64,000 nucleotides of DNA from Sulfuricurvum sp. (GCA_024637295.1 JAGXFL010000013.1:124001-188000); one strand, 5' to 3'; shown: positions 1-64,000, counted from the first letter of the stretch. Made by a program: numbers and translations. Notes: generated from the letters alone by a model not told the origin.

Positions 1-2
1 CA

Positions 3-56
3 TTGAATGTTGATACGACATTGAGCTTTTTTAAATCGAACAAAGGGAGCAATTGA
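3..56 (+). CDS. 3' end of an upstream gene (partial)
   Basis: One frame is open from base 3 to a TGA at 54-56 and encodes a tail ending SFFKSNKGSN. The stop overlaps the ATG of the next gene as TGATG, the usual sign of translational coupling. Because the next two genes are pilin-like, this is probably the last part of another pseudopilin-type gene, but only 17 codons are visible and the product cannot be identified. Confidence 0.5.
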   Translation: MNVDTTLSFFKSNKGSN

Positions 57-1012
57 TGAGACCATTACGACGCGCCTTTACGATGATCGAGCTGTTGTTT
101 GTTATTGTCATTCTTGGGATTGTCGGCGGGATTGCACTTGAAACCATACGACAGTATTATGAGGGGATCTTTCGTACCAAAACCTATACGCAGCGTATCA
201 GCGAAGCGGATCATATATTAGATCAACTCACTAAATATTTTGAAAATGCTATTGATATGTCCATTGTCAATATGGATATGGATGCTGCGGACAATGCGCT
301 TGCCGGGGCATGTGCAGGTGAATTGGCTGCTGAAGCCGAGAATGTGGCCCATGATTATACGACGGTATTTGTTGGAGTTGACACCGATAGTTTGCGTACA
401 ACCGGAAGACCTGGGTGGAGTGAAACGGTACGTCCTAATCCATTTTTGGGCACATCACTCATATCCAATGATGCTAATTTTACAGCTGCTAATGATGTTA
501 TAACCGCTTTGTACCCAGCATCCGATCTTCAAAATTCAGCAATATACAATGTAGACGCATCCTATACAGATACATGCACCCATTATTACGCGAACAATGG
601 AAATGCATACTACACGATTCCGGTGGGAGGTGTTAACTATGGAACTAATACATTGACTCTTACGGATAATTTTGTTTCGCATGGATTTGCCTACACATCA
701 GGGCCAAGTGCTGATAAAAAATATCTTCTTCGTACCGGGTACGCATTTAGAGTCCTAAATACAGGTGAGTTTGTGATGTTTTCGAACTTTCGGCCATGGC
801 AAGGGCAAGCTTACAGTGGGGGTAAAAGAAGTACTTTGGGGGAAAATGTTGCCAGCTTTTATGCCGATTATAATAACACAAATTATTTTAATAGCAGAGG
901 AACACTTTGGCGTTTAAAAGTATGTATGCGAGGGCTCGATTCCAATCTAAGCAGCAGCGATGCGGCAGCACAAGAGATCTGTCGTGAAAGGAAAGTGCAT
1001 GTACGTTACTAA
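56..1012 (+). CDS. Prepilin-type N-terminal cleavage/methylation protein (pseudopilin-like)
   Basis: About 318 residues. The N-terminus has a short basic leader followed by AFTMIELLFVIVILGIVGG, the class III signal of type IV pilins and type II secretion pseudopilins, with the conserved Glu at mature position 5 and a long hydrophobic helix. The rest is a large Cys-containing extracytoplasmic domain without a recognised fold. The ATG at 56 is preferred over the adjacent TTG at 53 because AAAGGGAG lies 6 bases upstream of it. The gene overlaps its upstream neighbour by one base and its downstream neighbour by 14 bases, so it is part of a pilin-like operon. The pilus or secretion system served is not visible here. 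Confidence 0.8.
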   Translation: MRPLRRAFTMIELLFVIVILGIVGGIALETIRQYYEGIFRTKTYTQRISEADHILDQLTKYFENAIDMSIVNMDMDAADNALAGACAGELAAEAENVAHDYTTVFVGVDTDSLRTTGRPGWSETVRPNPFLGTSLISNDANFTAANDVITALYPASDLQNSAIYNVDASYTDTCTHYYANNGNAYYTIPVGGVNYGTNTLTLTDNFVSHGFAYTSGPSADKKYLLRTGYAFRVLNTGEFVMFSNFRPWQGQAYSGGKRSTLGENVASFYADYNNTNYFNSRGTLWRLKVCMRGLDSNLSSSDAAAQEICRERKVHVRY

Positions 1013-1457
1013 GCGAAAAGGTTTCGCGATGATATTGGCTATATTTATTATCGTACTTGTGGCATTAGGCGGAGTATTGTTGTTAGGAAATGCATCTCTT
1101 GGAACAAAAACAGCCGGTGACAATTACTTTCGGGCCCAAGCAGAACTTCTAGTCGATAGTGCTACGGAGTTTGCCGTTATGCGGGCACAGGATTTTAATA
1201 CAACAGGTGCGAATTGTCTCAACAATGTGAATATAACGGTGCAAGATGCTTCTGGAGCAGCTGCGTACGATGTCAATGTGACGATTCAATACTCGTTTAA
1301 AGCTGCTGCACCTGTTAACAATCAATGCAACACATTGGCTACGTTAACGGGTAATCCAACCATGATGCTCATTGATACGACAGTAACAACCAATGCAGCT
1401 GCAAACTTCTCAACGGAACCGATACGTGTACATAAGAGATCTTGGCAGAAGCTATAA
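999..1457 (+). CDS. Minor pilin/GspK- or PilX-like membrane protein
   Basis: About 152 residues from the ATG at 999, which follows the purine-rich GAAAGGAAAG. The N-terminus is basic (TKRKGFAMILAIFIIVLVAL) and resembles a prepilin signal, but the Glu at mature position 5 is missing. Loss of that Glu is a feature of GspK/PilX-type tip pseudopilins. The remainder is a Thr/Asn/Ala-rich extracytoplasmic domain with two Cys. It overlaps the preceding pseudopilin gene by 14 bases. The family call rests on the N-terminus and context only. Confidence 0.65.
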   Translation: MYVTKRKGFAMILAIFIIVLVALGGVLLLGNASLGTKTAGDNYFRAQAELLVDSATEFAVMRAQDFNTTGANCLNNVNITVQDASGAAAYDVNVTIQYSFKAAAPVNNQCNTLATLTGNPTMMLIDTTVTTNAAANFSTEPIRVHKRSWQKL

Positions 1458-1471
1458 ATAATAAAGATGAT

Positions 1472-1492
1472 TCTACGGAGTATTTCCGTAGA
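1472..1492. terminator. Candidate bidirectional terminator hairpin
   Basis: A perfect 8-bp inverted repeat (TCTACGGA / TCCGTAGA) with a 5-base loop lies between the ends of two convergent genes (1457 and 1503). There is no clear T-run, so termination is inferred from position and symmetry. Confidence 0.45.
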
Positions 1493-1502
1493 TAAAGAAG
1501 CG

Positions 1503-1880
1503 TTAAATAGTAAGCTGAGAAATTTTAGCGATAACGTCTTTTTCACGAACCGGTTTCATCAAAAAACCGTTTGCTCCACATTCCAGTGCTTCAGTTTTTT
1601 TGGTCTCATCGGTTGTTAGGATGATGACCGGAAGCTGACGCAGTGATTCGTCGGATCTGACAGCTTTGAGCATCTCAATACCCCCCATTACCGGCATAAT
1701 GATGTCCAGTAAGATGATGTCGATGTCGTCTTGAGATTTCAAAATACCAATCGCGTCTGCACCATTTTTAGCTTCTACTACCTGGTACACATTAGGAGAT
1801 TTCATCAGTATTGTTTTGAGTAGTTTTAGATTGATGAAATCATCATCAACTGCGAGTACTTTTAGTTTGTTATCAACCAT
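1503..1880 (-). CDS. Single-domain response regulator (CheY-like receiver)
   Basis: 125 residues forming one receiver domain with no output domain. Visible landmarks are the acidic pocket VDDD near residue 12, the phosphoacceptor Asp in LLDIIMP (about residue 58), the switch Thr in ILTTDE and the Lys in LMKPV. It is the last gene of a minus-strand sensory cassette, 14 bases after the hybrid kinase, so it is probably phosphorylated by that kinase or by the HPt protein upstream. It may act by protein contact, for example on motility or on another kinase; no target is visible. Confidence 0.9.
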   Translation of the reverse strand: MVDNKLKVLAVDDDFINLKLLKTILMKSPNVYQVVEAKNGADAIGILKSQDDIDIILLDIIMPVMGGIEMLKAVRSDESLRQLPVIILTTDETKKTEALECGANGFLMKPVREKDVIAKISQLTI

Positions 1881-1894
1881 ATAATATTCCTAAT

Positions 1895-4800
1895 CTAGAT
1901 AAATTTTTCAAATACGAGACGTAATAGATCTTTATTGACGATATTTTTGATCATCTCATGGACGTACATGGCGTCATTTTCGTCTTCTTTTGCATTTGGA
2001 TCAATGAGCATGACCAAAGAGATGCCGTCGTTCTTGGCTCGGATTGTATCATACAGTTCTTTTAGGTCAAGTTCTTTTAGCGTTTTATCAAACAAGGCAA
2101 CCTTATAACGCTTGTTTGCGATATGTTCTTCTAATTGGGTAACATTATCAACAGTTTCAAAGGTATATCCCAAATCGGTGAGTATTCTGCTAAAGAGTTT
2201 CATCTCTAGTGGATTTTGTTTTGCCAATAAGATATCGGCATCATAAGCTGACACTGGTTTGGGTTCAGGAAGTGGCTCTATAATCTTAGGAGCTTCTATC
2301 TCATCTTCTTTGATTGAGAGCTCATCTTCGAGGGTTAGCTCTACTATCGGAGCAATTACATCGTTGTTTGCAGTAGTTGCAACTTTATCGTCTGTTTCAT
2401 TGGTAAGGTGATCAGCTGATTTTGGGACAATGTTAAGTTCTACAATCTTGTGTGAAAGAAAATTATTGAGTAGAGTGATGATCTCACTTCTAACCAATGG
2501 TTTTGTGGTATATTCATCCATACCTGCTGCTAAGAAACGTTCACGGTCACCTTTGAGCGCATTAGCGGTCAAAGCAATAATCGGTATATGGTGCTGATCA
2601 TAATCTTCTTCATAATCAAGGATCTCTTGTGTTGCTTCAATACCATCAAGTACCGGCATTTGGATATCCATAAAAATAAGATCGAATTGGTAGTTTTTAC
2701 GTTTTTCAAAAGCTTCTAAACCATTGTTAGCAAGGGTCACGTCTAATCCTAGATCTTCAAGAGTACGACGTATAAGTTTTTGATTGATGATGTTGTCTTC
2801 AGCAACGAGTACGGATGCTTCAAAACGGGAATTCTTTTCATCAAATTTTTTGCGACGAGAGGATTTTTGTTTACGATTGTTGAATGCTTCAACATCATAG
2901 GTTTCGAGTACGTTGCGAATTTTACTGCTATTAACCGGTTCATACAGTACTTTAAATAGATCCAGTCCCATACTATCGATTTTTTTCATGTAATACGATT
3001 TTGTGATAAGAACCAATTGCTCTTGTGTTGATGAGAACTGTACTAGATCAACATCGTTCGTGTAGTCATTATCAACGAATAAAAGGTCATAATTAACTTG
3101 ACGTTCAAGCAGTTTTAGTTCTTCTACATCATAGAATGTGGTGTAACTTACCCCGAAGTAGTCAAGATATTCTTTGAGATAGGTTGATTGAGTCTTTTTC
3201 TTGCTTCTACTTTCATGAATGACGGCATTGATATTGGAAAAAGAGCCTTTGATCGGATCATTAAGCGTTTCAATCTCTTCAAATGATAGTGTGAAGAAGA
3301 ACATAGTTCCATCACCGGGGGTACTATCAAGATCAAGTTTTCCACCCATAAGTTCGACAAAACGGCTTGAAATGGTAAGTCCAAGGCCGGTTCCACCATA
3401 TTTACGAGTAATAGAGGTATCTGCTTGTGAAAATGCATCAAAAATACGTGACTTTTGTTCGCTGGTTACACCGATACCGCTGTCCTTGACTTGGAAGCGT
3501 ACACGTGCACGGTTTGACTCGTCACTCTCAATGCGGCGTATATCAACATTGACACTGCCTCCTGCATTGGTGAACTTGACGGCATTACTGAGAAGATTGA
3601 TAATGACTTCTTTGATCTTGGTAGGATCCCCTTTGAGCGGTCGTTCAAGGCTTGGATCAATGAAGCATCCAAGATCGATGTGTTTTTCAGAAGCACGAAC
3701 GGCATACACATCAACGGCACTTTCGAACTCTTCAAGAGGGTTAAAGGCGATATCTTCGATTTCAAGTTTATTACTCTCGATTTTTGAAAGGTCAAGAATA
3801 TTGTTGATGATTTCGAGCAAGTTTTCAGAGCTTTTTTCAATAATGTCAATAAACTCACGTTGTTCATCATGCAGCTCTGTATCTTTGAGTAATTCGGTAA
3901 ATCCAACGATACCATTAATCGGCGTACGGATCTCATGGGACATATTGGCCAAGAACATGGATTTTGCTTCACTGGCTTCTTGAGCAAATTGTTTATCACC
4001 CATTGTTTGCTCAATGATGCGCTCAAGCAATGCATACGCTTGTGCTGTACCATCCGCAGTATCAAGGTTGATTGATTTACTAAGAACATCAGCCTCATTG
4101 TCATTGGTATCTACAGCAACACGCTTGAGAACCGATTCAAGATTTTTGATGTTTTTAGCAATTTCATTAGAGAGTAACATCCCCAAAACACCGATTAATA
4201 TAGAGACGATCCATACGGTAATAGCGGTAATTAGGAATTGGATTGCTTGTGCTTTGACAACAGAAGCTCTACTGTCCATCGAATCTAAGATGATCTTTTC
4301 ACCTTCATTGATCGCATTGATTTTTTCAGAGATCATTGCAAACCAAATACCTGATTGGGTATCATAATTTCCTTTTGAACTGGAACGTAAAATAGCTCCT
4401 CGCTCAGTGGTAATATCCTCCAACAATTCCGTGTTGTCTTCTGATAGGATAGAGGCTCTGAGCGCTTCTTGTAGCTTTTTATCGCTAACTCCTTCTAGGT
4501 TAAGGGCATCAGAATTGCCGATATAGGTGATCCATTTCTCAAGTTCTTCATCTTCAAGGGCATTAGCACGTGAGAGCAAATAGGTTAAATAGTCACGCTC
4601 TAAGCTGGTATATTCGTTAGCACGTACCAATGAAAGATAACTGTTAGCCATGGATGCGACTTTCTCATCCAAGAGGACAGTTGACAAAGAAGAGAGCTCT
4701 TTGATTAGCGCCTCTTGCTGTTTTCCATAAACATCATTAAAAATTTCATCAAAATCAGCTGTTTTATTGTCTACGGATGGATGTGATTGATGACGTGATT

Positions 4801-5134
4801 TTTCCAATGCGGCGATGATGGCTGCCGTTTTAGGTGAGGTATTGGTCGCTTTAAACTCTTGGATAGTGGTATCAACAATGGTGCGTTGTGCATGCAGTGA
4901 TTTTAAGGTTGCTGCGGAAGCATTTCCAAGATACATCACGGTCATACCACGTTCACGTGAAATGTTGTTGATCATGTCGTTGAGCTGTTTATTGGTTGTC
5001 AGTCTGGCTTGGAGGTTTTGAGCAGATTGAAAGCTTTTATACGAATGGTAAACGTAATAGGTCGCAAGTGAGAATAAGATCAATATCGGAAAGAGACTGA
5101 TCAGACGAAGTCGATTTTTAAGTCCTAAATGCAT
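1895..5134 (-). CDS. Hybrid sensor histidine kinase, NIT-type sensor plus receivers
   Basis: 1079 residues. An N-terminal membrane helix (about 10-30) is followed by a periplasmic helical region with ISRERGMTVMYLGN, which resembles the nitrate/nitrite-sensing (NIT) domain, then a second helix near 295-320. The HisKA motif FLANMSHEIRTPINGIVGF places the phospho-His near residue 400. A HATPase domain follows, with an N-box LLSNAVKF and glycine-rich GGTGLGLTIS. C-terminal are a weakly conserved receiver-like region, an intact receiver (MDIQMPVLDG) and a third degenerate receiver-like domain. The ATG at 5134 is preceded by GAGGA. It lies between an HPt protein and a CheY-like protein, which together could form a phosphorelay. 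The ligand is unknown. Confidence 0.88.
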   Translation of the reverse strand: MHLGLKNRLRLISLFPILILFSLATYYVYHSYKSFQSAQNLQARLTTNKQLNDMINNISRERGMTVMYLGNASAATLKSLHAQRTIVDTTIQEFKATNTSPKTAAIIAALEKSRHQSHPSVDNKTADFDEIFNDVYGKQQEALIKELSSLSTVLLDEKVASMANSYLSLVRANEYTSLERDYLTYLLSRANALEDEELEKWITYIGNSDALNLEGVSDKKLQEALRASILSEDNTELLEDITTERGAILRSSSKGNYDTQSGIWFAMISEKINAINEGEKIILDSMDSRASVVKAQAIQFLITAITVWIVSILIGVLGMLLSNEIAKNIKNLESVLKRVAVDTNDNEADVLSKSINLDTADGTAQAYALLERIIEQTMGDKQFAQEASEAKSMFLANMSHEIRTPINGIVGFTELLKDTELHDEQREFIDIIEKSSENLLEIINNILDLSKIESNKLEIEDIAFNPLEEFESAVDVYAVRASEKHIDLGCFIDPSLERPLKGDPTKIKEVIINLLSNAVKFTNAGGSVNVDIRRIESDESNRARVRFQVKDSGIGVTSEQKSRIFDAFSQADTSITRKYGGTGLGLTISSRFVELMGGKLDLDSTPGDGTMFFFTLSFEEIETLNDPIKGSFSNINAVIHESRSKKKTQSTYLKEYLDYFGVSYTTFYDVEELKLLERQVNYDLLFVDNDYTNDVDLVQFSSTQEQLVLITKSYYMKKIDSMGLDLFKVLYEPVNSSKIRNVLETYDVEAFNNRKQKSSRRKKFDEKNSRFEASVLVAEDNIINQKLIRRTLEDLGLDVTLANNGLEAFEKRKNYQFDLIFMDIQMPVLDGIEATQEILDYEEDYDQHHIPIIALTANALKGDRERFLAAGMDEYTTKPLVRSEIITLLNNFLSHKIVELNIVPKSADHLTNETDDKVATTANNDVIAPIVELTLEDELSIKEDEIEAPKIIEPLPEPKPVSAYDADILLAKQNPLEMKLFSRILTDLGYTFETVDNVTQLEEHIANKRYKVALFDKTLKELDLKELYDTIRAKNDGISLVMLIDPNAKEDENDAMYVHEMIKNIVNKDLLRLVFEKFI

Positions 5135-5145
5135 GTGAGTTCCTC

Positions 5146-6771
5146 TTAGAGTTGATCAAGATAGTTAATAAGACGCTTGGAAGCTTTTTTTGCTTGTTGA
5201 GCATCATTGGTAACAGATAAAGCAGCGAGTTCTTCTGAGATTTCACTAAGACGTAAATTGTCGCTGATCCCTTTGAGTTTAGCAGCACTACTTCTCCATG
5301 TATGTGTGTCAAACGCTTTGATAGCTTGAACAATGGTATTACTCATGGTTAGGGCATCTGTTTTGTAATCATTAAGCAGTTCATGCATGAAGTCCGGTTC
5401 GATACCAAGAGCACCGGCAACGGCATTTTGATCATAATGAAGGGGGATGGAAACACTCTCTTCACTCTCTTGCTCATCGGCTATGGATGCAGCGCTAGAG
5501 GGTTCTTCTTTTAGCTCCAATTCTTCTAATTCTAAAAAGTCCTTTTTGAATGGAACTTCTTCTTTAATATCATCAGAAATATCGCTTTGTAAGTCTATCT
5601 CATCAAGATGCACTAAGAGTGTTTCATCATTGTTTTGTTTAAGAGAGAACTCGTAAATATCTTCTGAAGCTTGCGGGACAACGTCTGCAGGTAATTTCTT
5701 TTCTTCTACTTTAGCTAACGGTGCCTCTTGTGCTAGGGCAGGTTCTTTGCCCTCCAGTTTTGCGACAATGTTATAAAAATATTTGAGATTTGCTTCAATT
5801 TCAACAGGCTCAGTAGAACTGTTTATGACGCTTAAGGTCTCAAAAGCATTTTCAACGCGTAAATTGGCAGCAACCCCTTTGAGTTTATGGGAAAGGATGT
5901 GAAGCGCATTGATGTCGTTTTTTGCAGCTGCTTCGAAGATATCGTCCTTGAAGTCATGTGATTGCTGTATGAAGTCACCAATAAACTCTTCAATCAAGTC
6001 AACAGGAAGACCCAGTTCATTAGCGGCAATATTGGGATCGTAAATGTAGGAATCGTCAACTTTATGATGGGAAAGATACCCTTTTTCTTCAGAAGAGTAT
6101 TGTACGCTTCCAAGCATTGGACGTTGGGCCACAGGAATAGGCTCTGGTTCTGGTACGATGAGCGGCTCCGCACTCTCCTCTGTTTTTTTCTCTGAAGATG
6201 AATCCAGCTCTTCAGCACTTAAGGGAGCCATTAATGAGGCATAAATATCATCGGTTTCGTCAAGGGAGGTGGGTTGTGTTTTAGGAATATCAAAGATAGT
6301 AGGTTCACTGAGCTGCGTTGCAGTCAGGTGTGTATAATCAGGTAACGGCGTAGATTGGATGCTTTGAGTAATCGATTCACTTGGAAGGGGGGATTCTTTG
6401 ATCGCAGTTTTTAGGACGGTGTTTTGCGGTTTAAAGTCTTCACCGCTGATATTTTTAATCTGTGACATCTCAATAGTGTAGCCATTTTGTGAGGGCTGAT
6501 TGCACAGATGAAAGGCACTTACACTAAGACGGCAGCTGAAGGTACGTCCGTTTCCATGTACAATGGCACTGGAGGCATCTGAATCAGCATGAAGGAGAAA
6601 ATCAATCCATCCAAAATTTTTAAAATTATGAATATAACCCGGTTCATTTGCAAAAAGATCAGCAACATCAGAACAGACGTTTAAAAGTTCTTCCAATGAA
6701 GCATAATTCAGAAGACGTAAGCCCTCATCATCTATGCCGATAAACTCTTGTTTGTTGTTATACAGTAACAC
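5146..6771 (-). CDS. HPt phosphotransfer protein with two HPt-like domains
   Basis: 541 residues from a GTG start with GGGAG just upstream. The first 110 residues look PAS-like but are weakly conserved. A linker rich in Pro, Ser and Glu follows. The first HPt domain (about 250-340) has the phosphoacceptor motif LSHKLKGVAANLRV, with His near 295. The second (about 450-535) has the matching motif SSAAKLKGISDNLRL, where Ala replaces His, so it probably cannot be phosphorylated. The gene lies 11 bases upstream of the hybrid kinase and 12 bases downstream of the PAS gene, so it probably relays phosphate within this cassette. Its exact partner is inferred. Confidence 0.78.
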   Translation of the reverse strand: MLLYNNKQEFIGIDDEGLRLLNYASLEELLNVCSDVADLFANEPGYIHNFKNFGWIDFLLHADSDASSAIVHGNGRTFSCRLSVSAFHLCNQPSQNGYTIEMSQIKNISGEDFKPQNTVLKTAIKESPLPSESITQSIQSTPLPDYTHLTATQLSEPTIFDIPKTQPTSLDETDDIYASLMAPLSAEELDSSSEKKTEESAEPLIVPEPEPIPVAQRPMLGSVQYSSEEKGYLSHHKVDDSYIYDPNIAANELGLPVDLIEEFIGDFIQQSHDFKDDIFEAAAKNDINALHILSHKLKGVAANLRVENAFETLSVINSSTEPVEIEANLKYFYNIVAKLEGKEPALAQEAPLAKVEEKKLPADVVPQASEDIYEFSLKQNNDETLLVHLDEIDLQSDISDDIKEEVPFKKDFLELEELELKEEPSSAASIADEQESEESVSIPLHYDQNAVAGALGIEPDFMHELLNDYKTDALTMSNTIVQAIKAFDTHTWRSSAAKLKGISDNLRLSEISEELAALSVTNDAQQAKKASKRLINYLDQL

Positions 6772-6783
6772 GTGTTCTCCCTC

Positions 6784-7197
6784 TTAGCTTTCTTTTTCGA
6801 TCATTTGTTGGTAGAGAAGCGCAGTTTCTTCTATATTTTTACGCGCAGCCGGTTTACGCGCAGCCATGTACCCTTTTGGTTTACCGTTTTCATCATAAAT
6901 AGGAGAGACTTCGGTGTCAACCCAATAATATTTTCCGTCCTTACGAAGATTTTTGACTAAACCGTGCCAAATCGTACCCGATAAAATAGTTTTCCATAAT
7001 TGTGCGAAAGCGGCTTTAGGCATATCCGGATGGCGAATTATATTGTGAGGTTTTCCGACTAGTTCATCTGTCCTATAGCCTGAAATTTCGCAAAAACGGC
7101 GATTTGCAAAGGTGATTATCCCATTTAGATCGGTCTCGCTAACAATGGCTCGTCCGTCAAAAAAATATTCTTCATCGACAGGATTGGGTCTATCCAT
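6784..7197 (-). CDS. PAS-domain protein, CetB/Aer-like
   Basis: 137 residues consisting almost wholly of one PAS domain: ITFANRRFCEISGYRTDELVG near the N-terminus, then NIIRHPDMP and the KDGKYYWVDTEVSPIYDENG strand pair. This is the pattern of redox- or energy-taxis PAS domains such as Aer and Campylobacter CetB, which bind flavin. No membrane segment, kinase or methyl-accepting domain is present, so it must act through a partner. It is the first gene of the minus-strand sensory cassette (PAS, HPt, hybrid kinase, receiver). Flavin binding is inferred from the family. Confidence 0.82.
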   Translation of the reverse strand: MDRPNPVDEEYFFDGRAIVSETDLNGIITFANRRFCEISGYRTDELVGKPHNIIRHPDMPKAAFAQLWKTILSGTIWHGLVKNLRKDGKYYWVDTEVSPIYDENGKPKGYMAARKPAARKNIEETALLYQQMIEKES

Positions 7198-7263
7198 AAA
7201 AACTCCTTAAATACTAGCACTATAAACATTAATCTAGGAATATGGCATAAACAAGGTAAAAGA

Positions 7264-9072
7264 TTACTGAGATTTTGGTAAATTATAATAATTATGAACA
7301 TTTTTAGCCCCTGATGTTCCAATAAGCTCTTGTAATGTTTCATAATCCGCTTTCGCTATGGCATCAAAGGTTCCGAAATAGGTGAGGAGTTTTTGAATTT
7401 TTCCGGGGGTGATACCTGGAATGGTTAAAAGTGTGGAGCTTTGATCTTCTTTGAGTTTACTTTTTTTGTGAAATGTAATGGCGCATCGATGGACTTCATC
7501 ACGAAGTAATTGAATAAATTGGAGTCGTTTATCATCGGTCTCAAGCCTGAAAACACCCTCATCACCGTGAAGAATATCTTTGGCTGAACCTTTCGCACGG
7601 TGTGCCTTTGCATCCACTTTCTCTTTGCTGATACCGATGACATCAATACGCGTACCGTTGGAATGCAGCAGTTCTAAAGCAAGCGAACGTAAAGTTTCCC
7701 CACCGTCAATAACCCACAGATCGGGAGGAGGATTGAATTGGAATCCTTTTATGCGGCGGGTGAGAACCTCTTTCATCTGACCATATTCGTCTTTGTGCTC
7801 CAGATGATACGTGCGGTACCCTTTTTTATCGAAACTGCCATTGAAATAGGCAACCATTGCACCCACGGTTGCTTGCCCAGCAAAATGGGAGTTATCGAAT
7901 GCTTCGATGCGCTGAGGGATACTTTCAAGACAAAAGAGTTCAGCAATCTGTTCCAATACACCATTTTTATCGCTGCGTGGGGTTCTTAGCAATTCACGTG
8001 CATTGATGTATGCCAAAGCGGTCAGCTCTTTTTTGATTCCCTGTTTGGGTATATGGATAGAGGCTTTTTTTTCAAAGACTTGGCTCAAGTGCTGTTCAAT
8101 CCAATCCAGAGACTCAAAGGAGTCGTGTATCAAGATGGGCGCAATGATAGGAGGTTTTTCGCTTCCATAATAATTAACAAGGGCACGTTCATAGGCTTCA
8201 TCAAGAGAAGAAAGATCAGTTGCTGTAAAGAAATCATGGCTGCTAGAAGCAATTTTTCCCTCACGGATAAATAAGCGCACAATACACCCGCGCACATCAT
8301 CGGTTGCGATTGCGAAGATATCGTAGGCCTCATTGGAAGCAAGGTCGATTTGAGAGTGTTCTGTACTGCGCCCGATTCGCTCTAATCGGTCACGTAAAGC
8401 CTTTGCCTCCTCAAAGCGCAGTTCCTCAGCATAAAACTCCATTTTAGCACGAAGTTTTGGGATTAAGAGCTCTTTATTGGCGACCCATTGAATGGCTGTA
8501 TCTACTAAATTTTTGTAAGCAGTTTTATCAATCGTAAATTCGCAAGGCCCTAAACATTGATTCATCTGGTAATACAGACATGCTTTGGTCCCTTTTAAGC
8601 AGCTCTTTTTTTGTACCAAGGGGAGCAACTCATAAAGGGAATCGAGGATATCACGTGCTCCTGCGGAAAATGGGCCGAAGTAACGGATGGCTTTACCTTT
8701 GATGATTTTACGGGTAATGTCAAATCGGGGGTATTCTTCTTCAAGATTGACATAGATATACGGATACGTTTTATCATCACGCAACAGTATATTGTATTTG
8801 GGTTTGAGCTGTTTAATAAGCGAGTTTTCCAAGATAAGTGCATCGTGCTCGTTCTCGACGATGAGGTAATGTAATGAGGCCGTTTCGTTGAGCATTTTTT
8901 GGATGCGTAGCGATAAAGTGACTTTTGGAGAAAGTATTGGGGTGAGATTGAAATAGCTTTTGACTCTTTTAGCGAGATCTTTGGCTTTACCGACATAAAG
9001 AATACGCCCTTTGGCGTCTAGGTATTGGTAGATACCGGCACAATGAGGCAGAGAACGTATTTTTTCAATCAT
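7264..9072 (-). CDS. uvrC: UvrABC excinuclease subunit C
   Basis: 602 residues, the usual UvrC length. It makes the two incisions flanking bulky DNA lesions in nucleotide excision repair. Domains in order: GIY-YIG nuclease (about 10-90; GIYQYLDAKGRILYVGKAKDL), a cysteine cluster region, a UVR motif binding UvrB (about 200-235), the RNase H-like 5' nuclease (EAFDNSHFAG and DLWVIDGG), and C-terminal helix-hairpin-helix motifs (LLTIPGITPGKIQKLL). No other uvr gene lies nearby. It is transcribed away from the lipoprotein/nadB pair, sharing the intergenic region 9073-9144. Confidence 0.97.
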   Translation of the reverse strand: MIEKIRSLPHCAGIYQYLDAKGRILYVGKAKDLAKRVKSYFNLTPILSPKVTLSLRIQKMLNETASLHYLIVENEHDALILENSLIKQLKPKYNILLRDDKTYPYIYVNLEEEYPRFDITRKIIKGKAIRYFGPFSAGARDILDSLYELLPLVQKKSCLKGTKACLYYQMNQCLGPCEFTIDKTAYKNLVDTAIQWVANKELLIPKLRAKMEFYAEELRFEEAKALRDRLERIGRSTEHSQIDLASNEAYDIFAIATDDVRGCIVRLFIREGKIASSSHDFFTATDLSSLDEAYERALVNYYGSEKPPIIAPILIHDSFESLDWIEQHLSQVFEKKASIHIPKQGIKKELTALAYINARELLRTPRSDKNGVLEQIAELFCLESIPQRIEAFDNSHFAGQATVGAMVAYFNGSFDKKGYRTYHLEHKDEYGQMKEVLTRRIKGFQFNPPPDLWVIDGGETLRSLALELLHSNGTRIDVIGISKEKVDAKAHRAKGSAKDILHGDEGVFRLETDDKRLQFIQLLRDEVHRCAITFHKKSKLKEDQSSTLLTIPGITPGKIQKLLTYFGTFDAIAKADYETLQELIGTSGAKNVHNYYNLPKSQ

Positions 9073-9144
9073 AACTTGGTCTTAATCAATAATTTATGGT
9101 AGCTATTATACCATCCCTATTGAAAACATGGCACAGGGAAAAAG

Positions 9145-9273
9145 ATGACTAAACTATTGGTAATTGCGTTCATAAGTGCCGTATTGATGCTCGGTTTGAG
9201 CGGATGCGGATATAAAGCGCCACCATTTTATGAGAAACCAATCTCAGATAAAGGGTCAGCCGTTGCGCTATGA
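9145..9273 (+). CDS. LptM/YifL-like micro-lipoprotein
   Basis: A 42-codon gene starting at ATG 9145, with AGGGAAAAAG upstream, and stopping at 9273. It encodes a lipoprotein signal peptide with a clear lipobox (LSGC) and then GYKAPPFYEKPISDKG. The short CG-x-K-x-P motif right after the lipidated Cys resembles LptM (YifL), the small lipoprotein that helps LptD fold correctly. It overlaps the start of nadB by 44 bases in a different frame. lptD itself is about 10 kb away in this window. The signal peptide and lipobox are directly visible; the LptM link is a short-motif inference. Confidence 0.7.
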   Translation: MTKLLVIAFISAVLMLGLSGCGYKAPPFYEKPISDKGSAVAL

Positions 9274-10717
9274 TGTTGTCATTATCGGTTCGGGAATAGC
9301 AGGTTTATATGCTGCGCTAAATCTTCCTAAAACACTTAAAGTATTATTGATCAATAAATCTCACCCATGGGAATGTAATACTTATTATGCCCAAGGGGGC
9401 GTGACTACAGCGTATGATGATGCGGATATTGACTTGCATATTCAAGATACTCTGGAAGCAGGCTCAGGTATGTGTGATGTAAATGCGGTACGCCTGATGA
9501 GTGAAAGTTCACAAGGGATCATAAAAGATCTTATTGCTCGAGGGTTCGTATTTGATACCGATAGTGATGGAAACCTTCTGTATACCAAAGAAGCGGCTCA
9601 TTCACGCAATCGGATCTTACATGCAGGGGGAGATGCCACAGGTCGCTATTTGCACCTCTTTTTACTTCAGCAAAATCCTCATCCGATGCTCTCTGATGCG
9701 ACTGTAGTTGATATGTTGATACGTGATGGTATTTGTTGCGGTGTTGAAGTCATCAGCGAAGGGAAACGGCGTTTGATCGAAGCTAGAAATGTCATCATTG
9801 CCAGTGGCGGTGTTGGATCGCTGTACGAGTATCATACGAATGCCCATACGATCAGTGCTGATATTCATGGGATTTGTTTGGAAAAAGGGATTGCCCTTGA
9901 AAATATGGAGATGATGCAGTTTCATCCGACTGTCTTTGTGACCAACAGCGGCGCACGCAAACAACTTCTTTCTGAAGCGTTGAGAGGCGAGGGGGCATGG
10001 ATTGTCGATGACAATGGCTATCGCTTTTTGTTTGAATATGATGAACGTGGTGAGATGGCGCCGCGTGATATTGTCAGCCGTGCGATTTTTGATTATAAAC
10101 AGCGGACATCCAGTCAGGTGTATCTTTCGTGTGAGCATTTTGATAAGGAGTATTTTCAAGAGCGCTTTCCCAATATTTATAAAGCATTACGTGATTTTGG
10201 GTATCACCTCCCTAAAGACCGTGTTCCGATCTCTCCAGCCTTTCATTACTCTGTCGGGGGAATTAAGAGCGATTTAGAAGGAAAGGTGCCGGGAGTACAA
10301 GGGCTTTATGTCATTGGTGAAGCGGCTTGTACTGGGGTTCATGGTGCAAATCGTCTTGCCAGTAATTCACTTCTTGAGGGGCTTGTATTTGCGGTAAAAG
10401 TGGCGAATAACATTTTACAAACACCAAGTTCTGGGTGTAATGAATCGTTTAATATAGGGGATGCTCCCCTTGAGATTTCAACTGATAAAGTTAAAAAAGA
10501 TTTGTTACGTAAAATTATGTGGGAAAAAGTTTCCATTGTTCGTACGACAGCCGGACTTCATAATGCTTTAGATGCTGTTGAACAAATGTTGAAGGAACCA
10601 GTAGGTCGATTATTACGATTACGTCTTTTGAGTGCTAAATGCATTATTGAGTCGGCTCTAAAGCGGACAGAATCGATAGGGGTTCACTATATCATGCATG
10701 AGGAAATCAAGAAATGA
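9230..10717 (+). CDS. nadB: L-aspartate oxidase
   Basis: 495 residues. It oxidises L-aspartate to iminoaspartate, the first step of de novo NAD synthesis, and belongs to the succinate dehydrogenase/fumarate reductase flavoprotein family. The N-terminal FAD-binding motif VVIIGSGIAGLYAALN, the family signature HAGGDATGRYL, and the C-terminal GANRLASNSLLEGLVFA are all visible. No nadA or nadC is adjacent here. The start overlaps the micro-lipoprotein gene and its stop overlaps nhaD by 4 bases (ATGA). Confidence 0.95.
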   Translation: MRNQSQIKGQPLRYDVVIIGSGIAGLYAALNLPKTLKVLLINKSHPWECNTYYAQGGVTTAYDDADIDLHIQDTLEAGSGMCDVNAVRLMSESSQGIIKDLIARGFVFDTDSDGNLLYTKEAAHSRNRILHAGGDATGRYLHLFLLQQNPHPMLSDATVVDMLIRDGICCGVEVISEGKRRLIEARNVIIASGGVGSLYEYHTNAHTISADIHGICLEKGIALENMEMMQFHPTVFVTNSGARKQLLSEALRGEGAWIVDDNGYRFLFEYDERGEMAPRDIVSRAIFDYKQRTSSQVYLSCEHFDKEYFQERFPNIYKALRDFGYHLPKDRVPISPAFHYSVGGIKSDLEGKVPGVQGLYVIGEAACTGVHGANRLASNSLLEGLVFAVKVANNILQTPSSGCNESFNIGDAPLEISTDKVKKDLLRKIMWEKVSIVRTTAGLHNALDAVEQMLKEPVGRLLRLRLLSAKCIIESALKRTESIGVHYIMHEEIKK

Positions 10718-12042
10718 CAACTCAGACGGTCGAAGCCGTTGCAGTGAACTTTGTCGGACATCCGTTTGGATGGTTGCTGCTTGCACTGTTTGTTGCGGGG
10801 TACTATTTTATTGCTACGGAAGAGAATTACCATATAGACAAGGCTAAACCGGCTCTTTTTACAGGGACTTTTATGTTCGTGCTGATCGGATTTTATTACG
10901 CGCTAGAAGGGTTGGACTTTACCCCTTTTGAACATGCAGTCGACCATTTGATTTTAGAAATCGCCGAAATTTTCTTTTTCTTATTTGTCGCGATGACCTA
11001 CATAGAAGCATTGATTGAACGGGGTGTGTTTAACGCACTTCGCGCAAAACTTATCACCAAAGGGTACAGTTATCGAGAACTTTTTTGGATTACGGGAACA
11101 TTGGCATTTTTTATCTCTCCGATTGCGGACAATCTTACCACCGCATTGATCCTCTCAACGGTTTTATTGACGATTGATGGCAAAGATAAGCAATTTTTGG
11201 TTCCCAGTGCCATCAATGTGGTCGTTGCAGCCAATGCCGGAGGGGCATGGAGCCCGTTTGGAGATATTACGACCTTGATGGTTTGGACGGCTGAAAAGGG
11301 GAGTTTTACAGATTTCTTGTACCTTTTCCCCGCCTCTTTTTTGGGATGGGTCGTAACCGCATATCTTTTGAGTCGATATGTTCCCAATCGGGATCCTCTC
11401 AAAGAGGGCGATCCTATTGCAGCTGAAAAAATTGAAATTCTCAAAGGTGGCAAAATGATTGTCGCTTTTGGGGCATTGACGATTGCATTAGCCGTTATTG
11501 GAAAACAGGTAATGCATTTGCCTCCGATGTGGGGCATGTTATTTGGTCTTTCATTGTTACAACTGTATATGTATTTTCTCAAGAAAAATCATAAGCAAGA
11601 TGTGAGTATTTTTTTAGCAATGAGTAAAATCGAGAACAATACCCTGCTTTTTTTCTTCGGTATATTGGCGGCAGTAGGTGCACTGCATTTTATAGGTTTT
11701 CTTGAATACGCGGCTAAACTGTATGAACTATTTGATCCGACGATTGTTAATATTGCCATAGGATTTTTATCGGCAATCGTTGATAATGTTCCGGTCATGT
11801 CAGCAGTTCTAAAAGCAAACCCTGTTTTGGATCAGGCTCAGTGGATGCTGGTGACCATGACAGCGGGTATCGGCGGATCATTAATCAGTTTTGGAAGTGC
11901 GGCAGGGGTCGGAGTTATGGGGAAAATGGCGGGGTTATACACCTTCTCATCTCATTTTAGACTTGCATGGACGGTATTGATCGGTTATTTTGTGTCACTG
12001 GGCGTATGGTATTTTCAATTCATTGTTTTAGGGTTTTATTAA
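10714..12042 (+). CDS. nhaD: NhaD-type Na+/H+ antiporter
   Basis: 442 residues with about 12 hydrophobic segments. It exports Na+ in exchange for protons across the inner membrane. The segment FFISPIADNLTTALILSTVLL and the later IVDNVPVMSAVLKANP match the two conserved polar helices of the NhaD/ion transporter superfamily. Its start overlaps the nadB stop (ATGA), so it is cotranscribed with nadB. A carbonic anhydrase and SulP transporter follow. If SulP is a Na+-coupled bicarbonate carrier, NhaD could supply the Na+ gradient; that link is inference. Confidence 0.92.
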   Translation: MTTQTVEAVAVNFVGHPFGWLLLALFVAGYYFIATEENYHIDKAKPALFTGTFMFVLIGFYYALEGLDFTPFEHAVDHLILEIAEIFFFLFVAMTYIEALIERGVFNALRAKLITKGYSYRELFWITGTLAFFISPIADNLTTALILSTVLLTIDGKDKQFLVPSAINVVVAANAGGAWSPFGDITTLMVWTAEKGSFTDFLYLFPASFLGWVVTAYLLSRYVPNRDPLKEGDPIAAEKIEILKGGKMIVAFGALTIALAVIGKQVMHLPPMWGMLFGLSLLQLYMYFLKKNHKQDVSIFLAMSKIENNTLLFFFGILAAVGALHFIGFLEYAAKLYELFDPTIVNIAIGFLSAIVDNVPVMSAVLKANPVLDQAQWMLVTMTAGIGGSLISFGSAAGVGVMGKMAGLYTFSSHFRLAWTVLIGYFVSLGVWYFQFIVLGFY

Positions 12043-12139
12043 GGGCTAAATATCTTTTTAGTGCCATGTTTTTGTATTAATAATTATTACTAATATATCT
12101 CTCAAAATTCATTTACCTAATCGTCGCTATAGTTTCTCC

Positions 12140-12433
12140 ATGAAATATTTAGCAATCATCCTATTTGCATTGGTGTTGAATTTATCAGCTTTAAATGCCA
12201 CTTTTTATTCGCATGAAGTTAAGACATTAACAGCTTCGAGTGTTGAAATGGGTAGCGAAAAGATGGATGGATCAGAATCAAGTGATTTGTATGATGACCC
12301 TTATTTTCATTTCGTTGGCTCTTCCTATATTCCTCTTGGTGCATCCACTTCTCATCTATGTTTTTCGTCTTTTTATGCATATGAAAAAATCGTTATCTTG
12401 CTCGAACCTCCGGAATCAAATCTTTTCGTCTAA
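12140..12433 (+). CDS. Small secreted protein, unknown
   Basis: 97 residues with a convincing Sec signal peptide (MKYLAIILFALVLNLSALNA), then a short polar stretch rich in Ser, Asp and Tyr and a hydrophobic C-terminal third. No family is recognised. The Shine-Dalgarno sequence is weak. It stands between nhaD and the carbonic anhydrase gene with about 100 bases upstream that could hold a promoter. A chance ORF cannot be excluded, but the signal peptide argues for a real gene. Confidence 0.5.
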   Translation: MKYLAIILFALVLNLSALNATFYSHEVKTLTASSVEMGSEKMDGSESSDLYDDPYFHFVGSSYIPLGASTSHLCFSSFYAYEKIVILLEPPESNLFV

Positions 12434-12477
12434 CCCCCTTAAATTTTAAAAATACAATTTTACTAAGGTAGATAAAA

Positions 12478-13122
12478 ATGATTAAAAAAAGCAGTTTGCT
12501 TGATGGCAATGAAATGTTCAAAAAAAGTTATTTCAAAAAAAATGAGAAAGAGTTATTGGATCTGGTCCATAACGGCCAACATCCCAAAGCTTTGTTTATC
12601 GGTTGTGCCGATTCGCGTGTTGTCCCTAATTTGATCACACAAACCAATCCTGGAGAATTGTTTGTACTGCGAAATGTCGGAAATCTTGTTGCACCGTACA
12701 AACCGGATGAAGATTACCATTCGACGGCGGCTGGGATCGAATACGCGGTGACCGCGCTGGAGGTTTCGGAAATCATTATCTGCGGGCATACCCACTGCGG
12801 TGCTATTGCATCCCTTTTTAAAGAGATTGATGAAAAACCGTTTGTTCACACAAAAAAATGGCTGACATTGGGAAATAAGGCCAAATCATTAGCCCTTCTT
12901 GCTCTGGGGAAAAATGGGGACAAAGAAGAATTACTGCGATTGACTGAAAAACTGTCGGTTATTTCCCAAATTGAGAACTTGTTGACGTATCCCTATGTGA
13001 AGGAACAAGTGGATGCGGGAACCTTGCATTTGCATGGGTGGATGTACGACATTGAAAATGGAGACATTGAATATTACGATCCCGATGAGTATGCGTTTAA
13101 ATCACTCAGCGATGTTAGTTAA
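12478..13122 (+). CDS. Beta-class carbonic anhydrase
   Basis: 214 residues. It interconverts CO2 and bicarbonate with a zinc ion. The ligands and catalytic dyad are all present: GCADSRVVP supplies Cys43, Asp45 and Arg47, and ICGHTHCGA supplies His104 and Cys107. There is no signal peptide, so it is cytoplasmic. A SulP transporter starts 9 bases downstream, a pairing found in autotrophs that take up inorganic carbon. The ATG at 12478 follows AAGGTAGATAAAA. Confidence 0.95.
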   Translation: MIKKSSLLDGNEMFKKSYFKKNEKELLDLVHNGQHPKALFIGCADSRVVPNLITQTNPGELFVLRNVGNLVAPYKPDEDYHSTAAGIEYAVTALEVSEIIICGHTHCGAIASLFKEIDEKPFVHTKKWLTLGNKAKSLALLALGKNGDKEELLRLTEKLSVISQIENLLTYPYVKEQVDAGTLHLHGWMYDIENGDIEYYDPDEYAFKSLSDVS

Positions 13123-13131
13123 GGATTTGAG

Positions 13132-14700
13132 ATGATAAACACAACTTTTTTTAAAGAAATCAAAAGTGATTTGCCCGCGAGTATCGTTGTCTTTTTTGTA
13201 GCATTGCCTTTATGTTTAGGCATTGCGTTAGCTTCAGGGGCACCTTTGTTTGCTGGAGTCATTGCCGGTGTGATCGGTGGGATTGTCGTAGGTATGGCGA
13301 GTGGTTCGCATTTGGGTGTTAGTGGTCCTGCTGCGGGATTAGCGGTAGTCGTTTTTGGTGCTATTACGACATTGGGTTCATGGGAAGCATTTTTGGCAGC
13401 GCTCGTGCTTGCAGGACTGTTTCAAATAGCGATGGGGTATGCTAAGGCGGGTTTTATTGCCTTCTTTTTCCCTACATCCGTGATCACGGGTCTCCTAAGC
13501 GGTATTGGGTTACTCATCGTTTTAAAACAAATTCCTCATGCGCTTGGATACGATTTTGATTACATCGGAGATGAGTCTTTTTTAGAAAACAACGGCGATA
13601 CAACGCTTTCAGCGATTATCGATGCATGGAACTATATGACGCCAGGTGCGATCATCATTGCATTGGTTTCCATAGCACTTTTAATTTTGTGGGATAAGAT
13701 ATTGCTGAAAAAACATCGTGTTTTTCAATTGATCCAAGGACCTATCGTAGTGGTTTTTTTTGGTATTTTGATGAACTATCTGTACCAAAACGGCGTGCTG
13801 AATTTTACCCTTAATCCAGATCAGGTTGTGAATCTGCCGCTGGTATCAAATTTTGCTGAATTGATGCATCAATTTACGTCACCTGATTTTTCATCTCTTA
13901 GCAATCCTGAAGTGTATAAAATAGCTGCCGTATTAGCCATTGTTGCCAGTTTGGAAACATTATTGTGTGTGGAAGCTACGGATAAACTTGATCCCTATAA
14001 AAGGGTGACTCCTACCAATCGTGAACTCAAAGCACAAGGATTGGGAAACATGATTTCAGGTTTAATCGGAGGTTTGCCGATTACGCAAGTCGTCGTACGA
14101 AGTTCTGCTAATATCACATTTGGGGCAAAGACGAAGCTTTCAGCGATACTGCATGGTATTTTCTTGTTGATCAGTGTTGTGACGATCGCCAATTTACTCA
14201 ACATGATCCCCTATGCAAGCTTGGCAGCCATCTTGATGTTCATTGGATATAAACTGGCACAGCCTTCCCTTTTTAGGACAATGTATCGTTTGGGTTGGGA
14301 GCAATTTGTCCCTTTTAGTGTGACTGTTTTAGTGATGCTGGTGAGTGATTTGTTGACAGGTGTTTTGTACGGTCTCGCCGCTAGTATCTTTTTTACGCTT
14401 CATCACAGCTATCGTAATTCATTTCACATGAAAGACGTTATCGAAATAGAAGAGGGACAAAATGTTCATCATATTGTCTTGGCAGAAGAGGTCTCCTTTT
14501 TTAACAAAGCCAGTATCATTGAAATGCTGGAAGCTATTCCAGAAAACTCCAAGGTCATTATTGATTGTTCAAACTCAAAATCGATCGCCTATGACGTTGT
14601 CGAATTTATTCACAACTATCCGATGCATGCAAGATTAAAGAATATTACGGTCGAAACGATCAATTTCATTGCACCAAAACTTTCGGTACAAGGGCATTGA
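13132..14700 (+). CDS. SulP-family anion transporter, probable bicarbonate carrier
   Basis: 522 residues with about 11 hydrophobic segments and a C-terminal STAS domain (about 430-522, including VIIDCSNSKSIAYDVVEF). The family signature region near the N-terminus (DLPASIVVFFVALPLCLGIA) is clear. SulP proteins carry sulfate, bicarbonate or other anions. The carbonic anhydrase gene 9 bases upstream favours bicarbonate, as in BicA-like systems. Sulfate remains possible because the sequence alone does not decide the substrate. Confidence 0.9.
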   Translation: MINTTFFKEIKSDLPASIVVFFVALPLCLGIALASGAPLFAGVIAGVIGGIVVGMASGSHLGVSGPAAGLAVVVFGAITTLGSWEAFLAALVLAGLFQIAMGYAKAGFIAFFFPTSVITGLLSGIGLLIVLKQIPHALGYDFDYIGDESFLENNGDTTLSAIIDAWNYMTPGAIIIALVSIALLILWDKILLKKHRVFQLIQGPIVVVFFGILMNYLYQNGVLNFTLNPDQVVNLPLVSNFAELMHQFTSPDFSSLSNPEVYKIAAVLAIVASLETLLCVEATDKLDPYKRVTPTNRELKAQGLGNMISGLIGGLPITQVVVRSSANITFGAKTKLSAILHGIFLLISVVTIANLLNMIPYASLAAILMFIGYKLAQPSLFRTMYRLGWEQFVPFSVTVLVMLVSDLLTGVLYGLAASIFFTLHHSYRNSFHMKDVIEIEEGQNVHHIVLAEEVSFFNKASIIEMLEAIPENSKVIIDCSNSKSIAYDVVEFIHNYPMHARLKNITVETINFIAPKLSVQGH

Positions 14701-14847
14701 TTTTATACTTTAGCGAGCGATCGTCTCGCTGGAGCATACGAATATGAGAAAAACCTATACCTAAAATTAAACTACGATGAGGTATGATTTCATCCATATA
14801 AAGGATTTTTATTCCCCTTCAAAATATCTTCATCCAAAGGCTCACCC

Positions 14848-16392
14848 GTGAAAGAAGTCAGCATCATTATCCTCGATTTCGGCTCTCAATACACGCAACT
14901 TATCGCGAGACGTTTACGTGAGGACAAAGTTTATTGTGAAGTTTTACCGTATCGTACTACTGTTGATGTCATCAAAGCCAAGAACCCAAAAGGGATAATC
15001 CTCAGTGGCGGCCCATCATCGGTATATAACGAAGATGCCTATACCGTAGATCTTGGAGTTTACTCTCTTGGTATTCCTGTTTTGGGTATTTGTTACGGAA
15101 TGCAACGCATTGCGGTCGATTTTGGTGGTTCGGTTATCCGAAGTGATCATCATGAATACGGTCAAGCAGAGCTTACTATCGATTTGACACAAAATTCTCT
15201 CCTTTTTCAAGGGTGTGAGGACGAGCGAAATGTTTGGATGAGTCATTCGGACAAAGTGGACGTGCTTCCAGAGGGCTTTGTCTCTATCGCACACTCGACT
15301 AACTCCCCTTATGCCGCTATCGCGCATGAAGAGAAGATGGTCTATGCAATGCAGTATCATCCTGAGGTTCACCACTCTGAAGAGGGGTACTTGATGTTAC
15401 GCAACTTTGCCCTTAACATCTGTGGAGTGACTGAAAAATGGGACATGGGACATTTCCTAAAAGAACAAATTGTCAAAATCCGCGCACAAGTGGGTGATGG
15501 AAAAGTTCTTTGTGCGCTTAGCGGCGGAGTTGATTCTTCGGTGGTTGCAGCATTGTTGTATGAAGCTATTGGTAATCAGCTTATCCCTGTGTTTGTAGAC
15601 AATGGCGTCTTACGCAAAGGGGAGCGTGAATCGGTCGAAAATATTTTTAAAGTTCACCTCAAAGTCCCTCTCGTCGTTGCTGATGCAGCAGATTTGTTTT
15701 TGGACAAACTAGCCGGCGTTACCGATCCTGAAACCAAGCGTAAAATCATCGGGCACACGTTTATCGAAGTGTTTGAGGCGGAAGCTAAAAAACACGAGGG
15801 GATCAAATTCCTAGCCCAAGGGACACTCTATCCCGATGTCATCGAGTCAATTTCCCCTAATGGTGCATCGGTAACGATTAAAAGCCATCATAATGTCGGT
15901 GGATTGCCCGATTGGATGGATTTTGAACTTATCGAGCCATTACGTGATTTGTTCAAAGACGAAGTAAGACGTTTGGGTACTGAACTGGGATTACCGGATT
16001 ATCTCATCAACCGTCACCCTTTCCCAGGACCTGGATTGGCCATTCGTATTATGGGCGAAGTGAATCGTCCTGATTTGAGTATGTTGCGTGATGCTGATGT
16101 CATCTTGCTCGATGAGCTCAAGGCCAGCGGATACTACACTAAGACTTGGCAAGCTTTTGTCGTCTTACTTAATGTTAAATCAGTCGGTGTGATGGGTGAT
16201 AACCGTACGTATGACAATACCGTTTGTGTTCGTGTTGTTGAAGCGGTTGACGGTATGACAGCAACATTCGCTCATTTACCTCATACTCTACTTGAGCGTA
16301 TCAGTCGTCGTATTATTAACGAAGTAGACGGTATCAATCGTGTTGTCTATGATATCAGTTCTAAGCCTCCTGCAACAATCGAGTGGGAATAA
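14848..16392 (+). CDS. guaA: GMP synthase (glutamine-hydrolysing)
   Basis: 514 residues from a GTG start. It converts XMP to GMP using ATP and glutamine. The class I amidotransferase domain has the nucleophile Cys in LGICYGMQ and the His/Glu pair in QYHPEVHH. The ATP pyrophosphatase domain has the P-loop [13 protein letters not shown], and the C-terminal dimerisation domain ends in the expected PATIEWE. No riboswitch was recognised in the 147 bases upstream. The 3' end overlaps the hemD reading frame. Confidence 0.97.
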
Positions 16393-17050
16393 GCGAAAGA
16401 TTTTTCTTTTGCGTCCCATCTATCTTATCTCAAAAACTTCCTATGATAATGCTATAGACGTTATTCATATCCCTATTCTTTGTATCAAATATTTACAACC
16501 TAAAATCGATTTTTCGCTTTACGATGGAATTATTGTGACCTCAAAAGAGGGGGCAAGAGCGTTACAAAGCTACGATATCGATTGGAAAAAACTAGACATT
16601 CTTTGCGTTGGTGAATCAACGGCGAGTGAGATAGCTGCGATGGGTGGATGTAATATTACAGCAGCATCTGGTTATGGGGATTCAATTTTAGAGGTCTTGG
16701 AAAATCAATACAATCGTTGGCTTTATATAAGACCACGAGCTATTGCCTCATCATGGCCACAAAAAGCTCGTCTTATGGGTAAAAAAATCGATGAAGTGGT
16801 TATCTATGAAACAACGTGCAATGACGATATGGAAAAAATAAATATAGCAAAAAATAGTGTACTTATTTTTACGTCCCCATCAAGTATTGAGTGCTTTAGT
16901 AAGCGTACGCAGATTTTACCGACACATGATGTTGTTGTCATTGGGACAACAACCCAAAAAGCACTTCCATTTGGTATAAAATCGGTTTTAAGTTCACAAA
17001 CGAGTATTGATTCTTGTATACTGAAGGCTCGGGAAATAGCCACATCATGA
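16349..17050 (+). CDS. hemD: Uroporphyrinogen-III synthase
   Basis: About 233 residues; it cyclises hydroxymethylbilane to uroporphyrinogen III in haem synthesis. HemD is poorly conserved, but the layout fits: IFLLRP near the start, [11 protein letters not shown] at the end of the first half, [12 protein letters not shown], a second domain with [11 protein letters not shown], and [12 protein letters not shown]. No ATG lies close to IFLLRP; the first in-frame ATG options (16340, 16349) fall inside guaA, giving a 44-base overlap from 16349. A non-ATG start nearer the guaA stop is possible. Confidence 0.85.
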
Positions 17051-17082
17051 AGTTTTATTATCCATATTAAGCTTTTTGAGGT

Positions 17083-17088
17083 TATAAT
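17083..17088 (+). promoter_or_regulatory. -10 box of the 6S RNA promoter
   Basis: A perfect TATAAT sits 7 bases upstream of the first paired base region of the structured RNA. The T/A-rich stretch before it fits Campylobacterota promoters, which rely on the -10 region more than on a -35 box. Confidence 0.6.
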
Positions 17089-17094
17089 TATCTC

Positions 17095-17285
17095 TACCTG
17101 GGCGCAGCGAGTAATCGCATTTGAGGGTTCTACATATACACTGAGTGGTATCAGTAGTCACCTTGGTGTGTCGGTGGTCTCGTTTGAGCGCGTAAGTGCG
17201 AGAGATTGCCGCCGGATGGGTGCTCGATCTGCTTAATTACGCTTTGAGAACCAAAGCTACTGCGAAAACGCCCGCCTGGGCTTTT
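17095..17285 (+). ncRNA. ssrS: Probable 6S RNA
   Basis: About 190 nt with no reading frame and strong self-complementarity: GGGCG near the 5' end pairs with CGCCC near the 3' end, CGCAG with CTGCG, GGTTCT with AGAACC, and an inner arm GGTGG-TCTCG with CGAGA-CCGCC capped by GCGC-GTAA-GTGC. A long, interrupted hairpin with an unpaired middle is the shape of 6S RNA, which binds RNA polymerase. The 3' end (GCCC-GCCT-GGGC then TTTT) looks like a terminator. Size, promoter position and the location just upstream of purD fit; from memory 6S RNA lies near purD in some relatives. A purD leader is the alternative. Confidence 0.65.
17270..17285 (+). terminator. Terminator at the 3' end of the structured RNA
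   Basis: A 4-bp GC stem (GCCC/GGGC) with a 4-base loop is followed directly by TTTT. It ends the probable 6S RNA before the purD start at 17357. The stem is short, so some read-through into purD is possible. Confidence 0.5.
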
Positions 17286-17356
17286 ATAGTTTTACAATGC
17301 CAAAATAGTATTTTGGTTTTTTAGAATTATAGTATTTTTATTCAAACGGGGTGTAT

Positions 17357-18625
17357 ATGCGTGTAATGGTGATCGGCAGCGGCGGGCGTGAGTTTTCTAT
17401 TGGAAGAGTCTTGACGCAAGACAGTGCAGTGGAAAAAGTCTATTTTGCTCCGGGTAACGGTGCTACACCGATGCTAGGTGAAAACGTCCCTCTCAGTGAT
17501 TTCAATGAGTTGGCAAAATTTGCTCTTGATAATGCTATTGATCTTACGATTGTAGGGCCTGAGGGGCCATTAAGTGAGGGGATCGTTGATGTTTTCAAAG
17601 CAAAAGGATTAGTGATCTTTGGTCCAAGTCGTGCCGCGGCACAGCTTGAGGGCTCAAAAGTCTATATGAAAAACTTTTTAGCCAAGTACGGTATCCCTAC
17701 AGCACGCTATATCGAAACAGGCCATATTGAAGAGGCCTTTAAATTTATCGACACTCTCCCTCTTCCTATCGTGGTAAAAGCCGATGGATTGTGTGCAGGT
17801 AAAGGGGTTATTATTGCTCTGACATACGATGAAGCAAAAGTAGCCGTTTCGGAAATGCTTAGCGGTAAATCGTTTGGCGATGCCGGCAGACGTGTGGTTG
17901 TTGAAGAGTTCTTGGATGGCTATGAGCTCTCGATGTTTGCATTATGTGACGGAAAAGACTTTATCCTTCTTCCTGCAGCACAAGATCATAAGCGTCTTTT
18001 AGATGGTGATGAAGGACCAAATACAGGTGGGATGGGAGCGTATGCACCTACACCGCTTGTAGATGATGTGATCTATGAAAAAGTGAAAGAACGTGTCGTC
18101 CGTCCTACACTTAAAGGGATGCAAGAAGAGGGGGCACCGTTTGAAGGTGTTCTCTTTATTGGGATTATGATTGTCAATGGTGAGCCAATTACGCTAGAGT
18201 TTAATGTCCGTTTTGGGGACCCTGAGTGCGAGATCTTGATGCCGTTGCTCAAAACACCTGCTAGTGAGCTATTTTACAAAGCGGCAACGAAACAGCTTGA
18301 TACGCTCAATATCGAATTTCATGATAAATATGCCGTGGGAGTGGTGATGGCGAGTAAAAACTACCCGTATGACAACTCGGTACCTGCCGAGATTGTGGTA
18401 GATGATATTCATCATGATGAAATTGCACAAAATACCCACATAGCTTATGCAGGGGTGAGTTTAGAGGATGGAAAGCTTTACGCCAACGGTGGACGGGTTC
18501 TCGTTTGTGTCGGTGTTGGAGACAGCATTAAAAGTGCGCGTGACCGTGCGTACATGCTTTGTGGTCAAGTTCATTATGCCGGTAAGAAACTGCGTACCGA
18601 TATTGCCTATCAAGCGCTTCGCTAA
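17357..18625 (+). CDS. purD: Phosphoribosylamine-glycine ligase
   Basis: About 422 residues, ATP-grasp fold; it joins glycine to phosphoribosylamine in purine synthesis. The N-terminus MRVMVIGSGGREFSIG, the ATP-grasp segments VVKADGLCAGKGVI and QDHKRLLDGDEGPNTGGMGA, and the C-terminal GGRVLVCVGVGD all match. The canonical N-terminal motif GGREHA here reads GGREFS. The ATG at 17357 is chosen over the GTG at 17351. Its stop overlaps the start of the RDD gene (TAATG). Confidence 0.96.
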   Translation: MRVMVIGSGGREFSIGRVLTQDSAVEKVYFAPGNGATPMLGENVPLSDFNELAKFALDNAIDLTIVGPEGPLSEGIVDVFKAKGLVIFGPSRAAAQLEGSKVYMKNFLAKYGIPTARYIETGHIEEAFKFIDTLPLPIVVKADGLCAGKGVIIALTYDEAKVAVSEMLSGKSFGDAGRRVVVEEFLDGYELSMFALCDGKDFILLPAAQDHKRLLDGDEGPNTGGMGAYAPTPLVDDVIYEKVKERVVRPTLKGMQEEGAPFEGVLFIGIMIVNGEPITLEFNVRFGDPECEILMPLLKTPASELFYKAATKQLDTLNIEFHDKYAVGVVMASKNYPYDNSVPAEIVVDDIHHDEIAQNTHIAYAGVSLEDGKLYANGGRVLVCVGVGDSIKSARDRAYMLCGQVHYAGKKLRTDIAYQALR

Positions 18626-19074
18626 TGAATGAACAGCTCGATGACATCTTAGATCGTGAACATCTGACTATTGCATCTGCAAAAGCGCGTTCAGCAGCTT
18701 TTGCCATTGATGAGATACTGATTTCGACACTGCTTTTAATTGTCCTTTGGAACAACATTGCGCAAGCAAATTCAATGGAAGCGATCATTGTGCTAACAAA
18801 TCACTTTATACTTGAATTTATGGCAATCAAAATTATGTATCAAACGTTTTTCACGATGCAATATGGGGCTACATTAGGAAAGATCGTGATGAAGATCCGT
18901 GTCATCGAAGTGAAAACCTTGTCAAATCCCTCTTTTTTTTCGGCTTTTAATCGAGCTGTCTTTCGTATAATCAGTGAAGCGCTTTTGTATTTTGGATTTA
19001 TATGGGCTTTTTTAGATCCGTATCGACGCAGTTGGCATGATCTGACAGCTAAAACGGTGGTTGTAAATGCGTAA
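18625..19074 (+). CDS. RDD-family membrane protein
   Basis: 149 residues with three hydrophobic segments. The family features are visible: KARSAAFAIDEILIS at the start (Arg and Asp of the RDD motif) and a middle segment YGATLGKIVMKIRV, ending with FLDPYRRSWHDLTAKTVVV. RDD proteins are small inner-membrane proteins, mostly of unknown role. It overlaps purD by one base and lptD by 8 bases, so it is in one operon with both. Confidence 0.88.
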   Translation: MNEQLDDILDREHLTIASAKARSAAFAIDEILISTLLLIVLWNNIAQANSMEAIIVLTNHFILEFMAIKIMYQTFFTMQYGATLGKIVMKIRVIEVKTLSNPSFFSAFNRAVFRIISEALLYFGFIWAFLDPYRRSWHDLTAKTVVVNA

Positions 19075-21205
19075 AGTCCTCTCTATCAGTATTATTGCCT
19101 GTAGCGCTTTATTGGCTAATGACCGCGTTGAGTTATTCGGGTCAAATGCCCAAACGAATGGCTCTATAGTCACTGCTACTGGAAATCCGGTGATTACGTA
19201 TCAAGATAAGATTTTGACGGCTGAGCGACTCTCCTATGACCACAACACGAGTGTGATTGAGGCTGAGGGAAATGTGACTGTTTTTCAAGAGGGAAAACAG
19301 CATGTCATGAGTGATTATACAAAACTTAATATGGATATGAACACACGTCAGTCACGCCCTTTTTACATGATCGATCATGATAACGGTTTGTGGGTAAGTA
19401 CTAAACAATCGGATGCCTGTGAAAGTAAGATCGATTTGGCAAGCGGTATGGTATCGGGGTGCAACTCAACGGATCCTTTATGGAAAATCCGTTTTAGCAG
19501 CGCTAATTACAATACTGATAGTATGTGGATGAATCTTTACAATGCCCGTTTGTACATTGATGATGTCCCTCTTTTTTATCTCCCTTATTTTGGATATCCA
19601 ACCGATACTACACGCCGCAGCGGTTTGTTGATCCCAACACTTGGGATCTCAAGCTCCGAGGGCTTTTATTATCAGCAACCCATTTACCTTGCACCTCAAG
19701 ATTGGTGGGATTTAGAGCTAAAACCTCAAATCCGCACAACACGTGGTTCGGGATTGTATACGGATTTTCGTTTTGTGGACACGGCATCTTCGTTTGGATC
19801 GATCAAAGCAGGTTACTTCAAAGAACAATCGGCCTATGCACTAGAGCAAGATTTGGCTCATATCAAACATTACGGATACGATGTCAATTATCGGCATAGC
19901 GCTTTTTTGCAAGAGTGGTTTGGTTTAAAGATCGATGGTGAGTCAGGATTGTATGTCAATGGCAGCTGGATGAACGATGTCGATTACCTGAACTTGCAAG
20001 GAAGCGATGAAACACAAAATGTCACGACCAGTCAAATCCTTTCACGTATCAATGCCTATTACAGTGACGAAGACGATTATTTAGCGATGTACTTGAAACA
20101 CTACCAATATCTAGATGTGGTTGATAACAGTAAAACGATTCAGATCCTGCCAACCGTGAATTATCACCACTACTTGGAAAATTTGCTTAACGATCACCTA
20201 TTATTCAATGCAGATGTGAGTGCTACCAATTATTACAGACCCGATGGAAAACGGGCAATAGAAGCAAATTTGAATGTCCCATTGACACTCCAAGCGGGCT
20301 TATTTGATAATTTGATCGATACTAGTTATACAGCAAATGTGAGCGGGCGTTTACTCGAATTTTATGGTTATCCGCAAGCCAATGAGACTAATGGTGAATA
20401 TCAAACGGGACAATATGCTCAACTTGACCACACGTTTAAAATAGGGAGTAGTTTAGTCAAAGCATACGGAGAAACATCCCATGTCATCGCCCCTGATGTT
20501 TCTTATACACTCGCAGGAAGCCGTTTTTATGATGGATATTATGATCGCTATCATGGTACCTGTGTTGCGGGAAATACAGCTCCTGTATGTGAGTTCTATT
20601 CGTTGCAAGACCCTAGTGATACACTCTCTTTGGGACTTAATAACTATTTGTTTGAAAAAGGGAAGCAGACGTTAGTAGACCGCCTTTCTCAAAATTTTCG
20701 ATATGACAAAACCGGCAATTATTATGGTGAATTGATGAATGAACTAGAGTGGGAGATTACACAGGCGGTCAGTTATTATAATGTTACCGCGTTAAATCAT
20801 GACCGATCACGTATTACCAAAGAGCTCAATACGGTACGCTATAATGATGATCGTGTAACCGTATCCATCAATCATAGTTATACGGATGAATTACGTAATG
20901 GAACGATTGCTTACTCTAGTTATTGGTCGGCCGATGCATCCTATCAATACAATCGGTATTATCGTATTTTTGGCCTTATCGCATACGATTACCATGCAGA
21001 TTTAATGAAACGAAGTGAGATTGGCTTTATGTATTCGCAAAGATGTTTAGACCTTGGGTTACGTTTTGTACAAAATAATCGCCCGGTATTGACGAATCTA
21101 AATAGTAATAATTCTATTAATGATTCCTATATCTTTCTTACCTTGATATTGAAGCCGATTGGCGGATCATCATTTAATTATAAAATTACGAACCATCAGC
21201 AGTAG
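19067..21205 (+). CDS. lptD: LPS-assembly protein LptD
   Basis: 712 residues with a Sec signal peptide (LSISIIACSALLA). LptD is the outer-membrane barrel that inserts lipopolysaccharide into the outer leaflet. Residues 30-90 form the LptA/OstA-like periplasmic domain (TATGNPVITYQDK, EAEGNVTVFQEG). The rest is Tyr/Asp/Asn-rich alternating beta structure ending with strand-like repeats. Cys pairs occur near residues 119-133 and 504-512. It lies in an operon with an RDD protein and an MCE protein, so the operon serves envelope lipid transport. Confidence 0.92.
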   Translation: MRKVLSISIIACSALLANDRVELFGSNAQTNGSIVTATGNPVITYQDKILTAERLSYDHNTSVIEAEGNVTVFQEGKQHVMSDYTKLNMDMNTRQSRPFYMIDHDNGLWVSTKQSDACESKIDLASGMVSGCNSTDPLWKIRFSSANYNTDSMWMNLYNARLYIDDVPLFYLPYFGYPTDTTRRSGLLIPTLGISSSEGFYYQQPIYLAPQDWWDLELKPQIRTTRGSGLYTDFRFVDTASSFGSIKAGYFKEQSAYALEQDLAHIKHYGYDVNYRHSAFLQEWFGLKIDGESGLYVNGSWMNDVDYLNLQGSDETQNVTTSQILSRINAYYSDEDDYLAMYLKHYQYLDVVDNSKTIQILPTVNYHHYLENLLNDHLLFNADVSATNYYRPDGKRAIEANLNVPLTLQAGLFDNLIDTSYTANVSGRLLEFYGYPQANETNGEYQTGQYAQLDHTFKIGSSLVKAYGETSHVIAPDVSYTLAGSRFYDGYYDRYHGTCVAGNTAPVCEFYSLQDPSDTLSLGLNNYLFEKGKQTLVDRLSQNFRYDKTGNYYGELMNELEWEITQAVSYYNVTALNHDRSRITKELNTVRYNDDRVTVSINHSYTDELRNGTIAYSSYWSADASYQYNRYYRIFGLIAYDYHADLMKRSEIGFMYSQRCLDLGLRFVQNNRPVLTNLNSNNSINDSYIFLTLILKPIGGSSFNYKITNHQQ

Positions 21206-21215
21206 GGGAATATAG

Positions 21216-22613
21216 ATGAAATTGGAAGCAAAGATAGGTCTTTTTGTGGTTATGGCGCTTGGCGCATTGTTGGTACTCTCAACGCAAGTAACCTCATTGG
21301 GAAAATGGGGCCAAAGCGGCTACCCAATCGAAGCCTATGTGGATGATGCATCAGGCCTTGAAAAGCATACCCATGTCTTGATGAACGGTGTAACAATCGG
21401 CGAAGTTGAAGAGATAACGATCGAGGGAAAGCATGTTCGTCTTAGTTTGTTGATCAACGACGGTGTCAAAGTCCCTAAAGACTCTTCGGTTATCGTGGCA
21501 CAAGAGTCATTATTAGGGTCGAAAGTCTTGAACATCGTTGTAGGAGATGCTGCGCAAAGTCTTAATAAAGGCGGTGTCCTAGCGCAATCAAAACGATATG
21601 CGTCGTTTGATCAAACCAGTGATTCGGTCAATGCAGCTGCCAATGAGTTGCAACTTTTATTGCATGATTTTAGAGAGACATTGGATGAAGAACACCGCAA
21701 AGCGATTCAAGATGCGATTATCGCTTTTCGTGATGTTGGGGTTAACCTCAATGGGGTAATCGGGGATAACCGTCAAAATCTGTATGCAGCAATTGATAAT
21801 TTTAAAGAGATGAGTGCAGGATTTAGTCAAACGGCAAATACGGTTAATAAAGATTTGCCAGACACAATGGCAAAAATAAATTCGCTAGCCACACGACTGG
21901 ATAATATCAGCGGTGCATTAGAGTATAAGCTTCCTGAAGCAGTCGATAAATTTACGAAGATCGAAGATAATGTGAGTGTGATGTTGGCGGAAAATCGTGC
22001 CGGATTAAAAGATACGATTTCATCAGCGGGATCCTTCTTCAAAAGCGGTGAAGAGGCATTTGGAAAAGTGGACACGATGCTCTCCAACTTTACCACCAGC
22101 GAGTTGCAAGTAGCGATGCATGCGGATTATATGATGCGGGACCAATATTCAAAGATCTATTTAGGGGTGACGTATCTGCCTAATCCTGAAACGTATTATA
22201 TGATTGATTTGATTAGCACGGATGATTATTCACAGCCAAATGTATTACCGGGAAAACATGTTAAAAGCGATCGTTTGTACTCAGTACAGTACGGAAAACG
22301 TTTTGATGACTTCTTGCTGCGTTTTGGAGCGATTGAGTCAACGGGCGGCGTAGGAATCGATTACTTTGCAAAGCATGATCGCTTTAAGCTTTCAGCAGAG
22401 GCATTTGATTTTAATGCTATGAATGATGTTCGCGGCGATCGTGCACATCTTAAAGCACAGCTTCGTTATCAAATGTTGAAGCACTTGGAACTTTACGGAG
22501 GTTGGGATAACTTCCTAAACTCAAAATCTCAAAATCTTTTCTTAGGTTTGGGTCTACGGTTTATCGACAACGACATAAAATATACTTTTGGCGCCGCATC
22601 GATGGCACGATAA
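21216..22613 (+). CDS. MCE/MlaD-family protein with C-terminal beta-rich domain
   Basis: 465 residues. A membrane helix (about 6-24) precedes an MCE domain (about 35-115; VDDASGLEKHTHVLMNGVTIGEVEEI). A long helical region (about 140-290) follows. Residues 300-465 are rich in Tyr, Phe and alternating patterns (YSVQYGKRFDDFLLRFGA, LFLGLGLRFIDND) and resemble outer-membrane barrel strands. MCE proteins carry phospholipids between membranes. No other mla genes are adjacent. It starts 11 bases after lptD. Confidence 0.85.
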   Translation: MKLEAKIGLFVVMALGALLVLSTQVTSLGKWGQSGYPIEAYVDDASGLEKHTHVLMNGVTIGEVEEITIEGKHVRLSLLINDGVKVPKDSSVIVAQESLLGSKVLNIVVGDAAQSLNKGGVLAQSKRYASFDQTSDSVNAAANELQLLLHDFRETLDEEHRKAIQDAIIAFRDVGVNLNGVIGDNRQNLYAAIDNFKEMSAGFSQTANTVNKDLPDTMAKINSLATRLDNISGALEYKLPEAVDKFTKIEDNVSVMLAENRAGLKDTISSAGSFFKSGEEAFGKVDTMLSNFTTSELQVAMHADYMMRDQYSKIYLGVTYLPNPETYYMIDLISTDDYSQPNVLPGKHVKSDRLYSVQYGKRFDDFLLRFGAIESTGGVGIDYFAKHDRFKLSAEAFDFNAMNDVRGDRAHLKAQLRYQMLKHLELYGGWDNFLNSKSQNLFLGLGLRFIDNDIKYTFGAASMAR

Positions 22614-22630
22614 TTTAATTAGGGATTACA

Positions 22631-24808
22631 ATGAAATACACGGTCGATTTGGCACTTAAAAATAAACAGGAGTCGTATGCACTCAATCAAGTAGCGGCGC
22701 AAGCCAATGGCGCCGTATGGCTTAAATCGGGGAATACTGTTATTTTAGCAACCGTTGTTATCGATGAAACCCATTTTGTGGACGAAGATTTTTTACCGCT
22801 AACCGTACAGTATATTGAAAAAAGTTATGCGGCAGGAAAGTTTCCAGGCGGATTTATCAAGCGTGAGACGAAACCAAGTGATTTTGAAGCATTGACATCG
22901 CGTATTATCGATCGATCGTTACGTCCTTTGTTCCCAAAAGGATTCGCCAATCCGATTCAAATTTCTGTTTTAGTGCTCAGTGCGGATGCGGATGCGGATT
23001 TACAAGTATTGGGTCTGAATGCGGCATCGGCAGCATTGTACATTTCGGATATTGATATTTTCAATTCGGTAACAGGTGTACGTGTTGCCAAAATTGATGG
23101 CAACATCGTGTTTAATCCAAAACACAGCGATTTAGAGCGCAGCACATTCGATCTTTATTTGGCAGGCAGCAAAGACGACATGTTGATGATCGAGATGCAG
23201 GCTCTGGGAAGTGATGAAGCACAGGTTGTCGAAATAGGTTTGGTAGATCCCTTGGTAGACCCTGTGATGGCTACTCAAAGCATTGTGATGCGTCAATCCA
23301 ACGCAATGGGTGAAGATGAGCTCATTGATATACTAGCACAGGCGCAAACGGTTCTTCGTGAAGCCAATACGATGTATGAAAATGCCTTTAAACCGTATGC
23401 TAAAGCAGCGTTTGAACTGCAATGCGTGATCAAAGAGATTGATAGTGAAATGTGCGACTATGTTGTTTTGAAGCATACTGATGATTTGAAGCGTGGAATT
23501 TCACAAATGGCAAAAACAGAGCGCTCTACAGCGCTTCGAACTATACGTAAAGCCGTTATGACAGAAATGCCGCAATGGGATGAACATGAGTTGAAAAAAG
23601 CGATTGAATCGGTGAAACGTACGATGGTTCGCACTCAAATATTGGACGAAAAGGTACGTGCAGATGGCCGTGCATTAGGCGAAGTTCGTCCGATTACTAT
23701 TGAAACCAATGTCTTGCCAAGTGCACATGCATCCGCTTTGTTTACACGTGGACAAACACAGGCGCTTGTTATTTTGACACTTGGCGGTCCTAAAGACGCG
23801 CAAATGTATGAAGGTCTAACAGATCGCGGTACGCAAAATGAATCTTTCATGGTTCATTATAATTTTCCGGGTTTCAGTGTAGGAGAAGCATCGTCTATCG
23901 GTGCTCCGCGCCGTCGTGAACTTGGGCATGGTAACTTGGCTAAGCGAGCACTAGAAGGGGCAACTGTTAGCAATGGGCAAACCATTCGACTTGTCTCTGA
24001 GATTTTGGAATCAAACGGCTCATCGTCAATGGCTACGGTCTGTGGTGGTTATATGGCATTACGTGCCGGTGATATCGAGGTGTGTGATCCGATTGCGGGT
24101 GTTGCTATGGGAATGGTACAAGAAGGAAATCGTCACGCGATTTTGACCGATATCATGGGGCTTGAAGATCATGATGGTGATTTGGATTTCAAAGTAGCCG
24201 GATCAAAAGTGGGTATCACTGCGATGCAAATGGATATAAAGCTGGGGGGTATCCATTTGGATGTACTTAAAGAAGCGCTTTATCAAGCCAAAGAAGCACG
24301 AGCCCATATCATAGATATTATGATGGCATCTGAAGAAAACATAGAGCTTAATGAGGGGACATTACCAAGCACCGATTTGTTTCATGTTGATCCGAGTTTT
24401 ATAGGTGATATTATCGGTCAAGCCGGTAAAACGATACGTGAAATAATCGAGCGTTTTGATGTTGCGATTGATATTGATAAGAAAAAAGGCTCTGTCAAAC
24501 TCACGGGTAAAAACAGAGAGGGTATCAAAGGGGCACGTGATCACATCGAAGGGATCACAAGTGGCTTAACCCCGGTAGAAAAAGTGGAATACAAAGTGGG
24601 CGATGTTGTACAGGGAAAAGTGAAAAAAATCGTTGATTTTGGGGCGTTTATCGAACTTCCTGGCGGAATCGACGGGCTTATTCACATCTCAAAACTTTCC
24701 GATGGACATGTGGGCCGTGTGAGCGATGTGATCAAAGAGGGCGATGAATTGATGGTTGAGATCGTTGAATTCAAAGGTAATAAAATTGGCCTTGGCCGAG
24801 CTAAGTAA
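22631..24808 (+). CDS. pnp: Polyribonucleotide nucleotidyltransferase (PNPase)
   Basis: 725 residues. A phosphorolytic 3'-5' exoribonuclease in mRNA decay. Two RNase PH-like domains flank a helical linker; catalytic-core motifs GRALGEVRPITIETNVLP and FMVHYNFPGFSVGE are visible. A KH domain (about 585-640, IGDIIGQAGKTIREI) and an S1 domain (about 655-725, VDFGAFIELPGGIDGLIHIS) close the protein. The start follows AGGGATTACA. It lies downstream of the MCE gene with a gap of 17 bases. Confidence 0.97.
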   Translation: MKYTVDLALKNKQESYALNQVAAQANGAVWLKSGNTVILATVVIDETHFVDEDFLPLTVQYIEKSYAAGKFPGGFIKRETKPSDFEALTSRIIDRSLRPLFPKGFANPIQISVLVLSADADADLQVLGLNAASAALYISDIDIFNSVTGVRVAKIDGNIVFNPKHSDLERSTFDLYLAGSKDDMLMIEMQALGSDEAQVVEIGLVDPLVDPVMATQSIVMRQSNAMGEDELIDILAQAQTVLREANTMYENAFKPYAKAAFELQCVIKEIDSEMCDYVVLKHTDDLKRGISQMAKTERSTALRTIRKAVMTEMPQWDEHELKKAIESVKRTMVRTQILDEKVRADGRALGEVRPITIETNVLPSAHASALFTRGQTQALVILTLGGPKDAQMYEGLTDRGTQNESFMVHYNFPGFSVGEASSIGAPRRRELGHGNLAKRALEGATVSNGQTIRLVSEILESNGSSSMATVCGGYMALRAGDIEVCDPIAGVAMGMVQEGNRHAILTDIMGLEDHDGDLDFKVAGSKVGITAMQMDIKLGGIHLDVLKEALYQAKEARAHIIDIMMASEENIELNEGTLPSTDLFHVDPSFIGDIIGQAGKTIREIIERFDVAIDIDKKKGSVKLTGKNREGIKGARDHIEGITSGLTPVEKVEYKVGDVVQGKVKKIVDFGAFIELPGGIDGLIHISKLSDGHVGRVSDVIKEGDELMVEIVEFKGNKIGLGRAK

Positions 24809-24827
24809 TTTTTTAGCTCCTCCCCAC

Positions 24828-24833
24828 TATAAT
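24828..24833 (+). promoter_or_regulatory. -10 box upstream of atpE
   Basis: A perfect TATAAT lies 67 bases upstream of the atpE start in the 92-base gap after pnp. It indicates independent transcription of atpE, which needs high expression. Confidence 0.55.
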
Positions 24834-24900
24834 TTCGCCTACAAAGTGATAAGTAGGGAAACTATCCGAACAGACTTTGATTTAAATACGGAGATTACTC

Positions 24901-25266
24901 ATGAAAAAAGTTCTATTTCTTATGACTGCACTTGTTGCTGCAGCATTCGGTGCTGAGGAAGCGGTAGCGGTTGTTGAAGCTGCTCCTGCAGTAGCTGCTG
25001 CATCTGCAGACGTTGCTAACCAAACTCTTAAAGCGTATTCTATGATCGCTGCGGGTGTTGGTCTTGGTTTGGCTGCACTTGGTGGTGCTATCGGTATGGG
25101 TAACACTGCTGCTGCAACTATCGCAGGTACTGCACGTAATCCAGGTCTTGGCGGAAAATTGATGACTACTATGTTCATCGCTCTTGCTATGATCGAAGCG
25201 CAAGTTATCTATACATTGGTAATTGCTCTTATCGCTCTTTACGCTAACCCATATTTGGCTGCGTAA
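24901..25266 (+). CDS. atpE: F0F1 ATP synthase subunit c
   Basis: 121 residues, longer than the usual 75-90. The first 17-18 residues look like a signal peptide (KKVLFLMTALVAAAFGA), followed by an Ala/Val-rich spacer, then the two-helix hairpin. Helix 1 has the glycine pattern GVGLGLAALGGAIGMG, the loop is ARNPG, and helix 2 carries the ion-binding Glu99 in ALAMIEAQVIY. The product forms the rotating c-ring. The extension is, as far as I recall, common in Campylobacterota. The gene stands alone, as in this group where atpE is separated from the other ATP synthase genes. Confidence 0.94.
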   Translation: MKKVLFLMTALVAAAFGAEEAVAVVEAAPAVAAASADVANQTLKAYSMIAAGVGLGLAALGGAIGMGNTAAATIAGTARNPGLGGKLMTTMFIALAMIEAQVIYTLVIALIALYANPYLAA

Positions 25267-25283
25267 GTTTCGACTTTTTCCTC

Positions 25284-25303
25284 GAATCAGCTTCGGCTGA
25301 TTC
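25284..25303 (+). terminator. atpE terminator hairpin
   Basis: A perfect 8-bp stem (GAATCAGC/GCTGATTC) closed by a stable TTCG tetraloop, followed by a pyrimidine-rich CACCTTCTTTTA. It lies between atpE and tRNA-Leu. Confidence 0.7.
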
Positions 25304-25315
25304 ACCTTCTTTTAT

Positions 25316-25400
25316 GCGGTCGTGGTGGAACGGTAGACACGCTACCTTGAGGTGGTAGTGCCTTACGGGTGTGGGGGTTCAAATCCCCCCGACCGCACCA
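25316..25400 (+). tRNA. tRNA-Leu(GAG)
   Basis: 85 nt with an encoded CCA. Acceptor stem GCGGTCG/CGACCGC, anticodon stem CTACC/GGTAG with loop TTGAGGT giving anticodon GAG, an extended variable arm as in class II tRNAs, and T stem GGGGG/CCCCC with loop TTCAAAT. It is the integration site of the filamentous prophage downstream; the gene is intact because the attL copy completes it. Confidence 0.95.
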
Positions 25401-25401
25401 A
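25378..25401 (+). repeat. attL core (left copy of 24-bp direct repeat)
   Basis: Bases 25378-25401 are identical to 35039-35062. The core covers the T loop, the 3' side of the T stem, the acceptor 3' strand, CCA and one extra A of tRNA-Leu. This is the classic target segment of tyrosine integrases, and the integrase gene lies 75 bases inside. Confidence 0.9.
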
Positions 25402-25475
25402 TTTATCTCTCTAACCCCCTAAAATAGCCACTTTCAAAGCCTTTAACGAAAACCACGAAAAACCCCTATACACCA

Positions 25476-26357
25476 CTAATACGGATTAATATCCAATTTA
25501 AAATCGAATTTTCCATCATTGATAAATTTGGCATATACCTGATGAACCATTTGAGAATCTCTATGACCTAGAATTTGAGCAAGATTATGCGGAGTAGTGT
25601 AACCGCCTGATAGCATCATGGTTGCGAATGTATGACGAGTATTGTAAAGCCTTCTGTATTTAATACCGAGTTTATCGAATAAAGGAAGCCAAAACTTATT
25701 TGAAAAAGTTTCATTATGATTGTATGGTTTACCAAATTGAGTAACAAAAAGATATTCATGATCATGATGATCGTGCAGCGTTTGAAGATGAGGACGTAAC
25801 AGATCTAGAATAGGAACAGAACGAAAACCGCTTTGAGTCTTTGGTGAATTTTCCCCATGTCGGCCACGTGTTCGCTTTACTTTCATTAATCCTTTTTCAA
25901 AATCAATATCTTCTTTCTTCAATCCCATAATTTCACCGCTACGCATACCAGTATAAAAAGCAATATACAAATAATGTTTAAAATTGAAATTCTCAACATG
26001 ATCAATAATTCGGTGCATTTCAATAACACTGAAAGGAAGAATATCTTTTTTCATAATACGAGGTTTACGAAGGAAACGGCAAGGATTAGAAGTAATTACT
26101 TCATCATAAATGGCTTCATCAAATATACCAGTGAGCATAGATATATAATGAGTAAGAGTTTTATTGGAGCATTGAAAATTAAGCAGCCAAAGACGTAATT
26201 CACTAGCTTTAATTTCAGCTATATTTCGGCCATGAAAAGAAGGAAGGACTTTATTACGAATAGTGCCATCATAACGGTAATACGTAGAAGGTTTCAATTC
26301 AACCTTTTTGATTTTCAAATAAGTTTCAGCGTAATATTCAAAGGTCATATTCGTCAT
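25476..26357 (-). CDS. int: Prophage tyrosine recombinase/integrase
   Basis: About 293 residues from the ATG at 26357 (other ATGs at 26384 and 26348). A SAM-like core-binding domain (TFEYYAETYLKIKKVELKPS) precedes the catalytic domain. The first catalytic Arg is in YTGMRSGEIMGL, the second box reads YNTRHTFATMM (Tyr in place of the usual His before the Arg), GH lies in QILGHRDSQ and the nucleophile is probably the Tyr in VHQVYAKF. It overlaps the end of the replication gene by about 20 bases and is adjacent to attL, so it almost certainly integrates the phage into tRNA-Leu. Filamentous phages more often use host XerCD, so an own integrase points to regulated lysogeny. Confidence 0.92.
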   Translation of the reverse strand: MTNMTFEYYAETYLKIKKVELKPSTYYRYDGTIRNKVLPSFHGRNIAEIKASELRLWLLNFQCSNKTLTHYISMLTGIFDEAIYDEVITSNPCRFLRKPRIMKKDILPFSVIEMHRIIDHVENFNFKHYLYIAFYTGMRSGEIMGLKKEDIDFEKGLMKVKRTRGRHGENSPKTQSGFRSVPILDLLRPHLQTLHDHHDHEYLFVTQFGKPYNHNETFSNKFWLPLFDKLGIKYRRLYNTRHTFATMMLSGGYTTPHNLAQILGHRDSQMVHQVYAKFINDGKFDFKLDINPY

Positions 26358-27702
26358 AACCCCACATTTGAAATTCAACATCATGATTCAAAGAAATAAT
26401 TTCACCTTCAATGAGTCCACGTTCAATAAGTTCATTATTTACATGGGCAAAATGATGAGCGTTGACCGTTTCAACATCAATGGACTTCCAATAGCTGTAA
26501 AGGTCGTAATCAGACATCTTAAGAGGTTGTGGTGTTGGTTTGGTAAATTCACCGTCACGATAGAGATAGTGATCATGTTCATAAAATACATCAAGGTAAC
26601 GTTTGGGTTCAGGACGATTTTGCCATTGAGAAGGAACAGGTTGCAGCCGTTGCGGTTTAAATTTTGGTTTATCGGAAAACTCACCAATTTGTTTGATAAT
26701 CGGACCATCCATGTAACGAAGCGTTAAGACTCCACGATCATACTCGAGACAACGCCCATTATCTTCAATGAGCATGAAATAATCATCTTCACGACTCCAT
26801 TCACAAAGCATCGGTTCACGCACCGTTAGATCAGTGAGGTGATACCAATCTTTTTCAATCGCAAATACTTTTTGGTAGACCCATTGAGGAACAGTTGAAT
26901 GAGAAGTCGTAATTCGTCTTATTTTGTTTTTAATATACCATGCTTGAAGATAATCAAGATCAGTTCCATTTTTAAGATCAATGAATGATTTAGTGGCATA
27001 TTTCATAATATAACCAACTGGATTATGTATGGCCGTTTGAAAGCCTTTAGTGTCACCGGCATTACCATCTTCAATAGGTACATGGTTTTGAGGAGCGGGG
27101 AAGTAGCGAACAAAGTCTTTTTTGAACATATCAAAGTAATCGTGTGGAATCCATAGAAGAACATGGAGATGAGGGACACCATCTTTATGAGGTTCGGCAG
27201 CTTTTAGATAGATAAACTGTTTAGCGTCCTTTTTGATCTTTTTAAAAGAATAACCCGATGAATATCTATACCATTGAAAAGCAAGAACATTGTAACAATC
27301 TTTGATCGTGAATTTGGCGCAGCTGAATATTTTATCCCGGAGAAAGCCGTATACTTCATTGTTTGGAATATGGCGAAGGTATTCCGTTTGTTTATCGTGA
27401 TCAAGTTTACGCCATTTAGTGTAATTACCCGTTAAGAAGCCACGAAAGAAGCCATCTAGGGTAATGGTGAGAAAAACAGGTTTAAGTCGCTGTGTGATAG
27501 CTAAAGAGTGCATGGTATTGATTTTATTGGAGAGCTGCGAATAATATCGTTGTGAGATATTGGCAGAAAAAGAAACTTCCAACAAAGATTTAACTTGACC
27601 CGTTGAAGTAGAAAAGAAATTATTAGACAGATAAGAACGTTGAGCGTCCATTTTTTCCTGTGCATATTTAAGATCGTAAGGCGTAAGTCCGTATGTATTC
27701 AT
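26338..27702 (-). CDS. Rolling-circle replication initiator (HUH endonuclease, pII-like)
   Basis: 454 residues. All three HUH Rep motifs are visible: motif I LKPVFLTITLDG, motif II with the metal-binding His pair in PHLHVLLWIP, and motif III VGYIMKYATKS, in which two Tyr are spaced YxxxY as in superfamily I initiators such as phiX174 gpA. The protein nicks the double-stranded replicative form and starts single-strand synthesis. The C-terminal half is not recognised. It has the shared leader box TTAGGAGTGATA in front of its ATG. It lies at the 3' end of the operon next to int, whereas Ff phages carry gene II first. Confidence 0.88.
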   Translation of the reverse strand: MNTYGLTPYDLKYAQEKMDAQRSYLSNNFFSTSTGQVKSLLEVSFSANISQRYYSQLSNKINTMHSLAITQRLKPVFLTITLDGFFRGFLTGNYTKWRKLDHDKQTEYLRHIPNNEVYGFLRDKIFSCAKFTIKDCYNVLAFQWYRYSSGYSFKKIKKDAKQFIYLKAAEPHKDGVPHLHVLLWIPHDYFDMFKKDFVRYFPAPQNHVPIEDGNAGDTKGFQTAIHNPVGYIMKYATKSFIDLKNGTDLDYLQAWYIKNKIRRITTSHSTVPQWVYQKVFAIEKDWYHLTDLTVREPMLCEWSREDDYFMLIEDNGRCLEYDRGVLTLRYMDGPIIKQIGEFSDKPKFKPQRLQPVPSQWQNRPEPKRYLDVFYEHDHYLYRDGEFTKPTPQPLKMSDYDLYSYWKSIDVETVNAHHFAHVNNELIERGLIEGEIISLNHDVEFQMWGYDEYDL

Positions 27703-27705
27703 GGT

Positions 27706-27721
27706 GCTATCACTCCTAAAT
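27706..27721 (-). promoter_or_regulatory. Leader box (Shine-Dalgarno) of the replication gene
   Basis: The minus strand reads ATTTAGGAGTGATAGC just before the rep ATG. The same 16-mer stands before the gene at 33778 and a 12-base part of it before the gene at 33359. It contains the AGGAG ribosome-binding core; the extra identity on both sides is more than ribosome binding needs. Confidence 0.75.
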
Positions 27722-27726
27722 TAAAT

Positions 27727-29352
27727 TTAATCACCCTTAGATGATAAAGAATCGTTATAAACTTTTTGTAGTTTCCCAAATGCACCCAAGTCAGTTTGAA
27801 GAGAAGAAAGAGATTTGGAATCGTCAATTATGTAGGGAGTAATAACAAGAAGTAAATTATCTTTTTGCGTAATAGTCGAAGAATGTTTAAAGATGCTGCC
27901 AATATAAGGAATATCAGAAAGAAAAGGAACACCATCGTTAATAACAGACTCATAAGACTTCACAAAGCCACCTAGAACGATCGTTTCGCCATGATGAAGT
28001 ATAGAATCTGTTTTAATCTGCTGTTTGCTTGTAATGGGTTGATTGTTTGAATCAAAGACAGGTAAAATATTCTCTAAAACTGCATCAATGCTAATTGATA
28101 ATTTATCTTTAGAAGCGACTAGAGGTTTAATAGTGAGATTTAAACCAACATCAACACGATCCAAAGAGTTAGAAGTACCAGCCGCACCAGTAGTAGAACC
28201 CTTTAAAAAAGAGAGGGATTTACCAACGATCACTTTAGACTCTTTATTATTTAAACACAAAACAGAAGGCTCTGAAAGCGTTTTAGATACGCCCTCAGAT
28301 TGTAAAAGATCAAGAGCAGCACCAATAGTAAGAAGTTGTTTAACATTACCCAAAGAACCAGTAAGAGCATTTAATACTAATTCGTTTGCTGGAGCAATAG
28401 AAGAACCGCCAATATTACCAGCAAACGAGAAAAAATTAGTAGCCGAAACAATACCGCCATCGAGTCCATAACGCATACCAAGCTTAGAAGATAAATCATT
28501 ATTAAGCTCTAAAATCCTAACTTGAATATAAACCTGATATTGTTCACGATCAAGATCAGACACCAAAGCAGGAACACGATCCACTAGATCAGCATCACCA
28601 TTAACAAAAAGGCTATTAGTTTCCTGATGTATTGAAAAAGTTATAGAACCGTTAGAGTCCCTACCAAAAACAGATGAAAGCGTTTGAGATACCGAATCAG
28701 CCGAAGCATTAACCAAATGAAAAGATTTAAATGATTGATTTTTAGCCATCGGCTTAACGTCAATTTCTTTAAGGAGTTTGGATATTAACGTGATATTTTC
28801 GGGAAAATCGGAAACGATTAATTTACCAGTGCCAGTGGTGGAAACAAAAGCAGATCCCGAAGGAGAAAGAAGCGTTTTAACGCCATCGAGGATGGAAGAA
28901 ACATCACTGTAAAAAATTGGAAGCACAATAGATCCAAAAGAAGATCCCGAACGATTACCGAGATAAACATTATCATGCAATTTTAAATCTTTAGCAGGGA
29001 CGATGGAATAGTAAGAGCCATTATTAACGAGAGCATAATTATTAAGCTCCAGAGCGGATTTTAAAAGAGGTAAAAGATTATTTTTTGATATATCCATATT
29101 AGATAAATAATCTATACTGCCATCGAGCTTACCAGATACAAGAATATTTTTTCCCAGAGACTTAGAGACTAAACGTATAAACTCATTTAAAGTCATAGAA
29201 TCAAGAGTGGAAACCATAGGAGGCGGAGGAAGCAGAGGAAAGGAATTGATAACCTTAGCATCGTTTACAGGAACGACACGAGGCGGAAGTTTTAAATTAT
29301 CAACAGCTAAAAGCCAAAACGATAGAGAGAGGATTAAAATTATAGATTTCAT
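27727..29352 (-). CDS. Phage secretin (pIV-like outer-membrane channel)
   Basis: 541 residues with a signal peptide (SIILILSLSFWLLA). The N-terminal two thirds carry secretin N-domain repeats (MDISKNNLLPLLKSALELN; SFKSFHLVNASADSVSQTLS). The C-terminal secretin domain has QVYIQVRILELNNDLSSKLG, the serine/glycine-rich gate and the signature FLSDIPYIGSIFK followed by LLLVITPYII. It would form the ring through which the virion leaves the cell. Many inoviruses borrow a host secretin; this one has its own. It overlaps the Zot gene by 4 bases. Confidence 0.93.
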   Translation of the reverse strand: MKSIILILSLSFWLLAVDNLKLPPRVVPVNDAKVINSFPLLPPPPMVSTLDSMTLNEFIRLVSKSLGKNILVSGKLDGSIDYLSNMDISKNNLLPLLKSALELNNYALVNNGSYYSIVPAKDLKLHDNVYLGNRSGSSFGSIVLPIFYSDVSSILDGVKTLLSPSGSAFVSTTGTGKLIVSDFPENITLISKLLKEIDVKPMAKNQSFKSFHLVNASADSVSQTLSSVFGRDSNGSITFSIHQETNSLFVNGDADLVDRVPALVSDLDREQYQVYIQVRILELNNDLSSKLGMRYGLDGGIVSATNFFSFAGNIGGSSIAPANELVLNALTGSLGNVKQLLTIGAALDLLQSEGVSKTLSEPSVLCLNNKESKVIVGKSLSFLKGSTTGAAGTSNSLDRVDVGLNLTIKPLVASKDKLSISIDAVLENILPVFDSNNQPITSKQQIKTDSILHHGETIVLGGFVKSYESVINDGVPFLSDIPYIGSIFKHSSTITQKDNLLLVITPYIIDDSKSLSSLQTDLGAFGKLQKVYNDSLSSKGD

Positions 29353-30512
29353 TGAGTATCACCAGCAACAGAATTGAAAACTGGTTGAGGGGATGCAGTA
29401 GAAGCAGTAACAGGAATATTCCACATAGAAAAGAAGCTGATAGCATCAGAAGGGATCATATAAAGTTTATCGTTATAGACATCGCCAAAGATATTTATGG
29501 AAGAACCGCCCAATTCTTTAAAATCAATTAACTGCATGATCTGATCAAAATAAAGTTTAGGAATGTAATTAGTTTGATATGCAGGATCAACACGAGAACA
29601 ATAGAGATCATTACAACGAACACGCAAGAGCATAGAAGCAGAAACAGAAGATTTAACAGGAACAGCAATAGGATCATTAGGATTGACAGAAGAAGAAACA
29701 GCATCAGCAGGATGAATTCGGTCATCCATGCGACCAATAAAGAAATAAGAAACCAAACCAATAAAAGCAAAAGCAACAAACATAAAACCAATATATTTAT
29801 AAATAATCTTTTTAGGCTTATGAAGATCACCCGATTTATACAAAGCAAATATTTCAGGATCAGCAGTAAGAGTATGTTTATCGTAATTATTATCTTTAGT
29901 ATATAGAGGTGAATCGTGATAAAAATATTTTAGTGTTGAGTTATTTAATTGTTTCGATTTTGCTTGAGCATTGATAAATTCCTCAGTGTGACCACAATAA
30001 TCAGAAGCCATAAGCGTGGGACGATGAATAATAAAAATTATATCAAGTCCTAAATGACCATGATAACCATTTAACCATACCAAAACTGGATCAACTTTTT
30101 TAGTATAAAAACGATAAGTTTCATCAATAACGATCAAAGCTGGTGAAAGCTTATGATAACGAGCATAACGCAGTAAATCCAAATCTGATTTATCTTCAAG
30201 AGCCATAGAATGTAATTTTTCAATATGAGGATAAAAAACTTTCCAGTCTAAATAAATAGTTTCTTTAGTGTAATTATCATCATTCTTAATCAGCTCAGGA
30301 TTATGTTTAAAATAATCAGATTTAGAAGGATCAAGAGGGAAAGGCAAAAGAGAATCATTGATTTGATCAAATTTAAAACCGCCTATATTAGTCCAGCAAT
30401 ATTGACGTTCATTAAAATTACTAGAATTAGGATCAATGAAATTTTTTTGAATATACCATACTCCCCGATAACTTTTTCCAGTTCGAGGCAATCCAGTAAA
30501 AAAAGTGATCAT
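29349..30512 (-). CDS. Zot-family assembly ATPase (pI-like)
   Basis: 387 residues. Walker A GLPRTGKSY at residues 8-16 and Walker B ALIVIDETYRFY (about 165) define the Zot/FtsK-related domain. A single membrane helix (about 248-270, YIGFMFVAFAFIGLVSYFFIG) separates it from a periplasmic tail. In filamentous phages this inner-membrane ATPase drives virion assembly and docks to the secretin. The name zonular occludens toxin is historical and does not imply a toxin here. Overlaps of 4 bases with both neighbours show translational coupling. Confidence 0.93.
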   Translation of the reverse strand: MITFFTGLPRTGKSYRGVWYIQKNFIDPNSSNFNERQYCWTNIGGFKFDQINDSLLPFPLDPSKSDYFKHNPELIKNDDNYTKETIYLDWKVFYPHIEKLHSMALEDKSDLDLLRYARYHKLSPALIVIDETYRFYTKKVDPVLVWLNGYHGHLGLDIIFIIHRPTLMASDYCGHTEEFINAQAKSKQLNNSTLKYFYHDSPLYTKDNNYDKHTLTADPEIFALYKSGDLHKPKKIIYKYIGFMFVAFAFIGLVSYFFIGRMDDRIHPADAVSSSVNPNDPIAVPVKSSVSASMLLRVRCNDLYCSRVDPAYQTNYIPKLYFDQIMQLIDFKELGGSSINIFGDVYNDKLYMIPSDAISFFSMWNIPVTASTASPQPVFNSVAGDTQ

Positions 30513-30781
30513 GTGGCACGTACAAACGCTAAAACTTGTTTAGCACCAAAACCAGCAAGAACAATCGTTATATAAAGAGCGAGAGCCTGTAATACACCTA
30601 AATAAGAAGCAACAACAAAAATAGAGTTCTGGATCATGTAAGGTCTAACAAGATCAAAAAGAAACGCAAGTGAAAAAGCGATAAGACCAGTAAATAAAGT
30701 AAAGATCATCATTTTTAAAACAAAAGGATGCTTAACGAGAAAAGCAAAAGCAGAACCTAAAAGAGATAATATAGCTGGCAT
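30509..30781 (-). CDS. DUF2523-like minor coat protein (pVI-like)
   Basis: 90 residues, almost wholly hydrophobic, with three probable membrane helices. Size, composition and position between the pIII-like gene and zot match DUF2523 proteins, the counterpart of Ff pVI, which caps the virion end together with pIII. It starts one base after the end of the pIII-like gene and overlaps zot by 4 bases. Confidence 0.82.
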   Translation of the reverse strand: MPAILSLLGSAFAFLVKHPFVLKMMIFTLFTGLIAFSLAFLFDLVRPYMIQNSIFVVASYLGVLQALALYITIVLAGFGAKQVLAFVRAT

Positions 30782-30782
30782 T

Positions 30783-32285
30783 TTAAACCCCCGAAATAAC
30801 TGTTATAAATGCGGCAATAGCGGCAACAAACAAGAAAAGATTTCGAATAGCATCCAATGGCAAATTATCAAGCATAGATTGATCAAAAACCACAAAATGA
30901 CGACCATACAGAGTAAAACCATAAGAAGGAATAGAACCACCACCCAAAGCATTTAAACCCAATGGATCAGTATAAATAAAACCGCTATATGATCCCTTGA
31001 CCTGTGCATCAAGATTACCAAAACCTTCAGTACCATCTGAAAGAGTAGGAGCATCACCAGCAGTAATAGCGTTTTTGATTTCATCCAATTTACTTAAAAT
31101 ATCAGTATTTGTTTTTAAAGAAGGATCAATAGGTTTAGTTGCATTAATATCATTAGTAGGAGTTACACCAGCAACAATATCATCCCAATATTTTTGTGTT
31201 TCGTTGTAATTAGCCTGAATGTCAGCCATCCATTTATCTTGTGCATCAAAAACACCACTAGAAGAACCCGAAACAGTAGGAGCAGAAGAACCCGAAACAG
31301 GTTTAGCAGTGATAGAGCCATCAGGATTTTGAATAACTGAAAAAGGGGAAACTTGTGTTTTTATTTGAGTAGGGGAAACTTGTGTTTCAGTTTTAACAGT
31401 ATTATCGCTGTAATCATACGTTGATTTTACAGTGCCTGTAAGATCGAGGGGAGTAGAACGAGTATCATTTACAAAATCAACTTTAGAAGGATCAGCCATT
31501 TGATCAACAACAGATTGAGGAACAAATACAGCTTCTGTGACTCGTTTTTTTGTATCATCATTAAGGGTAACGCTTTGACCAGAAATAGGAGTAGAACCAT
31601 CAGAAGGAGTATAATTAGCTAAACTCACTTTAATGGTTTTACCACCAGCAGTAACAGCAGAACCCATATTTCCAGCGTTATCAGAAAAATTAGGTGTAGA
31701 ATTTAGAGCAAAATATAATGCACCAGCCCCATATGAATGAACACCAGCCGCAATCAGACCAGCAGAAGCACCAAACGTGAACGGTAATCCAATTACACCA
31801 GCCGCAGTCATAAGGAAACCGCCAATTTTTAGACCAGTCCCAACAACAAAACCAACTTTATTTTGCTTAATACCAGTTTTGAATTCTGCTTCTGTGATAC
31901 ATTTACCTTCAAGAGTCCAGCCGCCATGTTCCATACAAGCAACACGATCACCATCATAATTACTTAAAGGAGGTAAAGCACAAACATTATAAGGAGCAAT
32001 AGAAACATAACCAGCAGAACAAGAAGAAGCAGAATAATTCGTATAAAAAACATCAAATTTACTATAACCATAAGCAGAAGATACAAAAACATACTCCATT
32101 TTTTGCATATAATAACAATCACCATTATAAGTAGTAGCAATAGATTGACCATAACTATCTAATCGACTAATGCCGTTAGGGTCTTTACCAGAAGATGAAA
32201 CAACAAAAGAAACGGAAGGATCAGAACAAGTAGCAGAAAAAGAAGAACTAAATAAAAAAGAAATTAATAATATAGAATATTTCAT
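30783..32285 (-). CDS. pIII-like adsorption protein (TspB-like architecture)
   Basis: 500 residues. A signal peptide (YSILLISFLFSSSFSA) is followed by a Cys-containing N-terminal domain (to about 130), a Gly/Ala-rich hydrophobic segment (about 140-190), a long Ser/Thr/Pro linker with short in-frame duplications, and a C-terminal membrane anchor (NLFLFVAAIAAFITVISGV). This fits the virion-tip protein that binds the host receptor and ends assembly; it also resembles the Neisseria phage protein TspB in layout. The start overlaps the 42-codon gene upstream (TAATG). The receptor cannot be read from sequence. Confidence 0.8.
   Translation of the reverse strand: MKYSILLISFLFSSSFSATCSDPSVSFVVSSSGKDPNGISRLDSYGQSIATTYNGDCYYMQKMEYVFVSSAYGYSKFDVFYTNYSASSCSAGYVSIAPYNVCALPPLSNYDGDRVACMEHGGWTLEGKCITEAEFKTGIKQNKVGFVVGTGLKIGGFLMTAAGVIGLPFTFGASAGLIAAGVHSYGAGALYFALNSTPNFSDNAGNMGSAVTAGGKTIKVSLANYTPSDGSTPISGQSVTLNDDTKKRVTEAVFVPQSVVDQMADPSKVDFVNDTRSTPLDLTGTVKSTYDYSDNTVKTETQVSPTQIKTQVSPFSVIQNPDGSITAKPVSGSSAPTVSGSSSGVFDAQDKWMADIQANYNETQKYWDDIVAGVTPTNDINATKPIDPSLKTNTDILSKLDEIKNAITAGDAPTLSDGTEGFGNLDAQVKGSYSGFIYTDPLGLNALGGGSIPSYGFTLYGRHFVVFDQSMLDNLPLDAIRNLFLFVAAIAAFITVISGV
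31261..31300 (-). repeat. 16-bp in-frame duplication in the pIII-like linker
   Basis: The 16-mer at 31261-31276 recurs at 31285-31300, offset 24 bp or 8 codons, giving repeated Val-Ser-Gly-Ser-Ser residues. A second 17-bp duplication lies nearby at 31344-31387. Confidence 0.8.
31344..31387 (-). repeat. 17-bp in-frame duplication in the pIII-like linker
   Basis: The 17-mer at 31344-31360 recurs at 31371-31387, offset 27 bp or 9 codons, giving the repeated peptide TQVSP. The reading frame is kept, as expected for a flexible spacer. Confidence 0.8.
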
Positions 32286-32413
32286 TATCTACCCTTCATC
32301 ATTGTAATACCAGCGGAAGCAATAAAATAGAAAATTGCCAAAGTAGCAGGAAGCGAAAAAAAGAAATCAAAAGCAGGATCGCCAGTTATTGCGAAAGTTA
32401 AAAAAGTAATCAT
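32285..32413 (-). CDS. 42-residue membrane protein (small virion protein candidate)
   Basis: Starts at ATG 32413 and ends at TAA 32285. It encodes one long hydrophobic region (FFFSLPATLAIFYFIASAG) and a basic end (MMKGR). Both ends are coupled to neighbours through TAATG overlaps: the stop of the 62-residue gene overlaps its start, and its stop overlaps the start of the pIII-like gene. Size and position match the Ff minor coat proteins pVII/pIX (about 32 residues). It is short enough to be missed by automatic callers. Confidence 0.72.
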   Translation of the reverse strand: MITFLTFAITGDPAFDFFFSLPATLAIFYFIASAGITMMKGR

Positions 32414-32601
32414 TATTTCAACTTCCAAATAAATAGACCAAGAAGAAAGCCAGAAAGAGTACCAGCGTAAGCCATGCTATATTCGTAATCTGATGTAGTC
32501 ATACCAAGAGAAGCCGCATTAACAGCAGGATCGGGAGAGAACACAGCAAAGCACGAAGTAACCGCACCTATTAAAAAAATGATAAGTGCGGATTTAAACA
32601 T
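32413..32601 (-). CDS. 62-residue membrane protein (pVII/pIX-like candidate)
   Basis: Two hydrophobic segments (KSALIIFLIGAVTSCFAVF and GTLSGFLLGLFIW) flank a short polar loop; the first may be a cleaved signal peptide. It starts 3 bases after the pVIII-like gene and overlaps the next gene by one base. The position suggests a minor coat protein at one virion tip. No homolog is recognised by eye. Confidence 0.7.
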   Translation of the reverse strand: MFKSALIIFLIGAVTSCFAVFSPDPAVNAASLGMTTSDYEYSMAYAGTLSGFLLGLFIWKLK

Positions 32602-32604
32602 TAC

Positions 32605-32862
32605 TTACTTACCAGTAAGACCAAGAATTTTACGGAAACCGTAAAGGACAATGGAAACACCAAGAATAGCTAAGAAAACCAAAGTGACATCAGCCGTAGC
32701 GGTAGTCATAGGAACATCAGTAGCAGTCAAAGCAGCAGCAGCTTTTTGTGGTGCAGTAGCTAAAACAGCAGCACCAAGACCAAGAGCAGCTAAAGCTTTA
32801 TCTTTAGCTTTACCAGCGAAAGAAACAACGGCATTGAAGCCTATTTTGATAGAATTGAACAT
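32605..32862 (-). CDS. Major coat protein (pVIII-like)
   Basis: 85 residues from the ATG at 32862, preceded by AAGGGG. The frame is open upstream but the extra residues do not look like a signal peptide. A long leader ends with an Ala-rich cleavage-like site (QKAAAA), leaving a mature peptide of about 42 residues: a short acidic/Thr-rich N-terminus, one membrane helix (VTLVFLAILGVSIVLYGF) and a basic C-terminus (RKILGLTGK). This is the pattern of filamentous phage major coat proteins, whose basic end contacts the DNA. It lies between the ssDNA-binding candidate and two tiny membrane proteins. Confidence 0.85.
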   Translation of the reverse strand: MFNSIKIGFNAVVSFAGKAKDKALAALGLGAAVLATAPQKAAAALTATDVPMTTATADVTLVFLAILGVSIVLYGFRKILGLTGK

Positions 32863-32942
32863 GAAAACCCCTTTTGGGTATAAAAATATTTTGGACTTAC
32901 GTAAAGGATTAAATTTCAGTGATCCAGTTACCGCCAACATCG

Positions 32943-33359
32943 TTATGCCTTCTGAGTTTGTTTAGGTTCAGTAGGTGAACCCATTTTTTTAAGGAAATCA
33001 GAACCATTATCGAAAGACGTTACTAAAGCAACATCCTTTTTTTGTCCATCTTGATGAGTTATAGGAAGATCACCCGAAATATAAAAAGGTGATTTAGAAT
33101 TGCGAAGTTTACGAATAGCTTCACTTACAAGAGCAGCTTGATCTTCTGATTCACACGGAATTTTAAATTCGATAGAAGTTTCAACTTCTTGAAGTCCTAC
33201 ACGCTTATCCATACGCTCAACAACGTTACGAGAACGGAATTTGACAGAAGCAGAGTAAGAATTACCGTTATTCATGCTTCCTGAACCACCTGGCTTAATT
33301 GTTCCAACTTCTAAGATTTCGTAGTTTGTACGAAAACCTTGGCTAATAACTTGATTCAT
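32943..33359 (-). CDS. Candidate phage ssDNA-binding protein (pV-like)
   Basis: 138 residues, polar and soluble, predicted to be mostly beta. No family signature is recognised by eye. Position just before the major coat gene is that of Ff gene V, whose product coats the single-stranded genome and represses translation of gene II. It has the leader box TTAGGAGTGATA 1 base before its ATG, shared with rep. The pV assignment is mainly from position. Confidence 0.55.
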   Translation of the reverse strand: MNQVISQGFRTNYEILEVGTIKPGGSGSMNNGNSYSASVKFRSRNVVERMDKRVGLQEVETSIEFKIPCESEDQAALVSEAIRKLRNSKSPFYISGDLPITHQDGQKKDVALVTSFDNGSDFLKKMGSPTEPKQTQKA

Positions 33360-33360
33360 G

Positions 33361-33372
33361 TATCACTCCTAA
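33361..33372 (-). promoter_or_regulatory. Leader box of the ssDNA-binding candidate gene
   Basis: The minus strand reads TTAGGAGTGATA immediately before the start at 33359. It is the third copy of the shared leader. Nine bases (GGAGTGATA) are complementary to the hairpin-loop sequence at 33414-33424, upstream in the same transcript. Confidence 0.75.
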
Positions 33373-33407
33373 TTAGGCAAAATTTTTTCTATCTCTTCAT
33401 TTTTTAA

Positions 33408-33433
33408 CGTCCCGGAGTGATAGCAAGGGGACG
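33408..33433 (-). promoter_or_regulatory. Hairpin displaying a complement of the leader boxes
   Basis: A 6-bp stem (CGTCCC/GGGACG) encloses a 14-base loop. On the minus strand, which is the operon transcript strand, the loop contains GCTATCACTCC. This is perfectly complementary to GGAGTGATAGC in the leaders of rep and of the first gene, and over 9 bases to the leader of the gene at 33359. A second small inverted repeat (TCTCA/TGAGA) lies at 33447-33462. The whole 33373-33474 gap is non-coding. It may be a regulatory RNA element or part of an origin. Confidence 0.6.
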
Positions 33434-33474
33434 ATTGGGCTTATAATCTCACCGTGATGAGAAATGCCAATGAG

Positions 33475-33780
33475 TTAAAAATGAATTAAACGAACACTGT
33501 AAAAAATATAAGGAACTGAAGGAACTGGAATAGTAAAATGACCATACCAAACTTGGAAAGTTAAACAATGAGACTTATGATGGAATTCAACCTCAGGCGA
33601 TAAGAATTTTTTAGCAGTAAGACGTGCAATAAATTTAGAGATATTTTTAGCGCTTTCGTTGTAATATTTGTAAGCGTTACTATCTACTGTAAAAAGAGAT
33701 GGTTGGGGGAGTGATAGACCTGCTTTTTTCTTATTAGTCGATCTACCGAAAGGTGAGGTTTGGCGGTTATTTTGTTTCAT
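33475..33780 (-). CDS. Small basic prophage protein, unknown
   Basis: About 101 residues from the ATG at 33780; an upstream in-frame GTG lies inside the Shine-Dalgarno region and is rejected. The N-terminal 30 residues are very basic (KQNNRQTSPFGRSTNKKKAG), which suggests nucleic acid binding; the rest contains His, Tyr and Phe-rich strands. First gene of the structural operon, with the shared leader box 8 bases upstream. No family recognised. By position it may be a replication accessory or regulatory protein. Confidence 0.65.
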   Translation of the reverse strand: MKQNNRQTSPFGRSTNKKKAGLSLPQPSLFTVDSNAYKYYNESAKNISKFIARLTAKKFLSPEVEFHHKSHCLTFQVWYGHFTIPVPSVPYIFYSVRLIHF

Positions 33781-33781
33781 G

Positions 33782-33797
33782 GCTATCACTCCTAAAT
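33782..33797 (-). promoter_or_regulatory. Leader box of the first operon gene
   Basis: The 16-base minus-strand sequence ATTTAGGAGTGATAGC is identical to that before rep at 27706-27721. Here it precedes the ATG at 33780 by one base plus the spacer. Confidence 0.75.
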
Positions 33798-33889
33798 CTG
33801 AATTAATCAGATATTTAAATCTAAAATATTAAGATAGAAGTATATTATCTTAAATAACTTGAATATAAACTTAAATATAAGGAATTATT
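33798..33889. promoter_or_regulatory. Divergent promoter/operator region of the prophage
   Basis: A very AT-rich 92-base gap separates the minus-strand phage operon from the plus-strand HTH gene. It contains two dyads: CTGA-ATTAA-TCAG at 33798-33810 and TAAGATA/TATCTTA at 33830-33852. These are reasonable operator sites for the divergent HTH protein, in the usual lysogeny-switch layout. No binding site consensus is known to me. Confidence 0.5.
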
Positions 33890-34135
33890 GTGACAAAGAA
33901 AGAAATATCTGAAATATTAGGAATTGATCAAAATACAATCAAAAATTGGGAAAGAAATAGACCGCAGCTGCACAAAATAGTTATGGATCATTTTGAAAAC
34001 AATCCCATATCACATGATCTAAATGATAAGGAATATTTAAAAAATGAAATCAACAAAGCAATTGACGGATTACCACAATCAAAAGCAAAAAAATTCTATC
34101 ACTTGATCATGGCAGAATTGTCAGATTTTGAATAA
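33890..34135 (+). CDS. HTH regulator, lysogeny control candidate
   Basis: 81 residues from a GTG start with TAAGGA upstream. The first 27 residues form a helix-turn-helix (KKEISEILGIDQNTIKNWER) like small phage or homeodomain-like regulators that bind DNA. The rest is a helical, probably oligomerising segment. It is transcribed away from the phage operon across a region with inverted repeats, so it is the obvious candidate for the repressor. A membrane protein gene follows 12 bases later. Confidence 0.75.
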   Translation: MTKKEISEILGIDQNTIKNWERNRPQLHKIVMDHFENNPISHDLNDKEYLKNEINKAIDGLPQSKAKKFYHLIMAELSDFE

Positions 34136-34147
34136 AGGATATATGAA

Positions 34148-34675
34148 ATGGAACTTGCAATAATATTTTTTATAGTTCCACTAGGATTAACGATCTTTGC
34201 AATAGCGTATTCAAAAATTCACAAAACATCAAATGAAGAAAGTAAAAAATATAGTTTCGTAAAAAAAACGTTTACTGCAAATGTCGATCATGATAGTTAT
34301 TTAAAAAACTTTAATTCAAAACAGAACTATGAAAATGAAAATAAAAAAACAAATTTAAAAACGATTGGATTTATAGGAACTTTGATCATAGCAGTTTTTA
34401 TAATATCAAAAGTATGGACATCAAATCCAATAATAGGAAAATGGCAAAGTGAAAGAACAATGTCTTTCATAGGAAAATCCATAAGTGAAATCGAATTTAC
34501 AAGTGATAGTCAATATGCTCTAGGAATGAAATTTAAAGTAAAATATGAAATAGATGAAAAAAAAATTATAGTAACTGATGAATTTGGAATTGGAACTATT
34601 TACGAAGTAATAGATAAAGAAACTATGAGAACAAATGTTTTTGGAATAGAAACGATTTATAGAAAGATAAAATAG
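34148..34675 (+). CDS. Two-helix membrane protein with lipocalin-like tail, unknown
   Basis: 175 residues. Helix 1 at about 2-20 and helix 2 at about 75-92 (TIGFIGTLIIAVFIISKVW) flank a lysine- and asparagine-rich loop. The C-terminal domain begins IIGKWQSERTMSF and continues with regular strands, like small lipocalin or DUF-type beta domains that start with G-x-W. It is cotranscribed with the HTH gene and is not part of the known virion set, so it may act in the lysogen, for example in exclusion of related phages. That function is speculation. Confidence 0.65.
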   Translation: MELAIIFFIVPLGLTIFAIAYSKIHKTSNEESKKYSFVKKTFTANVDHDSYLKNFNSKQNYENENKKTNLKTIGFIGTLIIAVFIISKVWTSNPIIGKWQSERTMSFIGKSISEIEFTSDSQYALGMKFKVKYEIDEKKIIVTDEFGIGTIYEVIDKETMRTNVFGIETIYRKIK

Positions 34676-34730
34676 TAATCCAAATAACCTTTTAATAGAA
34701 TGTCTGAAAACTTTTGATAAGTTGACAAGG

Positions 34731-34836
34731 AAGGGCGGCAAAGCCGCCCTTCTGGACACCGCCGAAGTATCGGCGGCTCTCCGTCGGCTTACTCCCATAC
34801 GCGCAAGAGCGCGATTGGTCGATACGCCTTCCGACG
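34731..34836. other. GC-rich hairpin cluster: candidate phage origin/packaging signal
   Basis: Three hairpins follow each other in an otherwise AT-rich element: a 9-bp stem AAGGGCGGC/GCCGCCCTT with loop AAA (34731-34751); a 7-bp stem CCGCCGA/TCGGCGG with a 4-base loop (34759-34776); and an outer stem CGTCGG/CCGACG (34782-34787 with 34831-34836) enclosing CGCGC-AAGA-GCGCG (34800-34813). Ff phages carry a comparable row of hairpins in the intergenic region as packaging signal and minus- and plus-strand origins. No coding potential is visible. Confidence 0.65.
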
Positions 34837-34853
34837 TCGCCATAATACATTAT

Positions 34854-34977
34854 GATTAACTAATCGGGTCTAATTCTAGTATTGATTACAGCATAAAAAA
34901 AGGAGTGTTTGCGCTATGCGATACCATGCAGGGAGCATGGGAAAATATTGTTTAGAACCCTAAAGGGACAATATTTT
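34854..34977. repeat. Second set of inverted repeats near attR
   Basis: Contains GATTA-AC-TAATC (34854-34865), CCATGC-AGGGA-GCATGG (34924-34940) and a 10-bp perfect arm pair AAAATATTGT/ACAATATTTT (34942-34951 and 34968-34977). An AAGGAG followed by ATG at 34916 would read a 15-codon peptide; it is not called as a gene. The stretch 34676-35038 otherwise holds no gene. Confidence 0.6.
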
Positions 34978-35038
34978 TATTTATGAAGAATAACGACCTT
35001 GAAAGCCGTAAAATAGGGATATAAAAGTGGTGTATTTT

Positions 35039-35062
35039 TTCAAATCCCCCCGACCGCACCAA
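35039..35062 (+). repeat. attR core (right copy of 24-bp direct repeat)
   Basis: Identical over 24 bases to 25378-25401. Only the 3' fragment of tRNA-Leu is present; the sequence to its left does not match the tRNA, so this is the displaced host end created by integration. Confidence 0.9.
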
Positions 35063-35098
35063 CTCTCTTTAAACCCCTATAGTAAGCATTTCTTCAAG

Positions 35099-35167
35099 CT
35101 ATTTTATCCATTGTGACCAAAACTCTTCTTTAATCTTTACATACCTAGCATAACGTTTTAATGTCAT
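35099..35167 (-). CDS. 22-residue ORF beside attR, doubtful
   Basis: A short frame with a strong GGAGG in front of its ATG encodes TLKRYARYVKIKEEFWSQWI and then stops. It lies on the host side, 37 bases from attR. It could be the remaining N-terminus of a disrupted gene or a genuine small protein. The only support is the ribosome-binding site and the non-random aromatic/basic composition. Confidence 0.25.
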   Translation of the reverse strand: MTLKRYARYVKIKEEFWSQWIK

Positions 35168-35251
35168 ATGCCCTCCATAAATAACTAAAATATATAATAA
35201 TTGTTATTTTACGGTACAATAATCGCACTATAAACAGATGGAGATACTATC

Positions 35252-35689
35252 ATGATTGATTACAGAGGCTATGAGATTGATATTACTACTGAGAATGAGG
35301 ATGAAAAAGCTATTCAAGTTGGTAATGTTGATAAGGTTATTAACCTAATTAAAGATGGTATGGATGAAGAGGAAGCTTGTTTAAAAATAAACAAGACTTT
35401 CAGAAAAGACTTTAGGAAGTGGACAGGGCAATCACCGCTAAGCGAGAGTAAGCCAAATAAGATGTCTCAGAATTTATCAGAAACATTATCTACTCTTAAA
35501 AAGGAGTACGAGAACTTCCCTGATGTGCTCTCAGCTATCACTGTACTTGAAGCAATACTAAGAGCCAATAAGGATGGAAAAGAGAAAGCAAGCAAGGATG
35601 AGAAAGATGCTGATGAGATTAAATCAGCTTTGGAAAAACTTTCACCAGAAGCAAGAAAAAATTTATTGGCTGAGTTGTCTCAAGAATAA
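35252..35689 (+). CDS. Hypothetical acidic helical protein
   Basis: 145 residues, acidic, without signal peptide or membrane segment. The first 65 residues (YRGYEIDITTENEDEKAIQVG, then a helical part) could be a small domain that ends at KWTGQSP; the C-terminal part is charged and helical with many Lys and Glu. No family recognised. The ATG follows GGAGATACTATC. It lies between the prophage and a rhodanese gene and may be a cargo gene of earlier integrations at this tRNA site. Confidence 0.65.
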   Translation: MIDYRGYEIDITTENEDEKAIQVGNVDKVINLIKDGMDEEEACLKINKTFRKDFRKWTGQSPLSESKPNKMSQNLSETLSTLKKEYENFPDVLSAITVLEAILRANKDGKEKASKDEKDADEIKSALEKLSPEARKNLLAELSQE

Positions 35690-35760
35690 TATTTATAAAA
35701 ATATTTCTCTAAGTGCATTTGGGTTACCATCTAGCAATATTACAGCTTAAAGGTAAATTG

Positions 35761-36669
35761 ATGAAAAAAATAATTGTCTTATGGGTATTGACCGTAGTTC
35801 ATCTATTTGCTTGGGAGGCACTGCAAAGTACTGGGCAAGTGGCAAGTCAGCTAAATGATCCTAAAGTTATTATTATTGATGTGTCAGAGCCTGAAATTTA
35901 TAGTAAAGAGGGGCATGTTCACGGGGCTTATCATACCACTATCGGACAGTGGAGATCAGCGCATGACAAACACTTTTTGATTAAAACGCCAGATGAAATA
36001 CAAACCCATATACGTTCATTGGGGATTAATACCGATTCTAATGTTATTTTATATGGACACTTGGCTTCCCCTAAAGATATGCTTCACAGTACCTATATTT
36101 ATTGGGCTATGAAACATTCCGGTGTGCAAAATGTAGCCATTATGGATGGTGGATTAGAACAATGGAAAGGAGAGAAACGTTTTGTGATAAACGACAATCC
36201 CACCGCTCCTGAGGGAAATTTTACGATAAAAAGCGTACCTAATATGGTGGCTGATTTGGCATACGTCAAACAAAATCTTGGGAAAATCCCGATGCTGGAT
36301 GCACGTCCTTCAGAGATCTATTTTGGGATAACAGCATTTAATGGGGTTGAAAAATTGGGGCATATCCCAGGGGCTATGAGCTATTATTGGACGTATAGCA
36401 TTACTCCGGAATTCAAAGTAAAGCCCTCAGAGACACTTAAAAAGATTTTCAGTGAGGGATTTGGTTTGGGGCAGAATCAAGAAATACTTGTTTATTGTAC
36501 CGGCGGTCTTGAAACCTCTTTTAACTATTTTGTTCTCAACGGTATTTTGGGCTATACGAATGTACGATTGTACGACGGCTCAATGCGTGAATGGGGCAAT
36601 CGACAAGATACCCCAATGGTTCAATATAAATGGGAAGAGTTTCATCCCATGGTAGAAGTGATCAAGTAG
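35761..36669 (+). CDS. Periplasmic two-domain rhodanese-like sulfurtransferase
   Basis: About 302 residues from the ATG at 35761, with a signal peptide (KKIIVLWVLTVVHLFA). Two rhodanese domains are visible. The first (about 20-140) has the CH2A-like segment VIIIDVSEPEIYSKEGHVHG but no Cys at the expected active-site loop (ILYGHLASP). The second has LVYCTGGLETSF with the catalytic Cys. Such proteins move sulfane sulfur and fit a sulfur-metabolising host. The role as thiosulfate or polysulfide sulfurtransferase is inferred. Confidence 0.88.
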   Translation: MKKIIVLWVLTVVHLFAWEALQSTGQVASQLNDPKVIIIDVSEPEIYSKEGHVHGAYHTTIGQWRSAHDKHFLIKTPDEIQTHIRSLGINTDSNVILYGHLASPKDMLHSTYIYWAMKHSGVQNVAIMDGGLEQWKGEKRFVINDNPTAPEGNFTIKSVPNMVADLAYVKQNLGKIPMLDARPSEIYFGITAFNGVEKLGHIPGAMSYYWTYSITPEFKVKPSETLKKIFSEGFGLGQNQEILVYCTGGLETSFNYFVLNGILGYTNVRLYDGSMREWGNRQDTPMVQYKWEEFHPMVEVIK

Positions 36670-36677
36670 GTAGTACG

Positions 36678-38615
36678 ATGTTACTAAGTGATCTTATTAC
36701 AAATACCGAAGATCATAACAAACAAACAGATAGTTTAACAGAGTATTACGTCACAATTCATAATGACCGCCCGCTTGAGATGGCTATAGAGATTATGGAT
36801 GATCACAAAGTTGATCAAATCACCTTGCTAGATGAAAATGATCAGTTTGTTGGGACGTTAAAAAAAGCAGATATCAATTTTTATTGCAGTGGATTAGAAG
36901 AGAATGAGAAGCTACAAATCTTTTCTGATGAATCTTCTCAATGTAAAGCGATAGAGGCAAAATTCAGAGATGCAAAAGCGACCTTTAATATGCTAGGTAT
37001 CGCCTTTTGTGAGATTGTTTATGTTGGTGAAGTGCAGATTATTCGATGGCTCAATGCAGAAGCGATGATCACTTTTGGGGTCAATATTGATGATCCGATT
37101 TCTAAGATGCTAACCCCTGAAATATGGGATGATCTGATGCAGATATTTCATACGCACGGCGGTGTAGAGCACGAGCGTATCGAAGTGAATGGACGGGTCT
37201 ATGAAGTTACGTTGATGGAAGTCGAACTTTTGGGTCAGCGAATCTTAAAACTCTTTTTATATGACGTTAGTGAACTGGTACGATTGAGCGATGAGTTACG
37301 ACGCTCTTTGGAACGAACGATTGAACATATTGCCCATTATGACAGTTTGACCGATTTGCCTAATCGTTTGCTGTTAGTGGCAAAGTTGGATCATGGCATT
37401 TCCCATTCAAAGCGGATGAATGGAAAAGTAGCAATTTTGGATCTGAATATTGACCATTTTAAAGATATTAATGAGTCTTACGGATATGCAGTCGGAGATG
37501 CCATCATCGTGCAGGTGGCGGGGCAGCTTGCTTCTATCCTTGGACGTGAAGACATTTTGGCTAGAATAGGTGGGGATGAGTTTATCATTGTTCTTGAGGA
37601 TTTGGAAGATATTCTAAAAAGCGAGGAAGCGGTTAAAAAAGTACAGGCTCTTTTTGCAAACAGTTTTACGGTAGATGGAGTTGATTTTAAGCTTTCAGCG
37701 AGTATCGGTCTTGCGATATATCCTGATGATGCGGACAACAGTGAAATGCTTTTGAAGAATGCGGATATTGCATTGCATCGGGCAAAAGATGAGGGTGGTA
37801 ATAACTATTGTTTCTTTTCATCTGAAATGAGCGTTCAGTTGTTTGAGAGAGTCTTACTGGAACGGGAGCTGCGACACGGGATCGATACCTCAGAATTTTT
37901 AGTGTATTATCAGCCTCAGATCAGTTTGGCAACAGGAAAACTAACCGGTGCAGAAGCTTTGGTCCGATGGAAGCATCCAGTTATGGGAATCGTCCCCCCT
38001 GATATGTTTGTTCCGTTGTGTGAAAGTACGAATCTTATTATCCCTATAGGTGAACAAATTTTAAGAGATGCGTGCACTCAAGTAAAGCTTTGGAAAGAGC
38101 AAGGCTTGTTTGAGGGACGTATATCGGTCAATGTGTCGGGAAAACAATTTGAACGTCCTGATGTGGTACAGATGATAAAAAATATTGTGACACAGACACA
38201 GCTGGAACCCCGTTATTTAGAATTGGAAATGACGGAAAGTGTTTTGATGGGAAATCCGGCATTATTCGGGAGAAAGCTTTCGGAGCTTAAAATGCTTGGG
38301 ATTGAAGTGGCTATTGATGATTTTGGAACGGGATATTCAAGTCTGAGTTATCTCAAACAGTTTCCGATAGACAAACTGAAAATTGATCAGTCGTTCGTGG
38401 GTGGAATTCCCCATAATGAACAGGATATGGCGATTATCAAAGCGGTTATTGCAATGTCTCAAGCATTGGGATTTCGAACAATCGCTGAGGGAATTGAAAA
38501 TGAGGAACAAGCAGAATTTTTAAAAAACTTTGGCTGTGAACAAGGGCAAGGATATCTTTATTCTCGTCCTTTAAGTGCTGAAAAATTTGAGGAATTTTTA
38601 AAGGCTTTGGTATAA
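36678..38615 (+). CDS. Diguanylate cyclase/phosphodiesterase (GGDEF-EAL) with CBS- and PAS-like sensor
   Basis: About 645 residues from ATG 36678; the frame is open further upstream into the rhodanese gene but that start is unlikely. The N-terminus resembles a CBS-type motif (MAIEIMDDHKVDQITLLDE) followed by a PAS-like part. The GGDEF domain keeps its catalytic motif (ARIGGDEFIIVL), and the EAL domain keeps GAEALVRWKHP, EMTESVLMG, DDFGTGYSSL and IDQSFV. Both activities could therefore be present; such proteins usually adjust c-di-GMP in response to a signal. It has no membrane segment. Confidence 0.92.
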   Translation: MLLSDLITNTEDHNKQTDSLTEYYVTIHNDRPLEMAIEIMDDHKVDQITLLDENDQFVGTLKKADINFYCSGLEENEKLQIFSDESSQCKAIEAKFRDAKATFNMLGIAFCEIVYVGEVQIIRWLNAEAMITFGVNIDDPISKMLTPEIWDDLMQIFHTHGGVEHERIEVNGRVYEVTLMEVELLGQRILKLFLYDVSELVRLSDELRRSLERTIEHIAHYDSLTDLPNRLLLVAKLDHGISHSKRMNGKVAILDLNIDHFKDINESYGYAVGDAIIVQVAGQLASILGREDILARIGGDEFIIVLEDLEDILKSEEAVKKVQALFANSFTVDGVDFKLSASIGLAIYPDDADNSEMLLKNADIALHRAKDEGGNNYCFFSSEMSVQLFERVLLERELRHGIDTSEFLVYYQPQISLATGKLTGAEALVRWKHPVMGIVPPDMFVPLCESTNLIIPIGEQILRDACTQVKLWKEQGLFEGRISVNVSGKQFERPDVVQMIKNIVTQTQLEPRYLELEMTESVLMGNPALFGRKLSELKMLGIEVAIDDFGTGYSSLSYLKQFPIDKLKIDQSFVGGIPHNEQDMAIIKAVIAMSQALGFRTIAEGIENEEQAEFLKNFGCEQGQGYLYSRPLSAEKFEEFLKALV

Positions 38616-38643
38616 TAATAGACATAGAATCCAAGGAGCACAT

Positions 38644-38991
38644 ATGGCTTACATCGAACAATTAAAGCATTTAATACAAAATGAACTTATTCCTGATGTG
38701 GAAGATCACGTTGATGAACTGTTTGAGGGGATAGCATCGGCAAAAGATGCAACTGCGGAAGAACGTTTGCAACTTGAAGAGATGCAAGCGCTTCGTGATG
38801 AATATAAAGAGTTACTCAAGGAACTTAAGAGTGGCGATATAGACGAAGAAGAAGCAGAACAGCTTTATACAGAACTTACTGCAATGCGTAGCGATGGTGA
38901 AGATGATGATGAGCTCTATGATGATGAAGAAGACGATGAAGAAGAAGATGACTACGATATCTTTGACCATGACGACGACGAACAGTATTAA
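38644..38991 (+). CDS. Small helical protein with very acidic tail
   Basis: 115 residues. The first 85 form charged helices (coiled-coil-like, LQLEEMQALRDEYKELLKEL). The last 30 residues are nearly all Asp, Glu and Tyr (DDEEDDEEEDDYDIFDHDDD). Acidic tails of this kind often mimic DNA or bind basic partners. It lies 2 bases upstream of an exonuclease gene, so it may act with it. The family is not recognised. The start follows CAAGGAGCACAT. Confidence 0.75.
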   Translation: MAYIEQLKHLIQNELIPDVEDHVDELFEGIASAKDATAEERLQLEEMQALRDEYKELLKELKSGDIDEEEAEQLYTELTAMRSDGEDDDELYDDEEDDEEEDDYDIFDHDDDEQY

Positions 38992-38993
38992 GG

Positions 38994-39737
38994 ATGGCAA
39001 AATATATCATCCTTGATACGGAAACAACAGGTACGGGTGATAATGATCGTATTATACAGCTGGGTTTTTTAGTTCTTAACGGCAAAGCAGTTGATGTTTA
39101 CAATGATTTATGTTCATGCGATATCCCTATTGCTTATCCTGCGATGGAAGTGCATGGCATTACCCCTGAGATGATTGAGGGGAAGCCGTCTTGTGTAGAG
39201 ACAGAGGCGTTTAAGACGCTTTGCGAACTTAATACATCTGATAATGTTTTGATTATTCATAACGCAGCGTTCGACCTTGGGATGCTGTCTAAAGAAAACT
39301 TTACCTCGAATATGCGATTGATCGACACACTTCGATGTGCCAAACATCTTTTTGAAGAGGAAGAGGCTCATCGACTTCAGTATTTTCGATATCGTTTGGA
39401 GCTGTATAAGCAAGAAGAAGCTGAAGCATCTGCATTGGGAATTGTGGTTAAAGCCCATGATGCGATAGGGGATGTTCTGGTGTTAAAACTCTTTTTAACC
39501 GAATTACGTAAAAAGTTAGAAGAGCGTTTTGGGAGTGTCAATCCGATTGATAAAATGGTTGAACTCACCCAAACCCCGGTGTTTTATACAAAAGCATTGA
39601 AATTTGGAAAATACAAAGGGAAAACGCTTACTGAAATTGTAGATGCAGATAAAGGTTATCTCACTTGGATGCTGGGCAATATGGAGAGTCTGGATGATGA
39701 CATGCGCTATAGCATTGGAAAAGTTTTAGCCTCTTAA
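38994..39737 (+). CDS. DnaQ-like 3'-5' exonuclease with DUF3820-like tail
   Basis: 247 residues. DEDD exonuclease motifs: ExoI IILDTETTGTGDNDRIIQLG, ExoII IIHNAAFDLGML and ExoIII KAHDAIGDVLVLKLFL (with the His-Asp). The C-terminal 50 residues (LKFGKYKGKTLTEIV...YLTWML) are the small domain found at the end of ExoX-like and other nucleases. It could be a DNA polymerase III proofreading-type or repair exonuclease. It ends 4 bases inside the convergent tonB-like gene. Confidence 0.9.
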   Translation: MAKYIILDTETTGTGDNDRIIQLGFLVLNGKAVDVYNDLCSCDIPIAYPAMEVHGITPEMIEGKPSCVETEAFKTLCELNTSDNVLIIHNAAFDLGMLSKENFTSNMRLIDTLRCAKHLFEEEEAHRLQYFRYRLELYKQEEAEASALGIVVKAHDAIGDVLVLKLFLTELRKKLEERFGSVNPIDKMVELTQTPVFYTKALKFGKYKGKTLTEIVDADKGYLTWMLGNMESLDDDMRYSIGKVLAS

Positions 39738-40408
39738 CGAAGAATATAAGCCAGTGGAATACTCAAACTAATACTCTTGGAAGGTTTAGGAAACTGAGAG
39801 GCGGTATTTTTGATCAGTGCTTTGGCATCTTCGTCGAGTATTTCAAATCCTGAACTTTGAAGAACTTCTATATTTTCGACACTTCCGTCACTTTTTAGAC
39901 GAAAACCGACACGCACTTCTCCCTGCATTTTAAGACGTTGCGCATTTCTGGGATATCTGAGGTTTTGGATAAGCAAGGCGCGTATCTCTCCCAAATGGGC
40001 ATCCAAAAATTCTTTTTCGACATTTATACTGGGTACTGATGGTGGAGTGCTAATGGTATGAACCTTTTTAGGTGCTTCTACTTGTGGCGGTGCTAAAGCG
40101 GCAATAGGTTGTATGGGTTGTTGTTGTGGGGTCACAATAGCAGGTGTTGGTTGAGTCGTTGGAGTAGGTGTTAATGCTTTTTTAATGGTAGGTGTAGATA
40201 TTATTGGTGTTGGTTTTGAAATCGTTACAGGCTGGGTAATCATAGGTTTTGGATTTACGGCAGTGTTGGTCGATAGAGATATCATCTGCAGTTTTAATGA
40301 TGTGCGGGATTCTTTTTTTGATTCATGAGAGAGTGAAACAATGAATATACATAGAAGAGCAAAATGGATTACTAACGAGTATGAAAGTGAACGTGTGATT
40401 ATGGGCAT
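39734..40408 (-). CDS. TonB-like energy transducer
   Basis: 224 residues: an N-terminal membrane helix (SYSLVIHFALLCIFIVSL), a long Pro/Thr/Gln-rich periplasmic linker (about 50-135) and a C-terminal TonB domain (about 140-224; YPRNAQRLKMQGEVRVGFRL and GSVENIEVLQSSGFEILDEDA). It would pass proton-motive energy to outer-membrane receptors. No ExbB/ExbD or receptor gene is adjacent. It is convergent with the exonuclease gene, overlapping by 4 bases. Confidence 0.9.
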   Translation of the reverse strand: MPIITRSLSYSLVIHFALLCIFIVSLSHESKKESRTSLKLQMISLSTNTAVNPKPMITQPVTISKPTPIISTPTIKKALTPTPTTQPTPAIVTPQQQPIQPIAALAPPQVEAPKKVHTISTPPSVPSINVEKEFLDAHLGEIRALLIQNLRYPRNAQRLKMQGEVRVGFRLKSDGSVENIEVLQSSGFEILDEDAKALIKNTASQFPKPSKSISLSIPLAYILR

Positions 40409-40422
40409 GTGAAATTGTATAC

Positions 40423-40866
40423 TTAGTCGTTTTTCATAATTTGAGAGTTTTCTATGACACAGTTGTCCATATTATGTTGTAAGGCGTATGAAAGAAGGTC
40501 AAAGAGATCGTGAACGGTTTGAAATTCAGTGCTGTCGGTACTTTCAGTGACGATAGCCATGTATAGATGTTTAGTAAAACAGATATTTTGGACCTGCGCT
40601 AATAGGTTCTCGGCTGCTTTTAATCCTTCTTCTTCATTGGCACCGTCAAAAACAATAGCGCATAAGTTCTCTTGCAACATAATAAATATATCGCTTGAAC
40701 GCAGATGATGTTTAAAAATCGAGAGATCGACATCCGATTCAGAAATATAGATGACAGCAAGAGAATAGGGCATACTATAGCGAGTATAACGGTAATGAAA
40801 GTCGGCAGTACTACTTATCAGCTGCTCTTGAAAGTGGTTACGATGCTCATTAAAAACGTTAATCAT
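40423..40866 (-). CDS. Hypothetical protein with degenerate GGDEF-like fold
   Basis: 147 residues. The succession PYSLAVIYISESD, LRSSDIFIMLQENLCAIVF and EEGLKAAENLLAQVQ resembles the beta-alpha pattern of a GGDEF domain without the GGDEF motif or catalytic residues. It would therefore be inactive as a cyclase and may act as a sensor or scaffold. It lies 14 bases upstream of the tonB-like gene in the same direction. The fold call is by pattern only. Confidence 0.65.
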   Translation of the reverse strand: MINVFNEHRNHFQEQLISSTADFHYRYTRYSMPYSLAVIYISESDVDLSIFKHHLRSSDIFIMLQENLCAIVFDGANEEEGLKAAENLLAQVQNICFTKHLYMAIVTESTDSTEFQTVHDLFDLLSYALQHNMDNCVIENSQIMKND

Positions 40867-40949
40867 TTCTCTTCCTACACATTTTTGGTGATTATATCAT
40901 ATCTTAAAACGTTGAGTATATTATACACCGCCGCTATTCTTTTAGGCTG

Positions 40950-42218
40950 ATGGATTATAATATGCAGATGAATTATGATGGACTATCTGGAAAATCGGTC
41001 CTATTGTTAGGCAAACCCCGTGCTCTTAATTTTGATGAGTTTGAAACACTCTTAAAACTGCATACTATTACCATCGTTTCTACCTTTGATGAGGGTGTTG
41101 CATTGGTAATTGAGGGGAAGCTAATGACCCCCTCGCAGCAAGATGATAGTGCCCGGCTGTATGAGTTAGGGATTGTCCCTATTGTAGCGATTGAGGGTAT
41201 TGAGCAATGGCTATGTGGCTCAATAGAACCCAATCGGCTCTTGATGAGTCTAAAGCTTTCTCGTGATCAAGATCGTCTGGTCGATTTCATCCAAAACCGT
41301 TACATCAGTGACGAGCTTTTTTTCAAACTGTTGAAGCTATATGACTGGCAGGGAGAGGGGCTGTTTGATAACGATGCCAATCGTAATGTCACTGCAGCAC
41401 TTATCAGCCGGTTTTATAAGGATATCGAGCGCAATCATAACGTCCAATATGCGATGAGCGGATTGGCACATTTGATCCAAAAATATGGGACAACTGGGCT
41501 TATAGATGCGATCAGCGAACTTTCACCGATTGCCCATGAGTTCAAACATCCAAGTGACCGTACTCTTGGAGGGGTTTTGGATGCCATGGCGGTGCACCCT
41601 AAAACATCCGAGAAGATATTACGGATGTTAATAGGGGATCGGCCAGCGCTTTTGGCCAGAAGAGTCCCTTTGGCGTTAGAAGAAGAACTATTGGCTCTTC
41701 ATAATGAAACGATAAATGAATTGTTGGCGTGTAACGAGAGCCTCTCGATGAACGGTGCTGATACATTAGAAACAACTCATGCTGCGTATATTGCTCAATC
41801 GTTTCCACTGACACAAGAGCGCTTTGAACGGTTATTGAAAATGTGCCCAGAAGCATTAGCAGCTAATGAGACATTGAGTGATAACATGCAAAAAAGATTG
41901 ATGGATTTAGATGATCTTTCGGTCAATGCGGCGCTTTCCTCCAATACATCTCTTGAGAGTTCTTTATTAGCCAAACTGTATGTGAGTGGACGTTATAATG
42001 TTGAGATTGCTAGAAACAGCGTAGTGACACCGCAGCAATGCGAAGAGCTTTGGATGTCAAACGATCCTGCTGTTTTACAAGCGTTAGCAGCTAATATTGC
42101 TACACCTGTCGAGATCCTCTATCAATTGGCATTGGACAGTCGATATGAACGAAGCGTTAAAACAAATGCCGCTTTTGGTAAACATATACAAACCCATAAC
42201 ATAGGATGGCAAGTGTGA
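40950..42218 (+). CDS. BRCT-like plus repeat-domain protein
   Basis: Up to 422 residues; starts at 40962 or 40968 are also possible because a TATAAT overlaps the first codons. Residues about 12-90 (LSGKSVLLLGKPRALNFDEF...GIVPIVAIEGIEQWL) fit a BRCT-like fold, ending with the aromatic helix typical of that domain. The remainder is alpha-helical with short motifs such as ANIATPVEILYQLALD and RNSVVTPQQCEELW, similar to leucine-rich repeat variant units. It leads a four-gene cassette and overlaps the MoxR gene by 13 bases. The family is not known to me. Confidence 0.75.
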   Translation: MDYNMQMNYDGLSGKSVLLLGKPRALNFDEFETLLKLHTITIVSTFDEGVALVIEGKLMTPSQQDDSARLYELGIVPIVAIEGIEQWLCGSIEPNRLLMSLKLSRDQDRLVDFIQNRYISDELFFKLLKLYDWQGEGLFDNDANRNVTAALISRFYKDIERNHNVQYAMSGLAHLIQKYGTTGLIDAISELSPIAHEFKHPSDRTLGGVLDAMAVHPKTSEKILRMLIGDRPALLARRVPLALEEELLALHNETINELLACNESLSMNGADTLETTHAAYIAQSFPLTQERFERLLKMCPEALAANETLSDNMQKRLMDLDDLSVNAALSSNTSLESSLLAKLYVSGRYNVEIARNSVVTPQQCEELWMSNDPAVLQALAANIATPVEILYQLALDSRYERSVKTNAAFGKHIQTHNIGWQV

Positions 42219-43207
42219 GAACTTCGGATACCGTTTCGACAATGACATCGATGATCGCTTCAAAGATACCGACATTTTTATGGGGGCCTCCGGGTATCGG
42301 TAAATCCTCGATTATCAAACAAATAGCCAAAGATGCAGGAATCGAGTGTATTGATCTGCGTCTTTCGTTGATGGATCCGACCGATCTCAAAGGGATCCCT
42401 TTTTATGACAAAGAGGTACATCAGGCACTTTGGGCACCACCGTCATTTTTGCCAAGTACAGGAAAAGGGATATTATTTTTGGATGAGTTAAACTCTGCCG
42501 CACCTGCGGTACAAGCCTCTGCTTATCAGCTTATATTGGATCGACAGGTAGGTGAATACCGTCTTCCTGATGGGTGGGCGATCGTCGCTGCGGGTAATCG
42601 CGAGGGAGATAGAGGGGTTGTCTATCGTCTTCCCTCTCCGTTGGCCAATCGCTTTGTCCACGTTGAGATGGAAGTGAGTGTTGAGGACTGGAGGACGTGG
42701 GCAATGAAAACCCGTATTGATACACGTATTATCGCCTATATCACATTTAAAAATGAGGCTCTTTTTACATTTGACCCCCTTAAAAATGAGCGCAGTTTCG
42801 CAACACCAAGAAGCTGGGAAGCGGTTAACAATATCCTCAACAGCCCACTTGAGAAAAATCTATGGCTAGAGGCCATTGGCGGGGCAATTGGACATGATAA
42901 TGCCATCGATTTTTTAGGATTTTTAAAAATCATGGATAAGCTTCCCGATGTAGAGGCAATTCTAAGAGGGGATGAAGTGGAAGCCAGCGAGGATATATCA
43001 GCACTGTATGTATTGTCATGTGCACTGGTCTCACGGCTCCTCCAAAACCCTGAGGATGAAGCGATCTCAAATGTGTTGCGTTATACCTTGAAGCTCAAAA
43101 ATGAGTTTGCGGTATTGATCCTTCAAGACCTTCAGCGTCAAGGGGTCAAGATGGAACATTTGGATGCGTTTGGCGAATGGGTCGAGGCGTATGCTTATTT
43201 ACTATGA
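42206..43207 (+). CDS. MoxR-type AAA+ ATPase
   Basis: 333 residues. Walker A FLWGPPGIGKSSIIKQ, Walker B GILFLDELNSAAPAVQ and the sensor segment VAAGNREGDRGVVYRLPSPLANRF are clear. MoxR ATPases usually remodel or activate proteins with VWA-domain partners; the next gene is such a partner. The stop overlaps the start of the VWA gene (ATGA). The substrate is unknown. Confidence 0.92.
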   Translation: MASVRTSDTVSTMTSMIASKIPTFLWGPPGIGKSSIIKQIAKDAGIECIDLRLSLMDPTDLKGIPFYDKEVHQALWAPPSFLPSTGKGILFLDELNSAAPAVQASAYQLILDRQVGEYRLPDGWAIVAAGNREGDRGVVYRLPSPLANRFVHVEMEVSVEDWRTWAMKTRIDTRIIAYITFKNEALFTFDPLKNERSFATPRSWEAVNNILNSPLEKNLWLEAIGGAIGHDNAIDFLGFLKIMDKLPDVEAILRGDEVEASEDISALYVLSCALVSRLLQNPEDEAISNVLRYTLKLKNEFAVLILQDLQRQGVKMEHLDAFGEWVEAYAYLL

Positions 43208-44280
43208 TCGATTTTTCTCCCGTTAAAGCGAAACTACTACTAGAATATCCTTTTTTTGGGACGATATCCAGTGGGATGTTGATGCGTCTAAATGATAATA
43301 TCGAGAGTTTTACAATACGTGATAATGCGTTTGAATACCGTGAAGCGTATATGAATGCACTTAGTGATGAGCAAAAGATGTTTGCTCTGTGCAACGGTGC
43401 GCTTCATGAGGCACTTTCCCATACAAACCGTCGGGGAAATCGAAGCCCATGGCTATGGCAAACGGCGTGTGACTATGCAATCAATAGGCTGCTAATAGAC
43501 AGTGGATTTGAGCCACCACCAGCGATTACCTATGATAAACGGTTTGGAAATCTCAGTGCCGAAGAGATCTATGCAGAACTCTCTCAAGAGTTTTTGGATC
43601 AGGAACAAAACGATCGTGATGCGGATGATCGCAGGGAGGGTGAGAGTGCGGATGAAAAACTCTCCCGTGCTCAAAGGGAAAAACGTTCTCGTGATGCATT
43701 GGACAAATCAGATCCCTTACAAGAGGCACTTGAACAGCTTTTAGGGGAGCGTTCGCATAAGACTATTGATTGGCGTAGTGAATTACGTGATGCAATCGGC
43801 GGATATTATGTAAGTGACTATACCCTCATACCACCTTCAAAAAAACTGCTGTATGCAGGTGTCTATTTACCCGGTGTCCATTCGCGCCATTTGAACCTTG
43901 CCATTGCTATCGATAGTTCCGGTTCGGTGGATGAGGTGTTACTCTCACAGTTTATTGCTGAAATCGAAGGGATATTGGAAGCCTTTGGCTCTTACTCCAT
44001 CGATTTGATTGTATGCGATGATAAAATTCGATCTCATGAGCGTTTTGAGAACGGTGAAGTAGTCAACTATAACCTTTTCGGCGGTGGAGGGACTGATTTT
44101 ACCCCTGTTTTTGAGTTTATTGATACATGGATGGTTCCGCCAAAGTTTTTAGTCTACTTTACGGATCTGGATGGAAAATTTCCGCTCATAGAACCAAATT
44201 ATGAGATATTGTGGATTGCCCCTATGGATGGGGATGTTCCATTTGGAAGAGTTGTTGTGATAAAGGGAGAAAATGATTGA
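43204..44280 (+). CDS. VWA protein with putative metallopeptidase N-terminus (DUF2201-like)
   Basis: About 358 residues from ATG 43204, which overlaps the MoxR stop by 4 bases; the longer frame is rejected. The N-terminal domain has LCNGALHEALSHTNRRG and WLWQTACDYAINRLL, aligning with the zinc-peptidase-like DUF2201 motif, though the His-Glu expected first is replaced by Asn-Gly. An acidic linker (about 120-170) follows. The VWA domain (about 225-358) has a complete MIDAS: LNLAIAIDSSGSVDE, a Thr/Asp-containing FGGGGTDFTP. It is the expected partner of the MoxR ATPase. Confidence 0.88.
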   Translation: MIDFSPVKAKLLLEYPFFGTISSGMLMRLNDNIESFTIRDNAFEYREAYMNALSDEQKMFALCNGALHEALSHTNRRGNRSPWLWQTACDYAINRLLIDSGFEPPPAITYDKRFGNLSAEEIYAELSQEFLDQEQNDRDADDRREGESADEKLSRAQREKRSRDALDKSDPLQEALEQLLGERSHKTIDWRSELRDAIGGYYVSDYTLIPPSKKLLYAGVYLPGVHSRHLNLAIAIDSSGSVDEVLLSQFIAEIEGILEAFGSYSIDLIVCDDKIRSHERFENGEVVNYNLFGGGGTDFTPVFEFIDTWMVPPKFLVYFTDLDGKFPLIEPNYEILWIAPMDGDVPFGRVVVIKGEND

Positions 44281-45520
44281 AAATGCTTTAAAAATCTTAG
44301 AACACTCCAATCTTTTTATAACGGGAGGGGCAGGTTCGGGTAAAACGACTTTGACCAAAGCAATTATCGAGCATGCGCACACCCATGGAGATAAAGTAGC
44401 ATCGCTGGCATCTACGGGAATGGCGGCAACGCTCATCGGAGGGCAGACGCTGCACAGTTTTTTCGATCTTGGGATCGCCAATTCTCAAGAGGAGTTGGAA
44501 CGTAACGGAAAATTGGAATGTTCTAAAAAAGTGCACAAGCTGATACACTCGATGAAGCTTATTGTCATCGATGAGATCTCAATGGTGAGTGCACCTGTAC
44601 TAGATATGATACGACTTCGGCTGTTGCAGGGGGAGTTTAACGGTAAGCTGGTTGCCATCGGCGATTTTTTACAGCTTCCTCCGGTGGTACGTGGTAATGA
44701 GCCGATCTATTTTGCATTTGAATCGCCTAGCTGGGAGCGGTTTTGTTTTGAGACGATCCATTTAAGAGGATCATTTCGTACCCATGAAGAAGAGTTCTTG
44801 GGTTTATTGGAAAAAGTACGTCATGCCTCTATTGAAGAGCAGGAAGCAACTGCTTTGGATGCACTTGTTCGTCCGTTACCTGAGGACAAAAGTGCCATTA
44901 CACTGCTTTACGGTAAAAACATTAGCGCCCAAAACCATAACCGTGCTCAATTAGCCCATTTGAACGGGGATGAGATTGAGATTGCGACGTATGTCACGGT
45001 TCATGATAAAAAGATGCAAGAGCGTGATGTTGAACGTTTTATGAGTGAAAGTCGCATCGAATCTATTATGGTACTTAAGGTAGGTGCCCCGATTCTCTTC
45101 ACCCGTAATGCATGGAATTATTATAACGGTGAGCGCGGAAGGATTACATCGATCGAAGACGATACGGTATGGGTCAAAAAAGAAGATGGCAAAAGTGTGA
45201 AAGTGGAGCGTGTAGAGACGATTAAGACGCGATGGATTGAAAAGGGGAAAGCTTTAAATGAAGAGAAACTGATCACTTTGAGTCAATTTCCTATCACGTT
45301 AGCATTTGCGATCACGATTCATAAATCGCAAGGGATGAGCTTGAGCGACTATGTGATCGAGACGAACGAGATCTTCGCCCCCTCGCAGTTTTATGTGGCG
45401 TTATCCCGCTCCATCTCTGCACATAGGGTGACCCTGACGCGACCGAACCGAACGTGGGAACGACTTTGTTTTATTCACCCAAAAGCACTGAGTTTTGTGG
45501 AGAGAATCTCCTTGGTATAA
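44273..45520 (+). CDS. Pif1/RecD-like superfamily 1B helicase
   Basis: 415 residues. Motif I ITGGAGSGKTTLTKAI, motif Ia LASTGMAATLIGG, motif II LIVIDEISMVSA, motif III LVAIGDFLQLPPV and the C-terminal motifs FAITIHKSQGMSLSD and FYVALSRSISAHRV are all present, so the ATPase core is complete. Pif1-like helicases unwind DNA 5' to 3' and act on G-quadruplexes or R-loops. It overlaps the VWA gene by 8 bases and is the last gene of the cassette. Confidence 0.92.
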   Translation: MIENALKILEHSNLFITGGAGSGKTTLTKAIIEHAHTHGDKVASLASTGMAATLIGGQTLHSFFDLGIANSQEELERNGKLECSKKVHKLIHSMKLIVIDEISMVSAPVLDMIRLRLLQGEFNGKLVAIGDFLQLPPVVRGNEPIYFAFESPSWERFCFETIHLRGSFRTHEEEFLGLLEKVRHASIEEQEATALDALVRPLPEDKSAITLLYGKNISAQNHNRAQLAHLNGDEIEIATYVTVHDKKMQERDVERFMSESRIESIMVLKVGAPILFTRNAWNYYNGERGRITSIEDDTVWVKKEDGKSVKVERVETIKTRWIEKGKALNEEKLITLSQFPITLAFAITIHKSQGMSLSDYVIETNEIFAPSQFYVALSRSISAHRVTLTRPNRTWERLCFIHPKALSFVERISLV

Positions 45521-45619
45521 CCCGCTAAAACATGCAAACTTTTCATTTGACCACTTCGGATCAAGATCAAAAATCTGAAATAATTGTAATCTAAACAATA
45601 TCTAATGGATACAATAGGA

Positions 45620-45636
45620 TGATTAAAAAATAATCA
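45620..45636. promoter_or_regulatory. TGATTA-N5-TAATCA palindrome downstream of the Rrf2 gene
   Basis: A perfect 6-bp dyad with a 5-base A spacer. The same dyad, same spacing, stands upstream of the operon at 47018-47034. It could be an Rrf2 operator, or the stem of a weak terminator between the convergent helicase and Rrf2 genes. Confidence 0.5.
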
Positions 45637-45674
45637 GTGTAGTATTTCTTATCTATTTTTTGAAAAAAAAGGGA

Positions 45675-46100
45675 TTAAAGACGTTTGATTTTACGAAGGA
45701 TTACGTCGTCAGTGATTTCATTAAGGCGCATGGCAGAGTACATCTCATGCATCTCTGTACGCCATTTTTCCCATTGGGCATGCAAAGCACATGGTCTTTC
45801 ATCCTCACAATCACCGATTCCAAGGACACAGGCATCAAAAAATGTGCTTCCATCGACGGCTTCGATGATGGAGATGAGGGTGATGTCTGAGGCGTTTTTG
45901 GCGAGTTTTACTCCTCCATTGGCACCTCTGCGTGATATGAGAATATCGCTATGGACGAGAGTTTGAAGAGATTTTGCTAAAAAATGGTACGGAAGTTCGA
46001 GGGAGTCGCTGATCTTTTGGATGTGAAAATAGTCATCTTGAGGTTTTGTCGAGAGCCACACGGCTGCTCGAATGGTGTCTTGACATGCGGAGGAGAGCAT
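45675..46100 (-). CDS. Rrf2-family regulator with three Fe-S-type cysteines
   Basis: 141 residues. Winged HTH of the Rrf2 family (YFHIQKISDSLELPYHFLAK, then ILISRRGANGGVKLAK). Cys91, Cys98 and Cys104 (CVLGIGDCEDERPC) match the spacing of Fe-S cluster ligands in IscR/NsrR-type regulators. It is therefore likely to sense iron-sulfur status, nitric oxide or oxygen. The start overlaps the stop of the upstream membrane gene. Matching palindromes flank the operon and are possible operators. Confidence 0.9.
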   Translation of the reverse strand: MLSSACQDTIRAAVWLSTKPQDDYFHIQKISDSLELPYHFLAKSLQTLVHSDILISRRGANGGVKLAKNASDITLISIIEAVDGSTFFDACVLGIGDCEDERPCALHAQWEKWRTEMHEMYSAMRLNEITDDVILRKIKRL

Positions 46101-46957
46101 TATACTTTTTCCGTTTTACGGATGATATAGACAAATACCGCAAATACAAGCAGCAAAAATGAGAGTGCTCCTACCAATGTTGCAGCATAAGGGAGATCCT
46201 TATAGTTGTGTAACGAAATCTTAAAGACGACCAAAAGTGCTTCGATCAATAAAGCAATAATAATAGAGACCGAAAAGTTCAACAACGTTTTTGGATTGAA
46301 AACATCACTCACATGTTGTGTTCTAGGGAGTACCTCTTGCTCGACAATGGTTTTTCCCAAATCGTAAACGGCTAATCCCAAGGTCAAAGCAATGATCGGT
46401 TTGAATACGGTATCGATCGATAGTGGCTCGATCGCAAACAAATAACCGGCAAAGGTATAAAATCCGTATAGAACCACAAATATGCCAAAAAAGAGCAGTC
46501 CACCTCCAATGAGGGCATACGATGTGCGATTTAAAAATTTAAAGACATCATTTTTTTCGATGAGGTCAAAGCGTTCTAAGAGTTTTCGAAGACGAAAGTC
46601 TAAGAAGAGATATCCATCACTTACGGCGTAGACAACCGTAATGCATAGAAAACCGGTTGCGGTAGAGATATAGGGATCGCTTATGTAGTATCCCTTTTGA
46701 ACTTGAACCTCATTGATGAGGTAAGCGCGATCTACTCCAATGTGATTATGCTCTTCACGATTCACATAGATGTTTGGTGAGTTTTGGACAAACCCTTCAT
46801 CAGTTTTATACAGTAATTCCAGACTTGGAAATGTTTTATAAAGTCGTTCGATAAGTTGAACGTTTAGGAACTTTAGATTGACATTGCCCAAAGTCGAGAG
46901 GATAAAGTTTTGAATAAGGGGAGCATTCGCCGCATAGCTTCTTACGAGATCTTGCAT
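46100..46957 (-). CDS. Membrane protein with PDC/Cache-like sensing part
   Basis: 285 residues. The N-terminal 130 residues (PSLELLYKTDEGFVQNSPNIYV, then YYISDPYISTATGFLCITVVYAV) resemble a Cache/PDC sensor domain, but without a preceding membrane helix. Four hydrophobic segments follow (about 150-280). There is no kinase or methyl-accepting domain. It is in one operon with the Rrf2 regulator. The function is not known; membrane sensing is inferred. Confidence 0.72.
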   Translation of the reverse strand: MQDLVRSYAANAPLIQNFILSTLGNVNLKFLNVQLIERLYKTFPSLELLYKTDEGFVQNSPNIYVNREEHNHIGVDRAYLINEVQVQKGYYISDPYISTATGFLCITVVYAVSDGYLFLDFRLRKLLERFDLIEKNDVFKFLNRTSYALIGGGLLFFGIFVVLYGFYTFAGYLFAIEPLSIDTVFKPIIALTLGLAVYDLGKTIVEQEVLPRTQHVSDVFNPKTLLNFSVSIIIALLIEALLVVFKISLHNYKDLPYAATLVGALSFLLLVFAVFVYIIRKTEKV

Positions 46958-47017
46958 TGGTTAACTCCTTAGCACTAAATTTATAAAGGCATTATAGTTC
47001 ATAAAACATTTAGTTGT

Positions 47018-47034
47018 TGATTAAAATATAATCA
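47018..47034. promoter_or_regulatory. TGATTA-N5-TAATCA palindrome upstream of the Rrf2 operon
   Basis: The dyad extends to TTGATTA/TAATCAA (47017-47035) and lies about 60 bases upstream of the start at 46957, where a promoter would be expected. It is the same motif as at 45620-45636. Candidate Rrf2 operator. Confidence 0.55.
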
Positions 47035-47052
47035 AATTTAAGCCGAGCAAAA

Positions 47053-47793
47053 TCAAGGTTTTGAAAATAAGGATGTAAAGATGTAACGATATGAAAAAAG
47101 TACGCTAAATGCGGCTGCCAGTAGTGATACGGCTACCATCATATACATAATGGCCAGTTGATAGGAGACCGCTTTTAGCGGATTGGCACCTGCGAGGAGC
47201 ATCCCGGTGGTAATTCCTGGAATATGGATGATACCTACTGTCTGAAGCATATTAAGTGTAGGTATCATAGCGGCTTTGACCGATGCTTTTGCGGCAAAGG
47301 AAAGGGCCTCTTTGAGAGGTGATCCCAGGGCGATCATCCCTTCGATAGTTTCAATCGTATTTTTGACTTCTCCTTTGAACCGCTCGATACTTTGGGTATA
47401 CACATTGAGTGCATTACCGATGATCATCCCACCCACAGGGATCATTTCATGGGGAACCATATGTATGACACCAAACGCCATCATCGAAGCGAAGACGATC
47501 CCTGAGGATGCCCCCAGGGTATAAAATGCGATTCGAAAACTATGATCCCCCAGAGGGGAACGCTTTTTAGCCGTATACGCACCAAACAATACCATCCCCA
47601 ACAATACAAAAAAAAGCAGTGAAGGGTGAGAAATCTTAAAAAGATAGACAAGCGCATAGCCCAGAAGTCCCAGTTGTAACATTGCCAAAATAGAGTTGGT
47701 TAGGATCTGTTTTTCAAGACCGAAATGTTCTTTGCGTGAATACCATAGAGCAAAGATAATAAGAGCATAAGAAGCTAAAAACGAATATTGCAT
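47053..47793 (-). CDS. fetB: UPF0014/FetB-family permease
   Basis: 246 residues with about 7 hydrophobic segments. The family motif region VPVGGMIIGNALNV and IHIPGITTGMLLAGANPLKAVSYQLAIMYM split across a helix pair is clear. FetB is the membrane part of the FetAB iron exporter of E. coli, linked to oxidative stress. The ATPase FetA gene is not adjacent; a peroxiredoxin gene lies 36 bases upstream on the same strand, which fits an oxidative-stress role. Substrate is inferred. Confidence 0.88.
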   Translation of the reverse strand: MQYSFLASYALIIFALWYSRKEHFGLEKQILTNSILAMLQLGLLGYALVYLFKISHPSLLFFVLLGMVLFGAYTAKKRSPLGDHSFRIAFYTLGASSGIVFASMMAFGVIHMVPHEMIPVGGMIIGNALNVYTQSIERFKGEVKNTIETIEGMIALGSPLKEALSFAAKASVKAAMIPTLNMLQTVGIIHIPGITTGMLLAGANPLKAVSYQLAIMYMMVAVSLLAAAFSVLFSYRYIFTSLFSKP

Positions 47794-47829
47794 TATAAGA
47801 AGGTCTCCCCAAAAAAGGGGAAAGAGAGA

Positions 47830-48426
47830 TTACAGTTCAGTAGCGTGTGCAGAAAGATACTCAGCAACACCTTCAGTGCTTGCTTTCATACCGGCATCAC
47901 CTTTTGCCCAACCAGCAGGACAAACTTCACCGAACTCATTCGTAAACAACATTGCATCGATCATACGAAGCATCTCGTCGATGTTACGACCCAATGGAAG
48001 GTCATTAACCACTGCATGACGAACAGTACCGTCAGCATCGATCAAAAATGAACCGCGAAGTGCAACTGCATCACCGAATAATACATCGTAAGCACGTGAA
48101 ATTTCTTTTGTAAGATCCGCTACAAGTGGGTAACGAACTTGTCCAATACCACCGTTATTTACAGGAGTGTTTTTCCATGCAAAGTGGCTAAACTGTGAGT
48201 CAACAGAGATACCGATAACATTGATACCACGTTCTGTGAACGAATCAAGACGGTGATCAAATGCGATAAGTTCTGATGGACATACAAACGTAAAGTCTAG
48301 TGGGTAGAAGAAAAGAACCGCACCTTTTGGTCCAAGGTTTTTGTAAAGGTTAAAATCCTCAACGATTTGGTTATTACCCAAAACGGTAGTGGCAGTAAAG
48401 TCGGGAGCTTTGTTAGTGACGAGCAT
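47830..48426 (-). CDS. 2-Cys peroxiredoxin (AhpC/TSA family)
   Basis: 198 residues. The peroxidatic Cys49 lies in FYPLDFTFVCPSE and the resolving Cys near 170 in FGEVCPAGWAKG. It reduces hydrogen peroxide and organic peroxides. There is no signal peptide. It is probably transcribed with fetB. The upstream 110 bases contain TACAAT-like -10 sequence on the minus strand. Confidence 0.95.
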   Translation of the reverse strand: MLVTNKAPDFTATTVLGNNQIVEDFNLYKNLGPKGAVLFFYPLDFTFVCPSELIAFDHRLDSFTERGINVIGISVDSQFSHFAWKNTPVNNGGIGQVRYPLVADLTKEISRAYDVLFGDAVALRGSFLIDADGTVRHAVVNDLPLGRNIDEMLRMIDAMLFTNEFGEVCPAGWAKGDAGMKASTEGVAEYLSAHATEL

Positions 48427-48557
48427 GGTTTTTCCTTTTTGATTTTAGTAAAGTGGGGTAATTGTAACACACCAAGTTTAATCATAATTACACTTCGTGA
48501 GTTAGTATGCGGACATAAAGGAGTTTTTTTGAATGATAATTGCATTATAATCCCACC

Positions 48558-50321
48558 ATGATTACTTTTAAAACACTTTTTAGCATGTTACTGCGTTATA
48601 AACGCTCTTTGTTATGGGGAAATTTGATCGCTATCGTGGCAACGATTATCTCTATTCCTATCCCGTTACTTATACCTCTTATGGTCGATGAGGTGTTACT
48701 CAAAAAAGGGGGAGGAATTACCAGTGTCATTGATTCGTTTACCAAATTACATGAACCATTGCTATACATAGGAATTGTTTTGGCGATGACGATCAGCCTT
48801 CGATTTCTTTTTTTTCTTTTGAGTGTTGTTTCGCAGCGTTTTTTTATCACCCTTTCTCAGGAACTTAGTTTCGCAATACGCGTTCAAGCTTTGGAACATC
48901 TCAAACATGTATCCATGAGTGCGTATGAGAGGTTGGGAAGCGGTAAAGTTATTACCCATCTTATTACCGACATAGATACGATTGAGCAGTTTTTGGGAAG
49001 TGCCCTTTCAAAGTTGATCGTATCGGTCGCAACACTCATAGGAGTTGCGGCAGTCTTGATATGGATTAATCCCCTTTTTGGGATATTGATTTTGATTTTT
49101 CAACCTATGATCATGATCGTGACCCGTAAGATATCAGGGAGTGTCGGAAAGCTCAAAAAGGAGCAGAACCGTACAATCGGGGTCTTGTCCGATACGTTAA
49201 CGCAGATGTGTGATCTGTTTGGGCAGATACGCGCGAGTAACAAAGAGGAACGCTTTATTAAGGATGCGATACAACAGTCGCAGACACTCAAACAAAGTGC
49301 CAGTGTGTATGGAATCAAAGCACTGTTTGGTGAGCGTTATTCGTATACTCTTTTTTTGAGTGGTTTTGAGATCTTTCGCGCACTTGGGCTTGTGATGGTG
49401 TTGTATTCGGATCTAAGTATCGGATTAATGTTTGGGATATTTGGGTATCTGTGGTTTATGATGACACCGGTACAGGAGCTATTGTCATTGCAATACAGTT
49501 TTGCTAACGCAAAAAATGCGCTCTCACGACTTAATGAACTTCTATCTTTACCGACAGAACCCTCTGAACCGGAAAATCCGCTATTGTTGCCTGAGGATAA
49601 AGGATTATCGATTCAGACAAAAGAGCTATGTTTTGGTTACGATCCAAGCGAACCAATCCTCAAGGGATTAAACCTCAAAATCGAGGCAGGAAGCAAGGTC
49701 GCAATTATTGGAGCAAGCGGGAGCGGAAAAAGTACCCTCTCTCAAATGCTGGTAGGATTTTATCCTCCGACATCAGGGGATATACTGTATGCTGGGATCA
49801 GTGTAAAGGAGATTGGATTTGCCCATATTCGAAATGAAGTATTTGTTGTTTTGCAACAGCCTCTGATGTTCAATGACACACTGCGTTTTAATCTGACAAT
49901 GGGTGAACCTCTCGAAGAGAAGGCTATATGGGATGCACTTAAGATCGCACAGCTGGAATCTTTTGTCCATTCTTTGCAGGATGGATTGGAAACTCAGGTG
50001 GGGAAATTTGGTATCCGCCTCTCGGGAGGTCAGCGTCAGCGTTTGAGTATTGCACGTATGGTACTGGCAAACCCAAAAGTGGTTATTTTCGACGAATCAA
50101 CATCAGCGTTGGATGTACATACCGAAACGGCATTGTTTGAAGCGTTGGAAACATTTTTGAGTGAGAAGACTATCATTATCATTGCTCATCGTTTGAGTAC
50201 CGTAACACGAGCGGACTACATCTATGTGTTGGAAAATGGGATGATTTTAGAAGAAGGATCGAGAGAAAAACTTGAACAGCTTGATGGTAGTTATCGTCAC
50301 TTTGTTAATCATCAGCAGTGA
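48558..50321 (+). CDS. ABC exporter, MsbA-like (fused membrane and ATPase domains)
   Basis: About 587 residues from the ATG at 48558, chosen over an upstream TTG. Six membrane helices in the first 310 residues, then the ATPase: Walker A IIGASGSGKSTLSQ, signature RLSGGQRQRLSIARM, Walker B VVIFDESTSALD and the His in IIIAHRLSTV. Half-transporters of this kind export lipids, peptides or drugs as dimers. The substrate is not visible. A permease of the AI-2E family follows. Confidence 0.92.
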   Translation: MITFKTLFSMLLRYKRSLLWGNLIAIVATIISIPIPLLIPLMVDEVLLKKGGGITSVIDSFTKLHEPLLYIGIVLAMTISLRFLFFLLSVVSQRFFITLSQELSFAIRVQALEHLKHVSMSAYERLGSGKVITHLITDIDTIEQFLGSALSKLIVSVATLIGVAAVLIWINPLFGILILIFQPMIMIVTRKISGSVGKLKKEQNRTIGVLSDTLTQMCDLFGQIRASNKEERFIKDAIQQSQTLKQSASVYGIKALFGERYSYTLFLSGFEIFRALGLVMVLYSDLSIGLMFGIFGYLWFMMTPVQELLSLQYSFANAKNALSRLNELLSLPTEPSEPENPLLLPEDKGLSIQTKELCFGYDPSEPILKGLNLKIEAGSKVAIIGASGSGKSTLSQMLVGFYPPTSGDILYAGISVKEIGFAHIRNEVFVVLQQPLMFNDTLRFNLTMGEPLEEKAIWDALKIAQLESFVHSLQDGLETQVGKFGIRLSGGQRQRLSIARMVLANPKVVIFDESTSALDVHTETALFEALETFLSEKTIIIIAHRLSTVTRADYIYVLENGMILEEGSREKLEQLDGSYRHFVNHQQ

Positions 50322-50358
50322 CACAGTACAATCAATAGAATGATTTAAAGGGAAAATA

Positions 50359-51459
50359 ATGCAACGCAATCTTTTTGTTAAAATGATGATTTTTACGGCA
50401 TTTGTCCTAATGATTTGGCTTTTTTCCCCATTTTTAAAAAGCTTTTTCGTTGCTTTTTTACTTGTAACCGCATTTACACCATTGCATAATCTAGTTGACA
50501 GACGGATTTTTCAAATCGCTCTTCTTAGTAAATATAGAGAATTGATTAGCGCATCGGTCATGACCGCATCTCTTTTTTTGGTTTTGTTTGTTCCTATATT
50601 GTTCTTTATCTATTACGTTGCGGTACACCCCGCCGAGATCATGAAAATCGGTTACACGTTTCAGGCGCAAACAATGAAATTAGTGAGTCATTTACCCACT
50701 TCCCTTAGCTGGATGGAAAAAATAATTGCGACATTAATACAAAAAGCGAATGAAAATCAAGCTCAGATTGTCTCCACTCTGGCGGTGAGTTTTGGTAATG
50801 GACTTTTAGGATTTTTGGGAGCATTAGGGGAGATGGTGATGATTGTTATTTTCTTCTTTTTTCTCGCATGGTATCGTCGACCGCTTACGCTTGCCATTGC
50901 TCCGATCATCCCATTGACCCGAGCTGTTCGGCAGGAGTTTGTAAAAGATATGATTTCAACTACTTCTGCAGGCTTTTATACTTTGGTTGGTGTCGCGATT
51001 GCACAAGGGCTGGCATTTGGAATATTTATTGCCTTTTTTGAACGTTATGATCCATGGCTATTTGGACTAATGATTGCAGTGACATCGGTTATTCCGATCA
51101 TTGGGACAGCTTTGGTATGGATTCCGATTGCTGTCAATGAGTTTTTCAACGGTAACAGTGCGAATGCGATGATTATTCTTTTGTATTCGTGGGCGATGTT
51201 GTCATTTTTTATTGACAATGTCGTTCGACTCATTATCTTACAGCAGATCAACCGTTTGTTGAGTCATGGCCGTCAGTCTATCAATGATTTCTTGATATTC
51301 TTTGCCATTGTCGCGGGGCTAGCAACATTTGGATTTTGGGGGTTTATCCTGGGGCCAGCAATTGTCGCTTTCGTAGTTACACTGCTGCGTATGCTGCGAC
51401 GCAACCACGTTGCTCGCACTAAGCCTTCAGTGCCTGAACTTCGGCGCGTAGACGATTGA
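50359..51459 (+). CDS. AI-2E family transporter (PerM-like)
   Basis: 366 residues with about 8 hydrophobic segments and a basic C-terminus. The central region (GNGLLGFLGALGEMVMIVIFFFF, then AIAQGLAFGIFIAFF) and the C-terminal GFWGFILGPAIVAFVVTLLRML match the family. Members carry various small molecules or Na+; autoinducer-2 export is only one reported activity. The 3' end overlaps the convergent YtxH-like gene by 41 bases. Confidence 0.88.
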   Translation: MQRNLFVKMMIFTAFVLMIWLFSPFLKSFFVAFLLVTAFTPLHNLVDRRIFQIALLSKYRELISASVMTASLFLVLFVPILFFIYYVAVHPAEIMKIGYTFQAQTMKLVSHLPTSLSWMEKIIATLIQKANENQAQIVSTLAVSFGNGLLGFLGALGEMVMIVIFFFFLAWYRRPLTLAIAPIIPLTRAVRQEFVKDMISTTSAGFYTLVGVAIAQGLAFGIFIAFFERYDPWLFGLMIAVTSVIPIIGTALVWIPIAVNEFFNGNSANAMIILLYSWAMLSFFIDNVVRLIILQQINRLLSHGRQSINDFLIFFAIVAGLATFGFWGFILGPAIVAFVVTLLRMLRRNHVARTKPSVPELRRVDD

Positions 51460-51736
51460 GTTCTTCTTTCAAAGAAGTGATTTCGTCTTCTTTAATGGAG
51501 TCGTTTTCCTCGCCACTAGTGTCCGTATAGCGTTGAATCGCGCCTTGAACATTTTGACTCAGCTGATTAAATTGAGCTTTCGTTTTTTCGATGAGCTCAT
51601 TGTTGTCAAGATTAAGACTTCCTTCTAGGTCTTGAATTCCTGCGAGAATATCATCTTGGTGTTTGTAAGCATAATATGCTGCAGCTCCGCCCAAAACAGC
51701 TCCGAGTAAAAAGGTAAGTGCGTTATTTTTTTCCAT
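51419..51736 (-). CDS. YtxH-like small membrane protein
   Basis: 105 residues: an N-terminal glycine-rich helix (ALTFLLGAVLGGAAAYYAYK), a helical middle and a C-terminal coiled coil (ITSLKEELNRLRAEVQALKA). It resembles YtxH-type stress or envelope proteins. It lies 10 bases downstream of another small membrane protein. No specific function is known. Confidence 0.75.
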   Translation of the reverse strand: MEKNNALTFLLGAVLGGAAAYYAYKHQDDILAGIQDLEGSLNLDNNELIEKTKAQFNQLSQNVQGAIQRYTDTSGEENDSIKEDEITSLKEELNRLRAEVQALKA

Positions 51737-51746
51737 AATTTTTCCT

Positions 51747-52148
51747 TTAGTCTTTACTATTTTTCTTGAAAATCTGCGCCAGTGCCCCGATTGCCAATGA
51801 ACCGATGGTTACTTTTGCTATTCCATTGGATGCTTTTAGTGTGAGCTCTTTTGTCTCTTCATGGATATAGGAGACCAATTCTCGTATCTCGTTTAATGCT
51901 GAAAGTGATTTTTCACTGATTGGTTCGGTTTGCTCTTTGAGATGTTTGATGAATTCATTGACTTCATGCAGTGTCAGCGCTCCCTTTGTGGTTAGGAAAC
52001 TGAGTTCATGCTGCACAACGGATATAAATTCTTGCGATTTTTGTATCATTTTGACGGCATGAAACCCGATCAGTGCAATTACCAAGGTGATAATGATCAT
52101 GCATGCGGCGATAATACCGACAAAGAGAGTGAGCGTTTCATGGTTCAT
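51747..52148 (-). CDS. DUF948-like membrane protein
   Basis: 133 residues with an N-terminal helix (LFVGIIAACMIIITLVIALIG) and a second hydrophobic stretch near the C-terminus (VTIGSLAIGALAQIF), separated by charged helices. The layout resembles DUF948 proteins, often found with YtxH partners, as here. The function is unknown. The 150 bases upstream hold the divergent start region of the kinase gene. Confidence 0.72.
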   Translation of the reverse strand: MNHETLTLFVGIIAACMIIITLVIALIGFHAVKMIQKSQEFISVVQHELSFLTTKGALTLHEVNEFIKHLKEQTEPISEKSLSALNEIRELVSYIHEETKELTLKASNGIAKVTIGSLAIGALAQIFKKNSKD

Positions 52149-52299
52149 GATATACCTTATGATTTTTGACTAGTGTAACCTAAGATTTCTTAAGAGCGCA
52201 TGTGGCAGTTTGTAGGAAATGGGTTTATTGTTACATGATTGTTACATCTTTTTAGTATCATGTTTTGAATATTGTAATGTTGCTAGAACAAGGTGATAC

Positions 52300-54804
52300 G
52301 TGAAATCAAATAGACTTTATTATGCTTTTGCATTTTTGTTTTACATGCTATGTATGTCTATCTATGTTATTGTCAATTATCAAAATGCAAAACAAACTAT
52401 GTTAAGTGAAATTGATGCCAAACTAATACAAAGTGCACTGCGTATACCAACAGTCCTTCCTGCTAATTTTCATCATGCTGGTATGGGCAAAAATGATGTT
52501 TCCATACAGCAAGACATGGATAATATTAAAAGACTTTCGGTTCAGGCAAAACTCTCAGGCGTCGAATACATCTATTCGTGCATTAAACAAGGTGATGATG
52601 TCGTCTTTACCTCCAGCAGCGCAACGGATAAAGAACTTAAAAACAATGAAAATTTATCGTATTATTTTGATGTCTATGATGATGCAAGTGAGGAGTTACG
52701 TGCTGCTTTTGTGAATAAGAAAATGGTTTTTGAAGAATATACGGATAAATGGGGGCATTTAAGATCAGTTTTCATCCCTCAAGTCAGTAATGACGGGACA
52801 TTCTATCTTGTTGGAGCGGATGTTAAGATTGATTTTATTCAGGATAGACTAAACGAGATACTCAAAAAATCTCTAATTGAAATTACTTTTTTTATCGTCA
52901 TTCTTATTCCTCTATTTGCTGCTTATTACAATGATAATAGTCGTATTAAAAACATATTGAAACTAAAGGTGAAAAGACGTACAAAGCAGCTTAAAGCCCT
53001 TTTGGATCATGCTGATCAGGGATTTCTCTCTTTTTCAAAAAATATGAGTGTCCATTCTGAATATTCGGAAAAGTGTAATGTACTCTTTGCAAAAGAGGTA
53101 GCTGGTGAACATATTGCCGATCTATTATTTGGTGAAAATGAAAAACAAAAATGGACGTTTATAGAAAATATTCAGCCTTTATTCGGGGATAAAGATGAAC
53201 TTCGAGTAGAAACTATTTTGTCATTATTGCCAAATGAAGTTACCCTCAATAAAAAAATCATTACTGTCGAGTACCGAAGAATAGGCAAAGAAACTTTTAT
53301 GCTCATACTTACCGATGTAACCGAAAACAAAGCGCTAGAAAAAAGTGTGGAAATTGAAAAAAGCAAATTACAGATGGTGGTATCAGCAGTAGGAAATAGC
53401 AGTGAACTTTTTGAACTGCTGGATGAGTATTCACAGTTTATGCGTACCCGACTTGAATGGGTTAAAAAAGAGGAAATAGCAGTTGACAATATAACGGATA
53501 TTTATCGAGAAATTCATACTTACAAAGGGCTATTTGCGCAAAAAGACTTTATTATGACCCCTTTGGGACTGCATAAGCTCGAAGAAAAACTCTCAATGCT
53601 GTTGGAAGAGAATCCGCCAAGTAATGAAGCATTGTTGAATCTTCTTGAAAAAGTGGAACTAGAAAACTGGTTAGAACGAGATTTATCGATACTCAAACGG
53701 GTATTGGGAGAGACATTCTTTGATCAAAAAACGAGAGACTTCTTTGAGACAAAATCTTTGTTTGAAAAACTCTCATCGTATGGCAAGCTCGTTGAAAAAC
53801 TTGCGCAAAAATTAGACAAACATCTGTATCCGTTACAGATCACATGCGATAAAGACATAGTGTTGGATGATGCGCATAAGCCTTTTATTAAATCATTGGT
53901 CCATCTGTTTCGAAACTGTGTTGATCACGGGATAGAGATGTCCGAAGAGCGTATGATGATGGGTAAGGATGAAATAGGAACCATCAGTTGTTCCGTGGCA
54001 GTCGGTGAGGATGGATGGGAAATATGCATTCACGATGACGGGAGGGGAATCAATACCGATCAAGTGGCCAATATCGCCATCTCCAAAGGGATACTGACGC
54101 AAGATGAAGTGGATGCGATGAGCTCAGAGGAGATCAATTCGCTTATATTCTCTGATAATTTTTCGACAAAAGAAGCGATCACTAATCTATCCGGACGAGG
54201 GGTAGGTCTTAGCGCTCTTAAATATGAGTTGGAAGCTGTAGGCGGTACGTTGAATATTACAAGTGTTGAGGGAGAAGGGGTGAGTTTCACTTTCTTTATC
54301 CCCAATGCACAACAAAAGGGGGAGAAGACTCTTCACGAATGCCAAGCAATATTAACGCAGATCGCTGTGCGAAGCTGTTCTTTTTTAAATGAGGATATGG
54401 GCTTTGAGTGTGTATCAAAAGAGTTTGATATTCTTACGGTATCAAAACTGCCTGCTTATCCTTATATGGTTGAGATAAAGATCAGCGGTTCGGTCAATTA
54501 TAAGTTTATAATGAGTTTTGAGGCGAATGCCCTGGAAGAGGTGGCGAAATTCTTTATTGTTGATGCACAGGGAGAAGGGGCTTATGAATTCATGAAGGAG
54601 CAAGTTGCATGTGAAGTCGCCAATACCGTCTTGGGTAATGCAATAACACAGTTTCCAAACAAAGGTGAAGGCATTGTGATCACACCACCGTATATGATCG
54701 GAATAAACAATGCCCAGATCAAAAACAAAGGTGCAACTATTTGTACCACTGAAATTAAAACTGCAAGTGGCATAGTCATGCTCGCTTTGTTAGCGAAGAT
54801 GTAA
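52300..54804 (+). CDS. Membrane CheA-like kinase with HPt and CheX-like C-terminus
   Basis: 834 residues from a GTG. Two membrane helices (about 5-25 and 190-210) enclose a periplasmic sensor. A PAS-like part follows (about 235-345). The HPt-like segment DIYREIHTYKGLFAQ puts the phospho-His at about 406. The ATPase domain has the CheA-type N-box HLFRNCVDHGIE, the G1 box HDDGRGINTDQ and GRGVGLSALKYELEAVGG. The last 150 residues (from ALTQIAVRSCSF) look like the CheX phosphatase-type domain, which binds receivers. No CheW-like domain is seen. A receiver gene follows 15 bases later and is the probable partner. Confidence 0.85.
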   Translation: MKSNRLYYAFAFLFYMLCMSIYVIVNYQNAKQTMLSEIDAKLIQSALRIPTVLPANFHHAGMGKNDVSIQQDMDNIKRLSVQAKLSGVEYIYSCIKQGDDVVFTSSSATDKELKNNENLSYYFDVYDDASEELRAAFVNKKMVFEEYTDKWGHLRSVFIPQVSNDGTFYLVGADVKIDFIQDRLNEILKKSLIEITFFIVILIPLFAAYYNDNSRIKNILKLKVKRRTKQLKALLDHADQGFLSFSKNMSVHSEYSEKCNVLFAKEVAGEHIADLLFGENEKQKWTFIENIQPLFGDKDELRVETILSLLPNEVTLNKKIITVEYRRIGKETFMLILTDVTENKALEKSVEIEKSKLQMVVSAVGNSSELFELLDEYSQFMRTRLEWVKKEEIAVDNITDIYREIHTYKGLFAQKDFIMTPLGLHKLEEKLSMLLEENPPSNEALLNLLEKVELENWLERDLSILKRVLGETFFDQKTRDFFETKSLFEKLSSYGKLVEKLAQKLDKHLYPLQITCDKDIVLDDAHKPFIKSLVHLFRNCVDHGIEMSEERMMMGKDEIGTISCSVAVGEDGWEICIHDDGRGINTDQVANIAISKGILTQDEVDAMSSEEINSLIFSDNFSTKEAITNLSGRGVGLSALKYELEAVGGTLNITSVEGEGVSFTFFIPNAQQKGEKTLHECQAILTQIAVRSCSFLNEDMGFECVSKEFDILTVSKLPAYPYMVEIKISGSVNYKFIMSFEANALEEVAKFFIVDAQGEGAYEFMKEQVACEVANTVLGNAITQFPNKGEGIVITPPYMIGINNAQIKNKGATICTTEIKTASGIVMLALLAKM

Positions 54805-54819
54805 AATGAAGGATAGAAG

Positions 54820-55287
54820 ATGTTAAAAATTTTGGTTGTAGATGATTCGTTGATCATCAGAAGAAACATAGCCAGAATGCTAGAACGTATGAATCATGAA
54901 GTTGTGGCAGAAGCTAAAAATGGTAACGAAGCGATAGTTTGTTTTAGCAAATACAATCCCGATCTGATGACTATGGACATAACGATGCCCGATATGGATG
55001 GTGTCGAAGCTGTCAAGGGGATAAAAAAGAAAAATGCTGATGCTAAGATCATCATGGTCACTTCTCATGGACAAGAAGCGATGGTAATAGCCGCGATAAA
55101 AGCCGGAGCAAGCGGTTACGTTCTAAAACCGGTCACCGCTGAAAAATTAAGCAAGGCAATTCAAAAAATATTTCCTACCGGTCGAGCGGTGGGAAAAGAA
55201 ATATTATCAGAGGATGAAGATGCCATCCCTCATCACAACGATAACGAAGATGACTGGCTGCAAGATTTAGATCACGTGGAAATTTAA
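54820..55287 (+). CDS. CheY-like response regulator
   Basis: 155 residues. Receiver domain about 1-120: VVDDSLII, phosphoacceptor in DLMTMDITMPDMDG, the Thr in IIMVTSHGQE and Lys in YVLKPVTAEKL. A short acidic tail (DEDAIPHHNDNEDDWLQDL) replaces an output domain. It is the partner of the kinase 15 bases upstream, so the pair could control motility or another protein target. Confidence 0.92.
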   Translation: MLKILVVDDSLIIRRNIARMLERMNHEVVAEAKNGNEAIVCFSKYNPDLMTMDITMPDMDGVEAVKGIKKKNADAKIIMVTSHGQEAMVIAAIKAGASGYVLKPVTAEKLSKAIQKIFPTGRAVGKEILSEDEDAIPHHNDNEDDWLQDLDHVEI

Positions 55288-55310
55288 AAAATCAAAGCCT
55301 CATCTTCGGA

Positions 55311-56063
55311 TTAAAACTCCCACACCAAACTGGTCAAAAGTGTCGTGTCTCTTTTTTCAACACCAATGGGAGGAGCACTGTCGTACACATATTTAGCGGT
55401 AAAACTCAAACCTACTTGTTTATAAATCGGAATATTTAATTCAAACGTCTGCAAGAAAATATAATCAGCAGCATCGGTAAACTGCGGCTGATAATATCCG
55501 ACATAGCTTAGTTTTGAAGCGGTCAGAAATTTTTCGGTATATGCGACATAGCTGTTGATGCGAGTGTTGTTCTCATTGGGATTGAGCTGTGTATTGGTAT
55601 AGGTGATTTTTTCAACCAAACCGCCAAATCCAGCGTATCCTTTTCCCCATTCATCCGAATTAAAAAAACGCCACCGTATTCCAACTCCGGCGAGGGATCG
55701 GGTATTAATACCTCTGAATTGGTCTTGTTCTGCTTGGATAAAAGCTTCACTGCACCAGTCATTTTCATACAGAGCATGTATATAGCGGATATGTGCATAG
55801 GTTTTATCTTCATTTTTGACACCTTTCGAGGTGCCATAGTTATAGGTAAGTGTTCCCCATGCGAGATAATCAGTCCCTTGATCGTACTGTGCACGTAGCC
55901 CCACGGCATAATCATCTTTTTGGGTGTTTCCGCTTTTGGAACTCAATGATCCCGAAACGTTTCCGCTAACTCCGGGCTTAGACCCAATATCTACGGGGGC
56001 GATGCTCACTATAGCAAACAATGAAGTGGAGCATAAAATAAGAAGGAGGAAGAAAATAGGCAA
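55311..56063 (-). CDS. DUF481-family outer-membrane protein
   Basis: About 250 residues from a TTG start with AAGGA upstream. A signal peptide (FFLLLILCSTSLFAIVSIA) precedes a Gly/Ser-rich stretch and alternating Tyr/aromatic strands ending LLTSLVWEF, with a C-terminal Phe as in outer-membrane barrels. This matches DUF481 proteins, seen as salt-stress or other porin-like proteins; the family role is not established. A TGCTATAAT -10 lies upstream. Confidence 0.82.
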   Translation of the reverse strand: MPIFFLLLILCSTSLFAIVSIAPVDIGSKPGVSGNVSGSLSSKSGNTQKDDYAVGLRAQYDQGTDYLAWGTLTYNYGTSKGVKNEDKTYAHIRYIHALYENDWCSEAFIQAEQDQFRGINTRSLAGVGIRWRFFNSDEWGKGYAGFGGLVEKITYTNTQLNPNENNTRINSYVAYTEKFLTASKLSYVGYYQPQFTDAADYIFLQTFELNIPIYKQVGLSFTAKYVYDSAPPIGVEKRDTTLLTSLVWEF

Positions 56064-56091
56064 AAGAGTCCTTTGATAAAGTAGTAAGCGA

Positions 56092-56097
56092 ATTATA
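56092..56097 (-). promoter_or_regulatory. -10 box of the DUF481 gene
   Basis: The minus strand reads TGCTATAAT, an extended -10, about 30 bases upstream of the TTG start at 56063. It overlaps the stop codon of the integrase fragment next to it. Confidence 0.6.
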
Positions 56098-56404
56098 GCA
56101 AGCTAAAAATGTCAAGCTGTTTGAGTGTTTTACGTTTGAACGAGGGATCGATGCCTATGGCAATATCGGCATGATGTTGCTCGCACAGAGTACGTGCTTG
56201 GCTAAGTGACATAGCGGGATATGTTCCCAAGGTGACACTGCGTTCTATGTCATTAAATAGATATTTCAAACGCCAGAGCTTCCCGCCCGTTGTTTTGATC
56301 AGTAGATACAGCCCATTCTTATCGATGAGTTTGTAATTGCTATGTGAGGGTTTGGCATTATCGATATCGGCATCGGTCAGTGCATGTGCGGGTTCTTTAT
56401 ACAT
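56093..56404 (-). pseudogene. Solo N-terminal arm domain of a P4-type integrase
   Basis: 103 residues covering only the DUF4102 arm-binding domain: LIDKNGLYLLIKTTGGKLWRLKY and SVTLGTYPAMSLSQARTLCEQ. Full P4-type integrases have about 400 residues, so the core-binding and catalytic domains are missing. It is probably a remnant of an integrated element. The tRNA-Phe-linked fragment at 58630-58731 has the related segment TTIGTYPTVSLKDAREK, but the two are not identical. A functional solo protein cannot be ruled out. Confidence 0.7.
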
Positions 56405-56524
56405 AGGTCATAGCATATCGAAAGTACGGATATTTCTTCTTAATAAATCACATCAAAAAGTTAATCCTATCATTAGTTTAAAAGTTATAGACTAACAAAG
56501 GGAAGAAAAAACTGGAGGTGTATC

Positions 56525-56827
56525 ATGCAAGTGAGTTCCTATCTATTTCAAAGTCCTTATCCTCAATCGGTTCAAGTGGGTCGTCCCGATCCGGTAGAAG
56601 AACAAAAAAAAGCGGCCGAAGAAGAGTCGGCTAAAGCCAAAGAGAATACCACGGAGCAAAAGAGTACCGAGTCCAAGAGTGATTCGACACAGATCAGCGT
56701 CCAATCATCCACGATGTATCAAAACGACATCAGTACTAAAAGCACATCCGAGGCGGTCAATACATTGATTTCCGCAGCCAAAGATGCTAACCGAGCTGAA
56801 AAGATTAGTGCGTATACGTCAATATAA
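56525..56827 (+). CDS. Small Ser/Lys/Glu-rich protein, unknown
   Basis: 100 residues, highly polar and probably disordered: Lys/Glu-rich in the middle (EEQKKAAEEESAKAKENT), Ser/Thr-rich after it. A strong GGAGG lies 6 bases before the ATG, which supports translation. No signal peptide and no family recognised. It stands alone between the integrase fragment and dgkA. Confidence 0.6.
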   Translation: MQVSSYLFQSPYPQSVQVGRPDPVEEQKKAAEEESAKAKENTTEQKSTESKSDSTQISVQSSTMYQNDISTKSTSEAVNTLISAAKDANRAEKISAYTSI

Positions 56828-56846
56828 TAAAACTGACGCGATTTTA

Positions 56847-57239
56847 TTATAGGTGTAAAAAAGGCCTGAATACCTCGATAACTTCCAAAGTCAGAACCAT
56901 TAACCATACAAAAATAGCAATCCCCGTAGCGGCGGCGGCAATGTCTTTGATAATGCGAATCTTTTCGTTATAACGTGTTTCCATGAAGTCACAGATCGCT
57001 TCAATCGCCGTATTGAACAATTCCGCAGTGAGCATCACTCCCGTAGAGAGGATGATCAAAGAGGCATCAATCCACGCATTAAAGATGACAACCGGTATGA
57101 GGATCGCAACCGATACGACAATCTTGTACATAACGCTGAAATCATACAGCACCGCAAAGCGCAAACCCGAAAGGATAATTTTAAATTTGCGCAGAGGATG
57201 GTATCCATGCTCACCTGTTTCTAAAAATTTGTTTTTCAT
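56847..57239 (-). CDS. dgkA: Diacylglycerol kinase
   Basis: About 130 residues from ATG 57239, preceded by AGGAG. It phosphorylates diacylglycerol at the inner membrane. Three membrane helices and the family motif AELFNTAIEAICDFMET with the catalytic Glu and Asn are visible. The ATG overlaps the TGA of the PAP2 gene upstream (ATGA), so the two are translationally coupled; together they could cycle lipid phosphates. Confidence 0.93.
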   Translation of the reverse strand: MKNKFLETGEHGYHPLRKFKIILSGLRFAVLYDFSVMYKIVVSVAILIPVVIFNAWIDASLIILSTGVMLTAELFNTAIEAICDFMETRYNEKIRIIKDIAAAATGIAIFVWLMVLTLEVIEVFRPFLHL

Positions 57240-57877
57240 GTTAATGCTCCTGATTTTACACTCCATACAGCGATACAGCTCCATATAATCGCGATCAAAC
57301 CCCCTGCGAGAACGTCGCTTGGATAATGCACTTGCAAATACATACGCGAGGCAGTGACTCCCAGCGCAATGAATATGAGAGTTCCGCCCAGCACATTGCC
57401 AAGCAGTGCATGGCTATGATAAACAATCAGCCACAGCAAGAGGGTAAAAGCGACAATCTGAGCGGTATGGGCACTGGGGAACGAGGGGTCGATGGGCAGT
57501 TCATTGATGGTGGGAAAAAAATGGGGGCGTTTTCGATCGAGTTCATATTTGAGTGCATAGGTCGTTAAAACCGAACCCCAAAATCCAATACCCAAAACTT
57601 TTTCAAAGTGTTCAAAATGCTGTGACAGCAGCAGTGTCAGGATAATATAAAGAGGCAAAAGTATCCACAAAGACCCAAGCCATGTAATGGCAGAAAAGAA
57701 ATGATCTAATGTCGGATTTTTCATCTTGTGAAACCAATGCAGGACGGTTTGGTCAAACTGCGCCAGATACCCATTGCGCATAAAAAGAATCAAGAGGATC
57801 AAAGCTCCCACAGCGAGGGCAAGAACAATGCTAAGAACCCAACGTTCATCAGGCGTAATTTTTTCACTAAACTGCAT
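57236..57877 (-). CDS. PAP2-family phosphatase (lipid phosphatase-like)
   Basis: 213 residues from the ATG at 57877. The frame runs upstream into a HTH fragment as far as 58219, but that extension crosses an att-like repeat and is judged accidental. Six membrane helices and the three PAP2 motifs KYELDRKRP, PSAHT and SRMYLQVHYPSDVLAG are present. The substrate may be a phospholipid phosphate or undecaprenyl pyrophosphate. It is coupled to dgkA. Confidence 0.9.
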   Translation of the reverse strand: MQFSEKITPDERWVLSIVLALAVGALILLILFMRNGYLAQFDQTVLHWFHKMKNPTLDHFFSAITWLGSLWILLPLYIILTLLLSQHFEHFEKVLGIGFWGSVLTTYALKYELDRKRPHFFPTINELPIDPSFPSAHTAQIVAFTLLLWLIVYHSHALLGNVLGGTLIFIALGVTASRMYLQVHYPSDVLAGGLIAIIWSCIAVWSVKSGALT

Positions 57878-58219
57878 CGTAAACCTTATCTGGGTATATG
57901 AATTTAATGCACATAGTTTAGCGGAATTTTTATTGATTGATTTAGAGTGTATTAAAGGGGATTGAATTGTAAGGTGGTGGTAATTCGGCAACCATGAAAC
58001 GCCGTAACGTCTCCCATCGGATGCACAGACACTTTTACCATGGAGTAAATCCCGTAAAAATCGACGCATTACAGAGCGTTTGTGATAAATACCCATTATG
58101 ATGCTCTCTGAAATCTTTATGGGTATGATTTTCCCTTGGTGGCTAAAAAGCCACAACGTAGATTTTGCAACGCCCAAAAACTTGGACGCTTCATTGACTC
58201 TTAAATATTGCTCTTGCAT
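57878..58219 (-). pseudogene. AlpA/excisionase-like HTH fragment
   Basis: The first 35 codons read YLRVNEASKFLGVAKSTLWLFSHQGKI-type HTH (AlpA family), like small phage regulators of integration genes. After IKISES the similarity ends and the remaining codons (MGIYHKRSVMRRFLRDLLHG...) look like out-of-frame or unrelated sequence; the frame then enters PAP2 by chance. It lies inside the att-like repeat pair (57937-58818), so it is probably a decayed gene of the lost element. Confidence 0.6.
57937..57980 (-). repeat. Distal copy of 44-bp tRNA-Phe-linked repeat (att-like)
   Basis: Matches 58775-58818 at 43 of 44 positions (difference at 57946/58784). It includes the CCACCA end of tRNA-Phe and the 38 bases downstream of the tRNA. 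The sequence beyond it (TAATTCGG, then CAACC) still resembles the tRNA 3' half with deletions. This is probably an att site left by an old integration. Confidence 0.75.
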
Positions 58220-58629
58220 TGTTAATGCTCCTAAAAAATGTAGCTGATTGAATAGGAATGAGAGATAAGAGGGTATTGACTTGTAACATTTCGTTTATAA
58301 CTTTTTAAGTTTCGAACGGTTATAGTGTCAGTGTATTTTTATAACCTTTTAAATAAAGGGTTATTCCTCAAATAACAATAACCACGGTCGCCAAACTTTA
58401 GGTTATTGTTATTTCTCCGCATTGATATAAACCAAGCTCGACAAAAATTATACGTAATTTATCATTAATAGAACGCACTAAACTACTTTAGTCCCTATTT
58501 ATAGGTGTTTCACGGCATTATAAAAATATTTCACGCTCTGAAATTTAATCAAAATCGCTTTTTTCTTTGCTTTAATGAGATAAAAAACTGTAAATGCAAC
58601 ACAAGAAAATCACATCCCTTTTTTAATCA
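58220..58629. other. Non-coding gap with dyads and repeated GGTTAT
   Basis: No gene seen. GGTTAT or its complement occurs at least five times around 58318-58413, including a 13-bp perfect inverted repeat AATAACAATAACC / GGTTATTGTTATT (58371-58383 and 58401-58413) around a 17-base spacer. This looks like a binding-site cluster, possibly from the lost element. The rest is AT-rich without structure that I can name. Confidence 0.5.
58371..58413. repeat. 13-bp perfect inverted repeat
   Basis: Arms AATAACAATAACC (58371-58383) and GGTTATTGTTATT (58401-58413) are perfectly complementary over 13 bases, with a GC-containing 17-base spacer. Candidate operator or replication-protein site. Confidence 0.75.
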
Positions 58630-58731
58630 CTTTGTTATTTTCTCTCTTGCATCTTTGAGAGATACGGTGGGATAAGTTCCTATTGTGGTTTGCGTAGGCT
58701 TCGAGTTGATCGTGTAAGTGCGTATTAGACG
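58630..58731 (-). pseudogene. Integrase remnant beside tRNA-Phe
   Basis: About 34 codons between in-frame stops read RLIRTYTINSKPTQTTIGTYP then TVSLKDAREKITK. The segment TIGTYPTVSLKDARE is the hallmark of the DUF4102 arm domain of P4-type integrases (consensus like LGTYPAVSLAEAR). The rest of the gene is missing. It lies on the tRNA side of the repeat pair, the usual place for the integrase of a tRNA-inserted element. Confidence 0.7.
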
Positions 58732-58774
58732 CTAAATAGTGAGTAAAGTGCTTGTTTTTTGGGGTTTATGTTGT

Positions 58775-58818
58775 TTGATTTAGACTGTATTAAAGGGGAT
58801 TGAATTGTAAGGTGGTGG
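58775..58818 (-). repeat. tRNA-proximal copy of 44-bp repeat (att-like)
   Basis: 43 of 44 bases match 57937-57980. It overlaps the last 6 bases of tRNA-Phe and continues downstream. With the distal copy it brackets about 840 bases holding the HTH and integrase fragments. Confidence 0.75.
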
Positions 58819-58888
58819 CTAATCTCGGAATCGAACCAAGGACACGCAGATTTTCAGTCTACTGCTCTACCGACTGAGCTAATTAGCC
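58813..58888 (-). tRNA. tRNA-Phe(GAA)
   Basis: 76 nt with CCA encoded. Acceptor GGCTAAT/ATTAGCC, anticodon loop CTGAAAA gives GAA, T loop TTCGATT. It is intact and is the insertion site of the decayed element. Confidence 0.95.
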
Positions 58889-58941
58889 ACATTTTGTGGA
58901 CTGCAATTATAGCCATGGAAGCTTAAAAATAAGCTTAAAGG

Positions 58942-60150
58942 CTATTTTATTGCTGACACAAGTTCTTTGAAGAGATTACCGCGTTGGGCATACGAGGTAA
59001 ATTGGTCAAGACTCGCTGCAGCAGGTGATAGCATCGCAATGCTATGACGCGTATGTTTCTTGTTGATCTGCTCAACTGCCACGTCGAGAGTATGACACAG
59101 AGTGCATGGAATATCATATTGCTGACAAAGAGCCTCTAGACGCAAAGCATTCGCCCCGATGGCATAGACACTGACATCGTATTTTTTAAGAGGAGCGAAT
59201 AGCTCTTCGAGTTCTACACCCTTATCATCACCCCCTAGAACCAGATGAATCGGAATATCTCCATAGGTACGGCATGCCGCAAGCGTTGCGTCGATATTGG
59301 TCGCTTTTGAGTCGTTGATCCAGAGGCGGTTACGGGCATCACGAAACTCCTCTTGACGGTGAGGGTCGAGGATAAAGGCGTTGAGTTTGTCATAGTCACA
59401 GCGATCATAAAGAATCTTATCGATTCCCATCGCGATCATCGCATCCATCAAAAATGCCCCTTTAAATTTGATCTTTGAGGCATCAAATCCAAAGTAACGA
59501 GCGAGATCTTTTTCATTTTCATAGACGATCTTAAAGCCTTTGGTTGGAGCATCGGCAAACATCTTAGGCAGGATGATCGCTTCTCCCTCTTTCATCGTAG
59601 AGAGGGGTTTGAGTTTTGCCTCATAGTAGGCCTCCATACTGCCATGCCAGCTGACATGGTCAGGTGTTACAGGCAAAAGGGCATAAATATTAGGAGAGGC
59701 AATATTATTGTAGTGCATACTAAAGGAGCTGGTCTCTAAAATCCAGATGGGTGCTTCTTGAGACATTAAGGCTAAGGGCGTTCCGATATTGCCACCGCTA
59801 ATCGCTCCTTTGTCCGCAAGGAGATGCTCAACCATTTGGGTCGTCGTCGTCTTGCCGTTAGTACCGCTTATCCAGATTGAAAAAGGCATCGTCGGGGCAA
59901 AAAAATCGTATTCGCTGATGAGATGGGATGCTTGTTGAATCAGTGGGTGAAATGGGGGAAACCCCGGTGATGGGATTTCATGCGTAAAGAGGCGCGTATC
60001 AAATTCGCTGATGGGTTTGAGTTTGTTTCCCTCTTCATCGCTAAACGGTTTGGTCACTTTGTCGTCAAAAAAAGTACACGGCCCGTATGCTTTGGCAATG
60101 GCGCGTGTCGTTAGTCCGTACCCGAAACAGGCAATGTTAGAGCGTTGCAT
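58942..60150 (-). CDS. murD: UDP-N-acetylmuramoyl-L-alanine:D-glutamate ligase
   Basis: 402 residues, a little shorter than E. coli MurD (about 438). It adds D-Glu to UDP-MurNAc-L-Ala in peptidoglycan synthesis. The ATP-binding loop WISGTNGKTTTTQMVEHLL, the central GNIGTPL and the C-terminal LWINDSKATNIDATLAA and HLVLGGDDKG match the Mur ligase family. It lies immediately downstream of mraY, as in most dcw clusters. Confidence 0.96.
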   Translation of the reverse strand: MQRSNIACFGYGLTTRAIAKAYGPCTFFDDKVTKPFSDEEGNKLKPISEFDTRLFTHEIPSPGFPPFHPLIQQASHLISEYDFFAPTMPFSIWISGTNGKTTTTQMVEHLLADKGAISGGNIGTPLALMSQEAPIWILETSSFSMHYNNIASPNIYALLPVTPDHVSWHGSMEAYYEAKLKPLSTMKEGEAIILPKMFADAPTKGFKIVYENEKDLARYFGFDASKIKFKGAFLMDAMIAMGIDKILYDRCDYDKLNAFILDPHRQEEFRDARNRLWINDSKATNIDATLAACRTYGDIPIHLVLGGDDKGVELEELFAPLKKYDVSVYAIGANALRLEALCQQYDIPCTLCHTLDVAVEQINKKHTRHSIAMLSPAAASLDQFTSYAQRGNLFKELVSAIK

Positions 60151-61209
60151 TTAACGGATCTTTAGGGTGATGATGGCAAGTATATTGGATAGCAAAGCGA
60201 TAATCCAAAAACGGACAATAATCTTATTCTCTGCCCATTGTTTCAATTCAAAGTGATGATGGATCGGAGCCATCAAAAAGACCCGCTTTTGGCGAAGTTT
60301 GAAACTTCCAACTTGGATGATGACCGAAATGGTTTCAATAACAAAGATAAGTCCGATGAGGATAAGAAGAATCTCATTTTTACTGATAATGGCCATATAA
60401 GCGATGAAAGCACCCAGTGTTAATGATCCGCTATCACCCATAAACACTTGTGCCGGATGACAGTTAAACCATAGAAATCCAAGCAGTGATCCTATGAGAG
60501 CCGCTGCGATGATGACCACTTCCCCTGCCGGAATCTTTGGCATAAGGAGATAGTGCGCGAGTGCGGCATTACCGACGATGTAGACAATCACACTGAGTGA
60601 AAGGAGGGCAAAGATAGAAGGAACCGTTGCAAGCCCATCCAATCCATCGGTCAAATTGACAGCATTGGATGTGGCAATAAAGACAAGCACCCAAAAAAGA
60701 ATGCTAAATTCACCCATGTTAAACAGGCTTGTTTTGAGAAACGGAACATAAAACCCCGTATCAAGCTTCGCAACCGTAATGAGAAAAATACCGATTCCCA
60801 GACCAAAAAGGAGCTGTAAGAACATTTTGGAACGGGCGCTGAGACCAGCTAGATTGTTAGCTCCGCGAATTTTTCCCCAGTCATCGGTAAATCCGATATA
60901 GGCATAAAAAATGAGGGTTAAAAGACCGCCGATGACATATGCATTCGTAATATTAACGGTGAGTAATGAAGCAACAATCGTTGAAAAGATAAAGACTATA
61001 CCCCCCATAGTAGGGGTTTTAGCTTTGCCTTGATGTGCACTGACGTATTCGTTAATGGGTTGAACCCGACTTGATTTTTGAGCCCAGGCAATAAAGCGAG
61101 GCATAAGAAAAAGGGTCATAAAAAGACCGATAAAAAACGCTATACCTGCTCGCAGGGTAATGTACTGAAACAAGTTGATGCCGAACGTTGTGTATAACCA
61201 ATGCAACAT
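60151..61209 (-). CDS. mraY: Phospho-N-acetylmuramoyl-pentapeptide transferase
   Basis: 352 residues from the ATG at 61209, chosen over the upstream longer frame. It attaches the muropeptide to undecaprenyl phosphate, forming lipid I. About 10 membrane helices; the motifs [27 protein letters not shown] and [11 protein letters not shown], and the terminal HHHFEL are all present. It is cotranscribed with murD (1-base gap). Confidence 0.96.
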
Positions 61210-61299
61210 ATATAAGACTCTTTGTGTTCGGGATGTAAAGCAATGCAAAGTGATATTTTAATATAATCGGCAAAAAGTTTGATTAATCAAGGAGAAGTT

Positions 61300-62775
61300 T
61301 TGAGAAAAAAAACCGTTTTAGTCATTACTGATGGGATCGGGTATTCTCCAAAGCACGATTTTAATGCATTTTATGCAGCCAAAAAACCGACCTACGATTG
61401 GTTATTTGAACAAGTGCCTCACGCGTTAATCGATACGTCAGGGTTGAGTGTCGGATTGCCTGAGGGGCAAATGGGTAATTCAGAAGTAGGTCATATGAGT
61501 ATCGGCAGCGGTCGGGTGCTGTATCAAGATCTGGTGAAGATTTCACTAGCTCTGGAAGATGGAAGTTTCGCTCGTAACGAAGTTTTTGGTACGTTGTTGA
61601 AATCTTCCAATCGACTTCATTTGATCGCCCTTATGAGCGATGGCGGGGTTCATTCACACATCGATCATTTATTGGGCGTTGCTGATGTTGCTGCAACTGC
61701 CGGTCGTGAAGTATGGCTTCACCTGATTAGCGATGGACGTGATGTGGCGCCAACGTCGGCGTTGCTCTTTTTGCAAACGGTTCTGGCGCATGGTGATAAA
61801 AATATTAAAATAGCTACCTTGGGCGGACGCTTTTACGGTATGGATCGCGATAATCGTTGGGAACGTATCGAAAAAGGGTACGATGCAATCGTGCGTGCGC
61901 ATCCAAAAACGGAACAAAGCGTCTCCGATTACATTGAAAATGCGTACGCAAAAGGGGAAACCGATGAATTTATTACCCCTACGGCATTTGATGGGTATGA
62001 AGGCTTTTGTGAAGGGGACGCTGTCTTAACGCTCAATTTCAGAAGCGATCGTATGCGTCAGCTGGCATCCGTATTGGGTGATTCTGAATTTAAAGGGTTT
62101 GAACGCACGTACATACCGGTTCATCTCGCTACGATGACACAGTACGATAAAAACCTTCCGCTTCCGGTTCTTTTTCCCAAAGATGCACCGACCAATACGC
62201 TTGCAGAAGTCATTTCACGAGAGGGTCTGCGTCAGCTGCACACGGCAGAGACCGAGAAATATGCGCACGTCACTTTTTTCTTTAACGGCGGTATCGAAGA
62301 GCCGTATGAAAATGAAACGCGCGTGCTCATTCCCAGCCCGCAGGTCAAAACCTACGACATGCAGCCCGCAATGAGTGCTCCCGAAGTAGGGGACGTGGTT
62401 GTCAAAGCGATGGACGAGGGGTATGATTTTGTGGTGGTCAACTTTGCGAACGGAGATATGGTAGGACATACAGGGAACTATGACGCGGCCATTGCGGGAG
62501 TAGAAGCGGTTGATGGACAGCTCGCACGTATTATAGAGGCAAGCAAGCGCAACGATTATGCAGTGGTGATCACATCGGATCACGGCAATTGCGAAGAGAT
62601 GCGCGATGATGCAGGCAACACGTTAACCAATCATACCGTAGGCAAAGTATGGTGTTTTGTTCTCGACAGCGAAGTCAAAGAGGTTCATCCGGGAGCGCTT
62701 AACAATGTCGCACCAACGGTTTTAAAACTCATGGGGATTGAAAAACCGCATGAGATGGATATGCCACTTATTTAA
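61300..62775 (+). CDS. gpmI: 2,3-bisphosphoglycerate-independent phosphoglycerate mutase
   Basis: About 491 residues. The frame has no ATG at the right position; the TTG at 61300 with AAGGAG 6 bases upstream starts RKKTVLVITDGIGY, which matches the family N-terminus. Metal- and catalysis-related motifs GNSEVGHMSIGSGRV, DGRDVAPTSA, NFANGDMVGHTG and TSDHGNCEEM are present. It interconverts 3- and 2-phosphoglycerate and depends on manganese. Confidence 0.95.
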   Translation: MRKKTVLVITDGIGYSPKHDFNAFYAAKKPTYDWLFEQVPHALIDTSGLSVGLPEGQMGNSEVGHMSIGSGRVLYQDLVKISLALEDGSFARNEVFGTLLKSSNRLHLIALMSDGGVHSHIDHLLGVADVAATAGREVWLHLISDGRDVAPTSALLFLQTVLAHGDKNIKIATLGGRFYGMDRDNRWERIEKGYDAIVRAHPKTEQSVSDYIENAYAKGETDEFITPTAFDGYEGFCEGDAVLTLNFRSDRMRQLASVLGDSEFKGFERTYIPVHLATMTQYDKNLPLPVLFPKDAPTNTLAEVISREGLRQLHTAETEKYAHVTFFFNGGIEEPYENETRVLIPSPQVKTYDMQPAMSAPEVGDVVVKAMDEGYDFVVVNFANGDMVGHTGNYDAAIAGVEAVDGQLARIIEASKRNDYAVVITSDHGNCEEMRDDAGNTLTNHTVGKVWCFVLDSEVKEVHPGALNNVAPTVLKLMGIEKPHEMDMPLI

Positions 62776-62790
62776 CATAAAAGGAATCGA

Positions 62791-63534
62791 ATGAAGTTCA
62801 CAGGTAAAAATGTATTGGTAACGGGTTCAAGCAGAGGCATAGGTGCAGAAGTGGCACGTGTATTGGCAGGTTATGGATTAAAAGTATGGATCAACTACCG
62901 TAGCGGTGCGGATGCAGCAGACGCCGTTAAAGCGCAAATCGAAGCGGAAGGCGGCACTGCAGCGGTTATCGGATTTGATGTAGCGGATGAAGCGGCATTT
63001 GTGGATGCGATCAAAACCATTGTGGATGCGGATGGAGAACTCTCTTATTTGGTTAATAACGCAGGGATTACGAAAGACGGTTTGTCACTTCGTATGAAAA
63101 GTGAAGATTTCATGGCGGTTATCAATGCTAACTTGCTGTCGGCGTTTGTCGGATGTCGTGAGTCATTTAAAGCAATGCGTAAACAAAAATTTGGGGCAAT
63201 CGTCAATATCGCATCTATTGTCGGTGAAACAGGAAATGCGGGTCAAACGAATTATGCAGCTTCAAAGGGCGGCGTGATCGCAATGACCAAAAGCTTTGCA
63301 CAAGAAGCGGCAACCAGCGGTATTCGATACAACACGGTGACACCAGGATTTATTGCAACCGATATGACCGATGTTCTTAGTGATGATATCAAAGCTAGCT
63401 TCACATCCAAAATTCCGATGGGACGTTTTGGTGAGCCTAAAGAAGTAGCAGAAGCGACTGCTTTCTTGCTCAGTGATCACTCAAGCTACATCACGGGTGA
63501 GACTTTAAAAGTCAATGGCGGGATGTTCATGTAA
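62791..63534 (+). CDS. fabG: 3-oxoacyl-[acyl-carrier-protein] reductase
   Basis: 247 residues of the short-chain dehydrogenase family. NADPH motif TGSSRGIGAEVARVL, NNAGITKDGL, and the catalytic Ser-Tyr-Lys with YAASKGG are visible. It performs the first reduction in fatty-acid elongation. acpP and fabF follow, which supports this identity. Confidence 0.96.
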   Translation: MKFTGKNVLVTGSSRGIGAEVARVLAGYGLKVWINYRSGADAADAVKAQIEAEGGTAAVIGFDVADEAAFVDAIKTIVDADGELSYLVNNAGITKDGLSLRMKSEDFMAVINANLLSAFVGCRESFKAMRKQKFGAIVNIASIVGETGNAGQTNYAASKGGVIAMTKSFAQEAATSGIRYNTVTPGFIATDMTDVLSDDIKASFTSKIPMGRFGEPKEVAEATAFLLSDHSSYITGETLKVNGGMFM

Positions 63535-63576
63535 AAAGTCTTAAGGGCAATATTTTGCCACTTAAGCTAAATATGC

Positions 63577-63582
63577 TATAAT
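63577..63582 (+). promoter_or_regulatory. -10 box of acpP
   Basis: Extended -10 TGCTATAAT lies 34 bases before the acpP start at 63616. It implies separate transcription of this highly expressed gene. Confidence 0.65.
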
Positions 63583-63615
63583 TTTACGATTTTACTCATT
63601 AAAACAGGAGCTATT

Positions 63616-63846
63616 ATGGCGCTATTGGAAGATATTAAAGAAGTAGTGGTTGAACAACTAAGTGTTAACCCGGACGAAGTGAAAGCGGATTCTAAATTCG
63701 TAGAAGACCTTGGTGCAGACAGCCTTGACGTTGTTGAGTTGGTAATGGCTCTTGAAGAGAAGTTCGATATCGAAATTCCTGATGATGAAGCAGAAAAAAT
63801 CCAAACAGTTCAAGATGTAATCAATTACATCGAAGGTAAAAAATAG
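63616..63846 (+). CDS. acpP: Acyl carrier protein
   Basis: 76 residues, very acidic. The phosphopantetheine-attachment Ser is in [19 protein letters not shown], with the usual helix after it. It carries growing acyl chains. AGGAG precedes the ATG. Confidence 0.97.
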
Positions 63847-63855
63847 TCCTTTTAT

Positions 63856-63874
63856 CAAGGCTTTTTTTGCCTTG
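63856..63874 (+). terminator. Hairpin after acpP
   Basis: A 6-bp stem (CAAGGC/GCCTTG) with a 7-T loop lies 10 bases after acpP. No T-run follows the stem on the plus strand, so it may be only a partial terminator allowing read-through into fabF. Confidence 0.4.
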
Positions 63875-63970
63875 GTATTCCATTATTTTAAACTGGTCTT
63901 AGATGTTTTTTTTCAATATTCTAGATAATGACGAAAAAATCTCTAAGATTAGCGACGCACAGGAGAAGAT

Positions 63971-64000
63971 GTGAAACGAATAGTAGTAACCGGTATGGGC
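63971..64000 (+). CDS. fabF: 3-oxoacyl-ACP synthase II, start only (partial)
   Basis: The last 30 bases start with GTG after AGGAGAAGAT and encode VKRIVVTGMG, the conserved N-terminus of FabF/KAS II. The order fabG, acpP, fabF supports it. The rest is outside the window. Confidence 0.85.
   Translation, partial: MKRIVVTGMG

Follow-up and report, generated by a model that had tools for sequence, protein, structure and literature searches.

Genes for a BRCT-solenoid protein, a MoxR ATPase and a DUF2201/VWA protein are inherited together in Sulfuricurvum and its relatives and probably encode a remodelling machine

A stretch of 64,000 nucleotides from a Sulfuricurvum sp. genome (GCA_024637295.1 JAGXFL010000013.1:124001-188000; 'the window' below) carries four overlapping genes on one strand. 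Do these genes encode a single system, and if so, on what might it act? An initial annotation read them as a four-gene cassette for a BRCT-like repeat protein, a MoxR ATPase, a VWA protein and a Pif1-like helicase, which must be translated together and might remodel a replication or repair complex. The source genome (2.17 Mb) belongs to the Sulfuricurvum group, and its closest named relatives are Sulfuricurvum MAGs with 76-79% protein identity. The overlaps proved to be real, comprising 13 bases between genes 1 and 2, 4 bases (ATGA) between genes 2 and 3, and 8 bases between genes 3 and 4. Because the same order and spacing recur across Sulfuricurvum, the layout is not a product of chance. Scans for sigma-70-like and terminator-like sites returned counts that were not above those of shuffled sequences. 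The features of the locus are as follows.

38994-39737, plus strand: DnaQ/ExoX-like 3'-5' exonuclease gene, context only (Pfam RNase_T and ExoX-like_C)
40950-42218, plus strand: gene 1, BRCT plus alpha-solenoid (LRV/HEAT-like) protein of 422 residues, proposed adaptor
40971-41228, plus strand: BRCT domain of gene 1, residues 8-93 (fold match and hhalign)
41229-42209, plus strand: alpha-solenoid of gene 1, residues 94-420 (AF2 model and alignments)
42206-43207, plus strand: gene 2, MoxR AAA+ ATPase of 333 residues (Pfam AAA/AAA_3)
43204-44280, plus strand: gene 3, DUF2201 protein of 358 residues with an inactivated metallopeptidase-like domain and a VWA domain (Pfam)
43393-43407, plus strand: degenerate zinc motif N64-GAL-H68 of gene 3, at the position of HExxH in phage and plasmid relatives
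43912-43926, plus strand: MIDAS motif DSSGS of gene 3, D237-S241 (alignment)
44273-45520, plus strand: gene 4, Pif1/Dda/RecD2-like SF1 helicase of 415 residues, operon neighbour (Pfam PIF1)

The start of gene 3 was taken as the ATG at 43204; the mechanical ORF list begins nine codons earlier.

Genes 1-3, termed the triad here (BRCT-solenoid protein, MoxR and DUF2201/VWA protein), form one unit, and the helicase lies outside it. Presence and absence were compared in 121 Sulfurimonadaceae genomes, using hand-compiled sets and counts that ignore kinship. Gene 1 is found in 94 of these genomes and is missing from 27. A close MoxR occurs in 90 of the 94 genomes with gene 1 versus none of the 27 without it, and the corresponding figures for the VWA protein are 91 of 94 and 3 of 27. 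Losses of the triad are nevertheless distributed over about ten genera. Most exceptions to co-inheritance are in genomes whose assemblies are fragmented or of low completeness; genome G069 is the one clear case, with a solitary VWA gene adjoining the helicase. Outside the family, all 16 genomes with gene 1 have one VWA protein of this family and one close MoxR, if one VWA copy split in two pieces and a partial MoxR in genome G284 are counted.

Physical linkage within the triad is uneven. In genomes from outside the family, the VWA gene can be 0.1-0.95 Mb distant and is still present. In genus g61, for example, MoxR and VWA genes are at positions 1086064 and 1560751 of one genome (G364) and at 309354 and 1258888 of another (G308). 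Since the VWA gene is retained even when far away, the triad is bound by co-inheritance beyond synteny. Genes 1 and 2 are parted in only 1 of about 88 genomes, a tight linkage that fits direct contact between an adaptor and an ATPase ring. Genes 2 and 3 are parted in 17 of 84 genomes, which means that they need not be strictly co-expressed. The earlier statement that the four genes must be translated together is therefore too strong, because the VWA gene often lies apart from MoxR and the helicase persists in close relatives that have no triad.

In eight genomes, the MoxR and VWA genes are interrupted at their junction by R-M, AbiV, HepT-MNT or Fic genes. Such inserts, along with plasmid relatives located near TA and GmrSD-type genes, would fit a role in phage defence or other conflict, comparable to that of the ternary MoxR-vWA systems (Kaur et al. 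2020; PMC7159879). Those systems combine MoxR and vWA with a third component (VMAP, iSTAND, FtsH or a beta-propeller), are proposed to act in conflict, and share this three-gene logic with the triad. However, the third component here is a BRCT domain plus solenoid, there are no variable effector domains, and the terms 'BRCT' and 'LRV' are absent from Kaur et al. The triad MoxR scores 18.3 bits against the bpMoxR profile, below the cut-off of 27, and the best PADLOC match to the triad (0.0015) is not a credible one. In Sulfurimonadaceae, most genomes have the triad, its position is syntenic between related species, and its descent is largely vertical. The junction inserts look like cargo, since they differ from genome to genome and sit in a separable junction. 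Because they are mutually unrelated and the triad locus is stable at the level of the family, a conflict function is set aside as very unlikely.

The helicase follows different rules. It has a PIF1 profile score of 102.4 bits (cut-off 25.9, E 3.6e-29) and a full-length match to the PHROG Dda-like helicase (1.1e-60). If the four genes formed a DNA replication or repair cassette, the helicase would be a working component or client of the triad. The gene overlaps in the window and the BRCT fold of gene 1 are in keeping with this arrangement, as are genera g7 and g8, in which exonuclease, triad and helicase are contiguous on one strand. A survey of relatives gave a mixed picture. The helicase adjoins the triad in Sulfuricurvum, g7 and g8 and lies within about 12 kb of it in g2, g9 and g14, so the linkage proposed by the initial annotation holds in six genera. 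In contrast, the two are more than 1 Mb apart in the complete chromosomes of g11 and g16, and the helicase is present in 23 of the 27 Sulfurimonadaceae genomes that have no triad. Overall, it was detected in 117 of 121 genomes of the family (E <= 0.001, with some weak or paralogous matches), and its association with gene 1 is not significant (p 0.11, kinship ignored). Across the phylum, the helicase occurs in 176 of 298 genomes, including throughout families without a triad. In several genomes it often resides beside a housekeeping block with peroxiredoxin, MetK and Ndk.

One Sulfuricurvum genome (G086) preserves the scar of a triad deletion. Here, codons 1-8 of gene 1 (MDYNDAMN) run in frame into the last codons of gene 3 (KGNDD-stop), and the intact helicase gene begins with the same 8-base overlap. 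Thus, the triad was lost while the helicase and its translational coupling were kept. The helicase is an independent housekeeping gene that shares the triad's operon and is not a component of the triad. A joint function of all four genes is accordingly unlikely, and a functional cassette of this composition is rejected on the distribution of the helicase; only the triad is co-inherited. The exonuclease gene is located directly 5' of gene 1 in several other genera but is also retained in genomes that lack the triad.

For the 422-residue product of gene 1, structure prediction, which had been proposed as a check, gave an AF2 model with a pLDDT of 91.4 (built with 59 relatives) that supports an N-terminal BRCT domain followed by an alpha-solenoid. 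Residues 8-93 are predicted to adopt the four-strand/three-helix fold of BRCT domains with the same strand/helix order. In VIA-align comparisons, this region matches the BRCT domain of a bacterial DNA ligase (9a6z_B) with Z 9.7 and an rmsd of 2.3 over 77 residues, the BRCT domain of RFC1 with Z 8.0, and many further BRCT domains with Z 6-8. Profile alignment by hhalign to LigA BRCT domains from the same phylum yields a score of 27.3 (probability 59%), compared to a maximum of 17.9 among 100 column-shuffled controls, and both remaining segments of the protein give background scores. PF00533 has no match in the window protein and reaches a sub-threshold 14 bits on two orthologues. The BRCT-type domain suggested from the sequence is thus borne out.

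No convincing match to this protein came from sequence searches of Pfam, NCBIfam, PADLOC, PHROGs, PDB sequences or phage records, and Pfam assigns nothing to gene 1, so the BRCT domain was assigned from the fold and from profile alignment. A PADLOC match to Cas8b (0.0018) covers the helical part only and was dismissed as chance-level. The domain resembles the BRCT domains of LigA/DnlJ and RFC1 in fold and strand/helix order, and its hhalign alignment with LigA has the register G-K/T-G. It differs from them by its fusion to a solenoid and by a G-K-x-R motif after strand 1, in which G21 and R24 are invariant in alignments. The canonical phosphate pocket is absent by alignment and hhalign, as L20 replaces the phosphate-binding Thr and helix 2 has no conserved Lys. 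Because these pocket residues are not conserved, binding to DNA or phosphopeptides is uncertain. Residues 94-420 form the predicted solenoid, which resembles 1lrv at a suggestive level only (Z 6.4), does not reach the Pfam LRV cut-off and matches LRV_2 with an E value of just 0.53. A strongly conserved block spans residues 95-171, and the C-terminus carries the sequence 'N-TP-LYQL'.

Genes 2 and 3 are a MoxR-VWA pair, as first described. The gene 2 product exceeds the Pfam cut-offs for AAA and AAA_3. Both of its Walker motifs, A (GxPGxGKS) and B (LFLDE[LI]N), are intact in all 175 homologues checked, and the arginine-finger motif PLANRF is present in 172. The gene 3 product matches DUF2201_N (4.6e-22) and DUF2201 (2.7e-27) above the Pfam cut-offs, and the MIDAS residues D237, S239 and S241 of its VWA domain are invariant. 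Its N-terminal domain has lost the zinc-binding signature HExxH in all 126 Campylobacterota proteins examined, mostly in favor of N[GAS]x[ML]H, and N64 and H68 are invariant in a closer set of VWA proteins. The loss of this motif indicates that the DUF2201_N domain is a retired peptidase. An AF2 model of the gene 3 product is of moderate quality (pLDDT 74). Foldseek searches with this model recover VWA domains, including NorD from the NorQD complex, and align a short part with the metallopeptidase selecase.

Phage and plasmid relatives of the VWA protein retain the HExxH motif. Phage genes of the same MoxR and VWA families are common, the best phage records reaching 26-46% identity, and a MoxR–metallopeptidase-vWA pair has been described in group 2.2 jumbo phages (PMC7824862). 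The MoxR and VWA proteins of the triad match the corresponding phage families phrog_1297 (4e-102) and phrog_1314 (8e-66). However, the phage VWA proteins that were checked keep HExxH (HEVMH in PA5oct and HELLH in Thermus phage phiFa), unlike the cellular versions from Campylobacterota, and the phage records contain no detectable relative of gene 1. The virion-assembly role proposed for the jumbo-phage pair (PMC7824862) is not transferable to the triad. Plasmid relatives of the VWA protein likewise carry HELLH, HEALH or HEVWH.

Two Thermaceae plasmids bring together a solenoid protein, MoxR and a DUF2201 VWA protein, as the triad does. On pTHEOS01 of Thermus oshimai, the gene for an LRV-repeat protein overlaps MoxR, which in turn overlaps the VWA gene. 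On pMESIL01 of Allomeiothermus, a gene for a HEAT-annotated protein is followed by VWA and then by MoxR. These clusters indicate that MoxR-VWA pairs of the DUF2201 type recurrently have a solenoid protein as their third member. The pTHEOS01 solenoid protein (296 residues, Pfam LRV 2.6e-11) has no BRCT match, in contrast to the BRCT fold of gene 1, and the VWA protein of this plasmid-borne cluster keeps HExxH, which the triad has lost. In the sample examined, the Campylobacterota triad stands out by its fused BRCT domain and its lost HExxH motif. The literature searched includes no paper that joins BRCT with MoxR or LRV with BRCT, and its DUF2201 papers, judged by their titles, apparently concern other subjects. 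The WGR–MoxR combination of the MolR/yeh operon of E. coli is a candidate analogue of the triad. In the same literature, WGR and MoxR are mentioned together only in the jumbo-phage paper.

The closest functional precedents are NorQ/NorD, CbbQ/CbbO and RavA/ViaA. Like the triad, these systems pair a MoxR AAA+ protein with a partner that has a C-terminal VWA domain and an intact MIDAS, encoded by adjacent genes. In NorQD, the VWA domain sits in the MoxR ring as a plug, and the N-terminal part of NorD works on the client (PMC9976466, PMC13036017). The triad differs from all three by a third, BRCT-solenoid subunit, by the DUF2201-type N-terminal domain of its VWA protein, and by having no client enzyme gene next door. 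The functionally characterized couples act on metabolic enzymes (PMC9976466), and the triad might similarly be a maturation chaperone that loads a cofactor into, or releases one within, an enzyme of respiration or biosynthesis, with BRCT as just a protein-protein module. Two paralogous pairs in the same genome lend weight to this possibility. One (42%) is in a nitrogen-fixation region, where it adjoins NifQ and a protein of flavodiiron type, and the other (56%) lies beside urea carboxylase and allophanate hydrolase. However, known couples usually adjoin the gene for their client, whereas the gene maps reveal no consistent client enzyme gene near the triad; its neighbors are the exonuclease, TonB-like and regulatory genes, and the helicase, which form no enzyme operon. 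The BRCT domain also has no counterpart in NorQD/CbbQO-type systems. Enzyme maturation is therefore a possible but somewhat doubtful role.

The reading we favor, with a probability of roughly 60%, is that genes 1-3 encode one NorQD-type, ATP-driven remodelling machine in which the BRCT-solenoid protein is a client-selecting adaptor. MoxR would build an AAA+ ring, and the MIDAS-bearing VWA domain would dock on this ring as NorD does on NorQ. The former metallopeptidase domain, its catalysis lost, may have become a lever or binding part. By analogy, the adaptor would select and position the client, with the solenoid gripping protein and the BRCT domain binding either another protein or an anionic target via its conserved GKxR loop. 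ATP-driven remodelling of the client by the triad would follow. We infer ring docking, the adaptor role and remodelling largely from these comparisons, and in this respect the original guess of a client-remodelling machine appears to be right. In Sulfuricurvum, the helicase shares just transcription and translational coupling with the triad.

What the machine might remodel is a more speculative matter. Among client classes, a DNA-associated one (ligase, replication or repair complex) ranks highest, with perhaps one chance in three. The DNA-linked role envisaged by the initial annotation is a plausible candidate; the BRCT fold and the exonuclease and helicase neighbors hint at it, but these neighbors are not specific to the triad. 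One tentative and rather doubtful scenario is that the BRCT-solenoid protein brings the MoxR-VWA pair to DNA ends, or to DNA ligase or replication machinery, and that the assembled machine there removes or reactivates DNA-bound complexes that have stalled. If true, this would be a MoxR-VWA system that works on DNA transactions and not on a metabolic enzyme, and its lever would be a retired metallopeptidase domain.

MoxR-VWA machines are widespread, yet few have a known client. The general kind is already known; what is new here is a co-inherited triad that adds a third, obligately co-inherited, BRCT-bearing subunit and in whose VWA protein an inactivated domain replaces the ancestral peptidase. 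Solenoid–MoxR–DUF2201 triads occur in unrelated phyla. With the helicase separated from the system, the putative adaptor provides a concrete handle for finding the client.

In one genome of the comparison sample (G086), the entire triad, that is, the genes for the 422-residue BRCT and alpha-solenoid protein (gene 1), MoxR and the DUF2201/VWA protein (gene 3), has been removed by an in-frame deletion. The scar is a 13-codon leader, MDYNDAMNKGNDD, that joins the start of gene 1 to the end of gene 3 and retains the 8-base overlap with the Pif1-like helicase gene.

L058 (G086), starting at top-strand position 6541, reverse strand: triad deletion scar

A single triad-type VWA gene adjoins the helicase gene in another genome (G069:C90:42736-46369), which has neither gene 1 nor a triad-type MoxR.

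The boundary between MoxR and VWA is a repeatedly used insertion site.

L040, L041, L060, L061, L208, L209, L211, L224: inserts between MoxR and VWA, or adjoining a split-off VWA gene

The inserts of eight genomes carry AbiV, an EcoRI-type methylase with GmrSD/HNH, type III restriction-modification genes, an Eco57I-type methylase, a Type ISP enzyme, a HepT-MNT toxin-antitoxin system and Fic. A ferritin-like gene occupies this junction in five genomes, two of which have restriction-modification genes alongside it. In contrast, the junction between gene 1 and MoxR is almost never interrupted.

The Sulfuricurvum genome itself (G000) has two additional, paralogous MoxR-DUF2201 pairs, both on contig C10.

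L185, 13896-16040: MoxR-DUF2201 pair
L186, 8452-10700: MoxR-DUF2201 pair

The 42% pair neighbors NifQ and an ODP/flavodiiron-type flavoprotein, and the 56% pair neighbors urea carboxylase and allophanate hydrolase. No BRCT-solenoid gene was found in the neighborhood of either. Stand-alone LRV-like repeat proteins of approximately 200 residues, scattered across other Campylobacterota families in the phylum sample, match the gene 1 profile in its solenoid part only; two examples are listed here.

G131:C1:1670462-1670950: LRV-like repeat protein
G463:C4:68240-68755: LRV-like repeat protein

Solenoid-MoxR-VWA triads also reside on Thermaceae plasmids, where the HExxH metallopeptidase motif of the VWA protein is intact (inspected in the Thermus copy).

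L257, 3040-6420: triad, Thermus oshimai pTHEOS01
L265, 4542-8126: triad, Allomeiothermus pMESIL01

Phages encode relatives of the VWA protein.

L253, 6965-8149: DUF2201/VWA protein, phage PA5oct gp144

In PHROG family 1314 (phrog_1314) and in a number of phage records, the DUF2201/VWA protein is annotated as an 'HNH endonuclease' or a 'homing endonuclease'. Because the gp144 sequence has both HExxH and the metal-binding MIDAS motif, and Pfam matches of its relatives comprise a metallopeptidase-like domain and VWA, the endonuclease label of these phage proteins looks wrong.
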